Assembly (NCBI RefSeq): GCF_004364865.1
Contig: NZ_SOAU01000001.1
Coordinates: forward strand, 992,001-1,056,000
DNA from: Ilumatobacter fluminis
GTDB taxonomy: Bacteria > Actinomycetota > Acidimicrobiia > Acidimicrobiales > Ilumatobacteraceae
DNA: 64,000 nucleotides
Reading direction: 5' to 3'
Each line of letters starts with the position of its first letter. The stretch's first letter is position 1. This document shows, in pieces, positions 1-64,000 of this stretch. A program made the translations under genes and the position numbers. Below the pieces are notes generated by a model that saw nothing but the letters and a program-made list of their open reading frames with translations, was not told where the DNA came from and ran no database searches.

Positions 1-1898
1 ACCGGTGGGGACAGTCGCTCGGTGACATGCCGGCGGGCGCTGCGCCCGACCGCACCGTCGATCTGTCCGGTGGTTTCGAGACGCCTCGCAACCAGGGCGA
101 CCAGTACGCAGCACGGATTCGCACCCTGTTCACGCCCGCCGAGAGCGGGAGCTACCGCTTCTTCGTCTCGGGCGACGACGACGCACGGCTGTTCGTCAAC
201 CCGAACGGTCCCGACCCGGTGGGCGCCGCGATGGCTGCGTACATCGCCGGATGGACCACCTACCAGCAGTGGGACCGATACGCGAGCCAGCGAACCGCCT
301 GGTACGAACTCGAAGCCGGAACCTCCTACTACCTGGAGGCGATCGGCAAGGAAGGGTCCGGCGACGACAGCGTCGCCGTCGGGATGCAGCGCACGGTCGG
401 CGGTCCGGTCGAACTGCTTCCGGCGGATCTGATCGAGGCGACGTCGCTCGGCGAGGGTGGGTGGCGTCTCGCCACGCCACAAGGACTTCCCGAGGTGCCC
501 GGCCCCTTGCACGCACCCGGCTGGTCGACCGAGATCGGGGTCGAGGCGGCGTTCGTGGCCTGGAACCCCGTCGCCGAGGCCGAGGGCTACCACGTCCGAC
601 TCGAAGGTGGCGGCCAGGTGCGGCAGTTCGAGAGCGACGTCCCCGAGGCGTCGTTCGTCGGCCTCGTGCCCGACACTCGCTACCTCCTCGAAGTGGCCCC
701 GATGAACGCCGGCGGCCGACAGGCGTCGACCGCGACCGTCCTGGTGACGAAGCCGGGCCCGTACCCGACGCCGGTGTCGCCCGACGCGCCGTCTCCCGAC
801 GCGAGGCCGACGGTTGCGTGGGACCGCTGGGACACCGGCTGGTGGACTCTCACCTCGATCCCCGACGGCCTGGCTCCGGTGTCGACGGCCACACTGGCCT
901 GGGGGCTCGAGACGCCCCCGATGCAGGGCGAGAACCACGCGGCCCGCCTTCGTGCCCTGCTCACGCCGACCGAGACCGACGACTACACGTTCCACCTGTC
1001 GGGCGACGACGACGCCCGGCTCCTGTTCAACCCCGACGGGGTGAACGCCGACGGTGCCGTGGCGATCGCCTCCGTTGCCGGATGGACCGAGCAGTACCAG
1101 TGGGATCGCTACGACAGCCAGTCGAGCGCGACCTTCCGACTGCACGCCGGACGCTCGTACTACATCGAGGCCATCGGCGTGCACGGTCTCGACCTCGACC
1201 ACCTCGAGGTCGGTTGGAGCGTGCCCGACGGCGACATCGAGGTCGTGCCCGCCGAGGTGCTCACGCCCACTCGAGCCGGCGAGGGCGGTTGGCGACGCGA
1301 CGCGACCGGTCTGCCGCTGATCCCCGACAAGCCGAAGCACCTGAAGGTCGACAGCACCACCACGACCCTGCACGCCACCTGGGACGCCCCGACGGTCTCC
1401 GAGCGACACGGCGAGGCCGTCTTCTACGAGGTCTCGATCTCGGGCGACGCCGAGCTGGTTCTGGTCACCGAGGAGACCGAGGTGTGGATCCCCGATCTGC
1501 CGATCGGTGGCCGGTTCTGGTTCGAGGTCGTCCCGTGGAACCAGTCGGGCCGCGGCAAGGAAGCGGCCCACACCGTCCACACCGACAAGCAGGTCGACAA
1601 GGGCAAGAACGGTCAGCCCGCCGCGACGAGTACCACGGTGCCGGCCGCCGTCCCGTCGGTCTCCGACCCCGACGACGGCCAGCGCGGCAATGGCAAGCGG
1701 AACGACAAGGGCGAACTCGTCGACCAGCTCGCTCCGATCGGTGTGTTCGACGCCACTGGAGACGACGTCGGCCTCGGCGCGATCACCGGTGGAGCGGTCG
1801 CCGCCGCTCCGGCCCGGTCGCCGATCCGGTCGCAGCCGATCGGTCTGCCGGTCGGGGTCGGCGCCGGCGTCGGCGCCACCGGTTGGCCCGGCGCGTGA
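1..1898 (+). CDS. PA14-like / fibronectin III surface protein (5' end outside window)
   Basis: The reading frame is open from base 3 with no start upstream, so the gene is cut by the window edge and 632 residues are visible. It holds two similar modules. Each has a PA14/GLEYA-like domain marked by the motif SGDDDARL(F/L)(V/F)NP (about nt 165-210 and 1003-1035) and by a SYY(L/I)EAIG strand, followed by a fibronectin III-like domain (about nt 500-760 and 1330-1590). PA14 domains usually bind carbohydrate and occur on secreted proteins. The C-terminus is Ser/Thr/Pro/Gly-rich. No signal peptide is visible because the N-terminus is missing. It lies directly before rpsL, a place often taken by rpoC. 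The function is inferred from domains only. Confidence 0.7.
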   Translation, partial: RWGQSLGDMPAGAAPDRTVDLSGGFETPRNQGDQYAARIRTLFTPAESGSYRFFVSGDDDARLFVNPNGPDPVGAAMAAYIAGWTTYQQWDRYASQRTAWYELEAGTSYYLEAIGKEGSGDDSVAVGMQRTVGGPVELLPADLIEATSLGEGGWRLATPQGLPEVPGPLHAPGWSTEIGVEAAFVAWNPVAEAEGYHVRLEGGGQVRQFESDVPEASFVGLVPDTRYLLEVAPMNAGGRQASTATVLVTKPGPYPTPVSPDAPSPDARPTVAWDRWDTGWWTLTSIPDGLAPVSTATLAWGLETPPMQGENHAARLRALLTPTETDDYTFHLSGDDDARLLFNPDGVNADGAVAIASVAGWTEQYQWDRYDSQSSATFRLHAGRSYYIEAIGVHGLDLDHLEVGWSVPDGDIEVVPAEVLTPTRAGEGGWRRDATGLPLIPDKPKHLKVDSTTTTLHATWDAPTVSERHGEAVFYEVSISGDAELVLVTEETEVWIPDLPIGGRFWFEVVPWNQSGRGKEAAHTVHTDKQVDKGKNGQPAATSTTVPAAVPSVSDPDDGQRGNGKRNDKGELVDQLAPIGVFDATGDDVGLGAITGGAVAAAPARSPIRSQPIGLPVGVGAGVGATGWPGA

Positions 1899-1904
1899 CC
1901 GGGG

Positions 1905-1933
1905 TTGGCGAGTGCCCCGCACGCTCGTAGCAT
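1905..1933 (+). promoter_or_regulatory. candidate promoter of rpsL-rpsG
   Basis: TTGGCG (1905-1910), a 17-nt spacer and TAGCAT (1928-1933) form a sigma-70-like promoter just after the upstream stop codon. It would give a leader of about 130 nt containing a small GGCG(GCTT)CGCC hairpin near 2000. The same TAGCAT hexamer occurs in the candidate rplC promoter. Confidence 0.5.
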
Positions 1934-2071
1934 TGCTCTGTCCTCTCGTCGGGCCTCGCGGCTCGGCGTACGGCGCCCGGTCGGCGGCTTCGCCGGTCGG
2001 ACAACTCACCACATGCCCGTCGACCCGCCGGAGTGCGGCTCTCCTCGGGTGGGATTCACGAGAGGTAGTAC

Positions 2072-2443
2072 ATGCCAACCATTCAGCAGCTCGTCCGCCA
2101 GGGACGCAGCTCGAAGTTCACGAAGAGCAAGACGCCGGCGCTCAAGGGCTCGCCGCAGCGTCGCGGTGTGTGCACCCGTGTGTACACCACCACGCCGAAG
2201 AAGCCGAACTCGGCCCTTCGCAAGGTCGCCCGTGTCCGCTTGTCGAGCGGCATCGAGGTCACCGCCTACATCCCCGGCGAGGGCCACAACCTGCAGGAGC
2301 ACTCGATCGTGCTCGTCCGTGGTGGTCGTGTCCGCGACCTCCCCGGTGTCCGCTACAAGATCATCCGTGGTGCGCTCGACGCCGCTGGCGTCAAGGGACG
2401 CAAGCAGGCCCGCAGCCGCTACGGCGCGAAGACGGAGAAGTGA
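2072..2443 (+). CDS. rpsL: 30S ribosomal protein S12
   Basis: A 123-residue S12 of normal length, forming part of the decoding centre of the 30S subunit. The conserved stretches [15 protein letters not shown] and [17 protein letters not shown] are present. AGAGG at 2061-2065 is the ribosome binding site. Lys43 (the PKKPNS lysine) is conserved. Position 88, normally Lys in GGRVKDLPG, is Arg here (codon CGC at 2333-2335). K88R in mycobacteria, and the equivalent K87R in E. coli, are known streptomycin-resistance substitutions. rpsG follows after 3 nt, so the two are co-translated. Confidence 0.98.
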
Positions 2444-2446
2444 CCC

Positions 2447-2917
2447 ATGCCGCGTAAAGGACCCGCTCCCCGCCGCGAACTCGTCGCGGACCCGATCTAC
2501 CGCTCGGTGCTCGTCACCCAGCTGATCAACAAGGTCATGCTGCACGGCAAGCGCAGCATCGCCGAGAAGATCGTCTACGACGCGATGGACATCATCGCCG
2601 CCAAGACGAACGAGGACGCGCTCGACACCGTCAAGCGCGCCGTCGACAACGTCAAGCCGCCGCTCGAGGTGCGCAGCCGCCGCGTCGGTGGTGCCACGTA
2701 CCAGGTGCCGGTCGAGGTTCGTCCCCGTCGTGCGACCACCCTCGCGATCCGCTGGATCGTCGAGTTCAGCCGCAACCGTCGCGAGAAGTCGATGGCCCAG
2801 TGCCTCGCCAACGAGCTGATGGACGCTGCCAACGGTCTCGGCGCTTCGATGAAGCGTCGCGACGACATGCAGAAGATGGCCGACTCGAACAAGGCCTTCG
2901 CCCACTACCGCTGGTGA
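2447..2917 (+). CDS. rpsG: 30S ribosomal protein S7
   Basis: A 156-residue S7, the assembly protein that binds the 3' domain of 16S rRNA. It starts [10 protein letters not shown] and contains the conserved [14 protein letters not shown] block and a C-terminal [14 protein letters not shown]. Length is typical. It lies 3 nt after rpsL in the str operon. A strong hairpin follows 37 nt downstream, so transcription probably ends here and does not continue into fusA, which is displaced by about 5 kb. Confidence 0.98.
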
Positions 2918-2954
2918 GCGAACGGCGACCCGACGGTCGCCGCCCCGACATCGA

Positions 2955-2988
2955 ACGAACGCCCCGGGCTCCGGCCCGGGGCGTTCGT
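2955..2988 (+). terminator. intrinsic terminator after rpsG
   Basis: A perfect 15-bp stem (ACGAACGCCCCGGGC / GCCCGGGGCGTTCGT) with a TCCG loop is followed by CGTTTCTTC. It is GC-rich with a weak U tract. It separates rpsL-rpsG from the glycerophosphodiesterase gene. Confidence 0.7.
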
Positions 2989-3044
2989 CGTTTCTTCACC
3001 CGACGTGCATGTCCGGAACCGGTCGCCGCTGTCAGACTGAGCGG

Positions 3045-4169
3045 ATGCGCTCGTCCCCCCGTGCCGGCCTCGTCGTCGTGGCCTCGTCGTTGCTCCTGCT
3101 CGCCGCCTGCGACGGCGAGTCCGAGGTCGCAGTGACCGTGCCCGACACCACACCGTCCGAGATCACGGTGCCGGAAACGACCGCGTCGGCAGCGACGGTG
3201 CCGGACACGACCGCGTCGGCGGTCACCGCGCCGGCGTCGACCGACACGCCGACAACGACCGACGCGCCCGCCACGACCGACGCGCCTGCGACGACCATGC
3301 CGTCGGTCAGCCGTCCGACGATCGACGAGCTGATCGCGTCGGGCGAGGTGCTCAACATCGCCCACGCGGGCGGCGATCAGGCGTGGCCGCACTCCACGTT
3401 CTATGCCTTCGATCGGGCGGTCGAGGCGGGTGCCGACGTCTTGGAGATGGATGTCCAACTCACCGCTGACGGTGTGCTGATCGTCCAGCACGACGACACG
3501 GTCGACGGCACCACCGACGGCACCGGACGCGTCGACTCGTTCACCTTCGACGAGATCACCCAACTCGACGCTGCGTACTGGTATTCGCCGGGCTGCTGGC
3601 CCTGCCGTGAGCAGGACGACGAGGCGTATGTCCTGCGCGGCGTTCGCACGGGCGCGGTCCCGGCGCCCGACGGCGTCGACCCGGACACGCTGCGGATCGT
3701 CTCGTTCGCCGAGCTGGTCGAGCGCTACCCCGACATGCCGCTCGACGTCGAGATCAAGGGCACGGATGCATCGGCGGCAGCCACCGCCGATGCGCTCGCC
3801 GCGGCGATCGTCGAGTACGACCTCACCGACAACGTCGTCGTGGTGTCGTTCGACGATCCGACGGTCGAATACTTCCGTTCGATCGCACCGGACGTCGACG
3901 TGTCGCCGGGTGTGGGGGAGATGTCGGCGTGGCTACTCCAAGGTGCCGATCTGTCACCGGGGACCCGCATCGTCCAGGTGCCGCCGATGTTCGGTGACGT
4001 CCCGGTCATCAGCCCCGAGTTCTGGACGGCCGTCGACGCAGCCGGGGTCGAGGTGTGGGTGTGGCCGAACGACTGGCGAACCCAGGAGAACGCCGAGTTC
4101 TACGAAGAACTCGTGGCCGACGGTGCCGACGGCATCATCGTCGGTCGACCCGATCTGTTCCCGAACTGA
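3045..4169 (+). CDS. glycerophosphodiester phosphodiesterase family lipoprotein
   Basis: The 374-residue protein starts at the ATG at 3045, which gives a lipoprotein signal MRSSPRAGLVVVASSLLLLAAC with an LAAC lipobox. A Thr/Pro-rich linker of about 70 residues follows, then a GDPD-fold domain. Catalytic landmarks are kept: the first His (LNIAHAGG), the metal pair in LEMDVQLTADG and the second His (VQHDDT). The usual HRG and PENT motifs are altered to HAG and PHST, so substrate preference may differ. It probably hydrolyses glycerophosphodiesters outside the membrane. A CAGACT hexamer 6 nt before the ATG suggests a leaderless transcript. Confidence 0.85.
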   Translation: MRSSPRAGLVVVASSLLLLAACDGESEVAVTVPDTTPSEITVPETTASAATVPDTTASAVTAPASTDTPTTTDAPATTDAPATTMPSVSRPTIDELIASGEVLNIAHAGGDQAWPHSTFYAFDRAVEAGADVLEMDVQLTADGVLIVQHDDTVDGTTDGTGRVDSFTFDEITQLDAAYWYSPGCWPCREQDDEAYVLRGVRTGAVPAPDGVDPDTLRIVSFAELVERYPDMPLDVEIKGTDASAAATADALAAAIVEYDLTDNVVVVSFDDPTVEYFRSIAPDVDVSPGVGEMSAWLLQGADLSPGTRIVQVPPMFGDVPVISPEFWTAVDAAGVEVWVWPNDWRTQENAEFYEELVADGADGIIVGRPDLFPN

Positions 4170-4291
4170 CATCCGTGGCGGATTGAACCCCGCCGATTCA
4201 CGCACTACGTTCGGAGGCGTCGACGAGATGGGGGTTTCGTCGACGGGCGTCGTCGGTGACGACGCCGATATCGACATCGAAGGGGGTCACG

Positions 4292-4726
4292 ATGAACGTG
4301 CAGTCGATTCTCGGATCGAAGGGCAATGCGGTCGAGACGATCGCGCAGACGGCGACACTGTTCGACGCGGCCCGACAACTCGGTGAACGCAAGATCGGCG
4401 CGCTCGTCGTGTCGGGCGACGGCCGTGCCATCGAAGGAATCGTCTCCGAGCGCGACATCGTCCGCGCCACGTCGGGGGGCGGCGCCGAGGCACTCGACAA
4501 CTCGGTCGGTTCGGTGATGTCGACCGACGTCATCACGTGTTCGTGTGGCGACGGGGTCGACCAGCTGATGTCGTTGATGACCGACCGTCGGATCCGTCAC
4601 CTGCCTGTCGTCGACGATCGCGGCCACCTCGCCGGCATCATCTCGATCGGTGACGTCGTGAAGGCCCGCCTCGCCGAACTCGAACACGAGAACGAAGCAC
4701 TCACCCAGTACATCTCCGGCCACTGA
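4292..4726 (+). CDS. tandem CBS-domain protein
   Basis: A 144-residue protein made almost entirely of two CBS domains (about residues 8-60 and 74-130), with the typical ends GIVSERDIVRA and GIISIGDVVKARL. CBS pairs bind adenine nucleotides and act as regulatory modules, and stand-alone versions are common in actinobacteria. The start at 4292 is chosen because AGGGGG at 4281-4286 is a good Shine-Dalgarno; a longer frame from 4256 lacks one. It ends in a long inverted repeat shared with the convergent arsJ gene. Partner unknown. Confidence 0.85.
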   Translation: MNVQSILGSKGNAVETIAQTATLFDAARQLGERKIGALVVSGDGRAIEGIVSERDIVRATSGGGAEALDNSVGSVMSTDVITCSCGDGVDQLMSLMTDRRIRHLPVVDDRGHLAGIISIGDVVKARLAELEHENEALTQYISGH

Positions 4727-4741
4727 CCCGCCAGTCCGGAC

Positions 4742-4826
4742 CACAGATGGTGTCGGATACTTCCCGTGCGGCAAGGCCGCTCGCCAGCCCAGGGTGACAC
4801 ACGGGAGGTATCCGACACCATCTGTG
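4742..4826. repeat. REP-like inverted repeat A (27-bp arms)
   Basis: Left arm 4742-4768 and right arm 4800-4826 are reverse complements with one mismatch, separated by 31 nt. The right arm reads CACGGGA-GGTATCCGACACC-ATCTGTG. It fills the gap between the converging CBS and arsJ genes, so it can act as a two-way terminator. The 13-base core recurs with other arms near 12471, 17791, 19282 and 36861. Confidence 0.75.
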
Positions 4827-6041
4827 TCAGGCGGGGACGGGGGTCGGGGTGCGGGCCGGCGTCGACGGCAACGGCTCGAACCGGAGGGTGAGGAGCCAGG
4901 TGATCAGCACGAAGGTCGCCGATCCCCACATCGCTCCCTCGAAGCCGCCCCACAGATAGAGCACACCCGAGAGGAGGGTGCCCACGAGGCGGCCGGTCGC
5001 GTTCGCCGAGTAGTAGAAGCCGACGTCGAGCGACACGTCGTCGTCGTGCTTCGAGTAGGCCAGGATCAGATACGAGTGCAACGACGAGTTGACGGCGAAC
5101 ACGAGGCCGTAGACGATCAGCCCGCCGACGACGGTCGCCGTGATCGCAATGTCGAACGTGACGCCGACGGCGATCGCCGCCGTCACGACCAGCAGCGCGA
5201 ACGACCAGACCTTGGCGCCGAGGAGATGGTCCCGACCGAGCACACGTGGAGCGATCGACTGCACGGCGCCGTAGCCGATGGTCCAGATCGCCAGGAACGC
5301 GCCGACCCCCTCGAACGTCCAGCCGAGCTGATCGTCGAGGAAGACCGGGAGCGCGACCACGAACCAGATGTCGCGCGAACCGAACAGGAACAGGCGGGCG
5401 ATCGACAAGCGGTTGATCGCGGTCGACTTCGACAGGATCGACCGGAGCGGCTGCTTGACCTTCGCCTTGCCGATCTCCGACTTGAGCAGCAGCATGATCG
5501 CCGCGAGCACGACCACCAACGCAGCCGCCATCGCGAGTAGCGCCTCGTCGTAGCCGATGGCAGACAGCAGCGCAGCGCCGACGAAGAAGCCGACGCCCTT
5601 GAGCGCGTTCTTCGAACCGGTGAGGATCGCAACCCACTTGAACAGCCCGCCCTCGCCGGCCACGAACTTGACGGCGCTCTTGGAGCTCATCTTGGTGAGG
5701 TCCTTCGCCACGCCGGACAGCGCCTGCAGACCCATGACGTAGGCGACCGAGGCCCACTCGGCCCAGCTCGCATCCTGGATCGTCAGCGCGGTCAGCGCCA
5801 CGATCTGGAGCGCCAATCCGGCCATCAGCGTCTTGTTCAGGCCGGTCCGCGAACCGACCCAGCCGCCGACCAGGTTCGTGACGATGCCCATGACCTCGTA
5901 GAGGAGGAACAGAAACGCCAGCTGGACGGGGGAGTAGCCGAGTTCGTGGAAGTGGAGCAGCACCAACATCCGGAGCGCTCCGTCGGTGATGGTGAAGGCC
6001 CAGTAGCCGGCCGTGACCAGCACGTAGTCGCGGAGGTTCAT
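4827..6041 (-). CDS. arsJ: organoarsenical efflux MFS transporter ArsJ
   Basis: A 404-residue major-facilitator protein with about 12 hydrophobic segments. The N-terminal YWAFTITDGALRMLVLLHFH, the Gly-rich NLVGGWVGSRTGLN and the ALSGVAKDLTKMSSKSAVK block are hallmarks of ArsJ as known from Pseudomonas. ArsJ exports 1-arseno-3-phosphoglycerate, which the partner GAPDH makes from arsenate and glyceraldehyde-3-phosphate; the product decays outside to release arsenate. It is the last gene of a minus-strand operon, 34 nt after gapdh. Assignment rests on sequence recall and on the diagnostic arsRC-gapdh-arsJ order. Confidence 0.92.
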   Translation of the reverse strand: MNLRDYVLVTAGYWAFTITDGALRMLVLLHFHELGYSPVQLAFLFLLYEVMGIVTNLVGGWVGSRTGLNKTLMAGLALQIVALTALTIQDASWAEWASVAYVMGLQALSGVAKDLTKMSSKSAVKFVAGEGGLFKWVAILTGSKNALKGVGFFVGAALLSAIGYDEALLAMAAALVVVLAAIMLLLKSEIGKAKVKQPLRSILSKSTAINRLSIARLFLFGSRDIWFVVALPVFLDDQLGWTFEGVGAFLAIWTIGYGAVQSIAPRVLGRDHLLGAKVWSFALLVVTAAIAVGVTFDIAITATVVGGLIVYGLVFAVNSSLHSYLILAYSKHDDDVSLDVGFYYSANATGRLVGTLLSGVLYLWGGFEGAMWGSATFVLITWLLTLRFEPLPSTPARTPTPVPA

Positions 6042-6075
6042 CGCACAGCGTCCGATCCCGGGGTGTGCTGCGGTG

Positions 6076-7083
6076 TCACAGCGAACCGGCGACCTTCGCC
6101 GCGAGATCGGCCATGCGGAACGCGTAGCCGTACTCGTTGTCGTACCAGGCGATGACCTTCACCATCCGATCGTCGACCACCATCGTCGACGGGGCGTCGA
6201 CGATCGATGACCGGGTGTCGTTCGTGTAGTCGGCCGACACGAGCGGTCGCTCCTCGTAGCCGAGGATGCCCTCGAGCTCGCCCTGGGCAGCAGTGCGGAA
6301 CAAGCCGTTGACCTCGTCGACGGTGACGTCCCGGCTCATCGTGAACACGGCGTCGGTGATCGACGCGTTCAGCAGGGGCACGCGAACCGCCATGCCGTTC
6401 AGCTTGCCGACGAGGTCGGGATAGATCATCGTGATCGCGGTCGCCGAACCGGTGGAGGTCGGGATCAACGAGTTGAGCGCCGATCGGGCGCGACGCAGGT
6501 CCTTGTGTGGCGCGTCGACGATGACCTGGGTGTTGGTGACGTCGTGGATGGTGGTGATCGCACCGCGCTCGATGCCGATCTGCTCGTGGAGCACCTTGAC
6601 GACCGGAGCGAGGCAGTTCGTGGTGCACGACGCAGCCGTGACGATGTGATTCGTCGACGGGTCGTACAGATCGTCGTTGCACCCCATGACGATGTTCAGC
6701 ACACCGTCACTCTTGACCGGCGCGGCGACGATCACCTTCTGCACACCGTTCTCCAGGTACGGCTGGAGCACCTCGGTCGTCTTGAACTTGCCGCTCGCCT
6801 CCAGCACGATGTCGACCCCGAGGTCGGCCCACGGCACGTCGGTGGGGGTGCTGTGCATCGAGACCGTCGCTCGGGTGCCGTCGACGGTGATCGAGTTGTC
6901 GTCGTGGTCGACGGTGCCGGCGTAGCGGCCGTGCACGGTGTCGAACTCGAGCAGGTGCGCTGCCGTCGGAGCGTCGGCCTTCGGGTCGTTGACGTGGACG
7001 AGTTCGAGTTCGGGATGGGTGGCGAGGCCGCGGACGACGAGTCGTCCGATGCGGCCGAAACCGTTGATGCCGATGCGGGTCAT
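6076..7083 (-). CDS. ArsJ-associated glyceraldehyde-3-phosphate dehydrogenase
   Basis: A 335-residue GAPDH of normal length. The Rossmann start is [17 protein letters not shown], the catalytic Cys lies in [11 protein letters not shown], and the C-terminal [15 protein letters not shown] is typical. In ars operons of this type the enzyme uses arsenate in place of phosphate and yields 1-arseno-3-phosphoglycerate for ArsJ. The ATG overlaps the arsRC stop by 4 nt (ATGA), so translation is coupled. Whether it also serves glycolysis cannot be told from the sequence, and no other glycolytic gene is nearby. Confidence 0.93.
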
Positions 7084-7778
7084 CGTTGCTCCTGGGGATC
7101 GTTGGTGGGTGTGGTGCCGGTGGTGGTGGTGAGGGTGGTGATCCGGCGACGAATGAGGTCGAGGGCTTCATCGAACGCGGCGTCGGTGCCGTCGACGGCA
7201 GGGTCGGGGATCGACCAGTGCCACGCCGGCACCGACGGCAGTTGCTCGTGGGCGAGATCGCACACCGTGACGACCGTCGTGCCCTCCGGCACCGTCTCGA
7301 GCCGCTGCGGGCGGGCGTGGCCGAGATCGAGGCCGGCACGCGCGGCGGCGGCGACGGCCCCGGGGTGGACGGCATCGGCGGGTTCGGTGCCGGCGGAGGC
7401 GGCAGGTCCGCCCCGGTCGGCCCGCCACGCTGCCGCGGCGAGTTGTGAGCGGGCCGAGTTCTGGGTGCAGACGAACAACATCGGTGTCGCCGGGTCGACG
7501 GGGGCGGCACCGAGGCGAAGGTCGAGCCGGTCCGGGCGCAACCGGACGTACCGGCGGCGTCGATCACCGCTCGACGCGATGCGTTCGATCAGCCCGGCGT
7601 GCTCGAGCGCGTCGAGGTGGAACGCCAACAGGCTCGGCGCGACGCCCAGCAGGGCGCTCAGCTCCTTGGGGGAGCGGTCACTGCGTTGCAGCTCGTCGAC
7701 GACCGCGACGCGGACGGGTTCGCCGAGCGCCGCATGCACGGCGGCGCGTCGCTCGGCGTCTGCAGAGATCCCGGTCAC
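7080..7778 (-). CDS. ArsR-type repressor fused to LMW-phosphatase-type arsenate reductase
   Basis: A 232-residue fusion. Residues 10-80 form an ArsR-like winged helix ([20 protein letters not shown]). Residues 98-215 form a low-molecular-weight phosphatase/ArsC domain with the CX5R loop (Cys104-TQNSA-Arg110) and the Asp-Pro acid motif (residues 192-193). The wing lacks the usual ELCVCDL cysteines, so arsenic sensing may use Cys104/Cys173 of the reductase half, or another site. The GTG at 7778 is chosen over the upstream TTG at 7814 because TAGCGT lies 7 nt before it and TTGAAC sits at -35. The upstream TTG falls inside the operator. Confidence 0.88.
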
Positions 7779-7785
7779 GTCGCCG

Positions 7786-7829
7786 ACGCTACGCCCCGCC
7801 TTCGAATCGTTCAACCGTCATTGAACGAT
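7786..7829 (-). promoter_or_regulatory. ars promoter with overlapping palindromic operator
   Basis: On the minus strand, TTGAAC (7814-7809), a 17-nt spacer and TAGCGT (7791-7786) lie 7 nt before the GTG start. A perfect inverted repeat ATCGTTCAA-N6-TTGAACGAT (7806-7829) covers the -35 box. This matches the layout expected for ArsR-family repression relieved by arsenic. Confidence 0.7.
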
Positions 7830-8024
7830 ATTCACCCAGGGTTCACCTGACATCGACCGACCGCCGGAGGGCCCGTGCTGAACGGGGATTGAATTCCGGA
7901 TGCACCCAGGTGGTTCCCGGATCGTGGGCGCTACACTCGAACATCGTGTTTCCGGCCGGACTGCGGTTCGGTCGGTACCTGTTCCTTGAGAGTTCTAACC
8001 CCGAAAGACGGAAGTGATCTGACG

Positions 8025-10127
8025 ATGGCCAAGCGTGAGTTCCCCCTCGAGCGCACCCGCAACATCGGCATCATGGCGCACATCGATGCCGGCAAGACGA
8101 CCACCACGGAGCGCATCCTCTACTACACGGGGAAGAGCTACAAGATCGGTGAGGTGCACGACGGCGCCGCGACCATGGACCACATGGCGCAGGAGCAGGA
8201 GCGTGGTATCACCATCACCTCGGCCGCGACGACCTGCGTGTGGGACAACCACCGCATCAACATCATCGACACGCCCGGCCACGTCGACTTCACCATCGAA
8301 GTGGAGCGCTCGCTTCGCGTGCTCGACGGTGCCGTGACCGTGTTCGACTCGGTCGCTGGCGTCGAGCCCCAGACCGAGCAGGTCTGGCGTCAGGCCAACA
8401 AGTACAAGGTGCCCCGGTTCTGCTTCGTCAACAAGATGGACCGCATCGGCGCCAACTTCTACCGCACGGTCGACATGGTGCGCGACCGCCTCGAGGCGAA
8501 CCCGCTCGTCGTCCAGCTGCCCGTCGGCGCCGGTGGACAGGAAGTCGACACCCCGTTCATCGGCATGGTCGACCTCGTGCGCATGAAGGCGCTCGTGTGG
8601 CGTGACACCGACGAGAGCGACCTCGGCGCGAAGTACGAGATCGAAGACATCCCCGACGACATGGTCGACCAGGCCAACCAGTACCGCGAAGAGATGATGG
8701 AGACCCTCGCCACCGAGGACGAGGAACTCATGGAGAAGTACCTCGGCGGCGAAGAGATCACCGAGGACGAGATCAAGGCGGCCATCCGCAAGGGCACGCT
8801 CGAGCACTCGTTCGTGCCGATCCTGTGCGGCTCGGCGTTCAAGAACAAGGGCGTCCAGCCGATGCTCGACGCCGTCATCGACTACCTGCCCGGCCCGCTC
8901 GACGTGCCGCCGATCAAGGGCACGAACATGCGTGGCGACGAGGAGATCACCCGCGACGCCAACGACTCCTCCTTCTCGGCGCTGGCGTTCAAGATCGTCG
9001 CCGACCCGTTCGGCAAGTTGACCTACTTCCGGGTGTACTCGGGCGAGATCAACAAGGGCGAAGAGGTCTACAACTCGACCAAGGAGAAGCGCGAGCGTCT
9101 CGGTCGCATCCTGCTGATGCACGCCAACAACCGTGAAGACCTCGACGTCGCCATGGCCGGCGACATCGTCGCCGGTCTCGGCTTCAAGGACACCACCACC
9201 GGTGACACCCTGTGCGACCGCGACAACGCCGTGATCCTCGAGCGGATGGAGTTCCCCGAGCCGGTCATCCACGTCGCCATCGAGCCGAAGACCAAGTCCG
9301 ACCAGGACAAGCTCGGCAAGGCGATGAAGGCGCTGTCCGACGAGGACCCGACCTTCCGCATCCGCACCGACCACGACACCGGCCAGACCGTCATCTCCGG
9401 CATGGGTGAGCTGCACCTCGAGGTGCTCGTCGACCGTATGCAGCGCGAGTACAACGTCGAGGCCACGATCGGTAAGCCGCAGGTGGCCTACCGCGAGACC
9501 GTCACCAAGACCGTCGACAGCTACGAGTACCGCCACGTCAAGCAGTCGGGTGGCTCGGGCCAGTTCGCCGTCATCAAGCTCCGCGTCGAGCCGAACCCGG
9601 GTGAGGGCTTCGAGTTCGCCGACGAGATCACCGGTGGCCGCGTGCCCCGCGAGTACATCAACCCGACGGGTCAGGGCGTCGAAGCCGGCCTCGAGTCCGG
9701 CGTCCTCGCCGGCTTCCCGATGGTCGACGTCAAGGTGACCCTGGTCGACGGTCAGTACCACGACGTCGACTCGTCGGAGATGGCCTTCAAGATCGCCGGC
9801 CAGGCCGGCATCAAGGAAGCGGCGGCCAAGGCCGGCGCCGTCCTCATGGAGCCGATCATGCAGGTCGAGGTCGTCACCCCCGAGGAGTACCTCGGCGACG
9901 TCGTCGGCGACCTCAACCGCCGCCGCGGTCAGGTCGAGGGCATGGAAGCCTCCGGCAACACCCAGACGGTGCGCGCCAAGGTGCCGCTGTCGGAGATGTT
10001 CGGTTACTCGACCGACCTCCGCTCGGCGACCCAGGGCCGTGCCAACTACACGATGCTGTTCGGCCAGTACGAGCAGGTCCCCACGAACGTCCAGGACGAG
10101 ATCGTCAAGCGCGTGCGCGGCGAGTGA
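8025..10127 (+). CDS. fusA: elongation factor G
   Basis: A 700-residue translocase GTPase. G-domain motifs [18 protein letters not shown] and NKMDR are intact, and the later domains ([14 protein letters not shown], RGRAxYT-like [10 protein letters not shown] near the end) are complete. The ATG at 8025 has GGAAGTGAT about 7 nt upstream; an in-frame ATG at 7986 gives a 13-residue non-homologous extension and is rejected. A TACACT hexamer at 7932-7937 may be a -10 box, but no convincing -35 is seen. tuf follows after 52 nt. Confidence 0.98.
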
Positions 10128-10179
10128 TCGTCCCCCGAATCCACTAGATCCCGAAGAAAGTCACAGAGGAAGAACGAAG

Positions 10180-11364
10180 ATGAGCAAGGCGAAGTTCGAG
10201 CGCAACAAGCCGCACGTGAACATTGGCACGATGGGTCACATCGACCATGGGAAGACGACGTTGACGGCGGCGATTTCGAAGACGTTGTCGGATCGTGGTT
10301 TGGCTGATTTTGCGGCGTTCGACACGATTGACAAGGCGCCGGAGGAGAAGGCGCGTGGTATCACGATTTCGATTGCTCATATCGAGTACGAGACCGAGAA
10401 TCGTCACTATGCGCATGTCGATATGCCGGGTCATGCTGACTACATCAAGAACATGATCACGGGTGCGGCGCAGGTCGATGGTGCGATCTTGGTGGTCGCG
10501 GCGACTGATGGTCCGATGCCGCAGACGCGTGAGCATGTGTTGTTGGCTCGTCAGGTGGGTGTTCCGTACATCGTGGTCGCGTTGAACAAGGCGGACATGG
10601 TCGATGATGAGGAACTGCTCGAGCTGGTCGAGTTGGAGATTCGTGAGTTGTTGAACGAGTACGAGTTCCCCGGTGATGATGCTCCGATCGTGCCGGTGTC
10701 GGCGTTGAAGGCGCTCGAGGGTGAGGCGGAGTGGCAGGAGAAGGTCATGGAGCTCATGGCTGCTGCTGATACGTATATTCCGGAGCCGGAGCGTGATCTG
10801 GACAAGCCGTTCTTGATGCCGATCGAGGATGTGTTCACGATCACGGGTCGTGGCACGGTGGTGACGGGCAAGGTCGAGCAGGGTGTGATTCACACCGGTG
10901 ACGAGATCGAGATCGTCGGGTTGCGTGATACGCAGAAGACGACGTGTACGGGTGTGGAGATGTTCCGCAAGTTGCTCGATGAGGGTCAGGCCGGTGACAA
11001 CATCGGTGCGCTTCTTCGTGGCACGAACAAGGAAGATGTGGAGCGTGGTCAGGTGTTGTGTGCGCCGGGTTCGATCACGCCGCATACGAATTTCGAGGGT
11101 CAGGTGTATGTGTTGACGAAGGAGGAGGGCGGTCGTCACAAGCCGTTCTTCAACAACTATCGTCCGCAGTTCTTTTTCCGGACCACGGATGTGACCGGGA
11201 CGATCGAGTTGCCGTCGGGTACCGAGATGGTGATGCCTGGTGACAATGTTGAGATGACGGTCGAGCTGGGTAAGCCGATCGCGATGGATGAGGGTTTGCG
11301 TTTCGCGATTCGTGAGGGTGGCCGCACCGTGGGTGCGGGCCGCGTCACGAAGATCCTCAAGTGA
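10180..11364 (+). CDS. tuf: elongation factor Tu
   Basis: A 394-residue EF-Tu that delivers aminoacyl-tRNA to the ribosome. The G motifs are [17 protein letters not shown] (Met replaces the usual Cys) and NKAD, and all three domains are complete. AGAGGAAG precedes the ATG by about 10 nt. Codon use is unlike the neighbours: from about 10220 to 11300 it is rich in TTG, CGT, GGT, GAT, GCT, ATT and TCG codons, whereas fusA and rpsJ use mostly C-ending codons. This looks like a replaced or separately evolving gene in a conserved place. Confidence 0.98.
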
Positions 11365-11393
11365 CCGACGCCAGCTGAGAGAGAAGAACCGAC

Positions 11394-11708
11394 ATGGCAC
11401 AGAACATCCGCATCCGCCTCAAGGCGTTCGATCACGAGATCATCGATCAGTCGACGAAGAAGATCGTCGAGACGGTCAACCGGACCGACGCCACCATCCG
11501 TGGCCCGATCCCGCTGCCGACCGACAAGCACCGCTACACGGTCATCCGTGGCCCGCACGTCGACAAGGACTCGCGTGAGCACTTCGAGATGCGCATCCAC
11601 AAGCGGCTCATCGACATCGTGAACCCCAACGCGAAGACCATCGACTCCCTGCAGCGCATCGAGCTGCCCGCCGGTGTCGACATCGAAATCAAAATCCAGC
11701 AGAGCTGA
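11394..11708 (+). CDS. rpsJ: 30S ribosomal protein S10
   Basis: A 104-residue S10 with the conserved [14 protein letters not shown] start and the loop [30 protein letters not shown]. It serves in the 30S head and, as NusE, in antitermination. It sits 29 nt after tuf, the common actinobacterial fusA-tuf-rpsJ order. Its usual partner rplC is 7.9 kb downstream, so the S10 operon is split directly after its first gene. Confidence 0.98.
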
Positions 11709-11825
11709 TCTCTCGCCCGCTCGCGGCGTTGACATCGCCCGCTCGCAGCCGAGAGGCTGCTCGGGGCTCGTCTGCCTGGCGAGCGAACGAAATCTCGAGC
11801 TCTGCTTCGCAGAAAAATTCTGACC

Positions 11826-11869
11826 AAACGGTCCGGTGCCTCTCTTGAGGGCCGGGCCGTTTGCGTTTT
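11826..11869 (+). terminator. terminator after rpsJ
   Basis: The stem AAACGGTCCGG (11826-11836) / CCGGGCCGTTT (11852-11862) has one G-U pair and a 15-nt loop, followed by GCGTTTTCC. It ends the fusA-tuf-rpsJ unit. Between rpsJ and this hairpin lies an imperfect direct repeat of TCGCCCGCTCGC (about 11713 and 11738). Confidence 0.65.
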
Positions 11870-11969
11870 CCGTGGCATCCCCTACGTGCACGAACGGTCC
11901 CGCCACCACTCACCGTAGGTCGGGAGGGTGCGCTTGTTGCAAGCCGGGTTTTCTGGTTCTGTCACTGCG

Positions 11970-12443
11970 ATGACGAACGATCCGACGGGTGCTGCCGACG
12001 ACTGGATTCCGGTCACGTTCGACGACTGCGACCATGTCACCGGACCGTTCTTCCACGGCACCGCTCGGTCGTTCGCCGCCGGCGACGACGTCCTCGTCGG
12101 ACAGCGGTCGAACTACCAAGACGGGCGGATCTCGAACCACGTCTACTTTTCGGCACTCGTCGAGACGGCGGTCTGGGGTGCGGAACTCGCCACGTCGCTC
12201 ACCGGCTCGGCCGAACGGGGGCACGTGTACGTCGTCGAGCCGACCGGTCCGTTCGAGGACGACCCCAACGTCACCAACAAGCGATTCCCCGGCAACATCA
12301 CGCAGTCGTACCGGACGAGACAGCCGATGCGCGTCGTCCGCGAGGTCGACGACTGGGACGGCCACCCACCCGAGGTACTCCAGGGCATGCTCGACAACCT
12401 GGCCAGGCTCCGCGAACAAGGCCTCGACGTGATCGAGGACTAG
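11970..12443 (+). CDS. arr: rifamycin ADP-ribosyltransferase (Arr family)
   Basis: A 157-residue protein covering the whole Arr fold. It has the NAD-site FFHGT, the HVYFSA strand, the diagnostic VYVVEPTGPFEDDPN block, the FPGNITQSYRTRQP block, and a WDGHPPE motif near the C-terminus, all as known from Mycobacterium smegmatis Arr. The family inactivates rifampicin by ADP-ribosylating its ansa chain. ATG 11970 fits the family length. GTG 11928 (TAGGTC 6 nt upstream) or TTG 11934 (GGGAGG 6 nt upstream) would add 12-14 residues and cannot be excluded. A REP-like repeat starts 6 nt after the stop. Confidence 0.88.
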   Translation: MTNDPTGAADDWIPVTFDDCDHVTGPFFHGTARSFAAGDDVLVGQRSNYQDGRISNHVYFSALVETAVWGAELATSLTGSAERGHVYVVEPTGPFEDDPNVTNKRFPGNITQSYRTRQPMRVVREVDDWDGHPPEVLQGMLDNLARLREQGLDVIED

Positions 12444-12449
12444 TCGGTT

Positions 12450-12490
12450 GTCGGTTGAGGTCAGTCGGTTGGGGTCTGACCTCAACCGAC
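12450..12490. repeat. REP-like inverted repeat B (15-bp perfect arms)
   Basis: GTCGGTTGAGGTCAG (12450-12464) and CTGACCTCAACCGAC (12476-12490) are perfect reverse complements with an 11-nt spacer. The right half holds the core GGGGTCTGACCTC, and the AACCGAC arm is shared with repeat D near 19240. It lies between arr and the MpaB-like gene. Confidence 0.7.
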
Positions 12491-12562
12491 GGTGCATCCG
12501 GTCGCCCGTGTTCGGACGTAGGGGGAGGCGTGCAACTGTGGCGAAACGGGTACGACTGCGCC

Positions 12563-13486
12563 ATGTCGGTCGTCGACGATCTCCGTGACCGTGTGGTCGG
12601 TGCGACCACCTCGCTCTTCTCGCACGGGCCGCAACCGCTCGAACACACCCTCGACCACGTCGGCGACCCCGGCCTGCTCGGCCCCGACTCCGTGTCGTGG
12701 CGGGTCATCGGCGACGCCACCGCGTTCGTCGGCGGCGTCCGCGCCCTGCTCGTGCAGACCGCTCACCCCGAAGTGGTCGCGGGTGTCGGCGACCACTCGT
12801 CGTACCGCGACGACCCGCTCGGCCGCCTCACCCGCACCTCCTTCTACGTCACCGAGACGACGTACGGAGCGATGCCCGAGGTCGAGCGGTCGGCCGAGAT
12901 CGTGCAACGCGTCCACCGCTCGGTGCGCGGCGTCTCCGAACGGGGCGTCCCGTACTCGGCCGACAACCCGGCCCACGCGGCGTGGGTCCACAACGCACTC
13001 ACCGACTCGTTCCTCACGGCGTATCAGCACTACGGGCCGCAACCGCTGACCGACGACGAGGCCGACCGGTTCGTGCTCGAACAGACGAAGATCGGTGCGC
13101 TGCTCGGTGCCGACCCCATGCCCGAAACCGCCGACGAGTTGTCGGCTTGGATCACCGAACATCCCGACCTCCAGCCCACGGAAGCCCAGCGGGAGGCGAT
13201 CGATTTCCTGGCGTCGCCGCCGCTGTCACCGCCCGTCAAGGTCGGCTACACCCTGCTCCAGCAGGCGGCCGTGGCGACGCTGCCGCCGCGGATCGCCGAG
13301 ATCACGGGTCTGTCTCCACGTCCGGGTGCCCACCGCATCGGCGCCGTGGCGGTCGACGCGTTGCGGTGGGCACTCGGCTCGTCGCCGTCATGGCACATCG
13401 CGCTCGTTCGATCGGGCGCGCCGGTGCCGTCCGGGCGGTTCCGGCAACCCTTGCCGCCGGAGGCCCGTTCGCTGGTGACCTCCTGA
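12563..13486 (+). CDS. MpaB/DUF2236-family oxygenase-like protein
   Basis: A 307-residue soluble protein matching the oxygenase MpaB / rubber-oxygenase catalytic domain family (DUF2236). The features used are WRVIGDATAFVGGVRALLVQTAHPEVVAGVGDHSSY, of which the LVQTAHP(E) histidine is the expected haem-side element, then RTSFYVTETTYG and AHAAWVHNALTDSFLTAYQHYG with further histidines. Members bind haem or metal and oxidise organic substrates, but most are uncharacterised. A TACGAC hexamer 6 nt before the ATG fits a leaderless start. Substrate unknown. Confidence 0.75.
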   Translation: MSVVDDLRDRVVGATTSLFSHGPQPLEHTLDHVGDPGLLGPDSVSWRVIGDATAFVGGVRALLVQTAHPEVVAGVGDHSSYRDDPLGRLTRTSFYVTETTYGAMPEVERSAEIVQRVHRSVRGVSERGVPYSADNPAHAAWVHNALTDSFLTAYQHYGPQPLTDDEADRFVLEQTKIGALLGADPMPETADELSAWITEHPDLQPTEAQREAIDFLASPPLSPPVKVGYTLLQQAAVATLPPRIAEITGLSPRPGAHRIGAVAVDALRWALGSSPSWHIALVRSGAPVPSGRFRQPLPPEARSLVTS

Positions 13487-13522
13487 CCTGGTTCGCTGCT
13501 GCCGCACGACGGGACCGTAGAC

Positions 13523-13546
13523 GATGTGAACCGGTGCGTTCACATC
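13523..13546. promoter_or_regulatory. perfect palindrome upstream of potABCD
   Basis: GATGTGAAC (13523-13531), six bases, then GTTCACATC (13538-13546): perfect 9-bp arms about 100 nt before potA. A related half site TGTGAACGG follows near 13585. This resembles a distal operator for a dimeric regulator; the regulator is unknown. Confidence 0.5.
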
Positions 13547-13601
13547 AAGCGATGAGCTCCTCGGCGCCGGTCGACCGAGGTTGTGTGAACGGCGTGTGAT
13601 C

Positions 13602-13643
13602 GTGACGCGTTCGCGTCACAAACATGTTCTGGGTGAGTAATCT
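13602..13643 (+). promoter_or_regulatory. pot promoter with overlapping palindrome
   Basis: The palindrome GTGACGCG-TT-CGCGTCAC (13602-13619) overlaps GTCACA (13615-13620), which lies 17 nt before TAATCT (13638-13643). TAATCT is 7 nt before the potA ATG, so the transcript would be leaderless. A protein on the palindrome would block the -35 region. Confidence 0.5.
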
Positions 13644-13650
13644 CCCGTCG

Positions 13651-14712
13651 ATGGTTCCCGCCGTCTCCATGAGAGCGCTGACCAAGCGCTTCGACGATGT
13701 GGTTGCTGTCGACGCGCTCGACCTCGACATCGCTGACGGCGAGTTCTTCGCGTTGCTCGGCCCGTCGGGTTGCGGCAAGACGACGACGCTCCGCATGATC
13801 GCCGGGCTCGAGATCCCGTCCGCGGGAAGCCTCAAGATCCATGGGGACGAGGTCGGCACGCTGCCGCCCAACAAGCGGCCCGTCAACACCGTCTTCCAGA
13901 ACTACGCCCTGTTCCCGCACATGTCGATTGCGGACAACGTCGGGTTCGGATTGCGGATGCAGAAGACGCCGAAGGCCGATGTCGCCCGGCGCGTGGGTGA
14001 GGCGATCGAGCTGGTCCGCCTCACCGGCATGGAGCATCGTCGCCCCAATCAGCTGTCGGGTGGTCAGCAGCAGCGTGTCGCGCTCGCGCGGGCACTCGTC
14101 AACCGGCCGAAGGTGCTGCTGCTCGACGAGCCCCTCGCCGCACTCGATCTGAAGTTGCGACAGGGCATGCAGTTCGAGCTGAAGCAGCTCCAGCGCGAAG
14201 TCGGTATCACGTTCGTGTTCGTGACCCACGACCAGGAAGAAGCGTTGTCGATGGCCGACCGCATCGGCGTCATGGGCGACGGCGAACTGCTCCAGGTCGG
14301 CACGCCCGAGGAGATCTACGACCAGCCGGTGAACCGGTTCGTCGCCGACTTCATCGGCCGCTCCAACTTCTTGCCGGGCACGGTCGAGGACTCGTCGACC
14401 GTGTGCCTGACGAACGGGACACGAGTCGTGGTCGACCACGCCGGAACCACTGGTGAGGCGATCGCCCTCAGTCTGCGGCCCGAGCGGGTGCAACTCGTCG
14501 ACCGCGGCGCGGTGCCCGACGGCCACGCCTCGCTCGACGGCACGATCGGCGCCGTCACGTTCCTCGGCAGTGGCGTCGTGTACCACGTCACGCTCGACTG
14601 GATGACGATCGAGGTCCGGGCCGAGAACCGGCCGAGTGTCGCTCGTCGTGAGGTCGGTGACGACGTCAGCTTGTGGTGGCGCGACGATGCCGTCGCGGTG
14701 GTGCCGGCGTGA
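13651..14712 (+). CDS. potA: spermidine/putrescine ABC transporter ATP-binding protein
   Basis: A 353-residue ABC ATPase. Walker A GPSGCGKT is at residues 37-44, the signature LSGGQQQR at 135-142 and Walker B VLLLDEP at 155-161. A C-terminal TOBE-like domain follows with SLRPERVQL. It energises uptake of polyamines with PotBCD. The ATG at 13651 is preferred over 13624 because TAATCT stands 7 nt upstream and the family begins here. The GTG of potB overlaps its stop. Confidence 0.9.
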   Translation: MVPAVSMRALTKRFDDVVAVDALDLDIADGEFFALLGPSGCGKTTTLRMIAGLEIPSAGSLKIHGDEVGTLPPNKRPVNTVFQNYALFPHMSIADNVGFGLRMQKTPKADVARRVGEAIELVRLTGMEHRRPNQLSGGQQQRVALARALVNRPKVLLLDEPLAALDLKLRQGMQFELKQLQREVGITFVFVTHDQEEALSMADRIGVMGDGELLQVGTPEEIYDQPVNRFVADFIGRSNFLPGTVEDSSTVCLTNGTRVVVDHAGTTGEAIALSLRPERVQLVDRGAVPDGHASLDGTIGAVTFLGSGVVYHVTLDWMTIEVRAENRPSVARREVGDDVSLWWRDDAVAVVPA

Positions 14713-15632
14713 GTTCGAGTTCGCTCGACCCGCTCGACATCGTCGACCCGGATCACGAACATCATCACGTCGGCGAGGAGGTCGAACGGCGGCTGCGCAA
14801 GGCCGACCGGCGACGCGGCCTGTTGCTGGCGCTCCCGGCCTACCTCTACATGGTGCTGTTCTTCGCGGTGCCGTTGGTCATCGTGCTCGTCTACAGCTTC
14901 GCGACCCGCACGAGTTCGGGCAGCGTCGCACTGTCGGGCTGGAACCTCGACTCGTACCGCAAGCTCGGGGAGCCGATCGTGCGCAACGTCGTGTTCCGCT
15001 CGGCCTGGCTCGCAGCGATCACCACGTTCGTGTGTCTCGTGATCGGGTATCCCTACGCGTACTACGCGGCGACTCGACGCCCGCTCGTGCGCAACCTGCT
15101 GCTGGTCGCGGTGATGATCCCGTTCTGGACCAACTTCCTGGTCCGCAACTACTCGTGGCGGCTGCTGCTGTCGACCGGCGGCCCGATCTCGTCGGCGACC
15201 GAGGCGGTCGGGCTCGGCGAGACCGACCTGTTGTTCACACGCACCGCCGTCGTCCTCGGGCTGACGTACTCCTTCCTGCCGTTCATGATCCTGCCGCTGT
15301 ACGCGTCGATCGAACGCATCGACTGGCGCCTCGTCGAGGCGAGCCGTGACCTCTACTCCAACGGCGTCCAGTCGTTCCTCAAGATCGTGCTGCCGCTCTC
15401 GCTGCCCGGCGTCATCGCCGGGTCGATCCTGGTGTTCGTGCCGAGCCTCGGTGCCTACGTCACACCCGAGATCCTCGGCGGTGGCCGCGAGACGATGCTC
15501 GGCAGCTACATCGTCACCCAGTTCCTGACCGCCCGGAACTGGCCGGTCGGTGCCTCGGTGTCGTTCGTCCTGATGGCCGTGATGCTGTCCGCGACGATCG
15601 TCTACTTCCGATCCGGGGGGAAGAACCTGTGA
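14709..15632 (+). CDS. potB: polyamine ABC transporter permease PotB
   Basis: A 307-residue inner-membrane permease with about six hydrophobic segments after a charged N-terminal tail of about 45 residues (DPDHEHHHVGEEVERRLRKADRR). The binding-protein-dependent EAA-like loop is EASRDLYSNGVQSFLKIVLP. PFWTNFLVRNYSW is typical of PotB. The GTG start overlaps the potA stop (GTGA), so translation is coupled. The His/Glu-rich cytoplasmic tail is longer than usual. Confidence 0.9.
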   Translation: MSSSSLDPLDIVDPDHEHHHVGEEVERRLRKADRRRGLLLALPAYLYMVLFFAVPLVIVLVYSFATRTSSGSVALSGWNLDSYRKLGEPIVRNVVFRSAWLAAITTFVCLVIGYPYAYYAATRRPLVRNLLLVAVMIPFWTNFLVRNYSWRLLLSTGGPISSATEAVGLGETDLLFTRTAVVLGLTYSFLPFMILPLYASIERIDWRLVEASRDLYSNGVQSFLKIVLPLSLPGVIAGSILVFVPSLGAYVTPEILGGGRETMLGSYIVTQFLTARNWPVGASVSFVLMAVMLSATIVYFRSGGKNL

Positions 15633-16486
15633 GCGGGTCGTCGTCGGCCCAGGCCAGGGGCATCGCCAGGTTCGGGCTCAGCCTGAACGTCGTCGTCGTC
15701 CTGATCTTCCTCTACGCGCCCATCGTGTTGCTCACGATCTACAGCTTCAGCGGCGCCCGCAACCCCGGCCAGTGGGGCGGTTTCACCCTCGACTGGTATC
15801 GAGCGCTCGGCGACGACACCCGCGTCCAGGACGCGATCTGGGTGTCGATCAAGGTCGCGCTGGTGTCGACGGTTGTCTCGGTCGTGCTCGGCACGATGGC
15901 GGCATTGGCACTCGAACGGTTCACGTTCCGGGGCAAGAAGGTGTTCGACGCGCTGCTCTACCTGCCCATCATCATCCCCGACGTCACGATGGCCGTGATG
16001 ATGCTGCTGTTCTTCACGCAGGCCTTCGACCTGCTCGACGCATGGTTCGGTCTGCGCATCGCCAAGGGGTTCGCGACGATCGTCGTCAGCCACATCGCGT
16101 TCAACATCGCCTTCGTGTCGGTCGTCGTGCGAGCCCGCATCGCCGGCATGGACGCCACGCTCGAACAGGCCGCCGCCGATCTCTACGCGACCCGGTGGCG
16201 GGCGTTCGTGCACGTCACCCTGCCCCAGATCATGCCCGGCGTGATGGGCGGCGCGCTGCTCGCTCTGACCCTGTCGCTCGACGACGTCGTCGTCACCCAG
16301 TTCGTCGCCGGCCCGGGCAGCACCACCCTGCCGGTGTACGTGTTCAGTCTCATTCGTAAGGGCGTGACACCGCTCATCAACGCCGTGTCGGTGGTGATGC
16401 TGTCCGCGTCCCTGGTGTTGGTGATCGGCAGCTTGTTCGCGCAGCGCGCGAACCAGGGCCGACGCCGGCGTGAACCGGCCGCGTGA
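15629..16486 (+). CDS. potC: polyamine ABC transporter permease PotC
   Basis: A 285-residue permease with about six membrane segments. FLYAPIVLLTIYSF near the N-terminus and the EAA-like loop EQAAADLYATRWRAFVHVTLPQIMPG are typical of PotC. The GTG overlaps the potB stop by 4 nt (GTGA). The C-terminal tail is short and basic. It completes the transmembrane channel of the polyamine importer. Confidence 0.9.
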   Translation: MSGSSSAQARGIARFGLSLNVVVVLIFLYAPIVLLTIYSFSGARNPGQWGGFTLDWYRALGDDTRVQDAIWVSIKVALVSTVVSVVLGTMAALALERFTFRGKKVFDALLYLPIIIPDVTMAVMMLLFFTQAFDLLDAWFGLRIAKGFATIVVSHIAFNIAFVSVVVRARIAGMDATLEQAAADLYATRWRAFVHVTLPQIMPGVMGGALLALTLSLDDVVVTQFVAGPGSTTLPVYVFSLIRKGVTPLINAVSVVMLSASLVLVIGSLFAQRANQGRRRREPAA

Positions 16487-16514
16487 GCGGCCCGCAAACC
16501 CAAGGGGAGAACCA

Positions 16515-17714
16515 ATGATCACCAAGCGCAGGACGATCGCCGCAGCGGTCGTCGCCTCGCTCGCCCTCGCCGCGTGCGGTGGCGACGACGACGAACCGGC
16601 TGCCGACGACACCGATGATGCAGCAGACGACTCGGGCGACGGCGATGATGCCGACTCGGGCGACGATGCCGACTCGGGCGACGATGCCGCCGAGCCGGCG
16701 GGCGACGGGCCGGACTGTGCCGTCGACGAGGTCGACGGCGACCTGTTCCTCTACAACTGGGCCGAGTACATCGACCCCGAGCTGCTCACGGCGTTCGAAG
16801 AGCAGTACGGCGTGTCGGTGACCCAGGACACCTACGACTCGAACGAAGCCATGCAGCCGATCATCTCGGCCGGCAACTCGGGCTACGACGTGATCGTCCC
16901 GTCCGACTACATGGTCTCGATCATGATCTCGAACGGTGACGTGATGGCGCTCAACAAGGCTGCCATCCCGAACTACTCGAACCTCGCCGACGACTTCGAG
17001 AGCGGCCTGCCGTACGACCCCGAGGGCGCATACGCCGCCCCGTACCAGTGGGGCACGACCGGGTTGGGTGTCGACAAGGCCGTGACGGGCGAGGACTTCC
17101 CCCGCTCCTGGGCGCTCGTGTTCGACCAGGCGACCGCCGACGAGTACGGCACCGCCGGTTCGATCTCGCTGCTGAACGATCCGCGCGAAACGCTCGGTGC
17201 CGCTCTGAAGTACCTCGGCTACTCGCTCAACTCGACCTCGGAAGAGGAGCTGAACGAGGCGAAGGAACTCGTGGCGAATGCCCCGATCCAGGCGTTCGAC
17301 TCCGACGGCTACGACGAGAACCTCGCCACCGGCCAGACGGTCGTGGCCCACGGCTACTCGGGCAACTTCTTCGTCCAGTTCGACGAGGCGGACGACCCCG
17401 CGCAGTACGAGTACTTCGTGCCCGACGAGGGCGGCACCCGCTGGGTGGACAACATGGCCGTCGTCCACGACGCGCCGCACCCGTGCACGGCGCACACGTT
17501 CATCAACTTCATCCTCGATGCCGAGAATGGCGCCGCGCTGACGAATTGGAACTACTACGCCAGCCCGAACGAGGCCGCCGAGGCGTCGATCCTGCCCGAG
17601 ATCCTCGAGGATCCGGCGATCTACCCCGACGACCTCGAGAAGCTGGAGTTCATCAGCGACACGGGCGACTACGAGATCAACTTCTCGGACGCCTTCATCG
17701 AAGCCAAGGGCTGA
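16515..17714 (+). CDS. potD: polyamine-binding lipoprotein PotD
   Basis: A 399-residue extracytoplasmic solute-binding protein. The ATG at 16515 has AAGGGGAGA upstream and yields a lipoprotein signal ending in LALAAC. A very acidic Asp/Gly/Ala linker of about 45 residues follows, then the PotD fold: LYNWAEYIDPELL, YDVIVPSDYMV and APYQWGTTGLGVD are characteristic ligand-site regions. It captures spermidine or putrescine for PotABC. The Asp-rich linker with repeats of DSGDDA is unusual for the family but common in lipoproteins of this lineage. Confidence 0.92.
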   Translation: MITKRRTIAAAVVASLALAACGGDDDEPAADDTDDAADDSGDGDDADSGDDADSGDDAAEPAGDGPDCAVDEVDGDLFLYNWAEYIDPELLTAFEEQYGVSVTQDTYDSNEAMQPIISAGNSGYDVIVPSDYMVSIMISNGDVMALNKAAIPNYSNLADDFESGLPYDPEGAYAAPYQWGTTGLGVDKAVTGEDFPRSWALVFDQATADEYGTAGSISLLNDPRETLGAALKYLGYSLNSTSEEELNEAKELVANAPIQAFDSDGYDENLATGQTVVAHGYSGNFFVQFDEADDPAQYEYFVPDEGGTRWVDNMAVVHDAPHPCTAHTFINFILDAENGAALTNWNYYASPNEAAEASILPEILEDPAIYPDDLEKLEFISDTGDYEINFSDAFIEAKG

Positions 17715-17722
17715 GGCGACCA

Positions 17723-17808
17723 GCGCCAGAAGGGGTCAGGCACCTTCTGGCGCTGCAGGCACCGGTTACTCCGATCGGCCGGCCAGAAGGTGCCTGACCC
17801 CTTCTGGT
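17723..17808. repeat. REP-like inverted repeat C (25-bp perfect arms)
   Basis: CCAGAAGG-GGTCAGGCA-CCTTCTGG at 17727-17751 is exactly reverse-complemented at 17784-17808. The left copy is also a hairpin of its own (AGCGCCAGAAGG 17723-17734 / CCTTCTGGCGCT 17744-17755). The right copy carries the core GGTGCCTGACCCC. It lies directly downstream of potD. Confidence 0.75.
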
Positions 17809-17824
17809 TGAATCGCAACTGAGA

Positions 17825-17857
17825 AGCGCCGGCCCGCCTCCATGGCGGGCCGGCGCT
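17825..17857 (+). terminator. hairpin terminator between pot operon and htrA
   Basis: A perfect 14-bp stem AGCGCCGGCCCGCC / GGCGGGCCGGCGCT encloses the loop TCCAT. No strong U tract follows (GTCGTT). It lies 20 nt before the htrA start, after the REP-like repeat. Confidence 0.55.
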
Positions 17858-17877
17858 GTCGTTGGTAGACCAGTGAC

Positions 17878-19206
17878 ATGACCGCACTGCCCCCTCCCCG
17901 CGAGAACGACGGCGCCACACCGTCAGCCGGCTCCTGGGAGCCGCCCGTGCATCCCGGGTCGCAGCCGGACCCGTCGTCCGTGTCCACCTCGACGTCGCCG
18001 ACGATGGTCGAGCTCACGCCGAACGACCCGATCGAACACGTCGCGGTCCCGCCCGGGAACCCGCCGATGAGCGGACCGACGGCCGATCCGACGCCGACCC
18101 CGGAGAAGACCCCTCGCCAAGGGCCCCGTCGCGCCGCAATGGCCGGACTGCTCGCCGTCGCGATGATCGGTTCCGGCGTGGCCGGCGGTCTGATCGCCGT
18201 CTCGCTCGACGACGACGGCGACCCCACGCCGCCGCAGCGCGCTTCCAGCGCATTGCTCGAGATCGCCGACGGCGATCGCGAGTTGCCGGCGCTCGATGTC
18301 GCCGCCGTCGCTGCGCACGTGGCCCCGTCGGTCGTCACGATCAGCGCCGACGTCGAAGGCGGTGTCGGTGGTGCCGGCACGTCGGTGGGCACCGGCGTCA
18401 TCACCACGACCGACGGCGAGATCCTGACGAACTCCCACGTGGTCGAGGACGCGACCGAGATCCGGGTCCGTCTCGCCGGCGAGAGCGAGCCTCGCGAGGC
18501 GGTCCTCCTCGCCGCCGACCCCGGCAACGACCTGGCGTTGCTCCGAATCGAGGGCGACGAGTTCGCCGCCGCCGAGTTCGCCGACCCGGACGCGATCGAC
18601 ATCGGCGACGAGGTGATGGCGATCGGTTTCGCTCTCGACCTCGACGGCGACCCCTCGGTCACCAAGGGGATCGTGTCGGCTCTGAACCGCACGATCGTCA
18701 CGAGCTCCGACGCCGTGCTCGACGGCCTCATCCAGACCGACGCCGCGATCTCGTCGGGCAACTCCGGTGGTCCGCTCGTGAACTCGCTCGGCCAGGTTGT
18801 CGGCATCAACACCGCCGTCGCCCGCGGTGACACGTTCACGGCGGCGACCAACATCGGCTTCGCGATCTCCACCGCCGAGGCGTTGCCCATCGTCGAATCG
18901 CTCCGCGATCAGGCCGATGGAGAGCCTCGGGAAGAGGGCTTCCTGGGTGTCAGCCTCGCCGACCGGACCGACGGCGGCCAGGGCGCCATCGTCGCCACGG
19001 TCGAGGAGGACACGCCCGCTGCGGACGCCGGGCTGCTCGAAGGCGACATCGTCATCGAGGTCGACGACGCGCCGATCGAGGGCCTCGCCGGCCTGGTGGC
19101 CGCCATCCGCGACCTCGAACCGGGCGACCAGACCACGATCGTCGTGCTGCGCGAGGGCGAGCTGATGGACTTCACCGTCACCCTCGCCAGCCGCGCCGAC
19201 AGCTGA
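17878..19206 (+). CDS. membrane-anchored HtrA/DegP-type serine protease with PDZ domain
   Basis: A 442-residue protein: a Pro/Thr-rich cytoplasmic tail (1-82), one membrane segment (about 86-109), a trypsin-like domain with the triad His187 (TNSHVV), Asp218 (GNDLALL) and Ser296 (SSGNSGGPL), and a C-terminal PDZ domain (about 350-435). Such proteins cut misfolded or signalling proteins outside the membrane. TAGACC 6 nt before the ATG suggests a leaderless transcript. It lies alone between two REP-like elements. Confidence 0.92.
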   Translation: MTALPPPRENDGATPSAGSWEPPVHPGSQPDPSSVSTSTSPTMVELTPNDPIEHVAVPPGNPPMSGPTADPTPTPEKTPRQGPRRAAMAGLLAVAMIGSGVAGGLIAVSLDDDGDPTPPQRASSALLEIADGDRELPALDVAAVAAHVAPSVVTISADVEGGVGGAGTSVGTGVITTTDGEILTNSHVVEDATEIRVRLAGESEPREAVLLAADPGNDLALLRIEGDEFAAAEFADPDAIDIGDEVMAIGFALDLDGDPSVTKGIVSALNRTIVTSSDAVLDGLIQTDAAISSGNSGGPLVNSLGQVVGINTAVARGDTFTAATNIGFAISTAEALPIVESLRDQADGEPREEGFLGVSLADRTDGGQGAIVATVEEDTPAADAGLLEGDIVIEVDDAPIEGLAGLVAAIRDLEPGDQTTIVVLREGELMDFTVTLASRADS

Positions 19207-19218
19207 GCACCGCAGCCG

Positions 19219-19301
19219 GTCGGATGATGTCAGACATCAACCGACCGGTCGCTCCGACACCTGCCAGTTTCGGTGTCGGTTGATGTCTGACATCATCCGA
19301 C
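19219..19301. repeat. REP-like inverted repeat D (27-bp perfect arms)
   Basis: The arm at 19219-19245 and its exact reverse complement at 19275-19301 are separated by 29 nt. The right arm reads GTCGGTT-GATGTCTGACATC-ATCCGAC. It lies between htrA and the S10 operon promoter. Confidence 0.75.
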
Positions 19302-19356
19302 ACTGGGTGGCTGGGGCGTGATTCCGGTCACATCTGGTGCGGACGTTCCGGGCCGG

Positions 19357-19385
19357 TTGTGGACCTGGAACCGCTCCGATAGCAT
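19357..19385 (+). promoter_or_regulatory. candidate promoter of the S10/spc operon
   Basis: TTGTGG (19357-19362), a 17-nt spacer and TAGCAT (19380-19385). It would give a leader of about 235 nt before rplC. The -10 is identical to that of the rpsL promoter. Confidence 0.5.
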
Positions 19386-19393
19386 TTCATAGC

Positions 19394-19562
19394 CGTGTCC
19401 AGGGACTCCCTGGCACGCAAGTTCGCAATCGATGTCCGTGACGGTCCGATCGAGCACTATCGACCGGATACCCCACGGCGACAACCTGACCGAGTGCTCC
19501 GCACGCCCTGCACGGGCGGCGGAGCATTTGCGTGAGAACCGGACGAACTGCCGGTTCGTCCG
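19394..19562 (+). promoter_or_regulatory. structured 5' leader of the S10 operon (three hairpins)
   Basis: Three stems are seen. H1 at 19394-19417 is CGTG-t-CCAGGG / CCCTGG-CACG. H2 at 19495-19526 is TGCTCCGC-a-CGCCC / GGGCGGCGGAGCA, followed by TTTG, and looks terminator-like. H3 at 19540-19562 is CGGACGAAC / GTTCGTCCG. A leader of this kind could carry autogenous control or attenuation. No established family was recognised. Confidence 0.45.
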
Positions 19563-19625
19563 AACGCACGGTCTCCATGCAAGTGGATAGCCCCCGAAGG
19601 GCTCGATCAACGAAGGAATGCCGCA

Positions 19626-20273
19626 ATGGCACAAACAGTGATTCTCGGCGAGAAGGTCGGGATGACGCAGAAGTGGGTGGACGACCAGGTCGTCCCCGTC
19701 ACGGTCGTCCGTGTCGAGCCCATGCGCGTCGTCCAGATCAAGACCGCCGAACGTGATGGTTACAGCGCTCTGCAGGTCACCTACGGGCATCGCGACGCGA
19801 AGAAGCTCAATCAGCCGGCCGCCGGCCACTACGCCAAGGCGGGTGTCCAGCCGGGCAAGCGGCTCGTCGAGCTCCGCCTCGACTCGGTCGACGGTTTCGA
19901 AGTCGGTCAGGAGATCACGGTGGAGGCCCTCGAGGCCGGCGCCAAGGTCGACGTGACCGGCACCAGCCGTGGTAAGGGCTTCGCCGGCACCATGAAGCGT
20001 CACAACTTCAAGGGCCAGGGCGCCAGCCACGGTAACCACAAGAACCACCGCACCCCCGGCGCCGTCGGCTCGTGCTCGTTCCCGGGCCGGGTCTTCAAGG
20101 GCCTCCGGATGTCGGGCCACATGGGCCACGAGCAGGTCACGACCCTCAACCTCGAGGTCGTCGAGTCCGACGCCGAGCGCAACGTGCTGCTCATCAAGGG
20201 TTCGGTCCCCGGCCCCAACGGTGGGCTCGTGTCCGTCCGCAATGCCGTCAAGGCTGCTGTGAAGGGAGCCTGA
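19626..20273 (+). CDS. rplC: 50S ribosomal protein L3
   Basis: A 215-residue L3 that helps start 50S assembly near the peptidyl-transferase centre. It begins ILGEKVGMTQ and contains the loop TGTSRGKGFAGTMKRHNF and the conserved GHMGHEQVT. Here it is the first gene of the ribosomal block because rpsJ is displaced. rplD follows after 5 nt. Confidence 0.98.
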   Translation: MAQTVILGEKVGMTQKWVDDQVVPVTVVRVEPMRVVQIKTAERDGYSALQVTYGHRDAKKLNQPAAGHYAKAGVQPGKRLVELRLDSVDGFEVGQEITVEALEAGAKVDVTGTSRGKGFAGTMKRHNFKGQGASHGNHKNHRTPGAVGSCSFPGRVFKGLRMSGHMGHEQVTTLNLEVVESDAERNVLLIKGSVPGPNGGLVSVRNAVKAAVKGA

Positions 20274-20278
20274 TCACC

Positions 20279-20911
20279 ATGGCGCAGATCACCCTCAAGA
20301 ACGCCGCCGGCAAGGACGCCGGCACCGTCGATCTCGACGACAACACGTTCGGCATCCAGCCGAACGTCCCGGTCATGCACCAGGTCGTCACCGCCCAGCT
20401 CGCCGCCCGTCGCTCGGGCACCCAGAGCACCAAGACCCGCTCCGAGGTCGCCGGTGGTGGCGCCAAGCCGTACCGCCAGAAGGGCACCGGCAACGCCCGC
20501 CAGGGCTCGATCCGCGCACCGCAGTTCAGCGGTGGTGGTGTCGCCCTCGGCCCGAAGCCGCGTGGCTACGGCCAGAAGACCCCGAAGAAGATGATCAACC
20601 TCGCGCTCCGCTCGGCTCTGTCCGACCGCGCCGCCGAGGGCAAGGTCGTCGTCGTCGACGAGTGGGGCTTCGACGCCCCCAGCACCAAGGCCGCCAAGTC
20701 GGCGCTCGCCGGTCTCGGCCTCGAGGGCAAGGTCCTCGTCGTCGTCGGCCGTGACGACGCCACGGCAGCGCTCAGCTTCCGCAACCTCACCGAGGTGCAG
20801 CTGATCGCCCCCGGCGAGCTCAACGCCTACGACGTCCTCTGCAACGACTACGTCGTGTTCACCCAGGCCGTGCTCCCGACGGGCGCCGCCGCTGAGAAGG
20901 ACGAGAAGTGA
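20279..20911 (+). CDS. rplD: 50S ribosomal protein L4
   Basis: A 210-residue L4 with the exit-tunnel loop GTRSTKTRSEV-type region (RSGTQSTKTRSEVAGGGAKPYRQKGTGNARQGS, residues about 44-76). The ATG at 20279 replaces a longer non-homologous frame. Its stop overlaps the rplW start by one base (TGATG), so translation is coupled. In enteric bacteria L4 also represses its operon; whether it acts on the hairpin leader here is unknown. Confidence 0.97.
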   Translation: MAQITLKNAAGKDAGTVDLDDNTFGIQPNVPVMHQVVTAQLAARRSGTQSTKTRSEVAGGGAKPYRQKGTGNARQGSIRAPQFSGGGVALGPKPRGYGQKTPKKMINLALRSALSDRAAEGKVVVVDEWGFDAPSTKAAKSALAGLGLEGKVLVVVGRDDATAALSFRNLTEVQLIAPGELNAYDVLCNDYVVFTQAVLPTGAAAEKDEK

Positions 20912-21198
20912 TGAAGGATCCTCGCGACATCATCCTGGCGCCGGTCGTCTCCGAGAAGAGCTACGACCTCATGGAGACCGGCGTGTACGTGTTCAAGGTC
21001 GCTCCGAGCGCCAGCAAGCCCGAGATCCGCGATGCGGTCGAGGCGATCTGGGGCGTCGAAGTGCTCAAGGTGAACACCCTCAACCGCAAGGGCAAGGCCA
21101 CGCGAGTGCGTGGTTCGAACCGCCGCGGTTCCAAGCCCGACACCAAGCGCGCCATCGTCACGCTGGCAGCGGGTGAGATCCCGCTGTTCGAGAACTGA
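20911..21198 (+). CDS. rplW: 50S ribosomal protein L23
   Basis: A 95-residue L23, the tunnel-exit docking protein for signal recognition particle and trigger factor. It begins [18 protein letters not shown] and contains [19 protein letters not shown]. The ATG at 20911 shares a base with the rplD stop; the GTG at 20908 is a possible alternative adding one residue. Length is normal. Confidence 0.97.
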
Positions 21199-21208
21199 GG
21201 TCATCGTC

Positions 21209-22045
<837 letters not shown>

Positions 22046-22070
22046 GGCCCGAGAAGGAGATCCGAAGAAC

Positions 22071-22348
<278 letters not shown>

Positions 22349-22349
<1 letters not shown>

Positions 22350-23263
22350 TGCGTGGTCCGAAGCTCAACGAAGGCGCCACCGCGATCGGTGAGCGTCACG
22401 GCACCAAGGCGACCGCCAAGTACGTGCGGTCCTCGGCCTACAAGGCCCGCGTGGTGCTCGACCTGATCCGCGGTCTCCCGGTCCACCAGGCCGACGAGGT
22501 GCTGCAGTTCACCGACCGGGCGATCGCCCACGACATCCGCAAGGTGCTGGCCTCGGCCGTCGCCAACGCGACCGACACCGACTCGGGCGCCTACATCGCC
22601 GATGCCGACGAGCTCTTCGTGCTCGCCTGCTTCGCCGACGAAGGCCCGACCTTGCGTCGCTTCCGTCCGCGTGCTCGCGGTCGTGCGACCCGCATCCGAA
22701 AGCGCACCTGCCACATCACGATCGTCGTCGCTCGCATGAGCGAGGATCGTCTCGAGGTCGTGCAGGCTCGCGCCGAAGGCCGCAGCTCCAGCCAGTCGGC
22801 GAACCGCCGTGCTCGCGTCGAGCGCAGCCGCCAGCGTGCCGAGCAGGCCAAGGCCGGCGTCGACCAGATCGACGCCGACGAGGCCGAGACCGACGCCATC
22901 GAGGACGAGAACGCCGACGACATCGCCACCGACGAGGTCGAGGGCTTCGCCGGTGTCGAAGAGACCGAAGTCGAGACCGTCGAGGTCGACGCCGCCGAGG
23001 TGGACGCCGCCGACGACGCCGACGAGGCACCCGCCGCGTCGGGCGACTTCGAGGCCGCCGAGTGGGCGGGCAGCATCAAGCCCGACGTCGACGGCAACGG
23101 CCCCGACACGCACCCGATCAAGGGCAACGCCGACTCGATGCTGTACCACACCCCCGACAGCCGGTACTACAAGGTGACCAAGGCCGAGGTGTGGTTCGAC
23201 ACCGAAGAGAACGCCGAAGCCGCCGGCTTCAGCAAGCCCGGCTCGAAGAAGGACGAGGACTGA
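22349..23263 (+). CDS. rplV: 50S ribosomal protein L22 with long C-terminal extension
   Basis: A 304-residue protein where 110-130 is usual. Residues 1-125 are an ordinary L22: [14 protein letters not shown], the tunnel-loop region with [16 protein letters not shown], and HITIVV. A basic Arg-rich stretch (about 145-170) and a very acidic Asp/Glu/Ala region (about 172-250) follow. A compact final motif is at 257-298: [11 protein letters not shown], then YY..T.AEVWF and [10 protein letters not shown] recall this motif as a small domain at the ends of other actinobacterial proteins. The extension has normal codon use and no frameshift signs. It would lie outside the ribosome core. Confidence 0.95.
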
Positions 23264-23266
23264 CCC

Positions 23267-24160
23267 ATGGGCCAGAAGATCAACCCGTACGGCTTCCGCC
23301 TCGGCGTGAGCACCGACTGGAAGAGCCGCTGGTTCTCCGACCGGGACTACAAGGAATACCTCACCGAGGACTGGAAGATCCGTGACGCGATCATGGAGCG
23401 CCTCGAGTCGGCGGCGATCAGCCGTATCGAGATCGAGCGCACCCGCGACAAGCTGCGCGTCGACGTCCACACGGCCCGTCCGGGCATCGTGATCGGTCGT
23501 CGTGGCGCCCAGGCCGACGAGCTCCGGGCGATGATCACCAAGATCACCGGCAACCCGAAGATCCAGCTCAACATCGTCGAGATCAAGACCCCCGAACTTG
23601 ACGCCGCACTGATCGCCCAGGGTGTCGCCGACCAGCTCGCCAACCGCATCGCGTTCCGCCGTGCGATGAAGCGTGCGGTCCAGAACGCTCAGCGCGCCGG
23701 TGCCCTCGGCATCCGCGTGCAGTGCGGTGGACGCCTCGGCGGCGCCGAGATGAGCCGCACCGAGTGGTACCGCGAGGGCCGCGTGCCGTTGCACACCCTG
23801 CGTGCCGATATCGACTACGGCTTCCGTGAGGCCAAGACCGCCAACGGCCGGGTCGGCGTGAAGGTGTGGCTCTACAAGGGCGACATCCTGCCGTACAAGA
23901 GCCAGAACGAGGACAAGATCGCCCGCGAGGCCGCCATGGCCGTCGGCGAGACCTCGGGCCAGACCGCCGACTCGCCGCGCAAGGTCGTGTCGTCGGGCAA
24001 CCGCCCCCAGCGTGACCGCACCGAGGCCCCCGAGACCGAGACCCAGCCCCTGCTCAAGGACGCCGATCCCGAGCTCGAGAAGCTGCTCGACGAAGAAGAG
24101 ACGATTGCCCGCCAGACCCGCGAGGGTCACGAGACGCCGCACTTTCGCGGCGACGACTGA
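23267..24160 (+). CDS. rpsC: 30S ribosomal protein S3
   Basis: A 297-residue S3, part of the mRNA entry tunnel helicase region. It begins [12 protein letters not shown], has a KH domain (about 40-110, with the [11 protein letters not shown] loop) and the C-terminal domain with [30 protein letters not shown]. It exceeds the usual 210-275 residues by a C-terminal tail of about 70 residues rich in Glu, Thr and Pro, a common actinobacterial trait. It starts 3 nt after rplV. Confidence 0.98.
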
Positions 24161-24185
24161 GCCGGGCGAAAGGTAGGAGACCATC

Positions 24186-24602
24186 ATGTTGATGCCTCGC
24201 AAGGTCGCACACCGCAAGCACCACCGCGGCCGCACCCGTGGTAAGGCCAAGGCCGGCACGGAGCTGCACTTCGGCGAATACGGCATTCAGGCACTCGAGC
24301 CCGGCTGGCTGACTGCCCGCCAGATCGAGGCCGCCCGTATCGCCATGACCCGATCGATCCGCCGTGGCGGCAAGGTCTGGATCAACATCTTCCCGGACAA
24401 GCCGGTCACCAAGAAGCCGGCCGAGACCCGCATGGGTTCGGGCAAGGGCAACCCCGAGTTCTGGGTCGCCGTCGTCCGTCCGGGTCGCGTCCTGTTCGAG
24501 CTGTCGTTCCCCGACGAAGAGCAGGCGAAGGAAGCCATGAACAAGGCGATCCAGAAGTTGCCGATCAAGGCCCGTGTCATCACCCGTGAGGAGACGATCT
24601 GA
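24186..24602 (+). CDS. rplP: 50S ribosomal protein L16
   Basis: A 138-residue L16 located near the A-site tRNA elbow. It begins [19 protein letters not shown] and contains [22 protein letters not shown] and the [14 protein letters not shown] block. AGGTAGGAG upstream gives the SD. rpmC begins one base after its stop. Confidence 0.98.
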
Positions 24603-24603
24603 G

Positions 24604-24816
24604 ATGGCGAAGAAGGACAAGCTCCGCGAGATGGACCTGAACGAGCTCGTCGACGAGCTCCGCGAGACGAAGCACGAAGCGCTCAACCTGCGCTTCCGCA
24701 ACGCGACGGGCCAGCTCGAGAACACCGCCGAGATCACCAAGGTCCGGCGCCAGATCGCCCGCATCAACACCCTCATCCGCGAGCGCGAGATCGCTGCGGC
24801 CGAGGCAGAGAGCTGA
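24604..24816 (+). CDS. rpmC: 50S ribosomal protein L29
   Basis: A 70-residue coiled-coil L29 at the tunnel exit. MDLNELVDELRETKHEALNLRFRNATGQLEN and the helical RRQIARINTLIRERE tail are typical. The ATG at 24604 follows rplP by one base; a longer frame from 24574 is the end of rplP in another frame. Confidence 0.96.
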   Translation: MAKKDKLREMDLNELVDELRETKHEALNLRFRNATGQLENTAEITKVRRQIARINTLIREREIAAAEAES

Positions 24817-24823
24817 GAAGAAG

Positions 24824-25117
24824 ATGAGCGAAGACACCACAACGCTGTCCGACGATTCGGCCGAGACCCGCGCCGCACGCAAGGTGCGTGAGGGCATGGT
24901 CACCTCGACGAACATGGACAAGACGATCGTCGTCACCGTGACCGACCGCGTCCGTCACGCCAAGTACAACAAGTTCGTCCTCCGGTCGAAGAAGCTGTAC
25001 ACCCACGACGAGGCCAACGACGCCGGCGTGGGCGACCGCGTGCGCGTCATGGAGACCCGCCCGATGAGCAAGAACAAGCGCTGGCGCTTGGTCGAGATCG
25101 TGGAGCGTGCCCGATGA
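24824..25117 (+). CDS. rpsQ: 30S ribosomal protein S17
   Basis: A 97-residue S17, a 16S rRNA 5'-domain binder. [19 protein letters not shown] and the [40 protein letters not shown] region are conserved. An N-terminal tail of about 20 acidic/Thr residues ([20 protein letters not shown]) exceeds the minimal family. It overlaps rplN by 4 nt (ATGA). Confidence 0.97.
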
Positions 25118-25482
25118 TCCAGCAGGAATCGCGACTCCGCGTCGCCGACAACAGTGGTGCGCGCGAAGTGCTCTGCATCAAGGTGCTCGGTGGCACGCGC
25201 CGCCGGTACGCCTCGATCGGTGACGTCTTCGTGGCCACCGTGAAGGACGCCATCCCCGGCGCCGGTGTGAAGAAGGGCGACGTCGTCAAGTGCGTCGTCG
25301 TGCGCACCAAGAAAGAAAAGCGTCGTCCCGACGGCAGCTACATCCGCTTCGACGAGAACGCGGCCGTGCTGATCAAGGACGACCTGACCCCTCGCGGCAC
25401 CCGCATCTTCGGCCCCGTCGGCCGTGAGCTGCGTGACCGCAAGTTCATGCGAATCGTGTCGCTCGCACCGGAGGTGATCTGA
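25114..25482 (+). CDS. rplN: 50S ribosomal protein L14
   Basis: A 122-residue L14 contributing to intersubunit bridges and to the RsfS silencing site. It begins [19 protein letters not shown] and ends with the [19 protein letters not shown] typical of the family. The ATG overlaps the rpsQ stop, so translation is coupled. Confidence 0.98.
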
Positions 25483-25483
25483 G

Positions 25484-25786
25484 ATGAAACTGCGCAAGGG
25501 TGACCATGTGCGTGTCATCACGGGCAAGGACAAGGGCGCCGAAGGCGTCGTCGAACGGGTCTATCCCAAGACCAACAAGGTGCTCGTGAGCGGCGTCAAC
25601 ACCGCAGCCAAGCACCAGGTGGCACGTCGTGCCAACGAGCAGTCGGGCATCATCGACAAGGACATGCCCATCGACGCCTCGAACGTCATGTTCCTCCACA
25701 AGGGAGAGACGGTTCGGCTCGGCTACTCGACCAACAAGCAGGGTGAGAAGGTTCGTATCGCTCGCCCGAGTGGAGACGAGGTCTGA
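25484..25786 (+). CDS. rplX: 50S ribosomal protein L24
   Basis: A 100-residue L24, an early 50S assembly initiator. The KOW motif is [20 protein letters not shown], with [13 protein letters not shown] following. It starts one base after rplN. Length and content are ordinary. Confidence 0.97.
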
Positions 25787-25788
25787 TC

Positions 25789-26421
25789 ATGGCGACCGCA
25801 ACCGCAACGCAGCCGCGCCTCAAGGCGCGCTACAACAACACGATCAAGGCGCAGCTCGCCCAGGATCTCGGCATCAACAACGAGATGCAGATCCCGAAGC
25901 TCGAGAAGATCGTCATCAACATGGGTGTCGGCCGTGCGACCCAGCAGCCGTCGCTGCTCGAGAAGGCCGTCGAGGAACTGACCCTGATCTCCGGCCAGAA
26001 GCCGGTCGTCACCAAGGCGCAGACCTCGATCGCCGGCTTCAAGCTCCGTGAGGGCCAGGCCATCGGCACCAAGGTCACGCTCCGCGGCGACCGCATGTGG
26101 GAGTTCTTCGACCGCCTCCTGGCCGTCGCCATCCCCCGTATCCGTGACTTCCGCGGTCTGCCGGCCCACTCGTGGGACGGACGCGGCAACTACACCTTCG
26201 GTCTGAACGACCAGTCGGTGTTCCCCGAGATCGACGTCGACAAGATCGACCACCAGCGGGGCATGGACATCACCATCGTCACGACGGCGACCGACAACGA
26301 CAGTGGCAAGGCCCTGCTCGATGCGTTCGGCTTCCCGTTCAAGAAGGGTGCGGACGCCGACGCCGCCCCCCGCAAGAAGAAGCGCCGTGGCCCCCAGTAC
26401 GGCGGCAAGAAGAAGAAGTGA
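25789..26421 (+). CDS. rplE: 50S ribosomal protein L5
   Basis: A 210-residue L5 that binds 5S rRNA and contacts the P-site t[23 protein letters not shown] and [20 protein letters not shown] are conserved. It is longer than the usual 180 residues owing to a basic C-terminal tail ([17 protein letters not shown]) after about residue 190, probably rRNA-binding. Confidence 0.97.
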
Positions 26422-26447
26422 CCGAGTAGGCGAGAGAAGAAGAAGAC

Positions 26448-26633
26448 ATGGCCAAGAAAGCACTCGTCAACAAGGCGAACCAGACGCCCAAGTTCAAGGT
26501 GCGCGGGTACACCCGTTGCCGCCGCTGTGGGCGCACTCGTTCCGTCTATCGCAAGTTCGGTCTCTGCCGCATCTGCCTGCGCGAGCTGGCACACGCCGGC
26601 GAAGTCCCCGGTCTGACCAAGTCGAGCTGGTGA
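26448..26633 (+). CDS. rpsN: 30S ribosomal protein S14, zinc-binding type
   Basis: A 61-residue short S14 of the zinc (C+) type. It has [20 protein letters not shown], that is CxxC-x12-CxxC, near residues 24-43. The S14 paralogue without cysteines is not in this window. AGAGAAGAAG before the ATG is the SD. rpsH follows after 12 nt. Confidence 0.97.
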
Positions 26634-26645
26634 GGAGGAACCCCG

Positions 26646-27047
26646 ATGCTGACTGATCCCATCGCCGACATGCTGACCCGTATTCGCAACGCGAACACGG
26701 CTCTCCACGACGAGGTGCGCATGCCCTCGTCGAAGCAGAAGGTGGCACTCGCCAAGGTCCTGCAGGACGAGGGCTACATCTCGAGTTTCGAGGTGAGCCC
26801 CAACACCAAGGGCCCCGGTGACGTGCTCACCATCCAGATGAAGTACAGCGACGACCGCGATCGTACGATCTCGGGTCTCCGTCGCATCTCGACGCCGGGT
26901 CTGCGGGTCTACCGCAAGGCCTCCGCCGTGCCCCGCGTGCTCGGCGGCCTCGGCGTCGCTGTCCTGTCCACCAGCCACGGCCTCATGTCCGACCGCGAAG
27001 CGCGTCAGCGCAACGTCGGCGGCGAGGTCCTCTGCTACGTCTGGTAA
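26646..27047 (+). CDS. rpsH: 30S ribosomal protein S8
   Basis: A 133-residue S8, the central-domain 16S rRNA binder and, in E. coli, the repressor of the spc operon. It begins [17 protein letters not shown] and ends with [28 protein letters not shown] lies before the ATG. Normal length. Confidence 0.98.
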
Positions 27048-27056
27048 GGAGCCGAC

Positions 27057-27599
27057 ATGTCGCGTATCGGTAACGCCCCGGTGACGGTTCCCTCGGGAGT
27101 CGACGTCACCATCTCGGGCGCCAACATCACCGTGAAGGGCCCGAAGGGGTCGCTGAGCCGTGAGATCCCCGGTGGCATCGAAGTCACCCAGGACGACGGT
27201 GCACTCACCTTCACCCGTCCCAACGACGAGCGCAAGAACAAGGCCCTCCACGGCCTGGTCCGCAGCCTCGTCAACAACATGGTCATCGGTGTCACCGATG
27301 GCTTCAAGAAAGAGCTCGAGATCGTCGGCGTCGGCTACCGCGCCGAAGCGCAGGGCCCCAACGCCCTCCGACTGAACCTCGGCTTCAGCCACCCCGTCGC
27401 CGTTTCGGCTCCCGAGGGGATCACCTTCGAGGTGCCCCAGCCGACGCAGGTCATCGTGACCGGCATCGACAAGGAAGTCGTCGGCCAGGTGGCTGCCAAC
27501 ATCCGCAGCATCCGCAAGCCCGAGCCGTACAAGGGCAAGGGCGTCCGGTACGCCGGCGAGCGAATCATTCGCAAGGCCGGCAAGGCAGGTAAGAAGTGA
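27057..27599 (+). CDS. rplF: 50S ribosomal protein L6
   Basis: A 180-residue L6 near the factor-binding site. It begins [17 protein letters not shown] and contains [10 protein letters not shown]-like [14 protein letters not shown] and the C-terminal [15 protein letters not shown]. Its final base is shared with the rplR start. Confidence 0.98.
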
Positions 27600-27967
27600 T
27601 GAGTGACATCGCGAAGGCACGTCGCCAAGGTCGGATCCGCCGCCACCGTCGGGTCCGCAAGAAGGTGCACGGCACGGCCGCCCGGCCGCGTCTCGCCGTG
27701 TTCCGTTCGAACAAGCACATTTCGGTCCAGGTGATCGACGACGACGAGGGTCTCACCCTCGCCGCCGCGTCGACCACCGAAGCCGGCCAGCGTGAGCAGG
27801 GGAGCGGTGCAACCGTCGCCGCTGCCGAGCGTGTCGGCGAGCTCGTCGCCGAGCGCGCCAAGGCCGCTGGTGTCACCACCGTCGTGTTCGACCGGGGTGG
27901 GTTCGCCTACCACGGCCGGATCGCCGCAATCGCCGATGCCGCCCGCAAGGCAGGTCTGGAGTTCTGA
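27599..27967 (+). CDS. rplR: 50S ribosomal protein L18
   Basis: A 122-residue L18 that binds 5S rRNA. The basic N-terminus [28 protein letters not shown] and the C-terminal [26 protein letters not shown] are typical. The ATG overlaps the rplF stop by one base; a GTG three bases earlier is a weaker choice. The stop overlaps the rpsE ATG. Confidence 0.97.
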
Positions 27968-28572
27968 TGGCCTACAACAACGATCGCAACAACAATCGCA
28001 ACGATCGCAACAACGACAACGAGAACGAGGGCGGTCTGCGCGAGTCGCGGGTCATCACGATCAACCGTGTCGCCAAGGTCGTCAAGGGCGGCCGTCGCTT
28101 CGCCTTCACGGCGCTCGTGGTCGTCGGTGACGGCAACGGCCGTGTCGGTCTCGGCTACGGCAAGGCCAAGGAAGTGCCCCTCGCCATCCAGAAGGGCACC
28201 GAAGAGGCCAAGCGCAACCTGTTCGAGGTTCCGCTCGCCGGTTCGACCATCATCCACCCGGTCATCGGTGAGACCGGTGGCGGACGCGTGCTCATGAAGC
28301 CCGCCGCTGCCGGTACCGGCGTCATCGCCGGTGGTGCCGCCCGCATCATCCTCGAAGAGGCCGGCATCCACGACATCCTCTGCAAGTCGCTCGGTTCGGC
28401 CAACCACATCAACGTGGCCCGCGCCACGATCGAGGGGCTGAAGCAGCTCGAGCGTCCGGACGAGATCGCGAAGCGTCGCGGCATCCCCGCCGAGTCGTTC
28501 GTGCCCAAGGGTCTGCTCAACGCCTACAACGAGCGTCAGAAGCAGATGGCCGCAGGAGCCACCCATGAGTGA
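27967..28572 (+). CDS. rpsE: 30S ribosomal protein S5 with Asn/Arg/Asp-rich N-terminus
   Basis: A 201-residue S5, needed for translational accuracy. The double-stranded-RNA-binding-like domain [24 protein letters not shown] and the C-terminal [13 protein letters not shown] are conserved. The first 23 residues are a low-complexity run made of Asn, Asp and Arg (alternating AAC, GAT and CGC codons), probably grown by replication slippage. It overlaps rpmD by 8 nt. Confidence 0.98.
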
Positions 28573-28849
28573 GAACACCATCACCGTCACCCAGACTCGC
28601 TCGGCCATCGGCGCGAAGCCCAAGACGCGCGGCACGCTCCGTGCGCTCGGCCTCGGCCGCATCGGCCAGACGAACACCCTGCCCGACCGTCCCGAGATCC
28701 GCGGCATGATCGCCCGCGTCCCGCACCTCATCGCCATCGGCGCCGACGGTCCGCAGGGCAGCGACAAGGCCAACGAGTCGGGCGAAGCCGTCAGTGAGGC
28801 TGTCGCCGACGTCGTCGAGCAGGCCGCCGACGAACAAGGAAGTAACTGA
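28565..28849 (+). CDS. rpmD: 50S ribosomal protein L30 with acidic tail
   Basis: A 94-residue protein in the L30 position. The core (about residues 5-62) has [33 protein letters not shown]. About 30 further residues are acidic and Ala/Ser-rich, where L30 usually ends at about 60. The start lies 8 nt inside rpsE, so translation is coupled. Confidence 0.95.
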
Positions 28850-28851
28850 TC

Positions 28852-29361
28852 ATGCGCGTTCACGATCTCGCGCCGGCTCCCGGCGCCAGCAAGAGCGGCA
28901 AGCGTGTCGGCCGTGGTACCGGCGGCAAGGGCGGCAAGACCGCCGGCCGCGGCACCAAGGGCCAGCGTGCCCGCAACACCGTCCGTCGCGGCTTCGAGGG
29001 TGGTCAGAACCCCCTCAAGCAGCGGGTCCCGAAGCTGAAGGGGTTCACGAACCCGTTCCGCGTCGAGTACAGCGCGGTCAACCTCGACACCCTGGCCGCA
29101 CTGGCCGAGGACGGCGAGTCGACCATCACCCCCGAGGTGCTGCACGCCCACGGCATCGTCCGCAAGGACGCGTTCGTGAAGGTGCTCGCCCGCGGTGAGC
29201 TGTCGGCCAAGATCGAGGTGCACGCCCACGGTGCGTCGAAGGCCGCCCAGGCTGCCATCGAGGCCGCCGGCGGCTCGCTCACCCTGATCGAGCTCCCGTT
29301 CAAGGCCGAGGGCAAGGCCGGTCGCCCGGCCGCCAAGGGCAACCAGTTCACCAACCGGTGA
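28852..29361 (+). CDS. rplO: 50S ribosomal protein L15
   Basis: A 169-residue L15, a late 50S assembly protein. It begins MRVHDLAPAPGASKSGKRVGRG with the Gly/Lys-rich GTGGKGGKTAGRGTKGQRAR segment and has a C-terminal KAAQAAIEAAGGSLTLIEL. It is the last gene of the spc block before a strong hairpin and secY. Confidence 0.97.
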   Translation: MRVHDLAPAPGASKSGKRVGRGTGGKGGKTAGRGTKGQRARNTVRRGFEGGQNPLKQRVPKLKGFTNPFRVEYSAVNLDTLAALAEDGESTITPEVLHAHGIVRKDAFVKVLARGELSAKIEVHAHGASKAAQAAIEAAGGSLTLIELPFKAEGKAGRPAAKGNQFTNR

Positions 29362-29387
29362 CCATCGGGCACACGCCCACGAAATCT

Positions 29388-29425
29388 GTGCTGCAGGGGG
29401 ACGGGACGCCCGTCCCCCTCTGCAC
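29388..29425 (+). terminator. hairpin between rplO and secY
   Basis: GTGC-tgc-AGGGGGACGGG (29388-29405) pairs with CCCGTCCCCCT-ct-GCAC (29409-29425) around the loop ACG. The inner 11-bp stem is perfect. No U tract follows, so it may be a partial terminator or an mRNA-stabilising structure. Confidence 0.5.
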
Positions 29426-29482
29426 AACCCCGACCCGGCCCAGCTGCAATCCGGTGCTTCGTCCCGAAGCGGTCTCGGCCGG

Positions 29483-29488
29483 TAGTCT
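29483..29488 (+). promoter_or_regulatory. possible -10 box for secY-adk
   Basis: TAGTCT in the context GGCCGGTAGTCT, the same 12 bases as before the glycosyltransferase at 47718 (minus strand). No good -35 is visible. It lies about 38 nt before the secY start and after the rplO hairpin. Confidence 0.3.
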
Positions 29489-29525
29489 CTCCGGGGTCTG
29501 ACGAGACAGAAAGACTTCTTCGCCA

Positions 29526-30869
29526 GTGCTGTCGAACATCCTGAACATCTTCAAGGTCCCGGATCTCCGGAACAAGCTGCTCTTCACCTTCATGATCGTG
29601 GCCCTCTATCGAGTGGGCGCAGCGATCCGGGTGCCGGGCGTCGACCCGCTGGCCATCGACCAGCTCCGCGAGGGCTCCCAGGACGGCGCGCTCGGCCTGT
29701 TCAACCTGTTCTCCGGCGGTGCCTTCGAGTCGTTCTCGGTGTTCGCGCTCGGCATCATGCCGTACATCACCGCCAGCATCATCATGCAGGTGCTCGGCGT
29801 CGTCATTCCCAAGCTCGAAGAACTCCAGCAGCAGGGCGCGGTCGGCCAGCGCAAGATCACGCAGTACACCCGCTACGTGACCATCGCGCTCGCGACGCTC
29901 CAGGCCACGGTGCTCGTGTTCCTGTTCGGCACCGGTGGCGGCGGCGCCTTCTTCTCGGCCGTGCAGGCACCCTCGGTGCCGCTGCTCCCCGACGGCATCT
30001 GGCCACGGGGCTACCTGATCATCCCGACGCTCGTCGCCGGCACCGCGGTGCTGATGTGGATGGGCGAGATGATCAGCCAGCGAGGCATCGGCAACGGCAT
30101 GTCGATGATCATCTTCGCCTCCGTCGTCGCCAGTGTTCCGGGCGGCTTCTACTCGATCCTGCAGGTCAACAAGGAGTTCTGGTTCGTCGTCATGATCATC
30201 GTCTCCTTGGCGATCATCGTGGCGGTCGTGTTCGTCGAACTCGGTCAACGACGGATCCCGGTCCAGTTCGCGAAGCGCGTCGTCGGTCGTCGCATGATGG
30301 GCGGCCAGAACACGTACATCCCGCTCAAGGTCAACCAGTCGGGCGTCATCCCGATCATCTTCGCCAGCTCGATCCTGCTGCTCCCGGCCATCCTGGCCAG
30401 CTTCTTCGGCAGCGGCGACCCGAACGCCGACGAGTGGTCGTGGGCGTGGATCCGCGGCCAGATCCAAGAGGGCGTCGACCAGTACATCCTGAACAGCCAG
30501 AACATCGTCTACGTCAGCCTGTTCGCGCTGCTGATCATCGCCTTCGCCTACTTCTACAACTCGATCGCCTTCGACCCGGTCCGTCAGGCCGACCAGATCC
30601 GTCGCCAGGGTGGCTTCATCCCGGGCGTGCGCCCCGGCCCGCAGACCGAGGCCTACCTGGCCAAGGCCGTCAACCGCATCACCCTGCCCGGCGCCGTGTT
30701 CATCGCACTCATCGCGATCACCCCGTACCTGATCCTGTGGGCGGCCGACGTGAACGGCTTCGCCTTCGCCGGTACGAGCATCCTGATCTCCGTCGGTGTG
30801 TCGCTCGAGCTGATGCGCCAGATCGACAGCCAGCTCATGCTGCGCAACTACGAGGGCTTCCTGAAGTAA
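29526..30869 (+). CDS. secY: preprotein translocase subunit SecY
   Basis: A 447-residue protein-conducting channel with about ten membrane segments. The plug-proximal NLFSGGAFESFSVFALGIMPYITASII, the QRGIGNGMSMIIFA segment and the C-terminal QLMLRNYEGFLK are diagnostic. The GTG at 29526 begins the family N-terminus (MLSNILNIFKVPDLRNKLLFT). SD is weak. It exports or inserts the many lipoproteins and membrane proteins in this window. Confidence 0.97.
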   Translation: MLSNILNIFKVPDLRNKLLFTFMIVALYRVGAAIRVPGVDPLAIDQLREGSQDGALGLFNLFSGGAFESFSVFALGIMPYITASIIMQVLGVVIPKLEELQQQGAVGQRKITQYTRYVTIALATLQATVLVFLFGTGGGGAFFSAVQAPSVPLLPDGIWPRGYLIIPTLVAGTAVLMWMGEMISQRGIGNGMSMIIFASVVASVPGGFYSILQVNKEFWFVVMIIVSLAIIVAVVFVELGQRRIPVQFAKRVVGRRMMGGQNTYIPLKVNQSGVIPIIFASSILLLPAILASFFGSGDPNADEWSWAWIRGQIQEGVDQYILNSQNIVYVSLFALLIIAFAYFYNSIAFDPVRQADQIRRQGGFIPGVRPGPQTEAYLAKAVNRITLPGAVFIALIAITPYLILWAADVNGFAFAGTSILISVGVSLELMRQIDSQLMLRNYEGFLK

Positions 30870-30979
30870 TGGCCGGGACTGGGCTCCGCTGCGCTTCGCC
30901 CGCTCCCTCCGTGAGACTCGTCGTCGGCGCTTTCCTCGTCGCGTTGCCGCGTCCGGCAGCCGTGGAGGTCTGAGGCGCC

Positions 30980-31636
30980 TTGATCCCCGGAGCTCGAATC
31001 GTCATCCTCGGCCGTCAGGGGGCCGGCAAGGGCACGCAGTGCGTGCGCTTGTCGCGCCACTACGTCGTGCCGCACATCTCCACCGGAGACGTGTTGCGAG
31101 CCGCGGTTCGCGAAGGAACCGAGCTCGGCAAGATGGCCAAAGAGGTCATGGACGCCGGCGGTCTCGTCGGTGACGACATCATGATCGGCATCGTCCGCGA
31201 GCGGCTCGCCAAGCCCGACGCCGACACGCGCGGCTACATCCTCGACGGGTTCCCCCGAACGGTGGCCCAAGCCGAGGCGCTCGACATGATCACGGCCGCC
31301 AAGCCGATCCACGTCGCGATCGATCTCGACGTGCCGCGCGAGATCGTCCTCGAACGGCTCTCGTCGCGCCGTGTCTGCCGCGACTGTGGCACGAACTACA
31401 CCGCCACCGGCAACGAGCCGTCGCCGTGGATCTGCGACGTGTGCGGCGGCGACGTCCAGCAACGCGCCGACGACACGCCCGACGCCGTCAACCGTCGTCT
31501 CGATCTGTACGAGAGCCAGACGTCACCGCTGATCGAGTACTACTCGAGCCGTGGCGCCCTGACGGTCGTCAACGGTGTCGGCCAACCCGAACACGTCTTC
31601 CAGCGGCTCACCGACGCCGTCGAAGCCCGACGTTAA
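30980..31636 (+). CDS. adk: adenylate kinase with zinc-type LID
   Basis: A 218-residue enzyme that interconverts ATP + AMP and 2 ADP. The P-loop is GRQGAGKGTQ (residues 10-19), the AMP site includes HISTGDVLRAAV and LDGFPRT, and the LID carries a four-cysteine zinc site (CRDC ... CDVC, about residues 133-157). The start appears to be TTG at 30980, after GAGG at 30972-30975. It follows secY by 110 nt, as in many bacteria, but map and infA do not follow. Confidence 0.95.
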   Translation: MIPGARIVILGRQGAGKGTQCVRLSRHYVVPHISTGDVLRAAVREGTELGKMAKEVMDAGGLVGDDIMIGIVRERLAKPDADTRGYILDGFPRTVAQAEALDMITAAKPIHVAIDLDVPREIVLERLSSRRVCRDCGTNYTATGNEPSPWICDVCGGDVQQRADDTPDAVNRRLDLYESQTSPLIEYYSSRGALTVVNGVGQPEHVFQRLTDAVEARR

Positions 31637-31740
31637 CGTCGCAATTTCGCGGACCCTCATGGCCCTGGCCGTGGACATGTCCGATCGCGCGGGTGGTCGA
31701 GGCCCACGTTCGAAAGGGTCCGGGACCGGTGGGAACCAAT

Positions 31741-31800
31741 CGGGTCGGGTGTCGGAGGGGACGACGACGGAGTCGGCGTTTCCGGAGATCACCCGACCCG
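31741..31800. repeat. 10-bp inverted repeat between convergent adk and DUF2342 gene
   Basis: CGGGTCGGGT (31741-31750) and ACCCGACCCG (31791-31800) are perfect reverse complements around 40 nt that include GTGTCGGAGG. It may be a two-way terminator or a worn REP-like copy. Confidence 0.4.
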
Positions 31801-31815
31801 GGAGAGACGTGTCGC

Positions 31816-33003
31816 TCAGTCGCCGCTCACTCGGGCGATCCAGAGGCCGGGGGCGTCGATCTCGGCGGGGGTGGGGAGTGAGTCGGGGGTTTCGATCAGG
31901 GTGGTGAGACCGTCCTCACCGACCCGGTCGACGGCACCCTGGATGAACGCCTTCCCTCGCCGCACCTGCTCCTCGCCGACACGGATGCCGAGCAGCTTCT
32001 CGACGAACACGTCGTCGGGCGTTGGCTCCGCGCGTTGGCGACGAACCGCCTCGGCGATGCGCAACGACTCGCCGCCGATCAGGCGAACCGACACGGCATC
32101 GACGACCCAGTCGGTGTACCCGACCACGGCAGCCACGGCAGCGTCGAGTCGGGGCTGGAGCGCCCGCTGCTCGTCGGACTGCACGGCGCCCAACAGCACC
32201 TCCGGATCGGAGAACGCCTGCTGGATCGCCTCCATCGGGTCGCTGTCGCTGCTCATCGGGTCGATGCCGCCGAGCGAGTCGGCCATGGCGGACGGGTCGG
32301 GGCGGAACCCGCTGACGTGCTGCCGCACGAGGTCGGCGAGCGCCGTACGCACGTGTTCGATCGACAGCACCCGATGTCCCGACAGTTCGTGGGCGAGCAC
32401 CCAGAGCCGCATCTGGTCGGTCGGGATCTCCCAGGTCTCGGCGAACTCGGCGATGTTTCGGGCGACGAGCACGATCTCCTGCTTGGCGCGGGGGATCGGC
32501 AGGTCGTGGAGACCGAACACCCGCTGCGACAATGCCCCGACCATCGATCCGACCGACATGCCCATCATCGCCGGTCCCATCATCTGACTGAGGCCGGCCA
32601 TCATCTGCATCATCGGGTCGGATGGGGCTTCGACGTCGGTGCCGGGTTGCTGACCGAGTGACGTGGCCAGATCGGTGAACAGCGGCCGGTACGCCTCGAG
32701 GGTCTCGGCGGCCCACTGGCCGCGGGTGACGATGCGCGGCTCGGGCGGGTCGTCGTCGCTGCCGGTCACGTCGTTGACGTGCATCGCTGCGATCCGGGCG
32801 AGTTCGCCGTAGGCGATCCGGTCGCCGGGGTCGACGTTGTGCTCCGGTTGGCCCTCGGTCGCGCCGAGCATCGCGAACTGGCGAGCTGCGTCCCAGTTGA
32901 GCGGGCCCTGCCCCTGGAGCGCCTTGGCGATGTCGCCGAACATGGGGAACGCCCCGAACGGATTGAACGGCTCGTCGCCCTGGCCTTGGTCGTCGTCTGC
33001 CAT
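31816..33003 (-). CDS. DUF2342 (putative zinc-dependent hydrolase) family protein
   Basis: A 395-residue protein of the actinobacterial DUF2342 / putative metal-hydrolase family. The Met-rich segment MMQMMAGLSQMMGPAMMGMSVGSMVG and the helix LWVLAHELSGHRVLSIEHVR support this. Family members have an (R/H)ExxHH motif. Here it is HELSGH, so the fifth residue is Gly and the canonical HExxH zinc site is broken. TAGCCT stands 6 nt before the ATG, suggesting a leaderless transcript. Biological role unknown. Confidence 0.75.
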   Translation of the reverse strand: MADDDQGQGDEPFNPFGAFPMFGDIAKALQGQGPLNWDAARQFAMLGATEGQPEHNVDPGDRIAYGELARIAAMHVNDVTGSDDDPPEPRIVTRGQWAAETLEAYRPLFTDLATSLGQQPGTDVEAPSDPMMQMMAGLSQMMGPAMMGMSVGSMVGALSQRVFGLHDLPIPRAKQEIVLVARNIAEFAETWEIPTDQMRLWVLAHELSGHRVLSIEHVRTALADLVRQHVSGFRPDPSAMADSLGGIDPMSSDSDPMEAIQQAFSDPEVLLGAVQSDEQRALQPRLDAAVAAVVGYTDWVVDAVSVRLIGGESLRIAEAVRRQRAEPTPDDVFVEKLLGIRVGEEQVRRGKAFIQGAVDRVGEDGLTTLIETPDSLPTPAEIDAPGLWIARVSGD

Positions 33004-33078
33004 ATGTCGAGGCTACGGCAACTCGACGTCCGTCCGGGCACGGCGGTCGCCACACGCCCGGCCGGTAGTGTCGCGTTC

Positions 33079-34077
33079 ATGACGACGACCGCGCCGGCGA
33101 GGCGCGTCTACCTGCGCGGCGTCCGCGGAGCACTCGGCTGGCGGGTGGCCGACCGACTCGCCGACGTCCCCGGCATCGACCTGACGGTCGCGTCCGGCGA
33201 CGAGCCGGTCGCCGGACGCTTCGACGTGGTCGTCGAGGTCGGGATCGCGGACCACGACGTGCTCGGCCAGCGAGGCGAGAGCGTGACGGTCGGTACCGAA
33301 GGCCTGTTGGGCGACGCCCGGTATGTCGGCGCGGACCACCTCGTCGTCGTGTCGTCCGCCATGGTGTACGGGGCGCTCGCGAACAACCCGATTCCGCTCA
33401 CCGAGGAAGCCGTGCTGCGACCCGATCCGACGTTCGTCTACGCCCGGCAGCTCGCGGGGGCGGAGGCCGAGGTCGAGGCGTGGCGGGCCGAGCGAACGGG
33501 CCGCCGTGTCGCCATGCTCCGTCCTGCGATCCCGATCGCCGAGGAGGGGACGTCCTCGCTCGCGCGGGCGCTGACGGCCGGGTCCGGTCAGGTGTTCGGC
33601 GAGGCCTCTGCGCCGACCCAGTTCGTCCATCACGACGATGTCGCGAGTGCGGTCGCGTTGGCCGTCGAACGCGAGCTCGACGGGGTGTACAACGTCGCAC
33701 CCGACGGCAGCATCCCAGGCGATCGGGTCCGGGCCCTGTCCGGTCGCAGGTTGCGCGTGCCGTTGCCGGGGAGACTCGCCGACGTGGTGGGGGCGCTGCG
33801 GTGGCGGTTCCAGCGCGGCCCGATCCCACCAGGCCTTCGTTCGTACACCCGAGCGCCGTGGATCGTCGCGAACGACAAGCTGCGTGCGGAGGGCTGGGAG
33901 CCGACCGTCACGAACGAGCAGGCTTACGTCGAGGGCACCGAGGCCAAGTGGTGGACCATGATCACCCCGAAGCGTCGCCAGGAGCTGGCGCTCGCCGCCA
34001 TGGTCGGGGCGATCGTCGCCGCACTCGCGACGACCGGGTGGTTCGCCCGCCGCTGGTGGCGGCGTCGCCCTCGCTGA
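33079..34077 (+). CDS. atypical extended SDR (NAD-dependent epimerase/dehydratase-like), membrane-anchored
   Basis: A 332-residue protein with a Rossmann start GVRGALG (fits GxxGxxG), the SSAMVYG strand and an active-site Tyr in FVYARQLAGAE. The usual YxxxK lysine is Leu, so classical SDR chemistry is doubtful. The C-terminus has one hydrophobic segment (about 305-325) followed by RRWWRRRPR, which would anchor it on the inner face. TAGTGT lies 7 nt before the ATG. It may be a binding or regulatory protein rather than an active enzyme. Confidence 0.7.
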   Translation: MTTTAPARRVYLRGVRGALGWRVADRLADVPGIDLTVASGDEPVAGRFDVVVEVGIADHDVLGQRGESVTVGTEGLLGDARYVGADHLVVVSSAMVYGALANNPIPLTEEAVLRPDPTFVYARQLAGAEAEVEAWRAERTGRRVAMLRPAIPIAEEGTSSLARALTAGSGQVFGEASAPTQFVHHDDVASAVALAVERELDGVYNVAPDGSIPGDRVRALSGRRLRVPLPGRLADVVGALRWRFQRGPIPPGLRSYTRAPWIVANDKLRAEGWEPTVTNEQAYVEGTEAKWWTMITPKRRQELALAAMVGAIVAALATTGWFARRWWRRRPR

Positions 34078-34083
34078 CGACGA

Positions 34084-34956
34084 TCAGTCGTCGGCGGCCG
34101 AGGTCGTCGGCGGCACCGTGACGTCGAACTCGTCGGTCACTTCGTCGAGCACGTCGTCGTCGACGTCATCGAGGCCGGCCTGCTCGTCTCCGGTCTCGGT
34201 GTCACCGTCCTCGCCGTCACCGTCGGCGGTCGTCTCGGCCTGCTCGTCGCCGGCGTCGTCGTCCATCGCGGCCATGTCGTCGTCGACCATCAACACCTTC
34301 GTCCCGTCGGTCCCGCGACTGCAGAGGCCGACGAGGTCGCCGTCGGCGTCGACGACGGCGGTCCCGTCTGCGACGTCGAGTTGGTCGACGTCGGCGAAGG
34401 CGACCTCGACCGGCGGGGTCGCGAGCACGGTCACGACGTCGTGATCGTGGGGCCGTCGCTCGGCGATCCGGTGGCCGGGCTCGTTGATCGAGAGGTGGAC
34501 GAGTGCGGTATCGGCGTTCTCGTCGACGATCGCCCCGGACACCGTTCGGCCCGACGGCAGCACGACGTCGACCCGGTCGGCGGACGACCGGTCGAGGGTC
34601 GTCCGGACCACCACGGCGTAGTCGCCGTCGCCGATCGGCGTGGCGAGCGCTGCGGTCGTGACATCGGCCACCGGGCGGCGCACCGCGGCGACCGTCGGGG
34701 CGGCGGATCCGTCATCGATGTCGGACACGACGGCGGTCGTCGTCGCGCTGACCGCGATGGGGGTGCCGTCGCGCGACGGCGTCATGACGAGCACGAAGAC
34801 GCCGAGTGCGACCAAGCCGAGTGAGCCCGTGGCCAGGGCGAACGCACGAGTGGAGCGGGGCACCTCGACGGCGCGCAGTTCGGCGGTCTCGTCGGCAGCG
34901 ACTTCGGACGGGTGCCGCCAGCTGCGTTCATGAGGGGGAACCGGACCGTGCTCCAC
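34084..34956 (-). CDS. single-pass membrane protein with degenerate trypsin-like domain
   Basis: A 290-residue protein. The N-terminus has ERSWRHPSE, a short motif I associate with membrane proteins of Acidimicrobiia. One membrane segment is at about 39-58. A beta-rich region follows with ENADTALVHL and GTAVVDADGDLVGLC, which resemble the Asp and Ser regions of chymotrypsin-fold proteases. The GNSGGP serine motif and a catalytic His are absent. The tail of about 70 residues is strongly acidic. It probably does not cleave peptides. Confidence 0.55.
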   Translation of the reverse strand: MEHGPVPPHERSWRHPSEVAADETAELRAVEVPRSTRAFALATGSLGLVALGVFVLVMTPSRDGTPIAVSATTTAVVSDIDDGSAAPTVAAVRRPVADVTTAALATPIGDGDYAVVVRTTLDRSSADRVDVVLPSGRTVSGAIVDENADTALVHLSINEPGHRIAERRPHDHDVVTVLATPPVEVAFADVDQLDVADGTAVVDADGDLVGLCSRGTDGTKVLMVDDDMAAMDDDAGDEQAETTADGDGEDGDTETGDEQAGLDDVDDDVLDEVTDEFDVTVPPTTSAADD

Positions 34957-35029
34957 GAGAAGACGATCGTAGTGAACGTGGAACGGCAGTGGACGTCGCG
35001 AGGCCCGGTGGCACGGCTACGATGCCTCT

Positions 35030-35542
35030 GTGCTCCCACCGGACAGCGGCGACGAATGGCTCGGACTCACCGACGCCGCCCTGCCGATCGGCGCCATCTA
35101 CGACTGGTGTGTCAGGCCGGATTGCGGTGCCGTGGTGCTCTTCAGTGGCACCGTCCGTGATCACGCGGCCGATGCGGATGGTGTGGAGCGACAAGACGTT
35201 CAATACCTCGAATACGAGGCTTACGACGAGATGGTCGTCCCGAAGCTCGCGGAGATCGCTGCGGAAACGCGCGCCCGCTGGCCCGAGGTCGGCCGCATCG
35301 CGATGATTCACCGTGTGGGCCGCCTCGAGCTCGGAGAGAGCTCGGTGGTCTGCGCTGTGTCCGCCCCACACCGACCGCAGTCTTTCGAGGCAGCGCGGTT
35401 CACGATCGACGCCCTCAAGGTGGCGGTCCCGGTGTGGAAGCGCGAAGTGTGGCCGGACGGCTCCGACTGGGGCACCAACGCTGCTGATCTCGTCGACGTC
35501 GCCGATGTATCCGTTTCGGCGTCGTCGGAGGTCGATACATGA
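35030..35542 (+). CDS. moaE: molybdopterin synthase catalytic subunit MoaE
   Basis: A 170-residue MoaE that with MoaD inserts sulfur into precursor Z to make molybdopterin. Motifs: VLFSGTVRDHA, YLEYEAYDEMVVPKL, HRVGRLELGE and the active-site lysine block VPVWKREVWPDGSDW. The GTG start at 35030 has TACGAT 6 nt upstream (leaderless pattern). No moaD or other cofactor gene is adjacent. It overlaps the next small gene by 4 nt. Confidence 0.92.
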   Translation: MLPPDSGDEWLGLTDAALPIGAIYDWCVRPDCGAVVLFSGTVRDHAADADGVERQDVQYLEYEAYDEMVVPKLAEIAAETRARWPEVGRIAMIHRVGRLELGESSVVCAVSAPHRPQSFEAARFTIDALKVAVPVWKREVWPDGSDWGTNAADLVDVADVSVSASSEVDT

Positions 35543-35763
35543 CGCAGCTCGTCGTCATCGTGCTCGCCGTTGCGGTTGTCGCCGCCATCATCGTCAGCGT
35601 GACGCGCTATCGCCGATCCCGTGACGGGGTCGATTCGTTCCGCCGCCAGATCGACGCACTCTCGCCGGAAGCTCGCCGGCCCGTGGTCGACCAGGTGCAG
35701 AGTGCCGCCGAAGCCAACGAGCCGCCGGCCACCGACGAGGAAGACGACGACGATGGCACGTGA
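35539..35763 (+). CDS. small single-pass membrane protein
   Basis: A 74-residue protein: one hydrophobic helix at 3-22 (LVVIVLAVAVVAAIIVSV), a basic RYRRSRD stop-transfer, then a cytoplasmic helical region and an acidic tail TDEEDDDDGT. The ATG overlaps the moaE stop and its own end overlaps the mreB start by 11 nt, so the three are translationally linked. Function unknown; the position suggests a link with MreB at the membrane. Confidence 0.7.
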   Translation: MTQLVVIVLAVAVVAAIIVSVTRYRRSRDGVDSFRRQIDALSPEARRPVVDQVQSAAEANEPPATDEEDDDDGT

Positions 35764-36757
35764 CCTCGCGATCGACCTGGGAACCGCCAACACCCTGGTG
35801 TACATGAAAGGTCGCGGCATCGTCCTGAACGAGCCGTCGGTCATCGCGCTCAACCGCCAGACCGGAGAGGTCCTGGCCACCGGGCGAGAGGCCTGGCAGA
35901 TGATCGGTCGGACGCCCGGCTACATCGTGGCCGTTCGGCCGCTTCGCGGTGGCGCAATCACCGACTTCGAGATCACCGAGCGGATGATCCGGTTGCTGTT
36001 GCAACGAGTTGGTGTGAGCCGCTTCACGCGCCCGAAAGTCGTCATCTGCGTGCCGTCGGCGATCACCGAGGTCGAACGCCGCGCCGTCACCGACGCCGCC
36101 CGTCGTGCCGGCGCCGCCGACGCCAACCTCATCGAGCAGCCCATGGCCGCCGCGATCGGTGCCGATCTGCCCATCGACGAACCGGTCGGCAACATGGTGA
36201 TCGACATCGGTGGCGGCACGAGCGAGACCGCGGTCATCAGCCTCGGCGGCATCGTGGCGCTCGAAGCGGTTCGGGTCGGCTCGTTCGACATCGACGCCGC
36301 CATCCAGAACTACATCCGTCGCGAGCACGGCATCGCCGTCGGCGAACGCACGGCGGAAGAGATCAAGATGGCGATCGGTTCCGCCGACCCGACGCCGCAG
36401 GAGTCACAGGCCGAGGTGCGCGGACGCGACCTCATGACCGGTCTCCCGAAGACCGTCATCCTGACGCCGGAGGAGATCCGCTACGCGATCGAGGACGTCG
36501 TGTCGTCGATCGTCGCCTCGGTGGTGCGCTGCCTGTCGAAGGCGCCGCCCGAACTGTCGCAGGACTTCCTGGTTCGCGGCATGTACCTGGTCGGCGGTGG
36601 CGGCCTGCTGCGCGGCCTCGCTGCTCGCATCGAACGCGAGACCGAGGTGCCGGTGCGGATGTCGAACGTGCCCCTCGAGGCGGTCGTCCTGGGAGCCGGT
36701 CACGTGATCGAGCACTATGACGCCCTCAAAGGCATGTTCATGGGCGCCCGTCGCTGA
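35753..36757 (+). CDS. mreB: rod shape-determining protein MreB
   Basis: A 334-residue bacterial actin. ATP-site phosphate loops are DLGTANTLVY (phosphate 1) and VIDIGGGTSETAV (phosphate 2), with MYLVGGGGLLRG for the adenosine region. It polymerises under the membrane and guides wall synthesis. mreC, mreD and rodA are not next to it. Its start lies inside the small upstream membrane-protein gene. Confidence 0.96.
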   Translation: MARDLAIDLGTANTLVYMKGRGIVLNEPSVIALNRQTGEVLATGREAWQMIGRTPGYIVAVRPLRGGAITDFEITERMIRLLLQRVGVSRFTRPKVVICVPSAITEVERRAVTDAARRAGAADANLIEQPMAAAIGADLPIDEPVGNMVIDIGGGTSETAVISLGGIVALEAVRVGSFDIDAAIQNYIRREHGIAVGERTAEEIKMAIGSADPTPQESQAEVRGRDLMTGLPKTVILTPEEIRYAIEDVVSSIVASVVRCLSKAPPELSQDFLVRGMYLVGGGGLLRGLAARIERETEVPVRMSNVPLEAVVLGAGHVIEHYDALKGMFMGARR

Positions 36758-36853
36758 TACGCAACGTCTGATCTCTCGGACTTGCCGTGCGGACGTTCCG
36801 GCAGATCGCCCGACCGGGCCAGCCGCTCACCGTTGCAGCGCTCGACCTGGCTG

Positions 36854-36880
36854 CACGGGAGGTATGAGACACCATCTGTA
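36854..36880. repeat. REP-like half element E
   Basis: CACGGGA-GGTATGAGACACC-ATCTGTA matches the right arm of repeat A at 24 of 27 positions. The facing arm near 36784 is badly worn. Its end contributes TAGGGT, the likely -10 box of the RNB gene. Confidence 0.6.
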
Positions 36881-36891
36881 GGGTGAGCGTC

Positions 36892-38277
36892 ATGCGGTTG
36901 GTGGATGGGGCTCGGGAGATGATGATCGACGGGCTCGACCGGATCCGTCAGGAGTGCGGCATCCCGACGTCGTTCCCGCCCGAGGTGCTCGACGCCGCTG
37001 CCGCCGCTGCTGCCCGAACGCCCGGTGCCGAACATCGCGACCGGACGGGGGAGCGGTTCGTCACGCTCGATCCGGCCTCGTCGACCGATCTCGACCAAGC
37101 CTTCGCGATCGAGCAGGCCGGCGACGATGTCATCCTGCACTACGCAATCGCCGACGTCGGATGGTTCGTCCGCTCCGGCGACGCCCTCGATCGCGAGGCG
37201 TTCGAGCGAGCGGTCACCGTGTACCTCCCCGACGAGCGGGCCACGCTGTACCCGACGGTGCTCTCCGAGGGGGCGGCGAGCCTCTTGCCCGACGTCGATC
37301 GACCCGCCGTCGTCTTCGCCGTCCGGGTCGCGCCCGACGGCACGCCCCGCCTCGATGGCGTCGAACGAGCCCTCATCCGCAACCAGGCCAAGCTCGCCTA
37401 CGACACCGTCACCCCGGCCGACCTCCCCGACGGATTCGCCGAGCTCCATCGGCGGATCCAGATCGCCGAGGCGGCTCGCGGCGCACCGCGTGTCGAGTTC
37501 CCCGAGCAGGAGATCGCTCGGGCCGACAGCCGGCTCCGATTGCATTTCCGCCCCCGGCTCGAGTCGGAGGAGCAGAACGCAGCGCTCTCGCTCGCGACCA
37601 ACATGGCCGTCGGCGAAGCGTTGTTCGCGGCAGGCACCGGGCTGTTCCGCGTCATGCCCGATGTCGACGAACGGCGGCACCGCCAGCTCCGCAACTCGGC
37701 GCGAGCGTTCGGACTCGACTGGCCGGCGTCGACGCCGCTCGACGCGTTCGAGCGGTCGCTGCCGCGTGACGATCCGCGCACGTCGGCGTTCCTCATCGCC
37801 GTCCGGCGGGCGGCCGGTGGTGCCTCGTACGCCCCGTTCGAACCCGGTGTCCGGCCGTGGCACTCCGCCGTCGCCGCCACCTACGCCCAGGCCACCGCAC
37901 CCCTCCGCCGGCTCCAGGACCGGTACGTCGTCGAGGCCGCGTTGGCCGTGGCGAACGGTGACCCGGTTCCCGACGAGATCTCGCAGGCGTTCCAGGAACT
38001 CCCGGCGGCGATGTCGCAGGGCGACCAGCGAGCGAACCGGGCCGAACGGATGGCGCTCGACCTCGCCGAGGCCGTGGTGCTGTCGGGCCGAGAAGGCGAG
38101 ATCTTCGACGCCGTCGTGATCGACGAGTCCGATCGTGGGGTCGAGGTCCAGATCGTCGAGCCCGCGATCCTGGTGCGGCTGTCGGCGCACCGTGTCGATC
38201 CTGGTGACGAGGTGCGGGTTCGGCTCGAGTCGGTCGACGTCGAGCGACGCTCCGTGGCGTTCCAACGCGTCGGCTGA
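36892..38277 (+). CDS. RNB-domain (RNase II/R-like) exoribonuclease
   Basis: A 461-residue protein dominated by an RNB domain. The acidic catalytic loop is TLDPASSTDLDQAF: three Asp match RNase II, and the fourth is Gln, as I recall from other actinobacterial members. HYAIADVGWFV and ATAPLRRLQDRYV are typical. Only a short C-terminal S1-like strand region is present and the N-terminal cold-shock domains are missing, so it is shorter than RNase R. The ATG at 36892 is preferred because TAGGGT is 7 nt upstream; GTG 36883 is possible. Confidence 0.88.
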   Translation: MRLVDGAREMMIDGLDRIRQECGIPTSFPPEVLDAAAAAAARTPGAEHRDRTGERFVTLDPASSTDLDQAFAIEQAGDDVILHYAIADVGWFVRSGDALDREAFERAVTVYLPDERATLYPTVLSEGAASLLPDVDRPAVVFAVRVAPDGTPRLDGVERALIRNQAKLAYDTVTPADLPDGFAELHRRIQIAEAARGAPRVEFPEQEIARADSRLRLHFRPRLESEEQNAALSLATNMAVGEALFAAGTGLFRVMPDVDERRHRQLRNSARAFGLDWPASTPLDAFERSLPRDDPRTSAFLIAVRRAAGGASYAPFEPGVRPWHSAVAATYAQATAPLRRLQDRYVVEAALAVANGDPVPDEISQAFQELPAAMSQGDQRANRAERMALDLAEAVVLSGREGEIFDAVVIDESDRGVEVQIVEPAILVRLSAHRVDPGDEVRVRLESVDVERRSVAFQRVG

Positions 38278-38320
38278 CGTTCAACGCGCCGGCTGACGTT
38301 CCGACGCGTCGGCTGACGTT
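38262..38320. repeat. three tandem 19-20 bp units at the end of the RNB gene
   Basis: Units at 38262-38281, 38282-38300 and 38301-38320 share (C)NACGCGYCGGCTGACGTT. The first contains the gene's own TGA stop, so the copies look like a recent duplication of the gene end into the spacer. Confidence 0.75.
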
Positions 38321-38333
38321 CCCGGTGGCCGGG

Positions 38334-38350
38334 GTTGCGGTTTCCGCAAC
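38334..38350. other. short perfect hairpin downstream of the RNB gene
   Basis: GTTGCGG-TTT-CCGCAAC. A 7-bp stem with a 3-nt loop; a weak terminator or a protein site. No U tract. Confidence 0.35.
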
Positions 38351-38402
38351 TGGTTCCGCCGAGATCGCCGTGTTCATCGGAAGCGCGTGTGCCGGATGTC
38401 TC

Positions 38403-38453
38403 ACTGTACCGGTATAGGCGTTCGGCTCGCGAAGCGGTACTGTACCGGTATAG
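38403..38453 (+). promoter_or_regulatory. paired direct-repeat operator ACTGTACCGGTATAG
   Basis: The same 15 bases occur at 38403-38417 and 38439-38453, 36 bp apart. Each contains the near-palindrome TGTACCGGTATA with a central CG, the symmetry typical of LacI-family sites. A LacI-type gene starts 277 nt downstream, and a small open frame with a good SD starts 24 nt downstream. Confidence 0.5.
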
Positions 38454-38477
38454 CAACGTCGTGAAAGGAACTCAGCC

Positions 38478-38669
38478 ATGGAATCGATGCACCTCGCCGC
38501 TCGCCTCGTGATCGAGCAGAACATGCAGCAGATGATCGCCTTCAGTGCCCGACCGGACAGCCCGGTGCAACCGGTCGTCGAACGACGCCGCGTCGCGCGG
38601 TCCGACCTGGGTCGCGTCCGCCGCCTCCTCCCCCGGCGGCGAGCGACGCTCCGTCACGTTCCTGCGTGA
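38478..38669 (+). CDS. possible small protein (63 aa) behind the paired operator
   Basis: The ATG is preceded by GAAAGGA at a sensible distance. The N-terminal half is an amphipathic helix (MHLAARLVIEQNMQQMIAFS) and the rest is Arg-rich (RRRVARSDLGRVRRLLPRRR). I do not recognise it. Support comes from the operator-like repeats and the SD; codon use in the second half is not clearly coding, and an overlapping frame also stays open. Confidence 0.4.
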   Translation: MESMHLAARLVIEQNMQQMIAFSARPDSPVQPVVERRRVARSDLGRVRRLLPRRRATLRHVPA

Positions 38670-38729
38670 CACCTCGACGGGTGCGGGCCGGGGCGTGGAA
38701 ACCCGGCCCGCAGCCGCGATGATGGGGGC

Positions 38730-39770
38730 ATGGGCCGCGTGACGCTCCAGACGATCGCCGATCAGGTGGGCGTCAGCCGGATGACGGTGTCGAACGCGTT
38801 CTCGCGTCCCGACCAGTTGTCGACCGAGCTGCGCGAGACGATCCTCTCGAAGGCCGCCGAGCTCGGCTACGCCGGACCCGACCCGACCGCACGGTCGCTG
38901 GCGCGGGGCAAGGCGGGCACGGTGGGCGTGTTGTTCACCGACACCTTCTCGTACGCGTTCGAGGACGAAGTCGCCGCGGGCTTCGTCGGTGCGATCGCAG
39001 CCGAGTTGGCGCCGACGGGGTCGGCGATCACCTTGCTCACGTCCGACACGACCGCGGCGTTCGTTCCGGCCAGAGACCTCGCGCTCGACGGCGCCGTGCT
39101 GTATGCCTGCGTCGACGACAGCGAAGCCATCGATTGGTTGATCCGCCGACAGTTGCCGATCGTCTTCGTCGACCACCGACCCCGTTCGGGCTACGACAGT
39201 GTGAACATCGACGACCGCGAGGGGGCCCGCCTCGCTGCGCAGCATCTCATCGATCTGGGGCACGAACGCCTCGCCGTGTTCACCACGTCGTACGGCGACG
39301 AGGTGGGGGTGGTCGACGACCCGTTCGGCGCCACCCACGTCGTCAGCGAACAGCGGCTCCTCGGGTGGTTCGACGCCATTCACGGTGCCGGGCTCGAGGC
39401 GCCGGTCGTGCAGGCTCCGAAGCACGGCGAGCACAGCGCTGCGATCGGCGCCATCCTGGCGCTCGATCCGCGCCCGACCGGGATCGTGTGTTTCTCCGAT
39501 GTCGCCGCCGCAGCGGTCATCCGAGGAGCCCTGGAGGCCGGACTCGACGTGCCGGGCGATCTGTCGGTCGTCGGATTCGACGGAACCCAGCTCGCCGCCT
39601 ATGCCCAGCCGAGTATCACGACGATCCGCCAGGACGTCGCCGCAAAGGGCCGCGCTGCCGCCACCCTGTTGGGCGAGCGGATGGCCGGCTCGACCCGGCG
39701 AGCGAAGCGGGTCGTCCTCCCGGTCGAGCTGGTCGTCGGCGACTCGACCGCGTCCCCGAACGCCGATTAG
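38730..39770 (+). CDS. LacI-family transcriptional regulator
   Basis: A 346-residue repressor. The N-terminal helix-turn-helix TLQTIADQVGVSRMTVSNAFSRP (residues 5-27) and hinge are followed by a periplasmic-binding-protein-like sugar domain with GVLFTDTFSYAFED, AAQHLIDLGHERLAVF and FDGTQLAAYAQPSITTIRQD. The effector is probably a sugar or nucleoside. It could act on the paired sites at 38403-38453. It converges with and overlaps the stop of the PQQ dehydrogenase gene by 4 nt. Confidence 0.92.
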   Translation: MGRVTLQTIADQVGVSRMTVSNAFSRPDQLSTELRETILSKAAELGYAGPDPTARSLARGKAGTVGVLFTDTFSYAFEDEVAAGFVGAIAAELAPTGSAITLLTSDTTAAFVPARDLALDGAVLYACVDDSEAIDWLIRRQLPIVFVDHRPRSGYDSVNIDDREGARLAAQHLIDLGHERLAVFTTSYGDEVGVVDDPFGATHVVSEQRLLGWFDAIHGAGLEAPVVQAPKHGEHSAAIGAILALDPRPTGIVCFSDVAAAAVIRGALEAGLDVPGDLSVVGFDGTQLAAYAQPSITTIRQDVAAKGRAAATLLGERMAGSTRRAKRVVLPVELVVGDSTASPNAD

Positions 39771-41110
39771 CCGGCGACCAGGCGCAGCACGTCGCCGTCG
39801 CCCTGCAAGACGTACAGTTCGCCGTCGGGTCCAGGTCGGACGGCGGTCACCTCGGTCAGGCCGTCGAGCAGCCGAAGGTTGCGCCCTCCGGCGAGATCGA
39901 GCGCCCACACGATGCCGGAGCAGTAGTCGCTGTAGACGTAAGCGGGTTCGAGTTCGTCGATCGCGCTGCCTCGATAGGGAGCACCGCCCGAGATCGAGCA
40001 GCCGTCCGCACCGTGCTCGTAGGTCAACACCGGCGGCGTCGTGCCGTCGCGAAGGTCGTCCTCGTTGAACACCTCGGTGCCCTCGAGGCCGCTCCACCCG
40101 AAGTCGACCGCATAGCCCGCAGGGAGGTCGCCCGCCATCACGCGATTGACCTCCTCGTACTGGTTCTGGCCGACATCGGCGATCCACAGCGCACCGGTCG
40201 TCGGGTCGAACGCGACCTTCCAGGGGTTGCGGAGCCCCCAGGCCCACACCTCGGGAGCGCCGTCGACCCCATCGCGACGGCCTTCGGCGAACGGGTTGTC
40301 GGCGGGGATGGAGTACGGCGACGTCCCATCGGGAGTGGGATCGATGCGGAGCAGCGAACCGAGGAGGCTCGTCGGATCGCTCGCGCGTCGTTCGGGGTCG
40401 CCGCCTGCGCCGCCGTCGCCGAGCGGGACGTACAGCATGCCGTCGGTGCCGAACGCGAGGTCGCCGGCGTTGTGGTTTCGGTAGGGCTGAGCGACGGTCA
40501 GCAGCTCGCGGGCCGACGCCGGATCGAGGACACCGTCGTTACCGACGGTGTACTCGGTGATGACGGTGGACCCGTCGGGCGCATTGTGGTTCGTGTAGGC
40601 CTTCGAACCGTCGGGGGAGAACTCGAGGCCGAGCAGGCCCTGTTCGCCGCCGTACGTGATGCGGTCGGTGACGTCGAGGGTCGTGGTCGATGCTCCGGTC
40701 TCCGGGTCGACGCGTACGACCGTTCCGGATTGGTTGACGAGGTGGAGCGCGCCGTCGCCGGGCCGGACGGCGAGGTCGACCGGCCGATCGAGCGAGACGA
40801 CCAGCTCGGTCGCGACATCCGGGTCGCCGACCTCGGGTTCGGCCGCCGGCGGATCGGGCTCCGGCGCCTGAGTGGTCGGCGGCGCCGTCGTCTCGGAACT
40901 CGTGGGCGAGGTCGACGTCGGCGCCGTGACGTCGGTCGTCTCGGCGGACGTCGGCGGATCGGTCGACACCGTCACCGATGACGAGGGTGATGTCGTCGCC
41001 TCGGCCGACGTGGTCGTCGTGACGATCACGGCGGTCGAGTTGTCGTCGTCGCCACCGCAGGCCGTGGCGAGCAGTGCGAATCCGGTGAGTGCAGCGAATC
41101 GACGTCGCAT
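39767..41110 (-). CDS. PQQ-dependent sugar (aldose/sorbosone) dehydrogenase lipoprotein
   Basis: A 447-residue protein with a lipoprotein signal ending in LLATAC, then a Thr/Ser/Pro linker of about 80 residues and a six-bladed propeller of the soluble glucose dehydrogenase family. QGLLGLEFSPDG, the active-site region YRNHNAGDLAFGTDGMLYVPLGD and NPWKVAFDPTTG support this. It would oxidise sugars outside the membrane using PQQ. The ATG overlaps the tesB stop (TGATG), so the two are coupled. No PQQ synthesis genes are nearby. Confidence 0.88.
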   Translation of the reverse strand: MRRRFAALTGFALLATACGGDDDNSTAVIVTTTTSAEATTSPSSSVTVSTDPPTSAETTDVTAPTSTSPTSSETTAPPTTQAPEPDPPAAEPEVGDPDVATELVVSLDRPVDLAVRPGDGALHLVNQSGTVVRVDPETGASTTTLDVTDRITYGGEQGLLGLEFSPDGSKAYTNHNAPDGSTVITEYTVGNDGVLDPASARELLTVAQPYRNHNAGDLAFGTDGMLYVPLGDGGAGGDPERRASDPTSLLGSLLRIDPTPDGTSPYSIPADNPFAEGRRDGVDGAPEVWAWGLRNPWKVAFDPTTGALWIADVGQNQYEEVNRVMAGDLPAGYAVDFGWSGLEGTEVFNEDDLRDGTTPPVLTYEHGADGCSISGGAPYRGSAIDELEPAYVYSDYCSGIVWALDLAGGRNLRLLDGLTEVTAVRPGPDGELYVLQGDGDVLRLVAG

Positions 41111-41961
41111 CAGTCGATCACCCGGATCAGACCCTCTTGCACGACCGACACGACGAGAGTGCCGTCTGCGGTGTAGATCGACCCATCCGCCAGGCCGCGC
41201 GCCGACGAGGCCGAGATTGCTCGCTGCTGGTAGAGCAGCCAGTCATCGGCTCGGAACGGGCGGTGGAACCACATGGCATGGTCGAGGCTCGCCATCATCA
41301 GGTCGTCGGTGAACGACGACTTGCCCGACGGGCGCAACGCCGTGTCGAGCAGCGTCATGTCGCTCGCGTAGGTGACGATGCAGGCGTGCAGCACCGGGTC
41401 GTCGGGCAGGCTGCCGTCGGCACGCATCCACACCAACTGACCATCGGTCTGTAGGCCGGGCTCGAATGCGTGATCGGGCGGGGCGTACCGCGTGTCGATC
41501 GGCCGGGGCCGGTCGAGCCACGCTCCGACCCGCTCGCGATACGGCTCGAGTCGCTCCTGATAGGTGGGGAGCTCCTCGGGTGCGGTGACACCGCTCGGCA
41601 TCGGCAGGTGGTAGTCGAGCCCGTCCTCGACCGTGTGGAAGCTCGCCTGCAGGTTGAAGATCGGTCGTCCGTGCTGGATCGCCACGACGCGTCGTGTGGT
41701 GAAGCTCCGACCGTCACGCAGCCGATCGACCTCGTACAGGATCGGCACGGTCGGGTCGCCCGGCCGGAGGAAGTAGGCGTGCAGCGAGTGGACGTGACGG
41801 TCGGCCTCGACCGTGCGGGACGCCGCGACGAGCGCCTGGCCGGCGACCTGGCCGCCGAAGACCCGCTGGCGATCCTCGTCGGGCTGCGTCCCGCGGAAGA
41901 TGTTGACCTCGATCGCTTCGAGGTCGAGCAGTTCGATCAGTTCGTCGAGGGCCTGGGACAT
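41110..41961 (-). CDS. tesB: acyl-CoA thioesterase II
   Basis: A 283-residue double-hotdog thioesterase that hydrolyses acyl-CoA. RVFGGQVAGQALVAA, VHSLHAYFLRPGDPTVPILYEV and the C-terminal ASLDHAMWFHRPFRADDWLLY are typical of TesB. The ATG at 41961 is chosen by homology; the frame stays open far upstream without similarity. It is the first gene of a two-gene unit with the PQQ dehydrogenase, an odd pairing. Confidence 0.93.
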   Translation of the reverse strand: MSQALDELIELLDLEAIEVNIFRGTQPDEDRQRVFGGQVAGQALVAASRTVEADRHVHSLHAYFLRPGDPTVPILYEVDRLRDGRSFTTRRVVAIQHGRPIFNLQASFHTVEDGLDYHLPMPSGVTAPEELPTYQERLEPYRERVGAWLDRPRPIDTRYAPPDHAFEPGLQTDGQLVWMRADGSLPDDPVLHACIVTYASDMTLLDTALRPSGKSSFTDDLMMASLDHAMWFHRPFRADDWLLYQQRAISASSARGLADGSIYTADGTLVVSVVQEGLIRVID

Positions 41962-42024
41962 CGGGCCTATCGTGGCACGTGGGCGGCCGGTCGGCCCACC
42001 GCCGCACGTCGGTACGATCCCTGC

Positions 42025-42660
42025 GTGCCCCTCGATCCGCAACTCCGACAGCTCGCGCTCGCGACCAAGGGCTTCATGCCGCCCGACGAGGGCGACGCCC
42101 TCTTCGAAGCGGCGCTCGCTGCCGGCGCCGCCGTGCACGGTGCTCCGTGGGTCGAGGTGGGTTCGTACTGTGGCCGCTCGACGATCTGGCTCGGCGCCGC
42201 TGCCCGGACGGCGGGGACGCACCTGTTCGCCGTCGACCACCATCGCGGCTCCGAGGAGAACCAGGCCGGCTGGGAACACCACGACACCGAGGTCGTCGAC
42301 GCGGGCGTCGGCAAGATGGACACGCTGCCGTTCTTCCGTCGGGCGATCCACGACGCCGGCCTCGAAGACGCCGTGATCGGCGTCGTCGGGGCCTCGCCGA
42401 GCGTCGCCCGGCATTGGACGACGCCGATCGGTTTCCTGTTCATCGACGGCGGCCACGGCGACGAGCCGGCCCGTCTCGACTACGAGGGCTGGGCGCACCT
42501 CGTCGCGCCCGGTGGCACGCTCGCCATCCACGATGTGTTCCCCGACCCTGCCGACGGTGGTCGACCGCCGTACGAGCAGATCTACCTCCCGGCCATGGCG
42601 AGTGGCCGCTTCGACGAGATGTCGGTGACGGGCTCGCTTCGCGTGCTGCGACGTCGCTGA
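42025..42660 (+). CDS. class I SAM-dependent methyltransferase (Methyltransf_24-like)
   Basis: A 211-residue protein. The SAM-binding glycine region is WVEVGSYCGRSTIWLGAAA (residues about 40-58) and the later acidic strand is FLFIDGGHGDEPARLDYEGWAHLVAPGGTLAIHDVF, as in Methyltransf_24 proteins. Substrate unknown. The GTG start has TACGAT 6 nt upstream (leaderless pattern). It converges with the MFS gene, with 4 nt between their stops. Confidence 0.82.
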   Translation: MPLDPQLRQLALATKGFMPPDEGDALFEAALAAGAAVHGAPWVEVGSYCGRSTIWLGAAARTAGTHLFAVDHHRGSEENQAGWEHHDTEVVDAGVGKMDTLPFFRRAIHDAGLEDAVIGVVGASPSVARHWTTPIGFLFIDGGHGDEPARLDYEGWAHLVAPGGTLAIHDVFPDPADGGRPPYEQIYLPAMASGRFDEMSVTGSLRVLRRR

Positions 42661-42664
42661 CCGA

Positions 42665-43810
42665 TCAGGCCGACCGGCGGCCGAGCGTCTCGCCCAACAC
42701 CTCGGGGTGGATCCTCCACTCGACATAGACGAGCAGCACGGCGGCGGCGATGATGACGCCGCCGGCCCCGAACCCCAGCATCGTCGGTGAGATCTCGTAC
42801 AGCACGCCGCCGATCAACGGGCCGACGACCCGGCCGAGCGCCATGACGGCTTGCGCGTCGCCGGCGCGTTCGTCGGGGAACCTCGACCGCTCGGCGAGGA
42901 GCGAGAACGCACCGGGCACGCCCATCCAGAAGGCGAATCCCCAGACGATCATCGCCGACCAGAACGCCACCGGCACGTGCACAGCGCCGATCGTCACGGC
43001 GGCGAGCCCGGTGAGGGTGAGCCAGAGGCCGGCCAGCCGTCGGTCGCCGCGGAACCGTGCGGACGGGAGCCCGGCGAGCGCGTTCGCGGCGAAGACGAGC
43101 GACACCGTGAATGCCGGCAACCCGACGATCTCGGTTCCGATCGCGCCGGCGAAGACGAACGTGGCCGAACCACCGAGGGTCAGCGTGCCGAGGGCGACGA
43201 GGATGGCGAACGCCGCCCGGGTCGGTCGGTGCCGTTCGCCCCGTTCGCGCTTCGACGCCTCGAGATGCATCGACCGCACGAAGACCGCCGGTACGAGGTA
43301 GAGCCCGGCGAGCACCACGAACATCCAGTCGGGCCCTGCCTCGTCGACGACGATCGCGATGATCGGGGACGCGATCGTGCCGACCAGCGGGCCGATCACC
43401 GCGACGTCGCCGACGCGCTCATTGTCGCCGAACACCTCGGCCCAGGCGATCCAGGCGATCAGCCCCAGCGAGACGCCGCTCACGAACCGCGTGCCGACCA
43501 GGAAGGCGAACACCGGTGCCACGGCCGACAAGAGGTTGGCGAGCACACCGAGCACGATCGCGATGGTCATGACACGACGTCGTGGTCGGAGGAAACGTGG
43601 AGCGAGCGACGACGCGAGCATGAACCCGGCCAGCTGCGCGGTCGACACGATGCCGACGAGGCCGACGCTCAAATCGCGATCGCCGGCGATGGCCGGGATC
43701 AGGAACGGCGTGGCGGCGAACACGACCGTGCTGACCGCCGTGGCCGCGAAGACGCCGGCGGGAATGTCGGGACGCAGCGTCTGGACGACGCGAACCGGTG
43801 CGAACGGCAT
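42665..43810 (-). CDS. MFS transporter
   Basis: A 381-residue membrane protein with about 12 hydrophobic segments. The motif-A-like loop LAPRFLRPRRRVMTIAI between helices 2 and 3 and SVGLVGIVSTAQLAGFMLAS are typical of drug/metabolite exporters. It starts 6 nt after plsC, so the two are probably co-transcribed. Substrate unknown. Confidence 0.85.
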   Translation of the reverse strand: MPFAPVRVVQTLRPDIPAGVFAATAVSTVVFAATPFLIPAIAGDRDLSVGLVGIVSTAQLAGFMLASSLAPRFLRPRRRVMTIAIVLGVLANLLSAVAPVFAFLVGTRFVSGVSLGLIAWIAWAEVFGDNERVGDVAVIGPLVGTIASPIIAIVVDEAGPDWMFVVLAGLYLVPAVFVRSMHLEASKRERGERHRPTRAAFAILVALGTLTLGGSATFVFAGAIGTEIVGLPAFTVSLVFAANALAGLPSARFRGDRRLAGLWLTLTGLAAVTIGAVHVPVAFWSAMIVWGFAFWMGVPGAFSLLAERSRFPDERAGDAQAVMALGRVVGPLIGGVLYEISPTMLGFGAGGVIIAAAVLLVYVEWRIHPEVLGETLGRRSA

Positions 43811-43816
43811 CGAGCG

Positions 43817-44587
43817 TCAGCTCGCGGCGGCGTCGAGCGGCGGGAGCCCGCGCTCGTCACGCATGTCGTCGAGGGCTGCAGCGATCGCGTCGCGCGTTCG
43901 ACGGGTGAGTTCGTCGACGTCGTGCTTGGTCATCCCGTCGGTCTCGATGGGAGGCAGCACCCGTGCCTCGGCGTGGCTGCGGCCGAATCGCCAGTCGTGC
44001 TTGATGAGGGCGTCGCGGGTACCGATGACGGCGATCGGCAGGATCGGGACGCCGGCCTGCACCGCCAGGCGGGCGGCGCCCGTCTTGAACTCCTGCAGCT
44101 CGCCGGACTTCGACCGGGTGCCCTCGGGGAAGATCATCACCGAGACCTTCTTGTCGAGACGGTCCCGGCTCTGCTTGAGCGCGGCGATGCCCGACTTCTT
44201 GTCGTCGCGGTCGAGCCGGATGTCTCCCACCATCCGCATGCACCAGCCGACGAGCGGGAACTTGAAGAAGTCGCTCTTCGACATCCACTTGGTCTCCATC
44301 GGCACGTGACACAGCAGCAGGATGTCGACGAAGCTCTCGTGGTTCGCCACGACGACGTAGGGGCGACGCGGGTCGTCGGGGACCGTGCCCGACACCGTGA
44401 ACGTCCACAGCGGGCTCAGCTTCTCCATGACGACGCCGATCTGGCGGAACATCCGGCCGGCGCGGTAGGCGCCGGGGTCGAACGGCATCGTGACCAGACG
44501 GATGATCGCGACCAGCGGCGTGATCACGATGATCGCGACCACGAGTACGAACCACGTCCAAACCGACCACAGTGTTCTCGAGAGCAT
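43817..44587 (-). CDS. 1-acyl-sn-glycerol-3-phosphate acyltransferase (PlsC family)
   Basis: A 256-residue acyltransferase with an N-terminal membrane segment (residues 10-30). The catalytic NHESFVD (NHx4D) is near residue 83 and the substrate motif FPEGTRSKSGEL near 150. It makes phosphatidic acid or acylates a related lipid acceptor at the membrane. TATGCT 8 nt before the ATG suggests a leaderless transcript separate from the upstream gene. Confidence 0.9.
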   Translation of the reverse strand: MLSRTLWSVWTWFVLVVAIIVITPLVAIIRLVTMPFDPGAYRAGRMFRQIGVVMEKLSPLWTFTVSGTVPDDPRRPYVVVANHESFVDILLLCHVPMETKWMSKSDFFKFPLVGWCMRMVGDIRLDRDDKKSGIAALKQSRDRLDKKVSVMIFPEGTRSKSGELQEFKTGAARLAVQAGVPILPIAVIGTRDALIKHDWRFGRSHAEARVLPPIETDGMTKHDVDELTRRTRDAIAAALDDMRDERGLPPLDAAAS

Positions 44588-44648
44588 CGTCGTCGAGCAT
44601 ACGGGGCCGGTGCCTGCCCCCTCGGGGTCGGGTCGTCGGGTCAGACGG

Positions 44649-45695
44649 TCAGGACGGGCGCAGCGACGACCGGACGAACAGGTCGCTGCCCGGACTCGCG
44701 CCGGCGATCGCGTCGGCAGCGAGGACGACGGCGGCCGCCGTGTACGAACTGGTCTCGCCCTCGGGGAACACGACCTTGTCGGGGTAGACGAGACCGGTGA
44801 GGTAGCTGCCGTCGGGGCAGCGATGTGACCGGGTCCAGCGGAGCAGATCGGTCGCCGTCGCGAACTCACCGATCGACGCGTAGGCGAGCGATGCCTCGGC
44901 GGTCTCCGACGCCGTGATCCACGGCTCGTCGCTGACGCACCGGATGCCCAGTCCTTCCATCGAGAACGTCGGCCAGCCGTCGGCGAGGCGGATCTTGGCC
45001 GCCTCACCCTCGATCGCACCGGTGAGGACGGGGTAGTACCAGTCCATCGCCCAACGGGTCTTCGGCTGGAAGGCCAGCGGTTCGTTCGCGATCAGTGAGC
45101 ACATGCGGTCGGCGGCGTCGACCCAGTCGGGTCGGGGCGAGCCGGTCGCCAGACCGACGGCGGCGCCACAGCGGAGCGCGTGCTGGATCGACGACGAGCC
45201 GGTGAGCAGTGCGTAGTCCCAGCGGCGGGTGCCGTCCGCCTCGACCGCCCAGAGGACGAGTCCGTCGTCCTTGCGGAGGGACAGGACGTGGTCGAGCGCC
45301 CGCTCGACGGTCGGCCACAGATTGTCGACGAAGCTGCGGTCGCTGGTGCACTTCCAGTGGTGCCACACGCCGGTTGCGATGTACGCGACGACGTTCGTGT
45401 CGACCTTGTCGTCCTCGACCGCCATGTCGCGGTCGCCGTCGGGCAGGTAGTAGTTGTGCCAGCTGCCGTCGGGGCGCTGGATGTCGGCGAGCCACTCGTA
45501 CGCCCGCTCCGCTTCACGATGCAGGCCGGCCACGTCGAGTGCCATCGCCGACTCGACGTGGTTCCACGCGTCGCAGTGACCGCCCGGCCACCACGGGATC
45601 ATGCCGCTGTCGGTCTGCAGACCTGCCAGGTGCTCCGCCGATGCGACGATCTCGTCGCTCGAGATGACGCCGGGCAGGTCGGGGATGCGACTCAT
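44649..45695 (-). CDS. alpha/alpha-toroid (prenyltransferase/terpenoid cyclase-like) protein
   Basis: A 348-residue soluble protein with repeated helical pairs ending in aromatic/Gly turns (DSGMIPWWPGGHCDAWNHVE, QRPDGSWHNYY, CPDGSYLTGLV), as in alpha6/alpha6 toroids of squalene cyclases, prenyltransferase beta subunits and GH15-like enzymes. Catalytic residues could not be assigned. Its ATG overlaps the methyltransferase stop by 4 nt (ATGA), in the order glycosyltransferase-methyltransferase-toroid. That suggests a shared glycan or glycolipid pathway. Confidence 0.65.
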   Translation of the reverse strand: MSRIPDLPGVISSDEIVASAEHLAGLQTDSGMIPWWPGGHCDAWNHVESAMALDVAGLHREAERAYEWLADIQRPDGSWHNYYLPDGDRDMAVEDDKVDTNVVAYIATGVWHHWKCTSDRSFVDNLWPTVERALDHVLSLRKDDGLVLWAVEADGTRRWDYALLTGSSSIQHALRCGAAVGLATGSPRPDWVDAADRMCSLIANEPLAFQPKTRWAMDWYYPVLTGAIEGEAAKIRLADGWPTFSMEGLGIRCVSDEPWITASETAEASLAYASIGEFATATDLLRWTRSHRCPDGSYLTGLVYPDKVVFPEGETSSYTAAAVVLAADAIAGASPGSDLFVRSSLRPS

Positions 45696-46417
45696 CCGTC
45701 ATCTCGCTTCGTCGCGTAGTGCACCGAGCTCTTGCCCAACACGGGTGACAGCACACGTTCGGCGACCTTCGTGCTGGCCGGCTGCTCGATGATGTCCCAT
45801 TCGAGGAAACTGCGGTACTTGACCACGATCGGGTGGTCGTCGTTGGTGGGGCCGACGGCGCACTTGAGCCACCAGTACGGCGAGTGCAGAGCGTGTGCCC
45901 GGTGGTAGCCGTCGACGTCGAGGCCTGCGGTACGCAGCTTCGCCCGCAGCTCGGTCTTGGTGTAGATGCGGACGTGCCCACCGACCGACTTCGGCGCGTG
46001 GTACTCGTCGCTCAGCTTCCAGTTGACGACTTCGGGCGACCAGGCCGGCACGGTGGCGGCGAATCGGCCGCCCGGCTTCAGCACTCTGACCATCTCGGAG
46101 ATCGCGGCGACGTCGTCTTGGATGTGTTCCAGCACTTCCGACGTGATCACGACGTCGAACGTGTCGTCGGGGAACGGAAGCCGTGTCGCGTCGCCCTGCA
46201 GCACACCGATCAATCGGTCGGGTGTGATCTCGCCCTGCTCGACCATTGCGGCGAGGGTGTCTCGCGTCTCGACCACCTCGTCGGCGGCGTAGTCGAGTGC
46301 GACCACGCGGGCGCCGCGGCGGGCGCACTCGTAGACGTGGCGACCGAACCCGGACCCCACGTCGAGGACTCGGTCGTCGGGCCGCAGGCCCAGTTCGTCG
46401 AAGCGGATGGTGAGCAT
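45692..46417 (-). CDS. class I SAM-dependent methyltransferase in glycosyltransferase operon
   Basis: A 241-residue methyltransferase. The SAM motif is VLDVGSGFGRHVYECARRG (residues 18-36), with VVALDYA for motif II, FDVVITSEVLEHIQD for motif IV and VLKPGGRF for the post-motif. The start at 46417 follows the glycosyltransferase stop by 2 nt (TGAccATG); the frame upstream overlaps that gene and is not used. It probably methylates a sugar or lipid product of the neighbour. Confidence 0.88.
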   Translation of the reverse strand: MLTIRFDELGLRPDDRVLDVGSGFGRHVYECARRGARVVALDYAADEVVETRDTLAAMVEQGEITPDRLIGVLQGDATRLPFPDDTFDVVITSEVLEHIQDDVAAISEMVRVLKPGGRFAATVPAWSPEVVNWKLSDEYHAPKSVGGHVRIYTKTELRAKLRTAGLDVDGYHRAHALHSPYWWLKCAVGPTNDDHPIVVKYRSFLEWDIIEQPASTKVAERVLSPVLGKSSVHYATKRDDG

Positions 46418-46419
46418 GG

Positions 46420-47718
46420 TCAGATCCGGCCGTTGGCGGCGAGCTTCTGGATGTTCTGCGGCATGGCGAGCACCTCGCGGTACTGCTCGACGGTCAGCTC
46501 CGCGCAACGACGCCAGGTCCAGCGTTCGAGCACGCGCTGGCGACCGGCCTCGCCGACCCGTGCACGTGCGTCGGGGTTGTCGAGTGCCCGGCGGATCGTG
46601 GCGGCCAGATCGTCGGCATCGCCCTTCCGGCACCGGAAGACGGTCTCGCCGTCCTGTCCGGTCACTTCGGGGAGGGCGCCGCCGTCGGTGGCGACGAGCG
46701 GCGTGCCGGAGCACATCGCCTCGATCGCCGGCAGCGAGAACCCCTCGTAGAGGCTCGGCACGACGGCGAGCTCGGCCTGCGAGTACAGCTCGACGATGCG
46801 TTCGTCGGGCACACCCGAGACGAACTCGATGTGATCGGCGAGCCCGTACTGCTCGATCAGATCCATCGACTTGCCCGGCTTGGCGCGACCGATGACGGTG
46901 AGCGTGATGTCGGCGCCGTCGGCGCGCAACTTGGCCATGGCCTCGATCAGATAGGCGAGCCCCTTGATGGCCACGTCGGCCGACGCGGTCGTGATCAGAC
47001 GGCCGGGGATGTGCTCGACGCCGTCGAGGGGACGGAACAGCTCGGGGTCGACACCGACCGGTACGAGCCGCATGTTCTCCATCGGGACGCCCATGTCGGT
47101 GTGGATGTCGTTGATCGAGTTCTCGCTCACGACCACGACTCGGGGGACGCGCGACGCGACCTTGCCCTGCATCCGCACGAAGCTGTACCACCGGCCGACG
47201 GCGCGCTTCTTGAACCAGTTCGGCGCCGCTTCGATCTCGAGCGCACGATCGCGGGTGATCGGATGGTGCAGGGTGACGATGAGCGGGATCTTCTCTTCGA
47301 GCTTTGCGATGCCGTAGCCGAGCGACTGGTTGTCGTGGACGAGGTCGAACTCGCCGAGTCGCTTCGAGAGGTGGGCATCGACCCGAGCGCTGAAGGCGAG
47401 CGGCTCGGGGAACTGCCCCGTGCAGAACACGGCCGCCTCGAGCAGGTCGTAGCGGCTCTTGAACTCCCAGTACGCCGGGAAACGACCGGGGTACTGGTCG
47501 TTGAAGATGTCGAGCGAGGGGAGCTTGGTGAGCGGGACCCGTTCGTCGAGCACCGGGTACGGCTGGCCGGCGAAGACCTCGACATGATGGCCGAGATCGA
47601 CCAGCGCCTTGGTCAGGTGCCGGGTGTAGATGCCCTGGCCGCCGACGTGCGGCTTGCCGCGATACGTGAGATACGCGAGCGACAGGGGCGCGTGGGGATC
47701 ATGTCCGGCCGGGGGCAT
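46420..47718 (-). CDS. glycosyltransferase family 4
   Basis: A 432-residue GT-B enzyme. The N-terminal loop HVGGQGIYTRHLTKALVDLGH, the mid-region RLVPVGVDPELFRPL and the donor-site EX7E-type region PSLYEGFSLPAIEAMCSGTPLVATDGGALPEV are diagnostic of GT4. TAGTCT is 6 nt before the ATG (leaderless pattern), and GTTACC-N4-GGTAAC lies just upstream. It heads a three-gene minus-strand operon. The sugar and acceptor are not known; a role in a methylated polysaccharide or glycolipid is inference. Confidence 0.9.
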   Translation of the reverse strand: MPPAGHDPHAPLSLAYLTYRGKPHVGGQGIYTRHLTKALVDLGHHVEVFAGQPYPVLDERVPLTKLPSLDIFNDQYPGRFPAYWEFKSRYDLLEAAVFCTGQFPEPLAFSARVDAHLSKRLGEFDLVHDNQSLGYGIAKLEEKIPLIVTLHHPITRDRALEIEAAPNWFKKRAVGRWYSFVRMQGKVASRVPRVVVVSENSINDIHTDMGVPMENMRLVPVGVDPELFRPLDGVEHIPGRLITTASADVAIKGLAYLIEAMAKLRADGADITLTVIGRAKPGKSMDLIEQYGLADHIEFVSGVPDERIVELYSQAELAVVPSLYEGFSLPAIEAMCSGTPLVATDGGALPEVTGQDGETVFRCRKGDADDLAATIRRALDNPDARARVGEAGRQRVLERWTWRRCAELTVEQYREVLAMPQNIQKLAANGRI

Positions 47719-47739
47719 CAGGACAGACTACCGGCCTGA

Positions 47740-47755
47740 GTTACCTGGAGGTAAC
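47740..47755. promoter_or_regulatory. palindrome upstream of the glycosyltransferase operon
   Basis: GTTACC-TGGA-GGTAAC is centred about 30 nt before the start codon at 47718 and just upstream of TAGTCT, in the -25 to -35 region. A dimeric repressor could bind there. It could equally be a terminator stem for a convergent transcript. Confidence 0.35.
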
Positions 47756-47785
47756 CGAACGTCGGTCACGCAGCGTGGCATTCCG

Positions 47786-49744
47786 TCAGCAGTGGGTGCC
47801 GTCGGTGCCGACCGAGACCGTGCCGCTCTCGGTGGTGCGGTAGCCGTGACGATCGACCGCCGACGCCGTCCACGAATGGATGCCGGGATCGGGCACCGTG
47901 TCCCCGTCGCGGTCGAGGTTGAACGACCCGTAGTACGTGTTGCCATCGGGGAGGAGCGGCTCGAACGCCGTCTGGCCACCGGGCGTGACGATCGTGATGC
48001 CTGCGGTGATCGGTGGCGACTCGTCCGAGATGCCCGCCTGCCACGAGATCCAGCTGAGCTGTGAGGCTTGGCACACGTGGGTCGGCGGCGGGATGAGCTT
48101 CATGGCCGGGGGACGGGCGATCGCAGCGGTGACGTCGACGGTCGCCTCCGCTCCGTCGCCGTAGAACGTGAACGACTGAGCGACCGGGCCTTCGGTCGAC
48201 CATGTCCGGTCGACCGAGATCGTGATGGTCGCCGACGCGCCCGGTGCGAGCTCGCCCTGCGTCGGTGAGATCGAGAACGGTGACGATGCTCCTCGGAAGC
48301 CGAGCGGCCCGCTGAACGTGTACCAGGTCATCGGCGCCCCGCCCGGGTTGGACACCGTGACCGTCGCCGACGGGCTCGTCCGACCGAGGTCGACGCTGCC
48401 GGCCGACAGCTGCAACGACCCGGGCGTGGTCGTCGTGGTCGTGGGCCTCGTCGTCGCGGGCACCGTGGTGGGTGGTGGAGGCGGCGGTGCGGGTGGCGCG
48501 GTGGTGGTCGTGGTGGTGGTCGTCGGGGCGATCGGGTTGGCGCTCAGCGTCGGTGTGGTCGACGTCGTGACCGGGAGCGTCGTGGTCGTGGTCGACGTGG
48601 TGGATGTCGTGCTGGTCGAAGTGCTGGTCGAGGTGCTGGTCGAGGTGGAGGTGCTCGGTGTCGTCGTCGTGCTCGGTGCGACCGGGGGAGCGGCGGCGAC
48701 CGTCGTGGCGGGTGCGGGCGAGGTCGGGTCCGGCGACGTGGTGGTCGTCGACGTGGACCCGATCGGTGCGGTTGCCACCTGTTCGGTCGATCCGTCTGCC
48801 AGGACGTAGACCGCGGTGCCCGCCGTCAGCACGACCAACGCTGCGATGCCGACGACCAGGAGCGCCAGCTTGTGGAGGTGCCGCAGCGCGGACGGGAACC
48901 CACCCGGGCGACCGAACCCGTACGAGGCGGCACCGCCGGCGCCGCTGCCTCCGGCCGGTGTGATGTTCGTGGTCGCTGCGAGCACCCGGTCGCGGAGGGC
49001 CGGGGGAGCGGCGAACGCCGGAGCGCCGGCGAACAGGGCGAGCGGAACGACCTTGCTCCGAGTGCGCTCGCAGATGTCGCACTGGTCGATGTGGCGGGCG
49101 ACGCGCTTGCGGATCAGGACCGAGAACTGCTCGTCCCAGCCCTGCAGGATCTTCGCCAGCTCGTCGCACTCCTTGCGGCCGCGCCGAGCTACACAGAACG
49201 CTGCGAGGCTCCGCTCGGTGCGCTGACGCATCCGGTGCACCAGGCCGTAGCTCTGTTGGGCGGAGACGCCGAGTGCGTCCGCGAGGTCGGCGCCGTCGAG
49301 ACCCTGGCGCACGCTGAGTTCGAGCACGAGTTGGTCGCGTTCGTCGAGGCCGGCTGCCGCTCCGCGCACGAGGGCGGCGAGCTCGTCGTACTCGACGCCG
49401 GCGGTCGCGTCGTGCTCGTCGGGCGGGAGCTGCATCTCAGCCGCCGCCTCGGTGAAGTCGGTGGGGACTGCCCGTCGACCCTTCTTGGTGCGTCGGTACA
49501 CCTCGTTGCGCAAGATCGCGAACAACCACGGCTTGAGACGCGAGGGGTCGCGCAGCTGGCCGAGCCGTTCGGCCGCCACCACGAACACGTCCTGCACCAC
49601 GTCGGCAGCGTCGTGCCGATTGCCGGTCATCGCCGCCGCGGTGTCGTAGAGCGTTGCGCCGTACAGGTCGTACATCCCGGCGAGCGCGCTCCGATCGCCG
49701 GAGAGATACGCGCTGACGAGCTGGGAATCCGTGATGGTCGACAT
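47786..49744 (-). CDS. ECF sigma factor fused to ZAS anti-sigma domain, TM helix and extracellular domain
   Basis: A 652-residue single frame. Sigma region 2 is at about 10-85 (DAADVVQDVFVVAAERL, LKPWLFAILRNEVYRR) and region 4 at about 130-182 (LDERDQLVLELSVRQGL, ADALGVSAQQSYGLVHRMRQR). A zinc anti-sigma motif His218-x3-Cys222-x2-Cys225 follows, then one membrane helix (about 291-315). A Thr/Ser/Pro linker of about 120 residues (320-440) leads to Ig-like beta domains (441-652). Sigma and its inhibitor are thus tied to an outside sensor on one chain. Release probably needs proteolysis or allostery. AGGAGGAGG lies upstream of the ATG. Confidence 0.88.
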   Translation of the reverse strand: MSTITDSQLVSAYLSGDRSALAGMYDLYGATLYDTAAAMTGNRHDAADVVQDVFVVAAERLGQLRDPSRLKPWLFAILRNEVYRRTKKGRRAVPTDFTEAAAEMQLPPDEHDATAGVEYDELAALVRGAAAGLDERDQLVLELSVRQGLDGADLADALGVSAQQSYGLVHRMRQRTERSLAAFCVARRGRKECDELAKILQGWDEQFSVLIRKRVARHIDQCDICERTRSKVVPLALFAGAPAFAAPPALRDRVLAATTNITPAGGSGAGGAASYGFGRPGGFPSALRHLHKLALLVVGIAALVVLTAGTAVYVLADGSTEQVATAPIGSTSTTTTSPDPTSPAPATTVAAAPPVAPSTTTTPSTSTSTSTSTSTSTSTTSTTSTTTTTLPVTTSTTPTLSANPIAPTTTTTTTTAPPAPPPPPPTTVPATTRPTTTTTTPGSLQLSAGSVDLGRTSPSATVTVSNPGGAPMTWYTFSGPLGFRGASSPFSISPTQGELAPGASATITISVDRTWSTEGPVAQSFTFYGDGAEATVDVTAAIARPPAMKLIPPPTHVCQASQLSWISWQAGISDESPPITAGITIVTPGGQTAFEPLLPDGNTYYGSFNLDRDGDTVPDPGIHSWTASAVDRHGYRTTESGTVSVGTDGTHC

Positions 49745-49870
49745 GATGCATGAGCCTCCTCCTCTGTGTGTCCAGAGGTGTCGGAGGCGGGGATCTCGCG
49801 ATTTTCGCGGACGACGTTCGAGAAATCCTCGGTCGACGACCCTAGGCGCGATGCGACGGTCGGTGGTCGG

Positions 49871-50728
49871 TCATTCGACGGCGATGCGATACCAGGCGGA
49901 GACCGACTCGCCCGGCTCGAGCCGACGAGGAGCGATGTTGAACGCGTCGGGCGGACCCGTCTGTGGCTCGACGCACGTCGCGTACGAGCGCTCGTCGTAG
50001 ACGACCCAGTGATCGCAGTCGGAGGTGATGCGGACGGCGATGTCGCCGACCGACAGCGTCACCGGCTCGGTATTGACGAAGCAGTCGTCCCACGGCCCGT
50101 CGGGGACCGGAATCAGCTCGTCGACGGCGACGTGGTCGTCGTCGCGCCGGTACATCGACGTGGGGGAGAACACGACCGCCGACGGCTTTCGGAACCAGGG
50201 GTGCCAGCCGAACGAGACCGGGAACGGTCGGTCGGTGGCCGTGACGGTCATGGTCGTCGTGATGCCGGTGGCGTCCACCTCGAATCGCTGTGCGACTTCG
50301 CCACCGAACGGCCAGGTGTGGTCGGCCGGCATCGAGAAATGCAGCCGGGCCGAGCGTGGGTCGACCGCAGCGGTGTCCCACGCTGCGATGAAGCCGACGC
50401 CGTGGATCGCATGGTCTTCGTGGTTGATCGGCAGGTGGTACTCACTGCCGCCGAACGAGAAGCGGCCGTGGCGGATACGGCCGGCCCACGGCACCATCGG
50501 GAACGAGCCCCACCCCGTGGCCGGCACCTCGCCGGCATCGTCGGCGCCGACTTCCCCGGCAACTCCGCCGGCGAGCACCTCGGCCGCGTCGTCGTAGCCC
50601 ACGAGCAGCGGCGCACCGTCGACCGTCAACTGTGTGAGGCGTCCGCCCCGACGTGGGTCGATGGTCGCGCTGATGCGTTCGGTCGTCAGCTGGATGGGGG
50701 CGGTCGTCACCCCGCCATTGTCGCCCAC
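49871..50728 (-). CDS. aldose 1-epimerase family protein
   Basis: A 285-residue galactose-mutarotase-fold protein. HGVGF (general acid His) and [11 protein letters not shown] provide the two active-site histidine regions, and [13 protein letters not shown] contains the catalytic Glu. It interconverts sugar anomers. The start may be GTG 50728 or GTG 50710. It is divergent from dtd, with only about 26 nt between. Confidence 0.87.
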
Positions 50729-50754
50729 CGGGCGAGTCGTGGCATCCTTCGATC

Positions 50755-51219
50755 GTGCGAGCGCTGGTGCAACGGGTGACCCGGGCGAGTGTCGACGTCG
50801 TCACCGGCGATGCCTCGGAGCGGTCCGGTGAGATCGGTCCGGGTCTGTGTGTGCTCGTCGGTGCGACCCACTCGGACGATGCGGAGCTCGCCGACAAGCT
50901 CGCCGAGAAGGTGTGGCACCTGCGGATCCTCGACGACGCCGCCGGGGTGATGAACGAGTCGCTCGCCGCCCGCCACGAGGCCGGGCTGCACGCCGAGGTG
51001 CTCGTCGTGAGTCAGTTCACGCTGTACGCCAACACCGACAAGGGGCGACGGCCGAGCTGGAACGAGGCGGCGCGCCCCGAGCACGCCGAACCGCTCGTCG
51101 ACCGGTTCGTCGAGCGGCTCCGAGCACTCGGCGCCGTCGTCGCCACCGGGCGATTCCGCACCGAGATGCGCGTCGAGCTCGTCAACGACGGCCCCGTCAC
51201 CGTGCTCGTCGAACTCTGA
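50755..51219 (+). CDS. dtd: D-aminoacyl-tRNA deacylase
   Basis: A 154-residue homodimeric proofreading enzyme that hydrolyses D-aminoacyl-tRNAs. It begins [15 protein letters not shown] and carries the two signature motifs SQFTLY and LVNDGPVT (Gly-cisPro loop). TGRFRTEM replaces the more usual TGxFGAxM. The GTG start has CATCCT 6 nt upstream. Normal length. Confidence 0.95.
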
Positions 51220-51238
51220 TCGCGTCTACGGTTCGGCC

Positions 51239-52192
51239 ATGGCACGTGCCGAGATCGGGATGGTGTTCGACCGGGCGTTCCCCGCGGCCGCGGTCGGCGA
51301 CTACGCGCGACGTGTCGAGGCGGCCGAGCTCGATCAGCTGTGGCTGATCGAGGACTGCTTCTACACCGCCGGGATCTCGCTCGCCGCGACGGCGCTGGCG
51401 AGCACCGAGCGGATCGGCGTCGGCTTGGGCATCATGCCGGCCGTTGCCCGAGCCGTGCCGATCACGGCGATGGAGATCGCGACGCTGGCGAACATCGCCC
51501 CGGGACGCTTCTTCCCCGGCATCGGACACGGTGTTCAGGACTGGATGGGTCAGATGGGTGTCCGTCCGGCATCGCCGCTCGCTGCGCTCGACGAGACCAT
51601 CTCGTCGGTGCGGCGGCTCCTCGCCGGTGAGGAGGTGACCCTCGACGGTCGGGAGGTTCGCCTCGACAGCGTGCGGCTCGACCAGCCGCCGGCGGTGGTG
51701 CCACCCGTCGTCGCCGGGGTGCAACAGACCAAGTCGCTCGCGGTCGCCGGCCGGGTGGCCGACGGGGTGATCCTCGTCGAGGGCGCCGGCCCGACGTACG
51801 TCCGTTGGGCACTCGAACAGGCGGGCGGTCCCGACCCGTTCCGGGTGGTGACGTTCACGATGATGGCCGTGTCGGACGACCGGCGGGAGGCGTACGGCTG
51901 GGTCGCGCCGTTCGTCGCCGGTCTGATCACCGAGCGGCGCCCGGCGTTCACCGTGCTGCCGTTCTTCGACGAGATGTTCGAGCGGGTCGAGCGAGGCGGC
52001 GCCGACGCACTGCTCGACATGCCCGCCGACCACTGGCGCGAGATCGGAGCGATCGGCACGCTCGACGACGCCCACGCCCACCTGGAGTCGCTCGAAGCGG
52101 CCGGCGTCTCCAGCGTCAACGTGTTCCCGGGCGACGATCTGGGTGTGGCGCTCGGCCAGATCGACGGCGTCGCAGCCCTCGCCCGACGCTGA
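51239..52192 (+). CDS. LLM-class flavin/F420-dependent oxidoreductase
   Basis: A 317-residue TIM-barrel luciferase-like protein. FPAAAVGDYARRVEAAELDQLWLIEDCFY, the non-prolyl cis region GVGLGIMPAVARAVPITAME and GRFFPGIGHGVQDWMGQMG fit the F420-dependent branch common in actinobacteria. Cofactor (F420 or FMN) and substrate are not certain. TACGGT 6 nt before the ATG suggests a leaderless transcript. Confidence 0.85.
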   Translation: MARAEIGMVFDRAFPAAAVGDYARRVEAAELDQLWLIEDCFYTAGISLAATALASTERIGVGLGIMPAVARAVPITAMEIATLANIAPGRFFPGIGHGVQDWMGQMGVRPASPLAALDETISSVRRLLAGEEVTLDGREVRLDSVRLDQPPAVVPPVVAGVQQTKSLAVAGRVADGVILVEGAGPTYVRWALEQAGGPDPFRVVTFTMMAVSDDRREAYGWVAPFVAGLITERRPAFTVLPFFDEMFERVERGGADALLDMPADHWREIGAIGTLDDAHAHLESLEAAGVSSVNVFPGDDLGVALGQIDGVAALARR

Positions 52193-52233
52193 CCGCCGGG
52201 CGCGTCACACCCCCTCCCTAGGATGGGTGCACG

Positions 52234-55200
52234 ATGTCGGAACCGCCCACGCTCTTCTCCGATCCTGCCGACGACGAACCGTCGGCGCCGCCCGCCGCAT
52301 CCGAGCCTGTAGCGCCGGTCGACCCGAACGCCGACATGCCTCATCCGGCCGAGTCGTTCGCCGAACGGGCGGCGCCCCGCCGCGACGGGCCATCGCCGTT
52401 CACCCAGGGTCTCAACCCCGACCAGCTCGACGCCGTCGTGCACACCGAGGGCCCGTTGCTGGTCGTGGCGGGTGCCGGGTCGGGCAAGACGCGAGTGCTC
52501 ACGCACCGGATCGCCCACCTGATCGATCAGGGGGCCCGACCGTCCGAGATCCTCGCCATCACGTTCACGAACAAGGCCGCGGCCGAGATGCGCGAGCGCG
52601 TCGCCGAACTGGTCGGCCCGGTCGTTCGCACGATGTGGGTGTCGACCTTCCACTCGGCGTGCGTCCGCATCCTTCGGCGCGACGGCGAGGCGATCGGCTA
52701 CCCGCGAACCTTCTCGATCTACGACCAGGCCGACGCGGTGCGCCTCACCGGCTACATCATTCGCGACCTCGGGCTCGACGCGAAGCGGTTCACCCCACGC
52801 GGCGTCCACGGTCTGATCTCCCTCTGGAAGAACGAGCTGAAGTCGCCCGAACAGGTCGCGGCCGACGCGGAGAACATCTTCGACCGAAAGCACGCCGACG
52901 TCTACGCCGAGTATCAGGCCCGCCTGCTGAAGGCCGGCGCGATGGACTTCGACGATCTACTCGCGAAGGTCGTCGAGCTGTTCCGTGAGCACCCCGACAT
53001 CCTCGACCACTATCGCCGACGATTCCGCCACATCCTGGTCGACGAGTACCAGGACACGAACCAGGCCCAGAACGAGATCGTCCTCCTCCTGGCCGGCGAC
53101 CACCACAACGTCACCGTCGTCGGCGACACCGACCAGTGCTTCCCGGCCGGCACGCTCGTGACGACTCCGAGCGGACGCGTGCCCATCGAGGCCCTCGCCG
53201 TCGGCGACGCAGTCGTCGGTGCCGCGCAGCACCCGACGCCGCGGTCCGAAGTGGTGACACACGTCGAGCCAGGTCACTACGAAGGCACGGTCGTGCGGTT
53301 GCGTGCCGGCGAGCACGAGGTCGTCGCGACGCCCGGCCACCTCGTCCCGATGCGCCTCGTGCCACAGGCCGACCGATGGCTCGTCTACCTGATGTACCGA
53401 GCCGACCGAGGGTGGCGTATCGGGCGCACCGTCGCATCGCGTCCTGCACGTGCCGGCCTGGCGAAGCACGGACTCCTCGTGCGAACCAATCAGGAGCACG
53501 CGGACGCCGCCTGGGTGCTTCGCATCTGCGACTCACTCTCCGAAGCGGCGTATCACGAAGCCCGTCTCGCCGCGGAGTTCGGCCTGCCGACGGCGTGCTT
53601 CCACGACACGGGTCGCGGGCTCGCCATGGACGAGGTGTGGCTGCAGCGGTTGTACGACAGCATCGACACCGAGACGCGCGCGAAGAACCTGCTCCACGAG
53701 CATGCGCTGACGGCCGACGCTCCGCACCATCGCCCTCAGAACGGAGCGCGCCGGGCCACCGTCAACCTGACCATGTTCTCCGACCTCCGGGCCGAGGTCG
53801 GCTACCACCGGGTCCAGTGGTCGTCGAACCGCACCGACGTCGCCGACCGACTCCGGGCCGCCGGTTTCCGGCTCCGCGAAGGAAAGACGTCGAAGAGTCT
53901 GCGGTACGAAACCGTCTTCAAGGACTACGACCAGGCGCTCGAATCGGCGCATGCACTCGCCGCTGCGGGCGGGCTCGACATCCGACGCCGGTTGTCGCAC
54001 GGCGGGGTCGTGTACGACCTCATGCCGATCGCGAACGCCCATCCGGGTATGGAGGTGCTCGTGTTGGACGGCGACCGCTTCGAGGTGCGGACCGTCGACG
54101 AAGTGGCGCACGAGCGCTACTCGGGACCGGTGTTCGACCTCGAGATCGATCGGGTCCACACGTATGTCGCCGGCGGATTCCTCGTCCACAACAGCGTGTA
54201 CAAATTCCGCGGGGCCGACTTCCGGAACATCCTGCAGTTCGAAGATGCGTTTCCCGAGGTCACGACGATCGTGCTCGATCAGAACTACCGGTCGACGCAG
54301 ACGATCCTCGACGCGGCGAACGCCGTGATCGACCACAACGTCGAACGCAAGCCGAAGAACCTCTGGACCGACGTCGGTGGTGGCGACCGGATCGTCCGCT
54401 ACCACGCCGAAGACGAGGGGGACGAGGCGATGTGGGTGGCCGGCACCTGCCAGCAACTGCATCGTGACGACGCCTACAACTGGCGAGAGATGGCGGTGCT
54501 GTATCGCACGAATGCCCAGGCCCGTGTGGTCGAAGAGGCGTTCATGCGGTCGGGTATCCCGTACAAGGTCGTGGGCGGTACGCGCTTCTACGACCGGCGC
54601 GAGATCAAGGACGCGATGGCGTACCTGCGCGCCGTCATCAACCCCGCCGACGAGGTCAGCGTCAAACGGATCGTCAACGTGCCCAAGCGCGGCATCGGTG
54701 ACGCCAGCGTCGACCGTCTCGACGCGTACGCCGCCGAGATGGGCATCACGTTCGCCGAGGCGATGCGTCACCCCGACGAAGCGGGCGTCACCGGCCCGGC
54801 CCGACGCGGTCTGGCCCACCTCACAGAGATGCTCGATCGGCTCGGCGACATGGCCGGCACCGAGGGCGTCGGACCCGGCGACCTGTTGCAGGCCTGCCTC
54901 GACGATTCCGGTTACCTCGCCGAGTTCGAGGCCGAGGACACCGTCGAGTCGCACGGCCGCATCGAGAACCTCGGCGAGCTCGTCGGCTCCGCCCGCGAGT
55001 TCACCGTCATGGACGAGTTCCTCGAGCAGGTGAGCCTCGTCGCCGACACCGACGACCTCGACGACGACGATCAGGTCGTGCTGATGACGCTCCACTCCGC
55101 GAAGGGGCTCGAGTTCCCGGCCGTCTTCATCGTCGGCGTCGAGGAGGGCGTGTTCCCCCACAACCGTGCGCTCACCGAACCCGACGAGATGGAGGAGGAG

Positions 55201-55704
55201 CGTCGACTCGCGTACGTCGGTATCACCCGGGCGATGCAGCGGCTGTTCATCTCCCACGCTTGGAGTCGGATGCTGTTCGGCAACACGCAGTACAACCCGC
55301 CGTCGCGGTTCCTCGACGAGATCCCCGAGGCCCTCGTCGACCAGCAGGGCAACGTCAGCGGGCGATCCTCGTACGGTCGCCAGAGCTATCGCAATCGTGA
55401 CGAGCGCCCGTACGACGACCCGCCTGCGTACCGTCGCCGCGGACGCGGCACCGACAGCGCCGCCCAGGACGCCCACCGAGACCGCATCGTCGAGTCGGCG
55501 ATGCGCTCGCGCAACACCCCCGAACCGTCCAACTCGCAGGAGTTGGGGCTGAAGGTCGGCGACGACGTCGCCCACCCGGCCTTCGGCGAGGGCGTCATCA
55601 TCGACATCTCCGGCGCAGGCGACAAGGCCGAAGCGGTCATCAACTTCCCGGGCGTCGGGCAGAAGCACCTCGCCCTGGCGTGGGCACCGCTCAAGAAGCT
55701 CTGA
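52234..55704 (+). CDS. pcrA: ATP-dependent DNA helicase PcrA/UvrD1, interrupted by an intein
   Basis: A 1156-residue precursor; the spliced protein would be 804 residues. Motifs: Q motif GLNPDQLDAV, Walker A AGAGSGKT (79-86), ITFTNKAAAEM (Ia), VDEYQDTN (II), GDTDQ | SVYKFRGAD (III, split by the intein at residues 302-653), LDQNYRST (IV), VVLMTLHSAKGLEF (V) and RRLAYVGITRAM (VI). The C-terminal region LKVGDDVAHPAFGEGVI is the tudor-like domain that binds RNA polymerase in PcrA. It unwinds DNA in repair and at stalled replication or transcription. TAGGAT is 9 nt before the ATG. Confidence 0.95.
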   Translation: MSEPPTLFSDPADDEPSAPPAASEPVAPVDPNADMPHPAESFAERAAPRRDGPSPFTQGLNPDQLDAVVHTEGPLLVVAGAGSGKTRVLTHRIAHLIDQGARPSEILAITFTNKAAAEMRERVAELVGPVVRTMWVSTFHSACVRILRRDGEAIGYPRTFSIYDQADAVRLTGYIIRDLGLDAKRFTPRGVHGLISLWKNELKSPEQVAADAENIFDRKHADVYAEYQARLLKAGAMDFDDLLAKVVELFREHPDILDHYRRRFRHILVDEYQDTNQAQNEIVLLLAGDHHNVTVVGDTDQCFPAGTLVTTPSGRVPIEALAVGDAVVGAAQHPTPRSEVVTHVEPGHYEGTVVRLRAGEHEVVATPGHLVPMRLVPQADRWLVYLMYRADRGWRIGRTVASRPARAGLAKHGLLVRTNQEHADAAWVLRICDSLSEAAYHEARLAAEFGLPTACFHDTGRGLAMDEVWLQRLYDSIDTETRAKNLLHEHALTADAPHHRPQNGARRATVNLTMFSDLRAEVGYHRVQWSSNRTDVADRLRAAGFRLREGKTSKSLRYETVFKDYDQALESAHALAAAGGLDIRRRLSHGGVVYDLMPIANAHPGMEVLVLDGDRFEVRTVDEVAHERYSGPVFDLEIDRVHTYVAGGFLVHNSVYKFRGADFRNILQFEDAFPEVTTIVLDQNYRSTQTILDAANAVIDHNVERKPKNLWTDVGGGDRIVRYHAEDEGDEAMWVAGTCQQLHRDDAYNWREMAVLYRTNAQARVVEEAFMRSGIPYKVVGGTRFYDRREIKDAMAYLRAVINPADEVSVKRIVNVPKRGIGDASVDRLDAYAAEMGITFAEAMRHPDEAGVTGPARRGLAHLTEMLDRLGDMAGTEGVGPGDLLQACLDDSGYLAEFEAEDTVESHGRIENLGELVGSAREFTVMDEFLEQVSLVADTDDLDDDDQVVLMTLHSAKGLEFPAVFIVGVEEGVFPHNRALTEPDEMEEERRLAYVGITRAMQRLFISHAWSRMLFGNTQYNPPSRFLDEIPEALVDQQGNVSGRSSYGRQSYRNRDERPYDDPPAYRRRGRGTDSAAQDAHRDRIVESAMRSRNTPEPSNSQELGLKVGDDVAHPAFGEGVIIDISGAGDKAEAVINFPGVGQKHLALAWAPLKKL
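53137..54192 (+). mobile_element. intein (352 aa) in PcrA motif III with a non-LAGLIDADG insert
   Basis: It starts with Cys (CFPAGTLVTTPSGRVPIEAL, block A), has block B with T-x-x-H (VVATPGHLVP), and ends with block F/G VFDLEIDRVHTYVAGGFLVHN followed by extein Ser. The insertion lies between Gln and Ser of GDTDQ-SVY, so PcrA needs splicing. The central ~250 residues lack LAGLIDADG or HNH motifs. They hold LVYLMY-x7-RIG (protein residues about 383-397) and EAAYHEARLAAEFGLPT (about 437-453), which resemble a GIY-YIG nuclease pattern (inference). All splice residues are present, so it looks active. Confidence 0.92.
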
Positions 55705-55777
55705 TCGTCACATCCGCGACGGTCATGACGTTCGGCCCTCGCCGCGCGGTGCTCCGATCTGGCAGACTCTTCCACCG

Positions 55778-56206
55778 ATGAAGGCAGCACTGCTCGTCGA
55801 GAGTCTCACCGGCAACACCTGGAAGGCGGCCGACCTGATCGCCGACAAGCTCCAGCAGGAGCGTTGGTCGATCAGCGGCATGTCGTCGGTCGGCCAGCCC
55901 GACCTGCGGGCGATCCAGGAAGCCGACCTCGTGCTCGTCGGCACGTGGACCCATGGGCTGTTCGTCGTCGGTCAGGCGCCGTTCGGTGCCCCGAAGATCG
56001 CCAACCTGCCGCCGATGCGTGGCAAGAAGGCGGCCTGCTTCCTCACGTTCGCGCTCGACGCCGGCAAGAGCATCGACAAGCTCACGGGTGCCCTCCACAA
56101 GACGGGCGCCGATGTCGCCGGCGGGCTCGAGATCAAGCGCAGTCACCTCGACGAGCACACCGATCTCTTCGTCGAGCGACTGCTCGACGTGCTGCACCCC
56201 GCCTGA
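55778..56206 (+). CDS. flavodoxin-like protein
   Basis: A 142-residue protein with a flavodoxin fold. The FMN phosphate loop is ESLTGNTWKAA (residues 8-18), followed by ADLVLVGTWTHGLFVVGQAPFG for the isoalloxazine-side loops. It may carry electrons or act as a quinone reductase. CAGACT is 9 nt before the ATG. It converges with the large regulator gene, 7 nt between ends. Confidence 0.8.
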   Translation: MKAALLVESLTGNTWKAADLIADKLQQERWSISGMSSVGQPDLRAIQEADLVLVGTWTHGLFVVGQAPFGAPKIANLPPMRGKKAACFLTFALDAGKSIDKLTGALHKTGADVAGGLEIKRSHLDEHTDLFVERLLDVLHPA

Positions 56207-56213
56207 CGGTCGG

Positions 56214-59200
56214 TCAGACCCGCACGCCGACTCGCGCCGCCGCCGCGATCGTCTCGGGTTCCGCATCGAGGCCGGCCTCGGCCAGGTCGGCGACGAGCTG
56301 CTCGGCCACCTGCCGGGCGCCCGCTGCCGCGCCGATCGCCCGATAAGCACCGATCGCCGTTCGCCCGGCTCGCTCGGAGATCGAATCGCGCGCGAGGACC
56401 GACGTTGCCAGCTCGAGCGATCGCTCGGGTTCGCCCTTGGCGAGCAGCAGCTCCGCAGCGCGGCACGCCGCCGACAGCTCGAGGGAGTGCAGCCGGATCC
56501 GGTCGAACCGGACCTCGTCGACGTCGAGGTGCGGGACGTAGTCGCCGCCGACGATCGCCACGGCTCGTTCGTACGCCGCCAGCGCCGTCGACGGGTTCGA
56601 CTGGCGGTCGGCCAGCGCCCCCGCTTCGTACTCGGCTTCGAATCGGTCCCGGTCGACGACGAGGAGGGTCGGGTCGAGATGGAGCAACTGATCGGTGACC
56701 TCCAGGTAGGGCGGCTCGCCAGGAACGGAGAGTGCCTTCTGCAGGTGGGAGAGGTTGGCCCGGAGGTTCTCGCGGGCTCGGGTCGGCTCGAGATCGGGCC
56801 ACATCTGCTCGGCCAGTCGTGCCCGATCGACGGTGCCACCGAGCACGAGGAGGCTGGCGAGTTCGCGTACCTTGCCGCGCGACCGGTCGCCGATCAGGAC
56901 GTCGCCGCCGACGGTGGAGATCGCGAACCGGCCGAACGTGGTGACGTGGAGCGGGCGCGAGGGGCGGGGGCGGTACGTGTCACCGAGCGCTCTGGCGAGC
57001 GATCGCACCGGCTCCGGCGCGTCGGCCGCGAGTCGCTGGACCTCGCGGGCCGCGTCGGGGAGCGAGGCGAGGGCCGGATGTGCCACCGGCGGGTCGGAGG
57101 CGGCGATCGCCAGGTCGACCAGCATGTCGGGCGGAACGTGGACTCGCAGGAGGTCGAGCTGCGACCACGACAGTGATCGGGCCGGACCGACGTCGCCGTC
57201 GACCATCGCGGCCCGCCATGCGGCGCCGGCGGCGACCGCCTGCTGCATCGAGGGGCCGAGCTGGATGTGGTCGAGGTCGTCGAGATGATCGCACAGCGCG
57301 CGGATCGGGGCGAGGATCGTCATGTACGGCCAGGCCGGGAACGGGAGTACGGGGATCGCCGACTCCATCCGTGCGATCGCGGCAACAGCTCGTTCGTGGT
57401 GTCCGGCGGCAGCGAGCCACATGACGTCGGCCGCTTCGGCGAAGAGTCGGTCGCCGGGCTGCGCAGTCGCGCCCAGGTCGAGCGCTTGGTCGATCAACGG
57501 GCGCGCGCCGTCGAGGTCGCCGGCCGACACGCCGATCTGGGCGACGATGCTGCACAGGGCGAGCTGGACGACCCGCATGTTCCGCCGGGCGTACCGTTGC
57601 GGGAGCTCGCGGGCGATGGGCCAGGCCAGGTCGGGGCTGATCTCCCCACGCCACCACACGGCCTGCCCGGCGAACGGGTCGCTGACGCCGTCGGCGAGCA
57701 CCTGGTCGAGATGGGAGTTGACGAGTTCGGGACGTCCGAGCGACAGCAGTCGGCTCGACACGGAGCCGCGCGCTGCATCGGGATCGTCGATCTCGTAGCC
57801 GTCGATCTCGGCGAGCGCCGTCGCGGTGTCGCCCCGAACCGCAGCGGCGTTGGAGCGGAGCATCGCACACGCCGACTTGGCCATCCGGTGACCGTCGTCG
57901 GCGAGCCGTTGCAGACCGGGCGAGATCGAGAGCTCGTGTGGGTTCTCGGCGGGGGCGAGCTGGGTGATGCGCCAGTGCGCAATGACTGCGTCCTCGTCGT
58001 TGCCCGCCTGCTCGGCGAGCGTCAGGGCCCGGCGGTAGGCGTCGATGCACAGTTCCGGCTGGGTCGCGAACAGGCGAGCGGCTCGCAACAGCTCGCCGGA
58101 GGCGCCCTCGGCGAGTTCGTCGGGGAGGAGGTCGAGCAGGGCCATGATCTCGGCGGTGTCGAGGGCGCTGCCGAGTGGTCGGATCGACGCCCGACGGACC
58201 ACCTCGGCGAGTTGCTCGCGGTCGCCTGCCAAGGCGAACGCTTCGGCGGCGGCGACGAGGTCGCCGACATCGAGCAGGTGCTCGCCGGCGCGGCACGCTG
58301 CGTCGCGCCGACGGTCGTCGTCGACCGCGTCGACCAAGGCCTCGGCCCACAGATCGTGGAGCCGGAACGTCGAGTCGTCGACCGGCTCGACGAGGGGTAA
58401 CCCGGCGACGAGTTCGCCGGCGGTCGTCCCCGACGACGGCGCGACCGCGGCGAGCAGCTTGTCGTTGATGTTGGAGAACTGCGCGGCGATGGCGAGCAGT
58501 TCGCGTCGGTCGGTCGGCAGCGAATCGATGACCTGCTCCCACAGGTAGTCGAGGCCCGAGCGTGCGTCCTCCCGGCATTGGAGGGTGACCAGCGCCGGCC
58601 ACGTCGCCACGCGTGCGGCGGGGTTGGCGCCGAGTCGTTCGGCGATGTGCTGTGCCTCGGCAGGCGTGTACGCGAGGTCGGACTCGTCGATGGTGATCAG
58701 TCGGTCGGCGCTCTTCAGGTGGGTGAGCGGGATCGCCGGCCGGGTGCGTCCGGCGAGGACCAGCGACGCGTTCGTGGGCAGCCGTTCGATGAGCATCTCG
58801 ATCGTCGACCACGATGGTGCGCCCGGTTCGATGCGGTGGACGTCGTCGAGCAGGATCGCGACGCGTTCGGGTGCCAGCGCCCACGCAGCGTCGAGGACGT
58901 CGTCGATCGTGACGGCGGACGGCGGCTCGGCGGCGGGGTCGGTGAGCGAACGGAACACGCCCGACAGCAGATGGTCCGGGTCGCGGTCGTGCTCGATCAC
59001 ACGCAGCCAGGCGTCGCGCCCGGCCGGACTCAACCGGTTCTCGTCGATCGCGTGGGCGAGCAGGGTCGACTTGCCGTAGCCGCCACCGCCGGTCACCGTG
59101 ACGACCCGCACCTCGAACCGCTCGGCGAGCGCCGTGACGAGACGTGGACGCACCAGCGTCCACGCCGGGGAGCGTGGGGGTTCGAAACGGAAGGGGAGTG

Positions 59201-59222
59201 GTGTTCGGTCTGCGGTGCTCAT
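56214..59222 (-). CDS. large STAND ATPase regulator with SARP-type DNA-binding and BTAD domains
   Basis: A 1002-residue protein. The N-terminal NTPase has P-loop GGGGYGKST (45-53) and Walker B VAILLDDVHR (about 121-130), as in MalT-type STAND proteins. A long helical TPR-like region follows. The C-terminus has an OmpR/PhoB-like winged helix (about 757-850, VTTFGRFAIS ... RARLAEQMWPDLEP) and a BTAD domain to the end, as in SARP regulators. It probably switches on target genes after binding a signal in the sensor region. TAAGCT at 59259-59264 (minus) may be its -10. Confidence 0.85.
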   Translation of the reverse strand: MSTADRTPLPFRFEPPRSPAWTLVRPRLVTALAERFEVRVVTVTGGGGYGKSTLLAHAIDENRLSPAGRDAWLRVIEHDRDPDHLLSGVFRSLTDPAAEPPSAVTIDDVLDAAWALAPERVAILLDDVHRIEPGAPSWSTIEMLIERLPTNASLVLAGRTRPAIPLTHLKSADRLITIDESDLAYTPAEAQHIAERLGANPAARVATWPALVTLQCREDARSGLDYLWEQVIDSLPTDRRELLAIAAQFSNINDKLLAAVAPSSGTTAGELVAGLPLVEPVDDSTFRLHDLWAEALVDAVDDDRRRDAACRAGEHLLDVGDLVAAAEAFALAGDREQLAEVVRRASIRPLGSALDTAEIMALLDLLPDELAEGASGELLRAARLFATQPELCIDAYRRALTLAEQAGNDEDAVIAHWRITQLAPAENPHELSISPGLQRLADDGHRMAKSACAMLRSNAAAVRGDTATALAEIDGYEIDDPDAARGSVSSRLLSLGRPELVNSHLDQVLADGVSDPFAGQAVWWRGEISPDLAWPIARELPQRYARRNMRVVQLALCSIVAQIGVSAGDLDGARPLIDQALDLGATAQPGDRLFAEAADVMWLAAAGHHERAVAAIARMESAIPVLPFPAWPYMTILAPIRALCDHLDDLDHIQLGPSMQQAVAAGAAWRAAMVDGDVGPARSLSWSQLDLLRVHVPPDMLVDLAIAASDPPVAHPALASLPDAAREVQRLAADAPEPVRSLARALGDTYRPRPSRPLHVTTFGRFAISTVGGDVLIGDRSRGKVRELASLLVLGGTVDRARLAEQMWPDLEPTRARENLRANLSHLQKALSVPGEPPYLEVTDQLLHLDPTLLVVDRDRFEAEYEAGALADRQSNPSTALAAYERAVAIVGGDYVPHLDVDEVRFDRIRLHSLELSAACRAAELLLAKGEPERSLELATSVLARDSISERAGRTAIGAYRAIGAAAGARQVAEQLVADLAEAGLDAEPETIAAAARVGVRV

Positions 59223-59434
59223 CGGTGGTCGACGGCGGGAGCACGCCCGCCGTCGGCGAGCTTAGGTGGACGACACGGTTCGGTTCTCGTCGTTCTGCGG
59301 GCGACGTCGTCACCCGGCGAGTGATGCGATGTGAGTGCCGTGACGGGCGGCCCGACCCGTTGCGTGTGCGATCGTGCGCCGACGAGCGGATGGCTGTGCA
59401 GGGCCGAACGGCCCGCGTCGAGCGGACCGTCGGG

Positions 59435-59929
59435 TCAGTTCGCCTCGGCGGCGCGCAGGTCGATCACGAGTGTCTCGCGACCGTCGACCCGCGGGAACAC
59501 GCCCTCGTCGGGCGGGGACAGTTCGCTGACGTCGACCTCGCGGCCGTCGCAGTCGACGAACAGCCGGGTGCCCACGACCTGCTCGACCACGCACGTCGGT
59601 TCGCGATCGGCCGGATACGCCCAGTACACCCGCCAGCCGTCGGCGGCGACGGCGCCGGTGTGATCGACCACGATCGACCGAGTCCCGATCGCCGTGCCGA
59701 GCTCGGGGAAGAACAGGGGACCGCTCTCGGCGACTTCCTCGGCCAACGACTCGACGGGACCGACGGTGAGCTCGGACGGGGCGATGCGCTCGGTGGCCTC
59801 GGCACCACCACGCGAGATCCACGCCGCCATTCCCCAGAGGAACAGGGCGATCAGGCCGAGCACGACGACGCCGCCGAGCACCGGGACGACCGCCCGGGCG
59901 AATGGCGAACGCAATCGTGGGAGGGGCAC
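59435..59929 (-). CDS. single-pass membrane protein of unknown function
   Basis: A 164-residue protein: a short basic N-terminus, a membrane helix (about 14-38, VVPVLGGVVVLGLIALFLWGM) and an extracytoplasmic beta-rich domain with CVVEQVVGTRLFVDCDGREVDVSEL. Two Cys about 15 residues apart could form a disulfide. The GTG at 59929 is chosen because CAGACT stands 6 nt upstream and the longer frame runs through the sucC promoter. No family recognised. The 212 nt before it (59223-59434) hold no other gene I can see. Confidence 0.65.
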   Translation of the reverse strand: MPLPRLRSPFARAVVPVLGGVVVLGLIALFLWGMAAWISRGGAEATERIAPSELTVGPVESLAEEVAESGPLFFPELGTAIGTRSIVVDHTGAVAADGWRVYWAYPADREPTCVVEQVVGTRLFVDCDGREVDVSELSPPDEGVFPRVDGRETLVIDLRAAEAN

Positions 59930-59982
59930 CGTGCCAGTCTGCCGTCGCCGCGACCGAACCGGAACCCGGGGACGGGGTCGGT

Positions 59983-60012
59983 TGGGCACCGTCTGGCTGG
60001 AACGAATAGGGT
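59983..60012 (+). promoter_or_regulatory. candidate sucCD promoter
   Basis: TGGGCA (59983-59988), an 18-nt spacer and TAGGGT (60007-60012), about 110 nt before sucC. Confidence 0.35.
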
Positions 60013-60122
60013 GCTGGACTCGTGGAGCGTTCGTCTCGCGTCGATGGATCTGCGTCCGTCGCGCATGCTCCCGCCGGCTGACCCCGACCGAGACTTCAAC
60101 CGACCAGAAGGGAACCACCCAC

Positions 60123-61274
60123 GTGGATTTGTTCGAGTACCAGGGCAAGCAGTACTTCGCCCGCTACGGCATCCCGGTGAGCCCGGGTGCACCGGCCGAC
60201 ACCGTCGACGAAGCCGTCACCGCCGCCGAGGACGCCGGGTACCCGGTCGTCGTCAAGGCACAGGTGCAGGTCGGCGGTCGCGGTAAGGCGGGCGGCATCA
60301 AGCTGGCCGACAACGCCGACGAGGTGCGCGAGCACGCCGGCAACATCCTCGGGATGGACATCAAGGGCCACGTGGTCCGTCGTCTCTGGGTCGAGCACGC
60401 CTCCGACATCGAGGAGGAGTACTACGCCAGCTTCACGCTCGACCGTGCGGCGAAGAAGCACCTGCTGATGCTGTCGGCCGAAGGTGGCGTCGAGATCGAG
60501 GCGGTCGCCGAGTCGAACCCCGACGCGATCGTCAAGCTGCACATCGACCCCGTCGACGGGCTCGACCTCGCGACGGCCCGCCAGGCGGCGGTCGACGCCA
60601 AGCTGCCCGAGCGTGCGCTCGACGGAGCCGCCGACATCCTCGTCAAGCTCTACACCTGCTTCACCGAGGGCGACTGCGACCTGGCCGAGATCAACCCGCT
60701 GATCCTGAAGCCGACCGGCGAGGTGCACGCTCTCGACGCCAAGGTCACCCTCGACGGCAACGCCGAGTTCCGCCATCCGGAGTGGGAAGACTTCAAGGGC
60801 CTCACCGAGATGGACGACCGCGAGAAGATGGCGGCCGAGAAAGACCTGCAGTACATCGGTCTCGACGGCACCGTCGGCATCATCGCCAACGGCGCCGGCC
60901 TCGCGATGTCGACGCTCGACGTCGTCAACCAGGTCGGTGGCGCAGCGGCGAACTTCCTCGACATCGGCGGCGGCGCCAACGCCGACGTGATGGCCGGTGC
61001 ACTCGAGGTCATCAACTTCGACGAGAACGTGAAGTCGATCTTCATCAACATCTTCGGTGGCATCACCCGTGGCGAAGAAGTCGCCAAGGGCATCGTCGAG
61101 GCGCTCGGTCGTGTCGACCTGAAGGCCCCGATCGTGATCCGCCTCGACGGCACGAACGCCGAGGAAGGCCGACAGATCCTGGCCGACGCCGGTATTCCGG
61201 AAGACAAGCTGCGGAGCGAGCCCACCATGCTCGACGCCGCCCGAGCCGCGGTCGCGCTGGCCGCAGGAGCCTGA
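60123..61274 (+). CDS. sucC: succinyl-CoA synthetase beta subunit
   Basis: A 383-residue ADP/GDP-forming succinate-CoA ligase beta chain of the TCA cycle. The ATP-grasp domain begins MDLFEYQGKQYFARYGIPV and has VVVKAQVQVGGRGKAGGIK and AEINPLIL. The C-terminal CoA-ligase part includes NGAGLAMSTLD and NIFGGITR. The GTG at 60123 has AAGGGA about 10 nt upstream. sucD follows after 6 nt. Confidence 0.97.
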   Translation: MDLFEYQGKQYFARYGIPVSPGAPADTVDEAVTAAEDAGYPVVVKAQVQVGGRGKAGGIKLADNADEVREHAGNILGMDIKGHVVRRLWVEHASDIEEEYYASFTLDRAAKKHLLMLSAEGGVEIEAVAESNPDAIVKLHIDPVDGLDLATARQAAVDAKLPERALDGAADILVKLYTCFTEGDCDLAEINPLILKPTGEVHALDAKVTLDGNAEFRHPEWEDFKGLTEMDDREKMAAEKDLQYIGLDGTVGIIANGAGLAMSTLDVVNQVGGAAANFLDIGGGANADVMAGALEVINFDENVKSIFINIFGGITRGEEVAKGIVEALGRVDLKAPIVIRLDGTNAEEGRQILADAGIPEDKLRSEPTMLDAARAAVALAAGA

Positions 61275-61280
61275 TCCCCC

Positions 61281-62177
61281 ATGGCCATTTTCGTCAACGA
61301 GAACACCAAGGTCGTCGTCCAGGGCCTGACCGGTGGTCAGGGCAAGTACCACGGCCTCCGCAACCGCGACTACGGCACCCAGATCGTCGCCGGCGTCACC
61401 CCGGGCAAGGCCGGCCAGGACGTCGACGGCATCCCCGTCTACGACACGGTCGAAGACGCGATCGCCGCCACCGGCGCCACGGCGTCGTTCGTGGTGGTGC
61501 CGCCGAAGTTCGCGGCCGGCGCCATCCTCGACGCCGCGAAGGCGGGCATCGAGTTCATCGTGTGCATCACCGAGGGCATCCCGGCCCAGGACGAGGCGAA
61601 GGTCTACAACACCCTCGTCCGTGACTACCCGAACACGCGGCTGCTCGGCCCGAACTGCCCCGGCATCATCAGCCCCGGCAAGTGCAACATCGGCATCACC
61701 GCCGGTGAGATCGCCGAGCTGCCCTCGGCCGATGGTCCGAACGTCGGCATCGTGAGCCGCTCCGGCACGCTCACCTACCAGGCGCTCTACGAGCTGAAGC
61801 AGAAGGGCATCGGCGTGTCGACGTGTGTCGGCATCGGTGGCGACCCGGTTCCGGGCACCAACTTCATCGACTGCCTCCGTGAGTTCGAGGCCGATCCCGA
61901 GACCCACGCGATCATGATGATCGGTGAGATCGGTGGCTCCGCCGAAGAAGAGGCGGCCGAGTTCATCCAGGCCAACGTCAGCAAGCCGATGTCGGCGTAC
62001 ATCGCCGGCGTCACAGCGCCTCCGGGCAAGAAGATGGGCCACGCCGGCGCCATCGTCTCCGGCGGCAAGGGCACGGCCCAGGGCAAGATGGAGGCCTTGT
62101 CGGCCGCCGGTGTCAAGGTCGGTCAGAACCCGACCGAGGCCGGCGAGCTGATGGCCGAGATCGTGGCCGGTCTGTAA
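61281..62177 (+). CDS. sucD: succinyl-CoA synthetase alpha subunit
   Basis: A 298-residue alpha chain. It begins MAIFVNENTKVVVQGLTGGQGKYHG with the CoA-binding Gly-rich loop, has LGPNCPGIISPGKCNIGI and the phosphorylated active-site His in GHAGAIVSGGKGTAQGK. It forms the TCA-cycle enzyme with SucC. A strong terminator follows 22 nt after the stop. Confidence 0.97.
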   Translation: MAIFVNENTKVVVQGLTGGQGKYHGLRNRDYGTQIVAGVTPGKAGQDVDGIPVYDTVEDAIAATGATASFVVVPPKFAAGAILDAAKAGIEFIVCITEGIPAQDEAKVYNTLVRDYPNTRLLGPNCPGIISPGKCNIGITAGEIAELPSADGPNVGIVSRSGTLTYQALYELKQKGIGVSTCVGIGGDPVPGTNFIDCLREFEADPETHAIMMIGEIGGSAEEEAAEFIQANVSKPMSAYIAGVTAPPGKKMGHAGAIVSGGKGTAQGKMEALSAAGVKVGQNPTEAGELMAEIVAGL

Positions 62178-62199
62178 CCGATCCGTTCCCGAACGCGAG

Positions 62200-62240
62200 A
62201 AGGCGGCTCCACCCGAGGGTGGAGCCGCCTTCGACGTTTT
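62200..62240 (+). terminator. terminator after sucCD
   Basis: A near-perfect stem AAGGCGGCTCCACCC (62200-62214) / GGGTGGAGCCGCCTT (62217-62231), followed by CGACGTTTT. It also faces the end of the minus-strand membrane protein gene and could serve both. Confidence 0.8.
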
Positions 62241-62253
62241 CGATCCGTGGTCG

Positions 62254-62769
62254 TCAGCTGCCGGCGGGCGGCGGGGGCGGCGGCATCTCGCCGGCCGCGT
62301 CGCCGTCGTTGTCGAACGCCGACTTCAGCTTGTTCGGGTCGGTCAGGTCCTTGAGGTCACCGCCGGCAGCGGTGAAGCTCATCACGGCACCCGCGGTGGC
62401 GACGAACGTCGAGATCGCCGACAGCCACAGTCCGATCGCTCGGCCGAGATCGACACCTTCCTTGTCGGGGCCGGTGACGATGAGGAACAGCATGAGGAGG
62501 CTCGCCAGTCCGGTGGCTGCGATCAGGATGATCGGCCAGGGGAGCTTGTCGTCGAGCTTCTCCATCACACGCAACACCGTCACCACCGCGGCACCGACCA
62601 CCAGGATCAGGGAGAACCAGCCGCGGAACCAGTCGAATGCGTTGCCGTCGCTCGCCGAGAACCCGAAGCTCTCGATCTTCGCCCAGTCGAAGAACAGGCC
62701 GAAGACGATCATCCCCGCTCCGCCGCCGATGATGAGCCAATCGTTCGTCTTGAACTTGCTGAAATCCAT
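62254..62769 (-). CDS. four-helix membrane protein of unknown function
   Basis: A 171-residue protein. The ATG at 62769 has a strong GGAGGG 5-10 nt upstream. Four hydrophobic segments are visible (about 12-30, 50-68, 82-100 and 115-140), and the C-terminal tail is soluble and ends in PPPPPPAGS. The N-terminal MDFSKFKTNDWLIIGGG is reminiscent of small actinobacterial membrane proteins. No function can be given. Confidence 0.75.
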   Translation of the reverse strand: MDFSKFKTNDWLIIGGGAGMIVFGLFFDWAKIESFGFSASDGNAFDWFRGWFSLILVVGAAVVTVLRVMEKLDDKLPWPIILIAATGLASLLMLFLIVTGPDKEGVDLGRAIGLWLSAISTFVATAGAVMSFTAAGGDLKDLTDPNKLKSAFDNDGDAAGEMPPPPPPAGS

Positions 62770-62919
62770 GGGACCCTCCAATGTCGGTCGTGACTTCCCA
62801 GTGATCGACACTACTCACCGTGGCCGACCGGGTCGGCGAATTACACCGTGGGTGTGTGTGGCTGACATTTCGTTCGGCGGCGACGGGGCTCCCGGGCTGA
62901 CTCGCTACGGTCGGCGGAC

Positions 62920-64000
62920 GTGCCAACCGCATTGCTCTCCGTGTACGACAAGACCGGCGTCGCCGAGCTCGCCGCCTCACTCCACGACCTGGGCTGGAGC
63001 CTGGTCTCGAGCGGCGGCACGGCCAGGGCGATCGCCGAACAGGGCGTGCCCGTCACCGACGTCGCCGACCTGACCGGTGTGCCGGCCATCCTCGACCACC
63101 GGGTCGTCACCCTGCACCCGAAGGTGCACGGCGGCATCCTCGCCGACCCGACGAGCGAGTCGCACCGCGCCGACATGGCCGAGTACGGCATCGAGCCGAT
63201 CTCCCTCGTCGTCGCCAACCTCTATCCGTTCGGGAGCGACACCGCCTTCGAACACGGCTCGGGGAGCGCGGTCGAGATGATCGACATCGGCGGACCGGCG
63301 ATGGTGCGGGCGGCCGCCAAGAACCACGCCCACGTCGCGATCGTCGTCGACCCGTCCGACTACGACACGGTCGTCGCCGACGTCCGAGAACACGGTGAGA
63401 TCACCCTCGCGACCCGGCGCCGCCTCGCCCGCGATGCGTTCGCCCACACCGCCGCGTACGACGCGGCGATCGTCACCTGGTTCGACAGCGACGGCGGCGA
63501 CGGAGCGACCGACCCCGAGCCGCTCCCGTCGACGATCCATCTGGCGCTCGAGCGTGCCGAGGTCTTGCGCTACGGAGAGAACCCGCACCAGCAGGGAGCC
63601 CGCTACCGCTTCAGCGGTGCCACCAGTTGGTGGGACACGATGACGCAGCACGGCGGCAAGGCGCTCAGCTATCTGAACCTGTACGACACCGAGGCGGCGT
63701 GGCGACTCGTCCATCGCTACGACGACCCCGCGTGTGTGGTCGTGAAGCACGCCAACCCGTGCGGCGTCGCCATCGGCACAACCGGCGACGACCTCATCGC
63801 CGACGCCTACGTCAAGGCGAACGCCTGCGACCCGGTGAGCGCGTTCGGTGGCATCGTCGCCGTCAACCGCACGGTCACCCAAGCCATGGCCGAACCGCTC
63901 TCCTCGGTCTTCACCGAAGTCGTCGTCGCTCCCGGCTTCGACGGCGACGCACTCGAGACGCTGCTCGCCAAGAAGAACATGCGCGTCATCACGGCCGAGG
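62920..64000 (+). CDS. purH: bifunctional AICAR transformylase/IMP cyclohydrolase (3' end outside window)
   Basis: The first 360 residues of about 520; the frame is open to the window end. It catalyses the last two steps of IMP synthesis. The N-terminal MGS-like cyclohydrolase has VSSGGTARAI, TLHPKVHGGIL and ANLYPF. The transformylase part begins near residue 200 with LRYGENPHQQGARY and contains KHANPCGVA and DPVSAFGG, including the catalytic Lys-His pair. HRVVTLHPKVHGG has Val where Lys is usual (GRVKTLHP). The GTG start at 62920 has TACGGT 8 nt upstream. Confidence 0.95.
   Translation, partial: MPTALLSVYDKTGVAELAASLHDLGWSLVSSGGTARAIAEQGVPVTDVADLTGVPAILDHRVVTLHPKVHGGILADPTSESHRADMAEYGIEPISLVVANLYPFGSDTAFEHGSGSAVEMIDIGGPAMVRAAAKNHAHVAIVVDPSDYDTVVADVREHGEITLATRRRLARDAFAHTAAYDAAIVTWFDSDGGDGATDPEPLPSTIHLALERAEVLRYGENPHQQGARYRFSGATSWWDTMTQHGGKALSYLNLYDTEAAWRLVHRYDDPACVVVKHANPCGVAIGTTGDDLIADAYVKANACDPVSAFGGIVAVNRTVTQAMAEPLSSVFTEVVVAPGFDGDALETLLAKKNMRVITAE

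Follow-up and report, generated by a model that had tools for sequence, protein, structure and literature searches.

The window, a stretch of 64,000 nucleotides from Ilumatobacter fluminis (positions 992,001 to 1,056,000 of contig NZ_SOAU01000001.1), carries a gene in which an ECF sigma factor, an anti-sigma domain, a transmembrane helix, and a sensor follow one another in one frame. An aldose-epimerase gene lies upstream of it, and genes resembling those of methylmannose polysaccharide biogenesis lie downstream:

49792–49806, minus strand: conserved element GAAAATCGCGAGATC upstream of the sigma gene, the only exact genome copy of its pattern
47786–49744, minus strand: fused ECF sigma/anti-sigma/transmembrane/sensor gene, 652 aa, single frame
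49472–49675, minus strand: sigma region 2, residues 24–91 (Pfam PF04542, 1.7e-10, above cut-off)
49223–49360, minus strand: sigma region 4, residues 129–174 (PF08281, E 0.011, below the Pfam cut-off; TIGR02937; predicted fold)
48971–49180, minus strand: putative zinc anti-sigma (ZAS) domain, about residues 189–258, with C193, H218, C222, and C225 within 49070–49168 (motif, zf-HC2 in relatives, model helices)
48809–48865, minus strand: membrane helix, residues 294–312 (hydropathy, mean 2.5)
48425–48796, minus strand: Thr/Ser/Pro stalk, residues 317–440, 76% T/S/P (composition)
48122–48415, minus strand: first outside domain, BACON/ASH-type Ig-like fold, about residues 444–541 (HYDIN-type Ig 1e-4 and BACON_2 8e-4, both below cut-off; fold)
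47789–48112, minus strand: second outside Ig-like domain, about residues 545–652 (Cys conservation, Big_13 in relatives, model)
47740–47755, no strand: palindrome GTTACCTCCAGGTAAC in the sigma–manT gap, GTTACC-N4-GGTAAC, a candidate TetR-type operator of manT
46420–47718, minus strand: GT4 glycosyltransferase, ManT-like (E 3e-116 to PDB 7qsg), starting 67 nt past the sigma stop
45692–46417, minus strand: SAM methyltransferase in the pMeT3 position (50–59% identical to the middle gene between manT and mmpH in 4/4 other clusters)
44649–45695, minus strand: methylmannose polysaccharide hydrolase (MmpH)-like (E 2.2e-89 to PDB 7qsj)

The 652-residue frame has the coordinates and length of the original prediction, the strand being minus, and the parts claimed for it (regions 2 and 4, the zinc motif, one membrane helix, the stalk, and the Ig-like domains) were all confirmed by Pfam, TIGR02937, hydropathy, composition, and AF2 modeling. 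Residues 20–175 match the sigma70-ECF family TIGR02937 with 63.9 bits against a cut-off of 42.9, and the protein contains regions 2 and 4 only, adjacent to each other, as in an ECF sigma factor (TIGR02937, PF04542, and the fold, with PF08281 below cut-off). Zinc anti-sigma domains normally keep such sigma factors off. In the window protein, HIDQCDIC at residues 218–225 is preceded by an additional Cys at 193, HxxxCxxC being expected 0.0008 times from the composition of the protein alone, and helices surround the motif in the AF2 model (residues 194–199, 209–221, 223–236, and 248–258). This combination of Hx3Cx2C, an upstream ligand, and flanking helices is that of a Class I ZAS, with zinc binding and sigma inhibition as predicted properties. 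At E ≤ 1, Pfam zf-HC2 has no match to the window protein itself and matches 25/65 rows of the family alignment (best 7e-5). C193 is invariant in the 65 aligned rows; H218, C222, and C225 are also invariant, the motif having been the entry condition for the alignment. The membrane helix is preceded by RHLHK and followed by Asp/Glu, which fits a predicted N-in orientation, and a second, weaker hydropathy peak (1.64) lies at residues 232–250, inside the tail of the zinc domain. Elsewhere in the window (52234–55704), the middle of a UvrD-type helicase frame reads, by its motifs, like a possible intein insertion.

Beyond the stalk, residues 437–652 are predicted as beta domains (AF2: mean pLDDT 92.2, pTM 0.76), the first of which aligns to PapD/HYDIN-type Ig folds over ~100 residues with Z of ~10 to 12. 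BACON_2 is found in 39/46 rows of the sensor alignment at E ≤ 0.01 (best 6e-13; the window row, 8e-4, is below cut-off) and Big_13 in 16/46. Across the 46 rows, the second domain keeps C652 without exception and C558 nearly so, and the two likely form a disulfide.

A scan of named genomes confirmed 289 stretches with related genes; here we use the best 80 of the 289, ranked by likeness to a sigma-plus-zinc query, which favors fused forms. They include Ilumatobacter, Nocardioides, Aeromicrobium, Pimelobacter, Mycolicibacterium, and Actinophytocola. Complete frames number 66 in this set, the 14 incomplete ones being excluded, one of which (L122) is without HxxxCxxC in the part read. The reading of the chain as a fusion of sigma, anti-sigma, membrane, and sensor parts was borne out in relatives: in these best 80 of 289 loci, all 66 complete relatives carry HxxxCxxC on the sigma chain, 64/66 have a membrane helix more than 20 residues past the zinc motif, and at least 80 residues follow the helix in 63/66. 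N runs break both helix-less exceptions (L106 and L148), and the L148 frame degenerates after its runs; L099 also has an N run. Complete relatives of this set are 361 to 702 aa long, the longest being the degenerate L148 frame, and core identity to the window protein ranges from 45 to 87%. Observed in this set are the parts and how they are ordered, conserved, and fused; because the loci were chosen by likeness to sigma and zinc parts, these counts do not prove that unfused relatives are absent.

The two-domain sensor profile matches 51/80 loci (best 80 of 289), 45 of them across nearly the full profile length. A Streptomyces-type relative ends instead in a CAP domain (PF00188, 6.9e-25), with four more similar by eye, and mycobacterial relatives have a Pro-rich tail without Ig domains. 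Judged from these sequences, outside sensors are exchanged on a constant sigma–ZAS–helix core. Residues 1–258 find a strong match (E 5.1e-29 or better; next best 6.3e-16) in 14/41 genomes, namely that of the window and 40 others of its order. In a wider phylum sample, for which six candidates per genome were scored as a rule, at least 136/396 genomes match at 1e-20, many over the sigma part only, and at least 36/396, among the matches listed, combine E 1e-30 with a match reaching model position 230 or beyond. Three of the eight strongest matches in one genus (g90, mycobacterial in our tree) lie in open frames of only 264–278 aa, and the two of these that were read, L190 and L191 (253 and 266 aa), carry the sigma part plus the zinc motif and lack a membrane helix, so that a sigma part with its zinc domain can exist without a tether.

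In the AF2 model of residues 1–270 (mean pLDDT 77.7; below 50 at 90–116 and 235–246), sigma regions 2 and 4 are predicted in the closed arrangement of RsiW-bound SigW. With structure neighbors ranked by Foldseek, the sigma part of the model (residues 3–183) aligns with both domains at once to SigW of SigW–RsiW (5wur_A; Z 15.2, 156 aligned residues, 3.3 Å), CnrH of CnrH–CnrY (Z 13.8, 152, 3.1 Å), and RpoE of RpoE–NepR (Z 13.7, 149, 3.0 Å), while RNA polymerase-bound ECF factors align by a single domain at a time or at ~27 Å. Resemblance of the model to inhibited sigma complexes extends to some and not all of them, because sigmaE–RseA, AlgU–MucA, SigE–ChrR (ChrR is itself a zinc anti-sigma), and BldN–RsbN align over one domain only (76–90 residues) and SigK–RskA over 123 residues at 6.0 Å. 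RsiW wraps around both sigma domains, whereas ChrR, RseA, and RskA sit between them (PMC7406223), so that, if the model favors either type, it is the wrapping one. AF2 may close isolated sigma factors anyway, and the match to some inhibited complexes but not to others slightly lowers our confidence in the tethered one-chain reading.

Altogether, these observations favor a model, which we consider probable, whereby the window protein is a one-chain, membrane-tethered ECF sigma factor that is held off in cis and, as we infer, freed by proteolysis after an outside signal. In this model, sigma regions 2 and 4 would lie in the cytoplasm and be locked in cis by the zinc anti-sigma domain next to them, a single N-in/C-out helix would tie the protein to the membrane, and the two-domain Ig-like sensor would reach through the envelope on the stiff Thr/Ser/Pro stalk. 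A change on the outside, probably binding to or lost contact with an envelope polymer, would open the chain to an initial cleavage on the outer side of the membrane, after which an M50 site-2 protease would cut within the membrane and cytoplasmic proteases would remove the zinc domain so that the freed sigma part could join RNA polymerase. Topology, signal, release, and the targets of the freed sigma part are all putative elements of the model. As originally noted, a partner protease is not adjacent, there being no protease family among the Pfam hits of the eight neighboring proteins scanned; this absence is uninformative, because M50 protease matches occur at three places in the genome away from the locus.

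The alternative that survives best, though we hold it to be rather unlikely, is that the built-in zinc domain opens by a shape change (through a different zinc or redox state, or tension on the helix) with no cutting at all, the sigma part then working while tethered, or as a soluble protein in the helix-less forms. The mycobacterial-type sigma-plus-zinc proteins without a helix (L190 and L191, and a third by open-frame length only) speak for such a switch, as do the ECF41 extensions, which PMC8999054 describes as acting by shape change. Against it, almost all complete genes in the best 80 of 289 loci retain a helix after the zinc motif, the recurrence of the outside profile in the same set points to outside sensing, and a tethered holoenzyme would presumably be hindered.

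What the sigma factor controls is a separate matter, and here the neighborhood invites a second alternative. PDB entries 7qsg and 7qsj represent ManT and MmpH from Mycobacterium hassiacum, both of which act in methylmannose polysaccharide biogenesis (PMC9883506). The MmpH-like protein of the window keeps Asp47, Trp49, Asn101, Thr163, Met215, Tyr219, Glu262, and Glu265 in alignment to 7qsj, with Asp50 replaced by Asn and Phe102 by Val (numbering of PMC9883506, i.e., chain position minus one). Of the four genes that make up a methylmannose polysaccharide cluster (manT, pmeT3, mmpH, and meT1), the comparison covered the first three; their order, manT–methyltransferase–mmpH, is also found in 4/4 other clusters compared, and none of these clusters, of 12.5–13 kb each, contains a sigma match at 1e-6. 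Among Ilumatobacteraceae-like loci, which are our own grouping rather than a taxonomic one (the window, L089–L128, L133, L160, and L161), the sigma gene is complete and followed by 600 bp or more of sequence in 30; of these, 27 have a ManT-like gene after it in the same orientation, 26 the methyltransferase, and 25 MmpH. The same contig is represented twice by L089/G003, L127+L056/G008, L161/G006, L160/G001, and L104/G022.

This linkage, together with the gap of only 67 nt in the window, could mean that the sigma factor serves the downstream methylmannose polysaccharide-type operon as its dedicated regulator and would add an envelope signal to it. We find this doubtful. The link to a ManT-like gene is seen in 0/35 loci of other lineages, MmpH occurs in 38/41 genomes of the order against 14/41 for the sigma gene, and nine further manT loci of the family (L203–L211) have no sigma match beside them; in L203–L206, epimerase and manT lie side by side with no sigma gene between. 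Moreover, manT has an element of its own in the gap (the palindrome, then TAGTCT, with the start 6 nt later), which is also present in relatives without the sigma gene. As raw pattern counts, TACC-N(3-6)-GGTA precedes manT in 18/30 loci of the sigma-bearing set (17/29 after removal of the doubled locus L056 = L127; the gap measures 413 and 1674 nt in two loci) and in 6/9 of the sigma-less loci L203–L211. A simple scheme in which the sigma factor runs this operon is weakened by manT's own element and by the relatives without the sigma gene.

The full palindrome has four exact sites and five with one mismatch in the genome, against one for the reversed control. At the six of nine sites that were read, it precedes manT, a TetR gene (with an enoyl-CoA hydratase on the other side), and genes for a 3-hydroxyacyl-CoA dehydrogenase, an alpha/beta hydrolase, a short-chain dehydrogenase, and an acyl-CoA dehydrogenase. 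With fatty-acid genes and a TetR gene following its other sites, the palindrome makes a TetR-type fatty-acid regulator a better candidate than the sigma factor for the control of manT, and these sites suggest that a TetR lipid regulon likely takes in the methylmannose polysaccharide-type operon. In a literature search that covered few subscription papers, so that absence is little proof, no paper treats "methylmannose polysaccharide" and "sigma factor" together, and the sole match for Ilumatobacter with sigma factor and anti-sigma concerns mismatch repair.

The sequence upstream of the sigma gene is less informative about targets. The conserved upstream element occurs once exactly in the genome and five times with a single mismatch, so that no regulon was derived from it. 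Upstream of 81 sigma genes, none of four ECF-type promoter words stands out from shuffles (observed against shuffled mean: 2 vs 1.3, 2 vs 3.0, 6 vs 2.7 with a shuffle maximum of 7, and 6 vs 9.4). At the start of the gene, an out-of-frame ATG stands exactly 7 nt before the chosen sigma start in the window (49744–49751) and in 16/43 Ilumatobacteraceae-like loci, nearer to a Shine–Dalgarno-like sequence than the chosen start; the overlapping frame stays open for 104 codons, which is not unusual (536/2000 synonymous shuffles are as long). In Nocardioidaceae loci such as L131–L142, TAGGAT or TACGAT can be seen by eye a few nt ahead of the sigma start codon, suggesting leaderless sigma transcripts there.

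Loci of other lineages have different neighbors. By tblastn, which replaced a text pattern that gave 4/58 loci, 15/35 of them show a class F sortase match after the sigma gene in the same orientation; family models support two of these sortases in NCBIfam (below cut-off) and one in Pfam. GPGDI-like repeat proteins lie near the sigma gene in L131, L137, L138, L141, L148, L156, L158, L055, L075, and L048, several with a signal peptide and a C-terminal membrane segment by eye. Six GPGDI-repeat loci (L131, L137, L138, L141, L156, and L158) have a class F sortase match, and the L048 protein matches the NCBIfam GVDTG sorting domain.

Going further, we speculate, with no more conviction than for the dedicated regulator, that these proteins form a receptor-like family of one-chain transmembrane transcription factors in Actinobacteria, in which the core would stay constant while the outside part is exchanged (BACON/ASH and Ig, CAP, or a Pro-rich tail only) or the membrane part dropped, and which in Ilumatobacteraceae would pass an envelope signal to methylmannose polysaccharide and lipid metabolism by read-through into the manT operon. 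The weakest reading, that a sequencing or assembly error fused two genes, we reject as virtually impossible, because sigma and zinc motif share one chain in 66/66 complete relatives (best 80 of 289) from many separate assemblies at the core identities given above, and a search for a frameshift or for separate genes in relatives, these having been chosen by likeness to the sigma-plus-zinc query, found nothing in its favor.

A tethered one-chain sigma factor would be a compact sensor-to-promoter system on one polypeptide, with no partner gene and no stoichiometry to balance. The natural variants of the clade, i.e., those with other outside domains, with the stalk only, with no helix, or absent from a locus that is otherwise kept, make cis-inhibition and release directly testable, while the locus suggests a TetR/fatty-acid link to the methylmannose polysaccharide genes.

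The original prediction held this class to be not wholly unknown, and rightly so, since ECF48, ECF52, and ECF53 have been published as actinobacterial sigma factors whose C-terminal part holds a zinc finger and one or two membrane helices, and for which release by proteolysis is expected (PMC8999054, PMC5826349). The part order of the window protein is that of ECF52, in which SCO4117 of Streptomyces coelicolor likewise unites on a single chain, and also in Actinobacteria, an ECF sigma factor, a zinc finger, a membrane segment, a Pro-rich stretch, and an outside domain of carbohydrate type; the outside domain of the window protein is BACON-like, with carbohydrate binding as a putative property. 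A sigma-only SCO4117 gene gives a milder defect than deletion, and cleavage of SCO4117 is itself only proposed (PMC5826349). The outside domain of ECF52 is NPCBM, in contrast to BACON/ASH-like plus Ig in the window protein, and the two differ in sigma clade when NPCBM-ended proteins, taken for Streptomyces, stand in for SCO4117 on account of its published domain make-up. In a maximum-likelihood tree of 56 sigma or sigma–ZAS sequences (midpoint root, several deep forks open, L042 a long branch), the window protein falls in a 40-row clade (100/98) with Nocardioidaceae, Mycobacteriaceae, and CAP-ended proteins, while three NPCBM-ended proteins form a separate 8-row clade (100/97) that includes two further fused proteins of the window's genome. 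Membership of the window protein in ECF52 was rejected on its position outside this 8-row clade. The two further proteins, at ~2737774 (L039) and ~3606457 (L042) of G000:C1 (the window's genome), have the same sigma–zinc–helix–stalk build and belong to the NPCBM/SCO4117-type clade.

ECF48, typified by a Mycolicibacterium chlorophenolicum protein, and ECF53, typified by a Streptomyces protein, share with the window protein the sigma factor followed by a C-terminal zinc finger and one or two helices (PMC8999054). Compared by description, the Mycobacteriaceae and Streptomyces-type members of the window's clade are suggestive of kinship with ECF48/ECF53, but the mycobacterial members read end in a Pro-rich tail without Ig domains. 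The anti-sigma part of IutY is FecR-type and belongs to Gram-negative cell-surface signaling, and the FecR family is absent from the Pfam hits of the window protein at E ≤ 1, which sets it apart from IutY/ECF243. What IutY (ECF243) of Pseudomonas putida shares with it is a sigma factor and a membrane anti-sigma on one chain with regulated proteolysis; it is named as the one tested case and is freed by Prc and RseP (PMC8999054). The SigW–RsiW pair of Bacillus subtilis also has a zinc anti-sigma domain, and the RsiW-bound SigW arrangement recurs in the predicted model of the window protein, but the pair consists of two separate proteins rather than one chain. To these systems our analysis adds the breadth of the family, its split from the SCO4117-type clade, the changing outside domains on a constant core, the tether-less forms, and caution about the neighboring operon. 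The window protein is a conserved, little-described branch of the known one-chain membrane sigma design.
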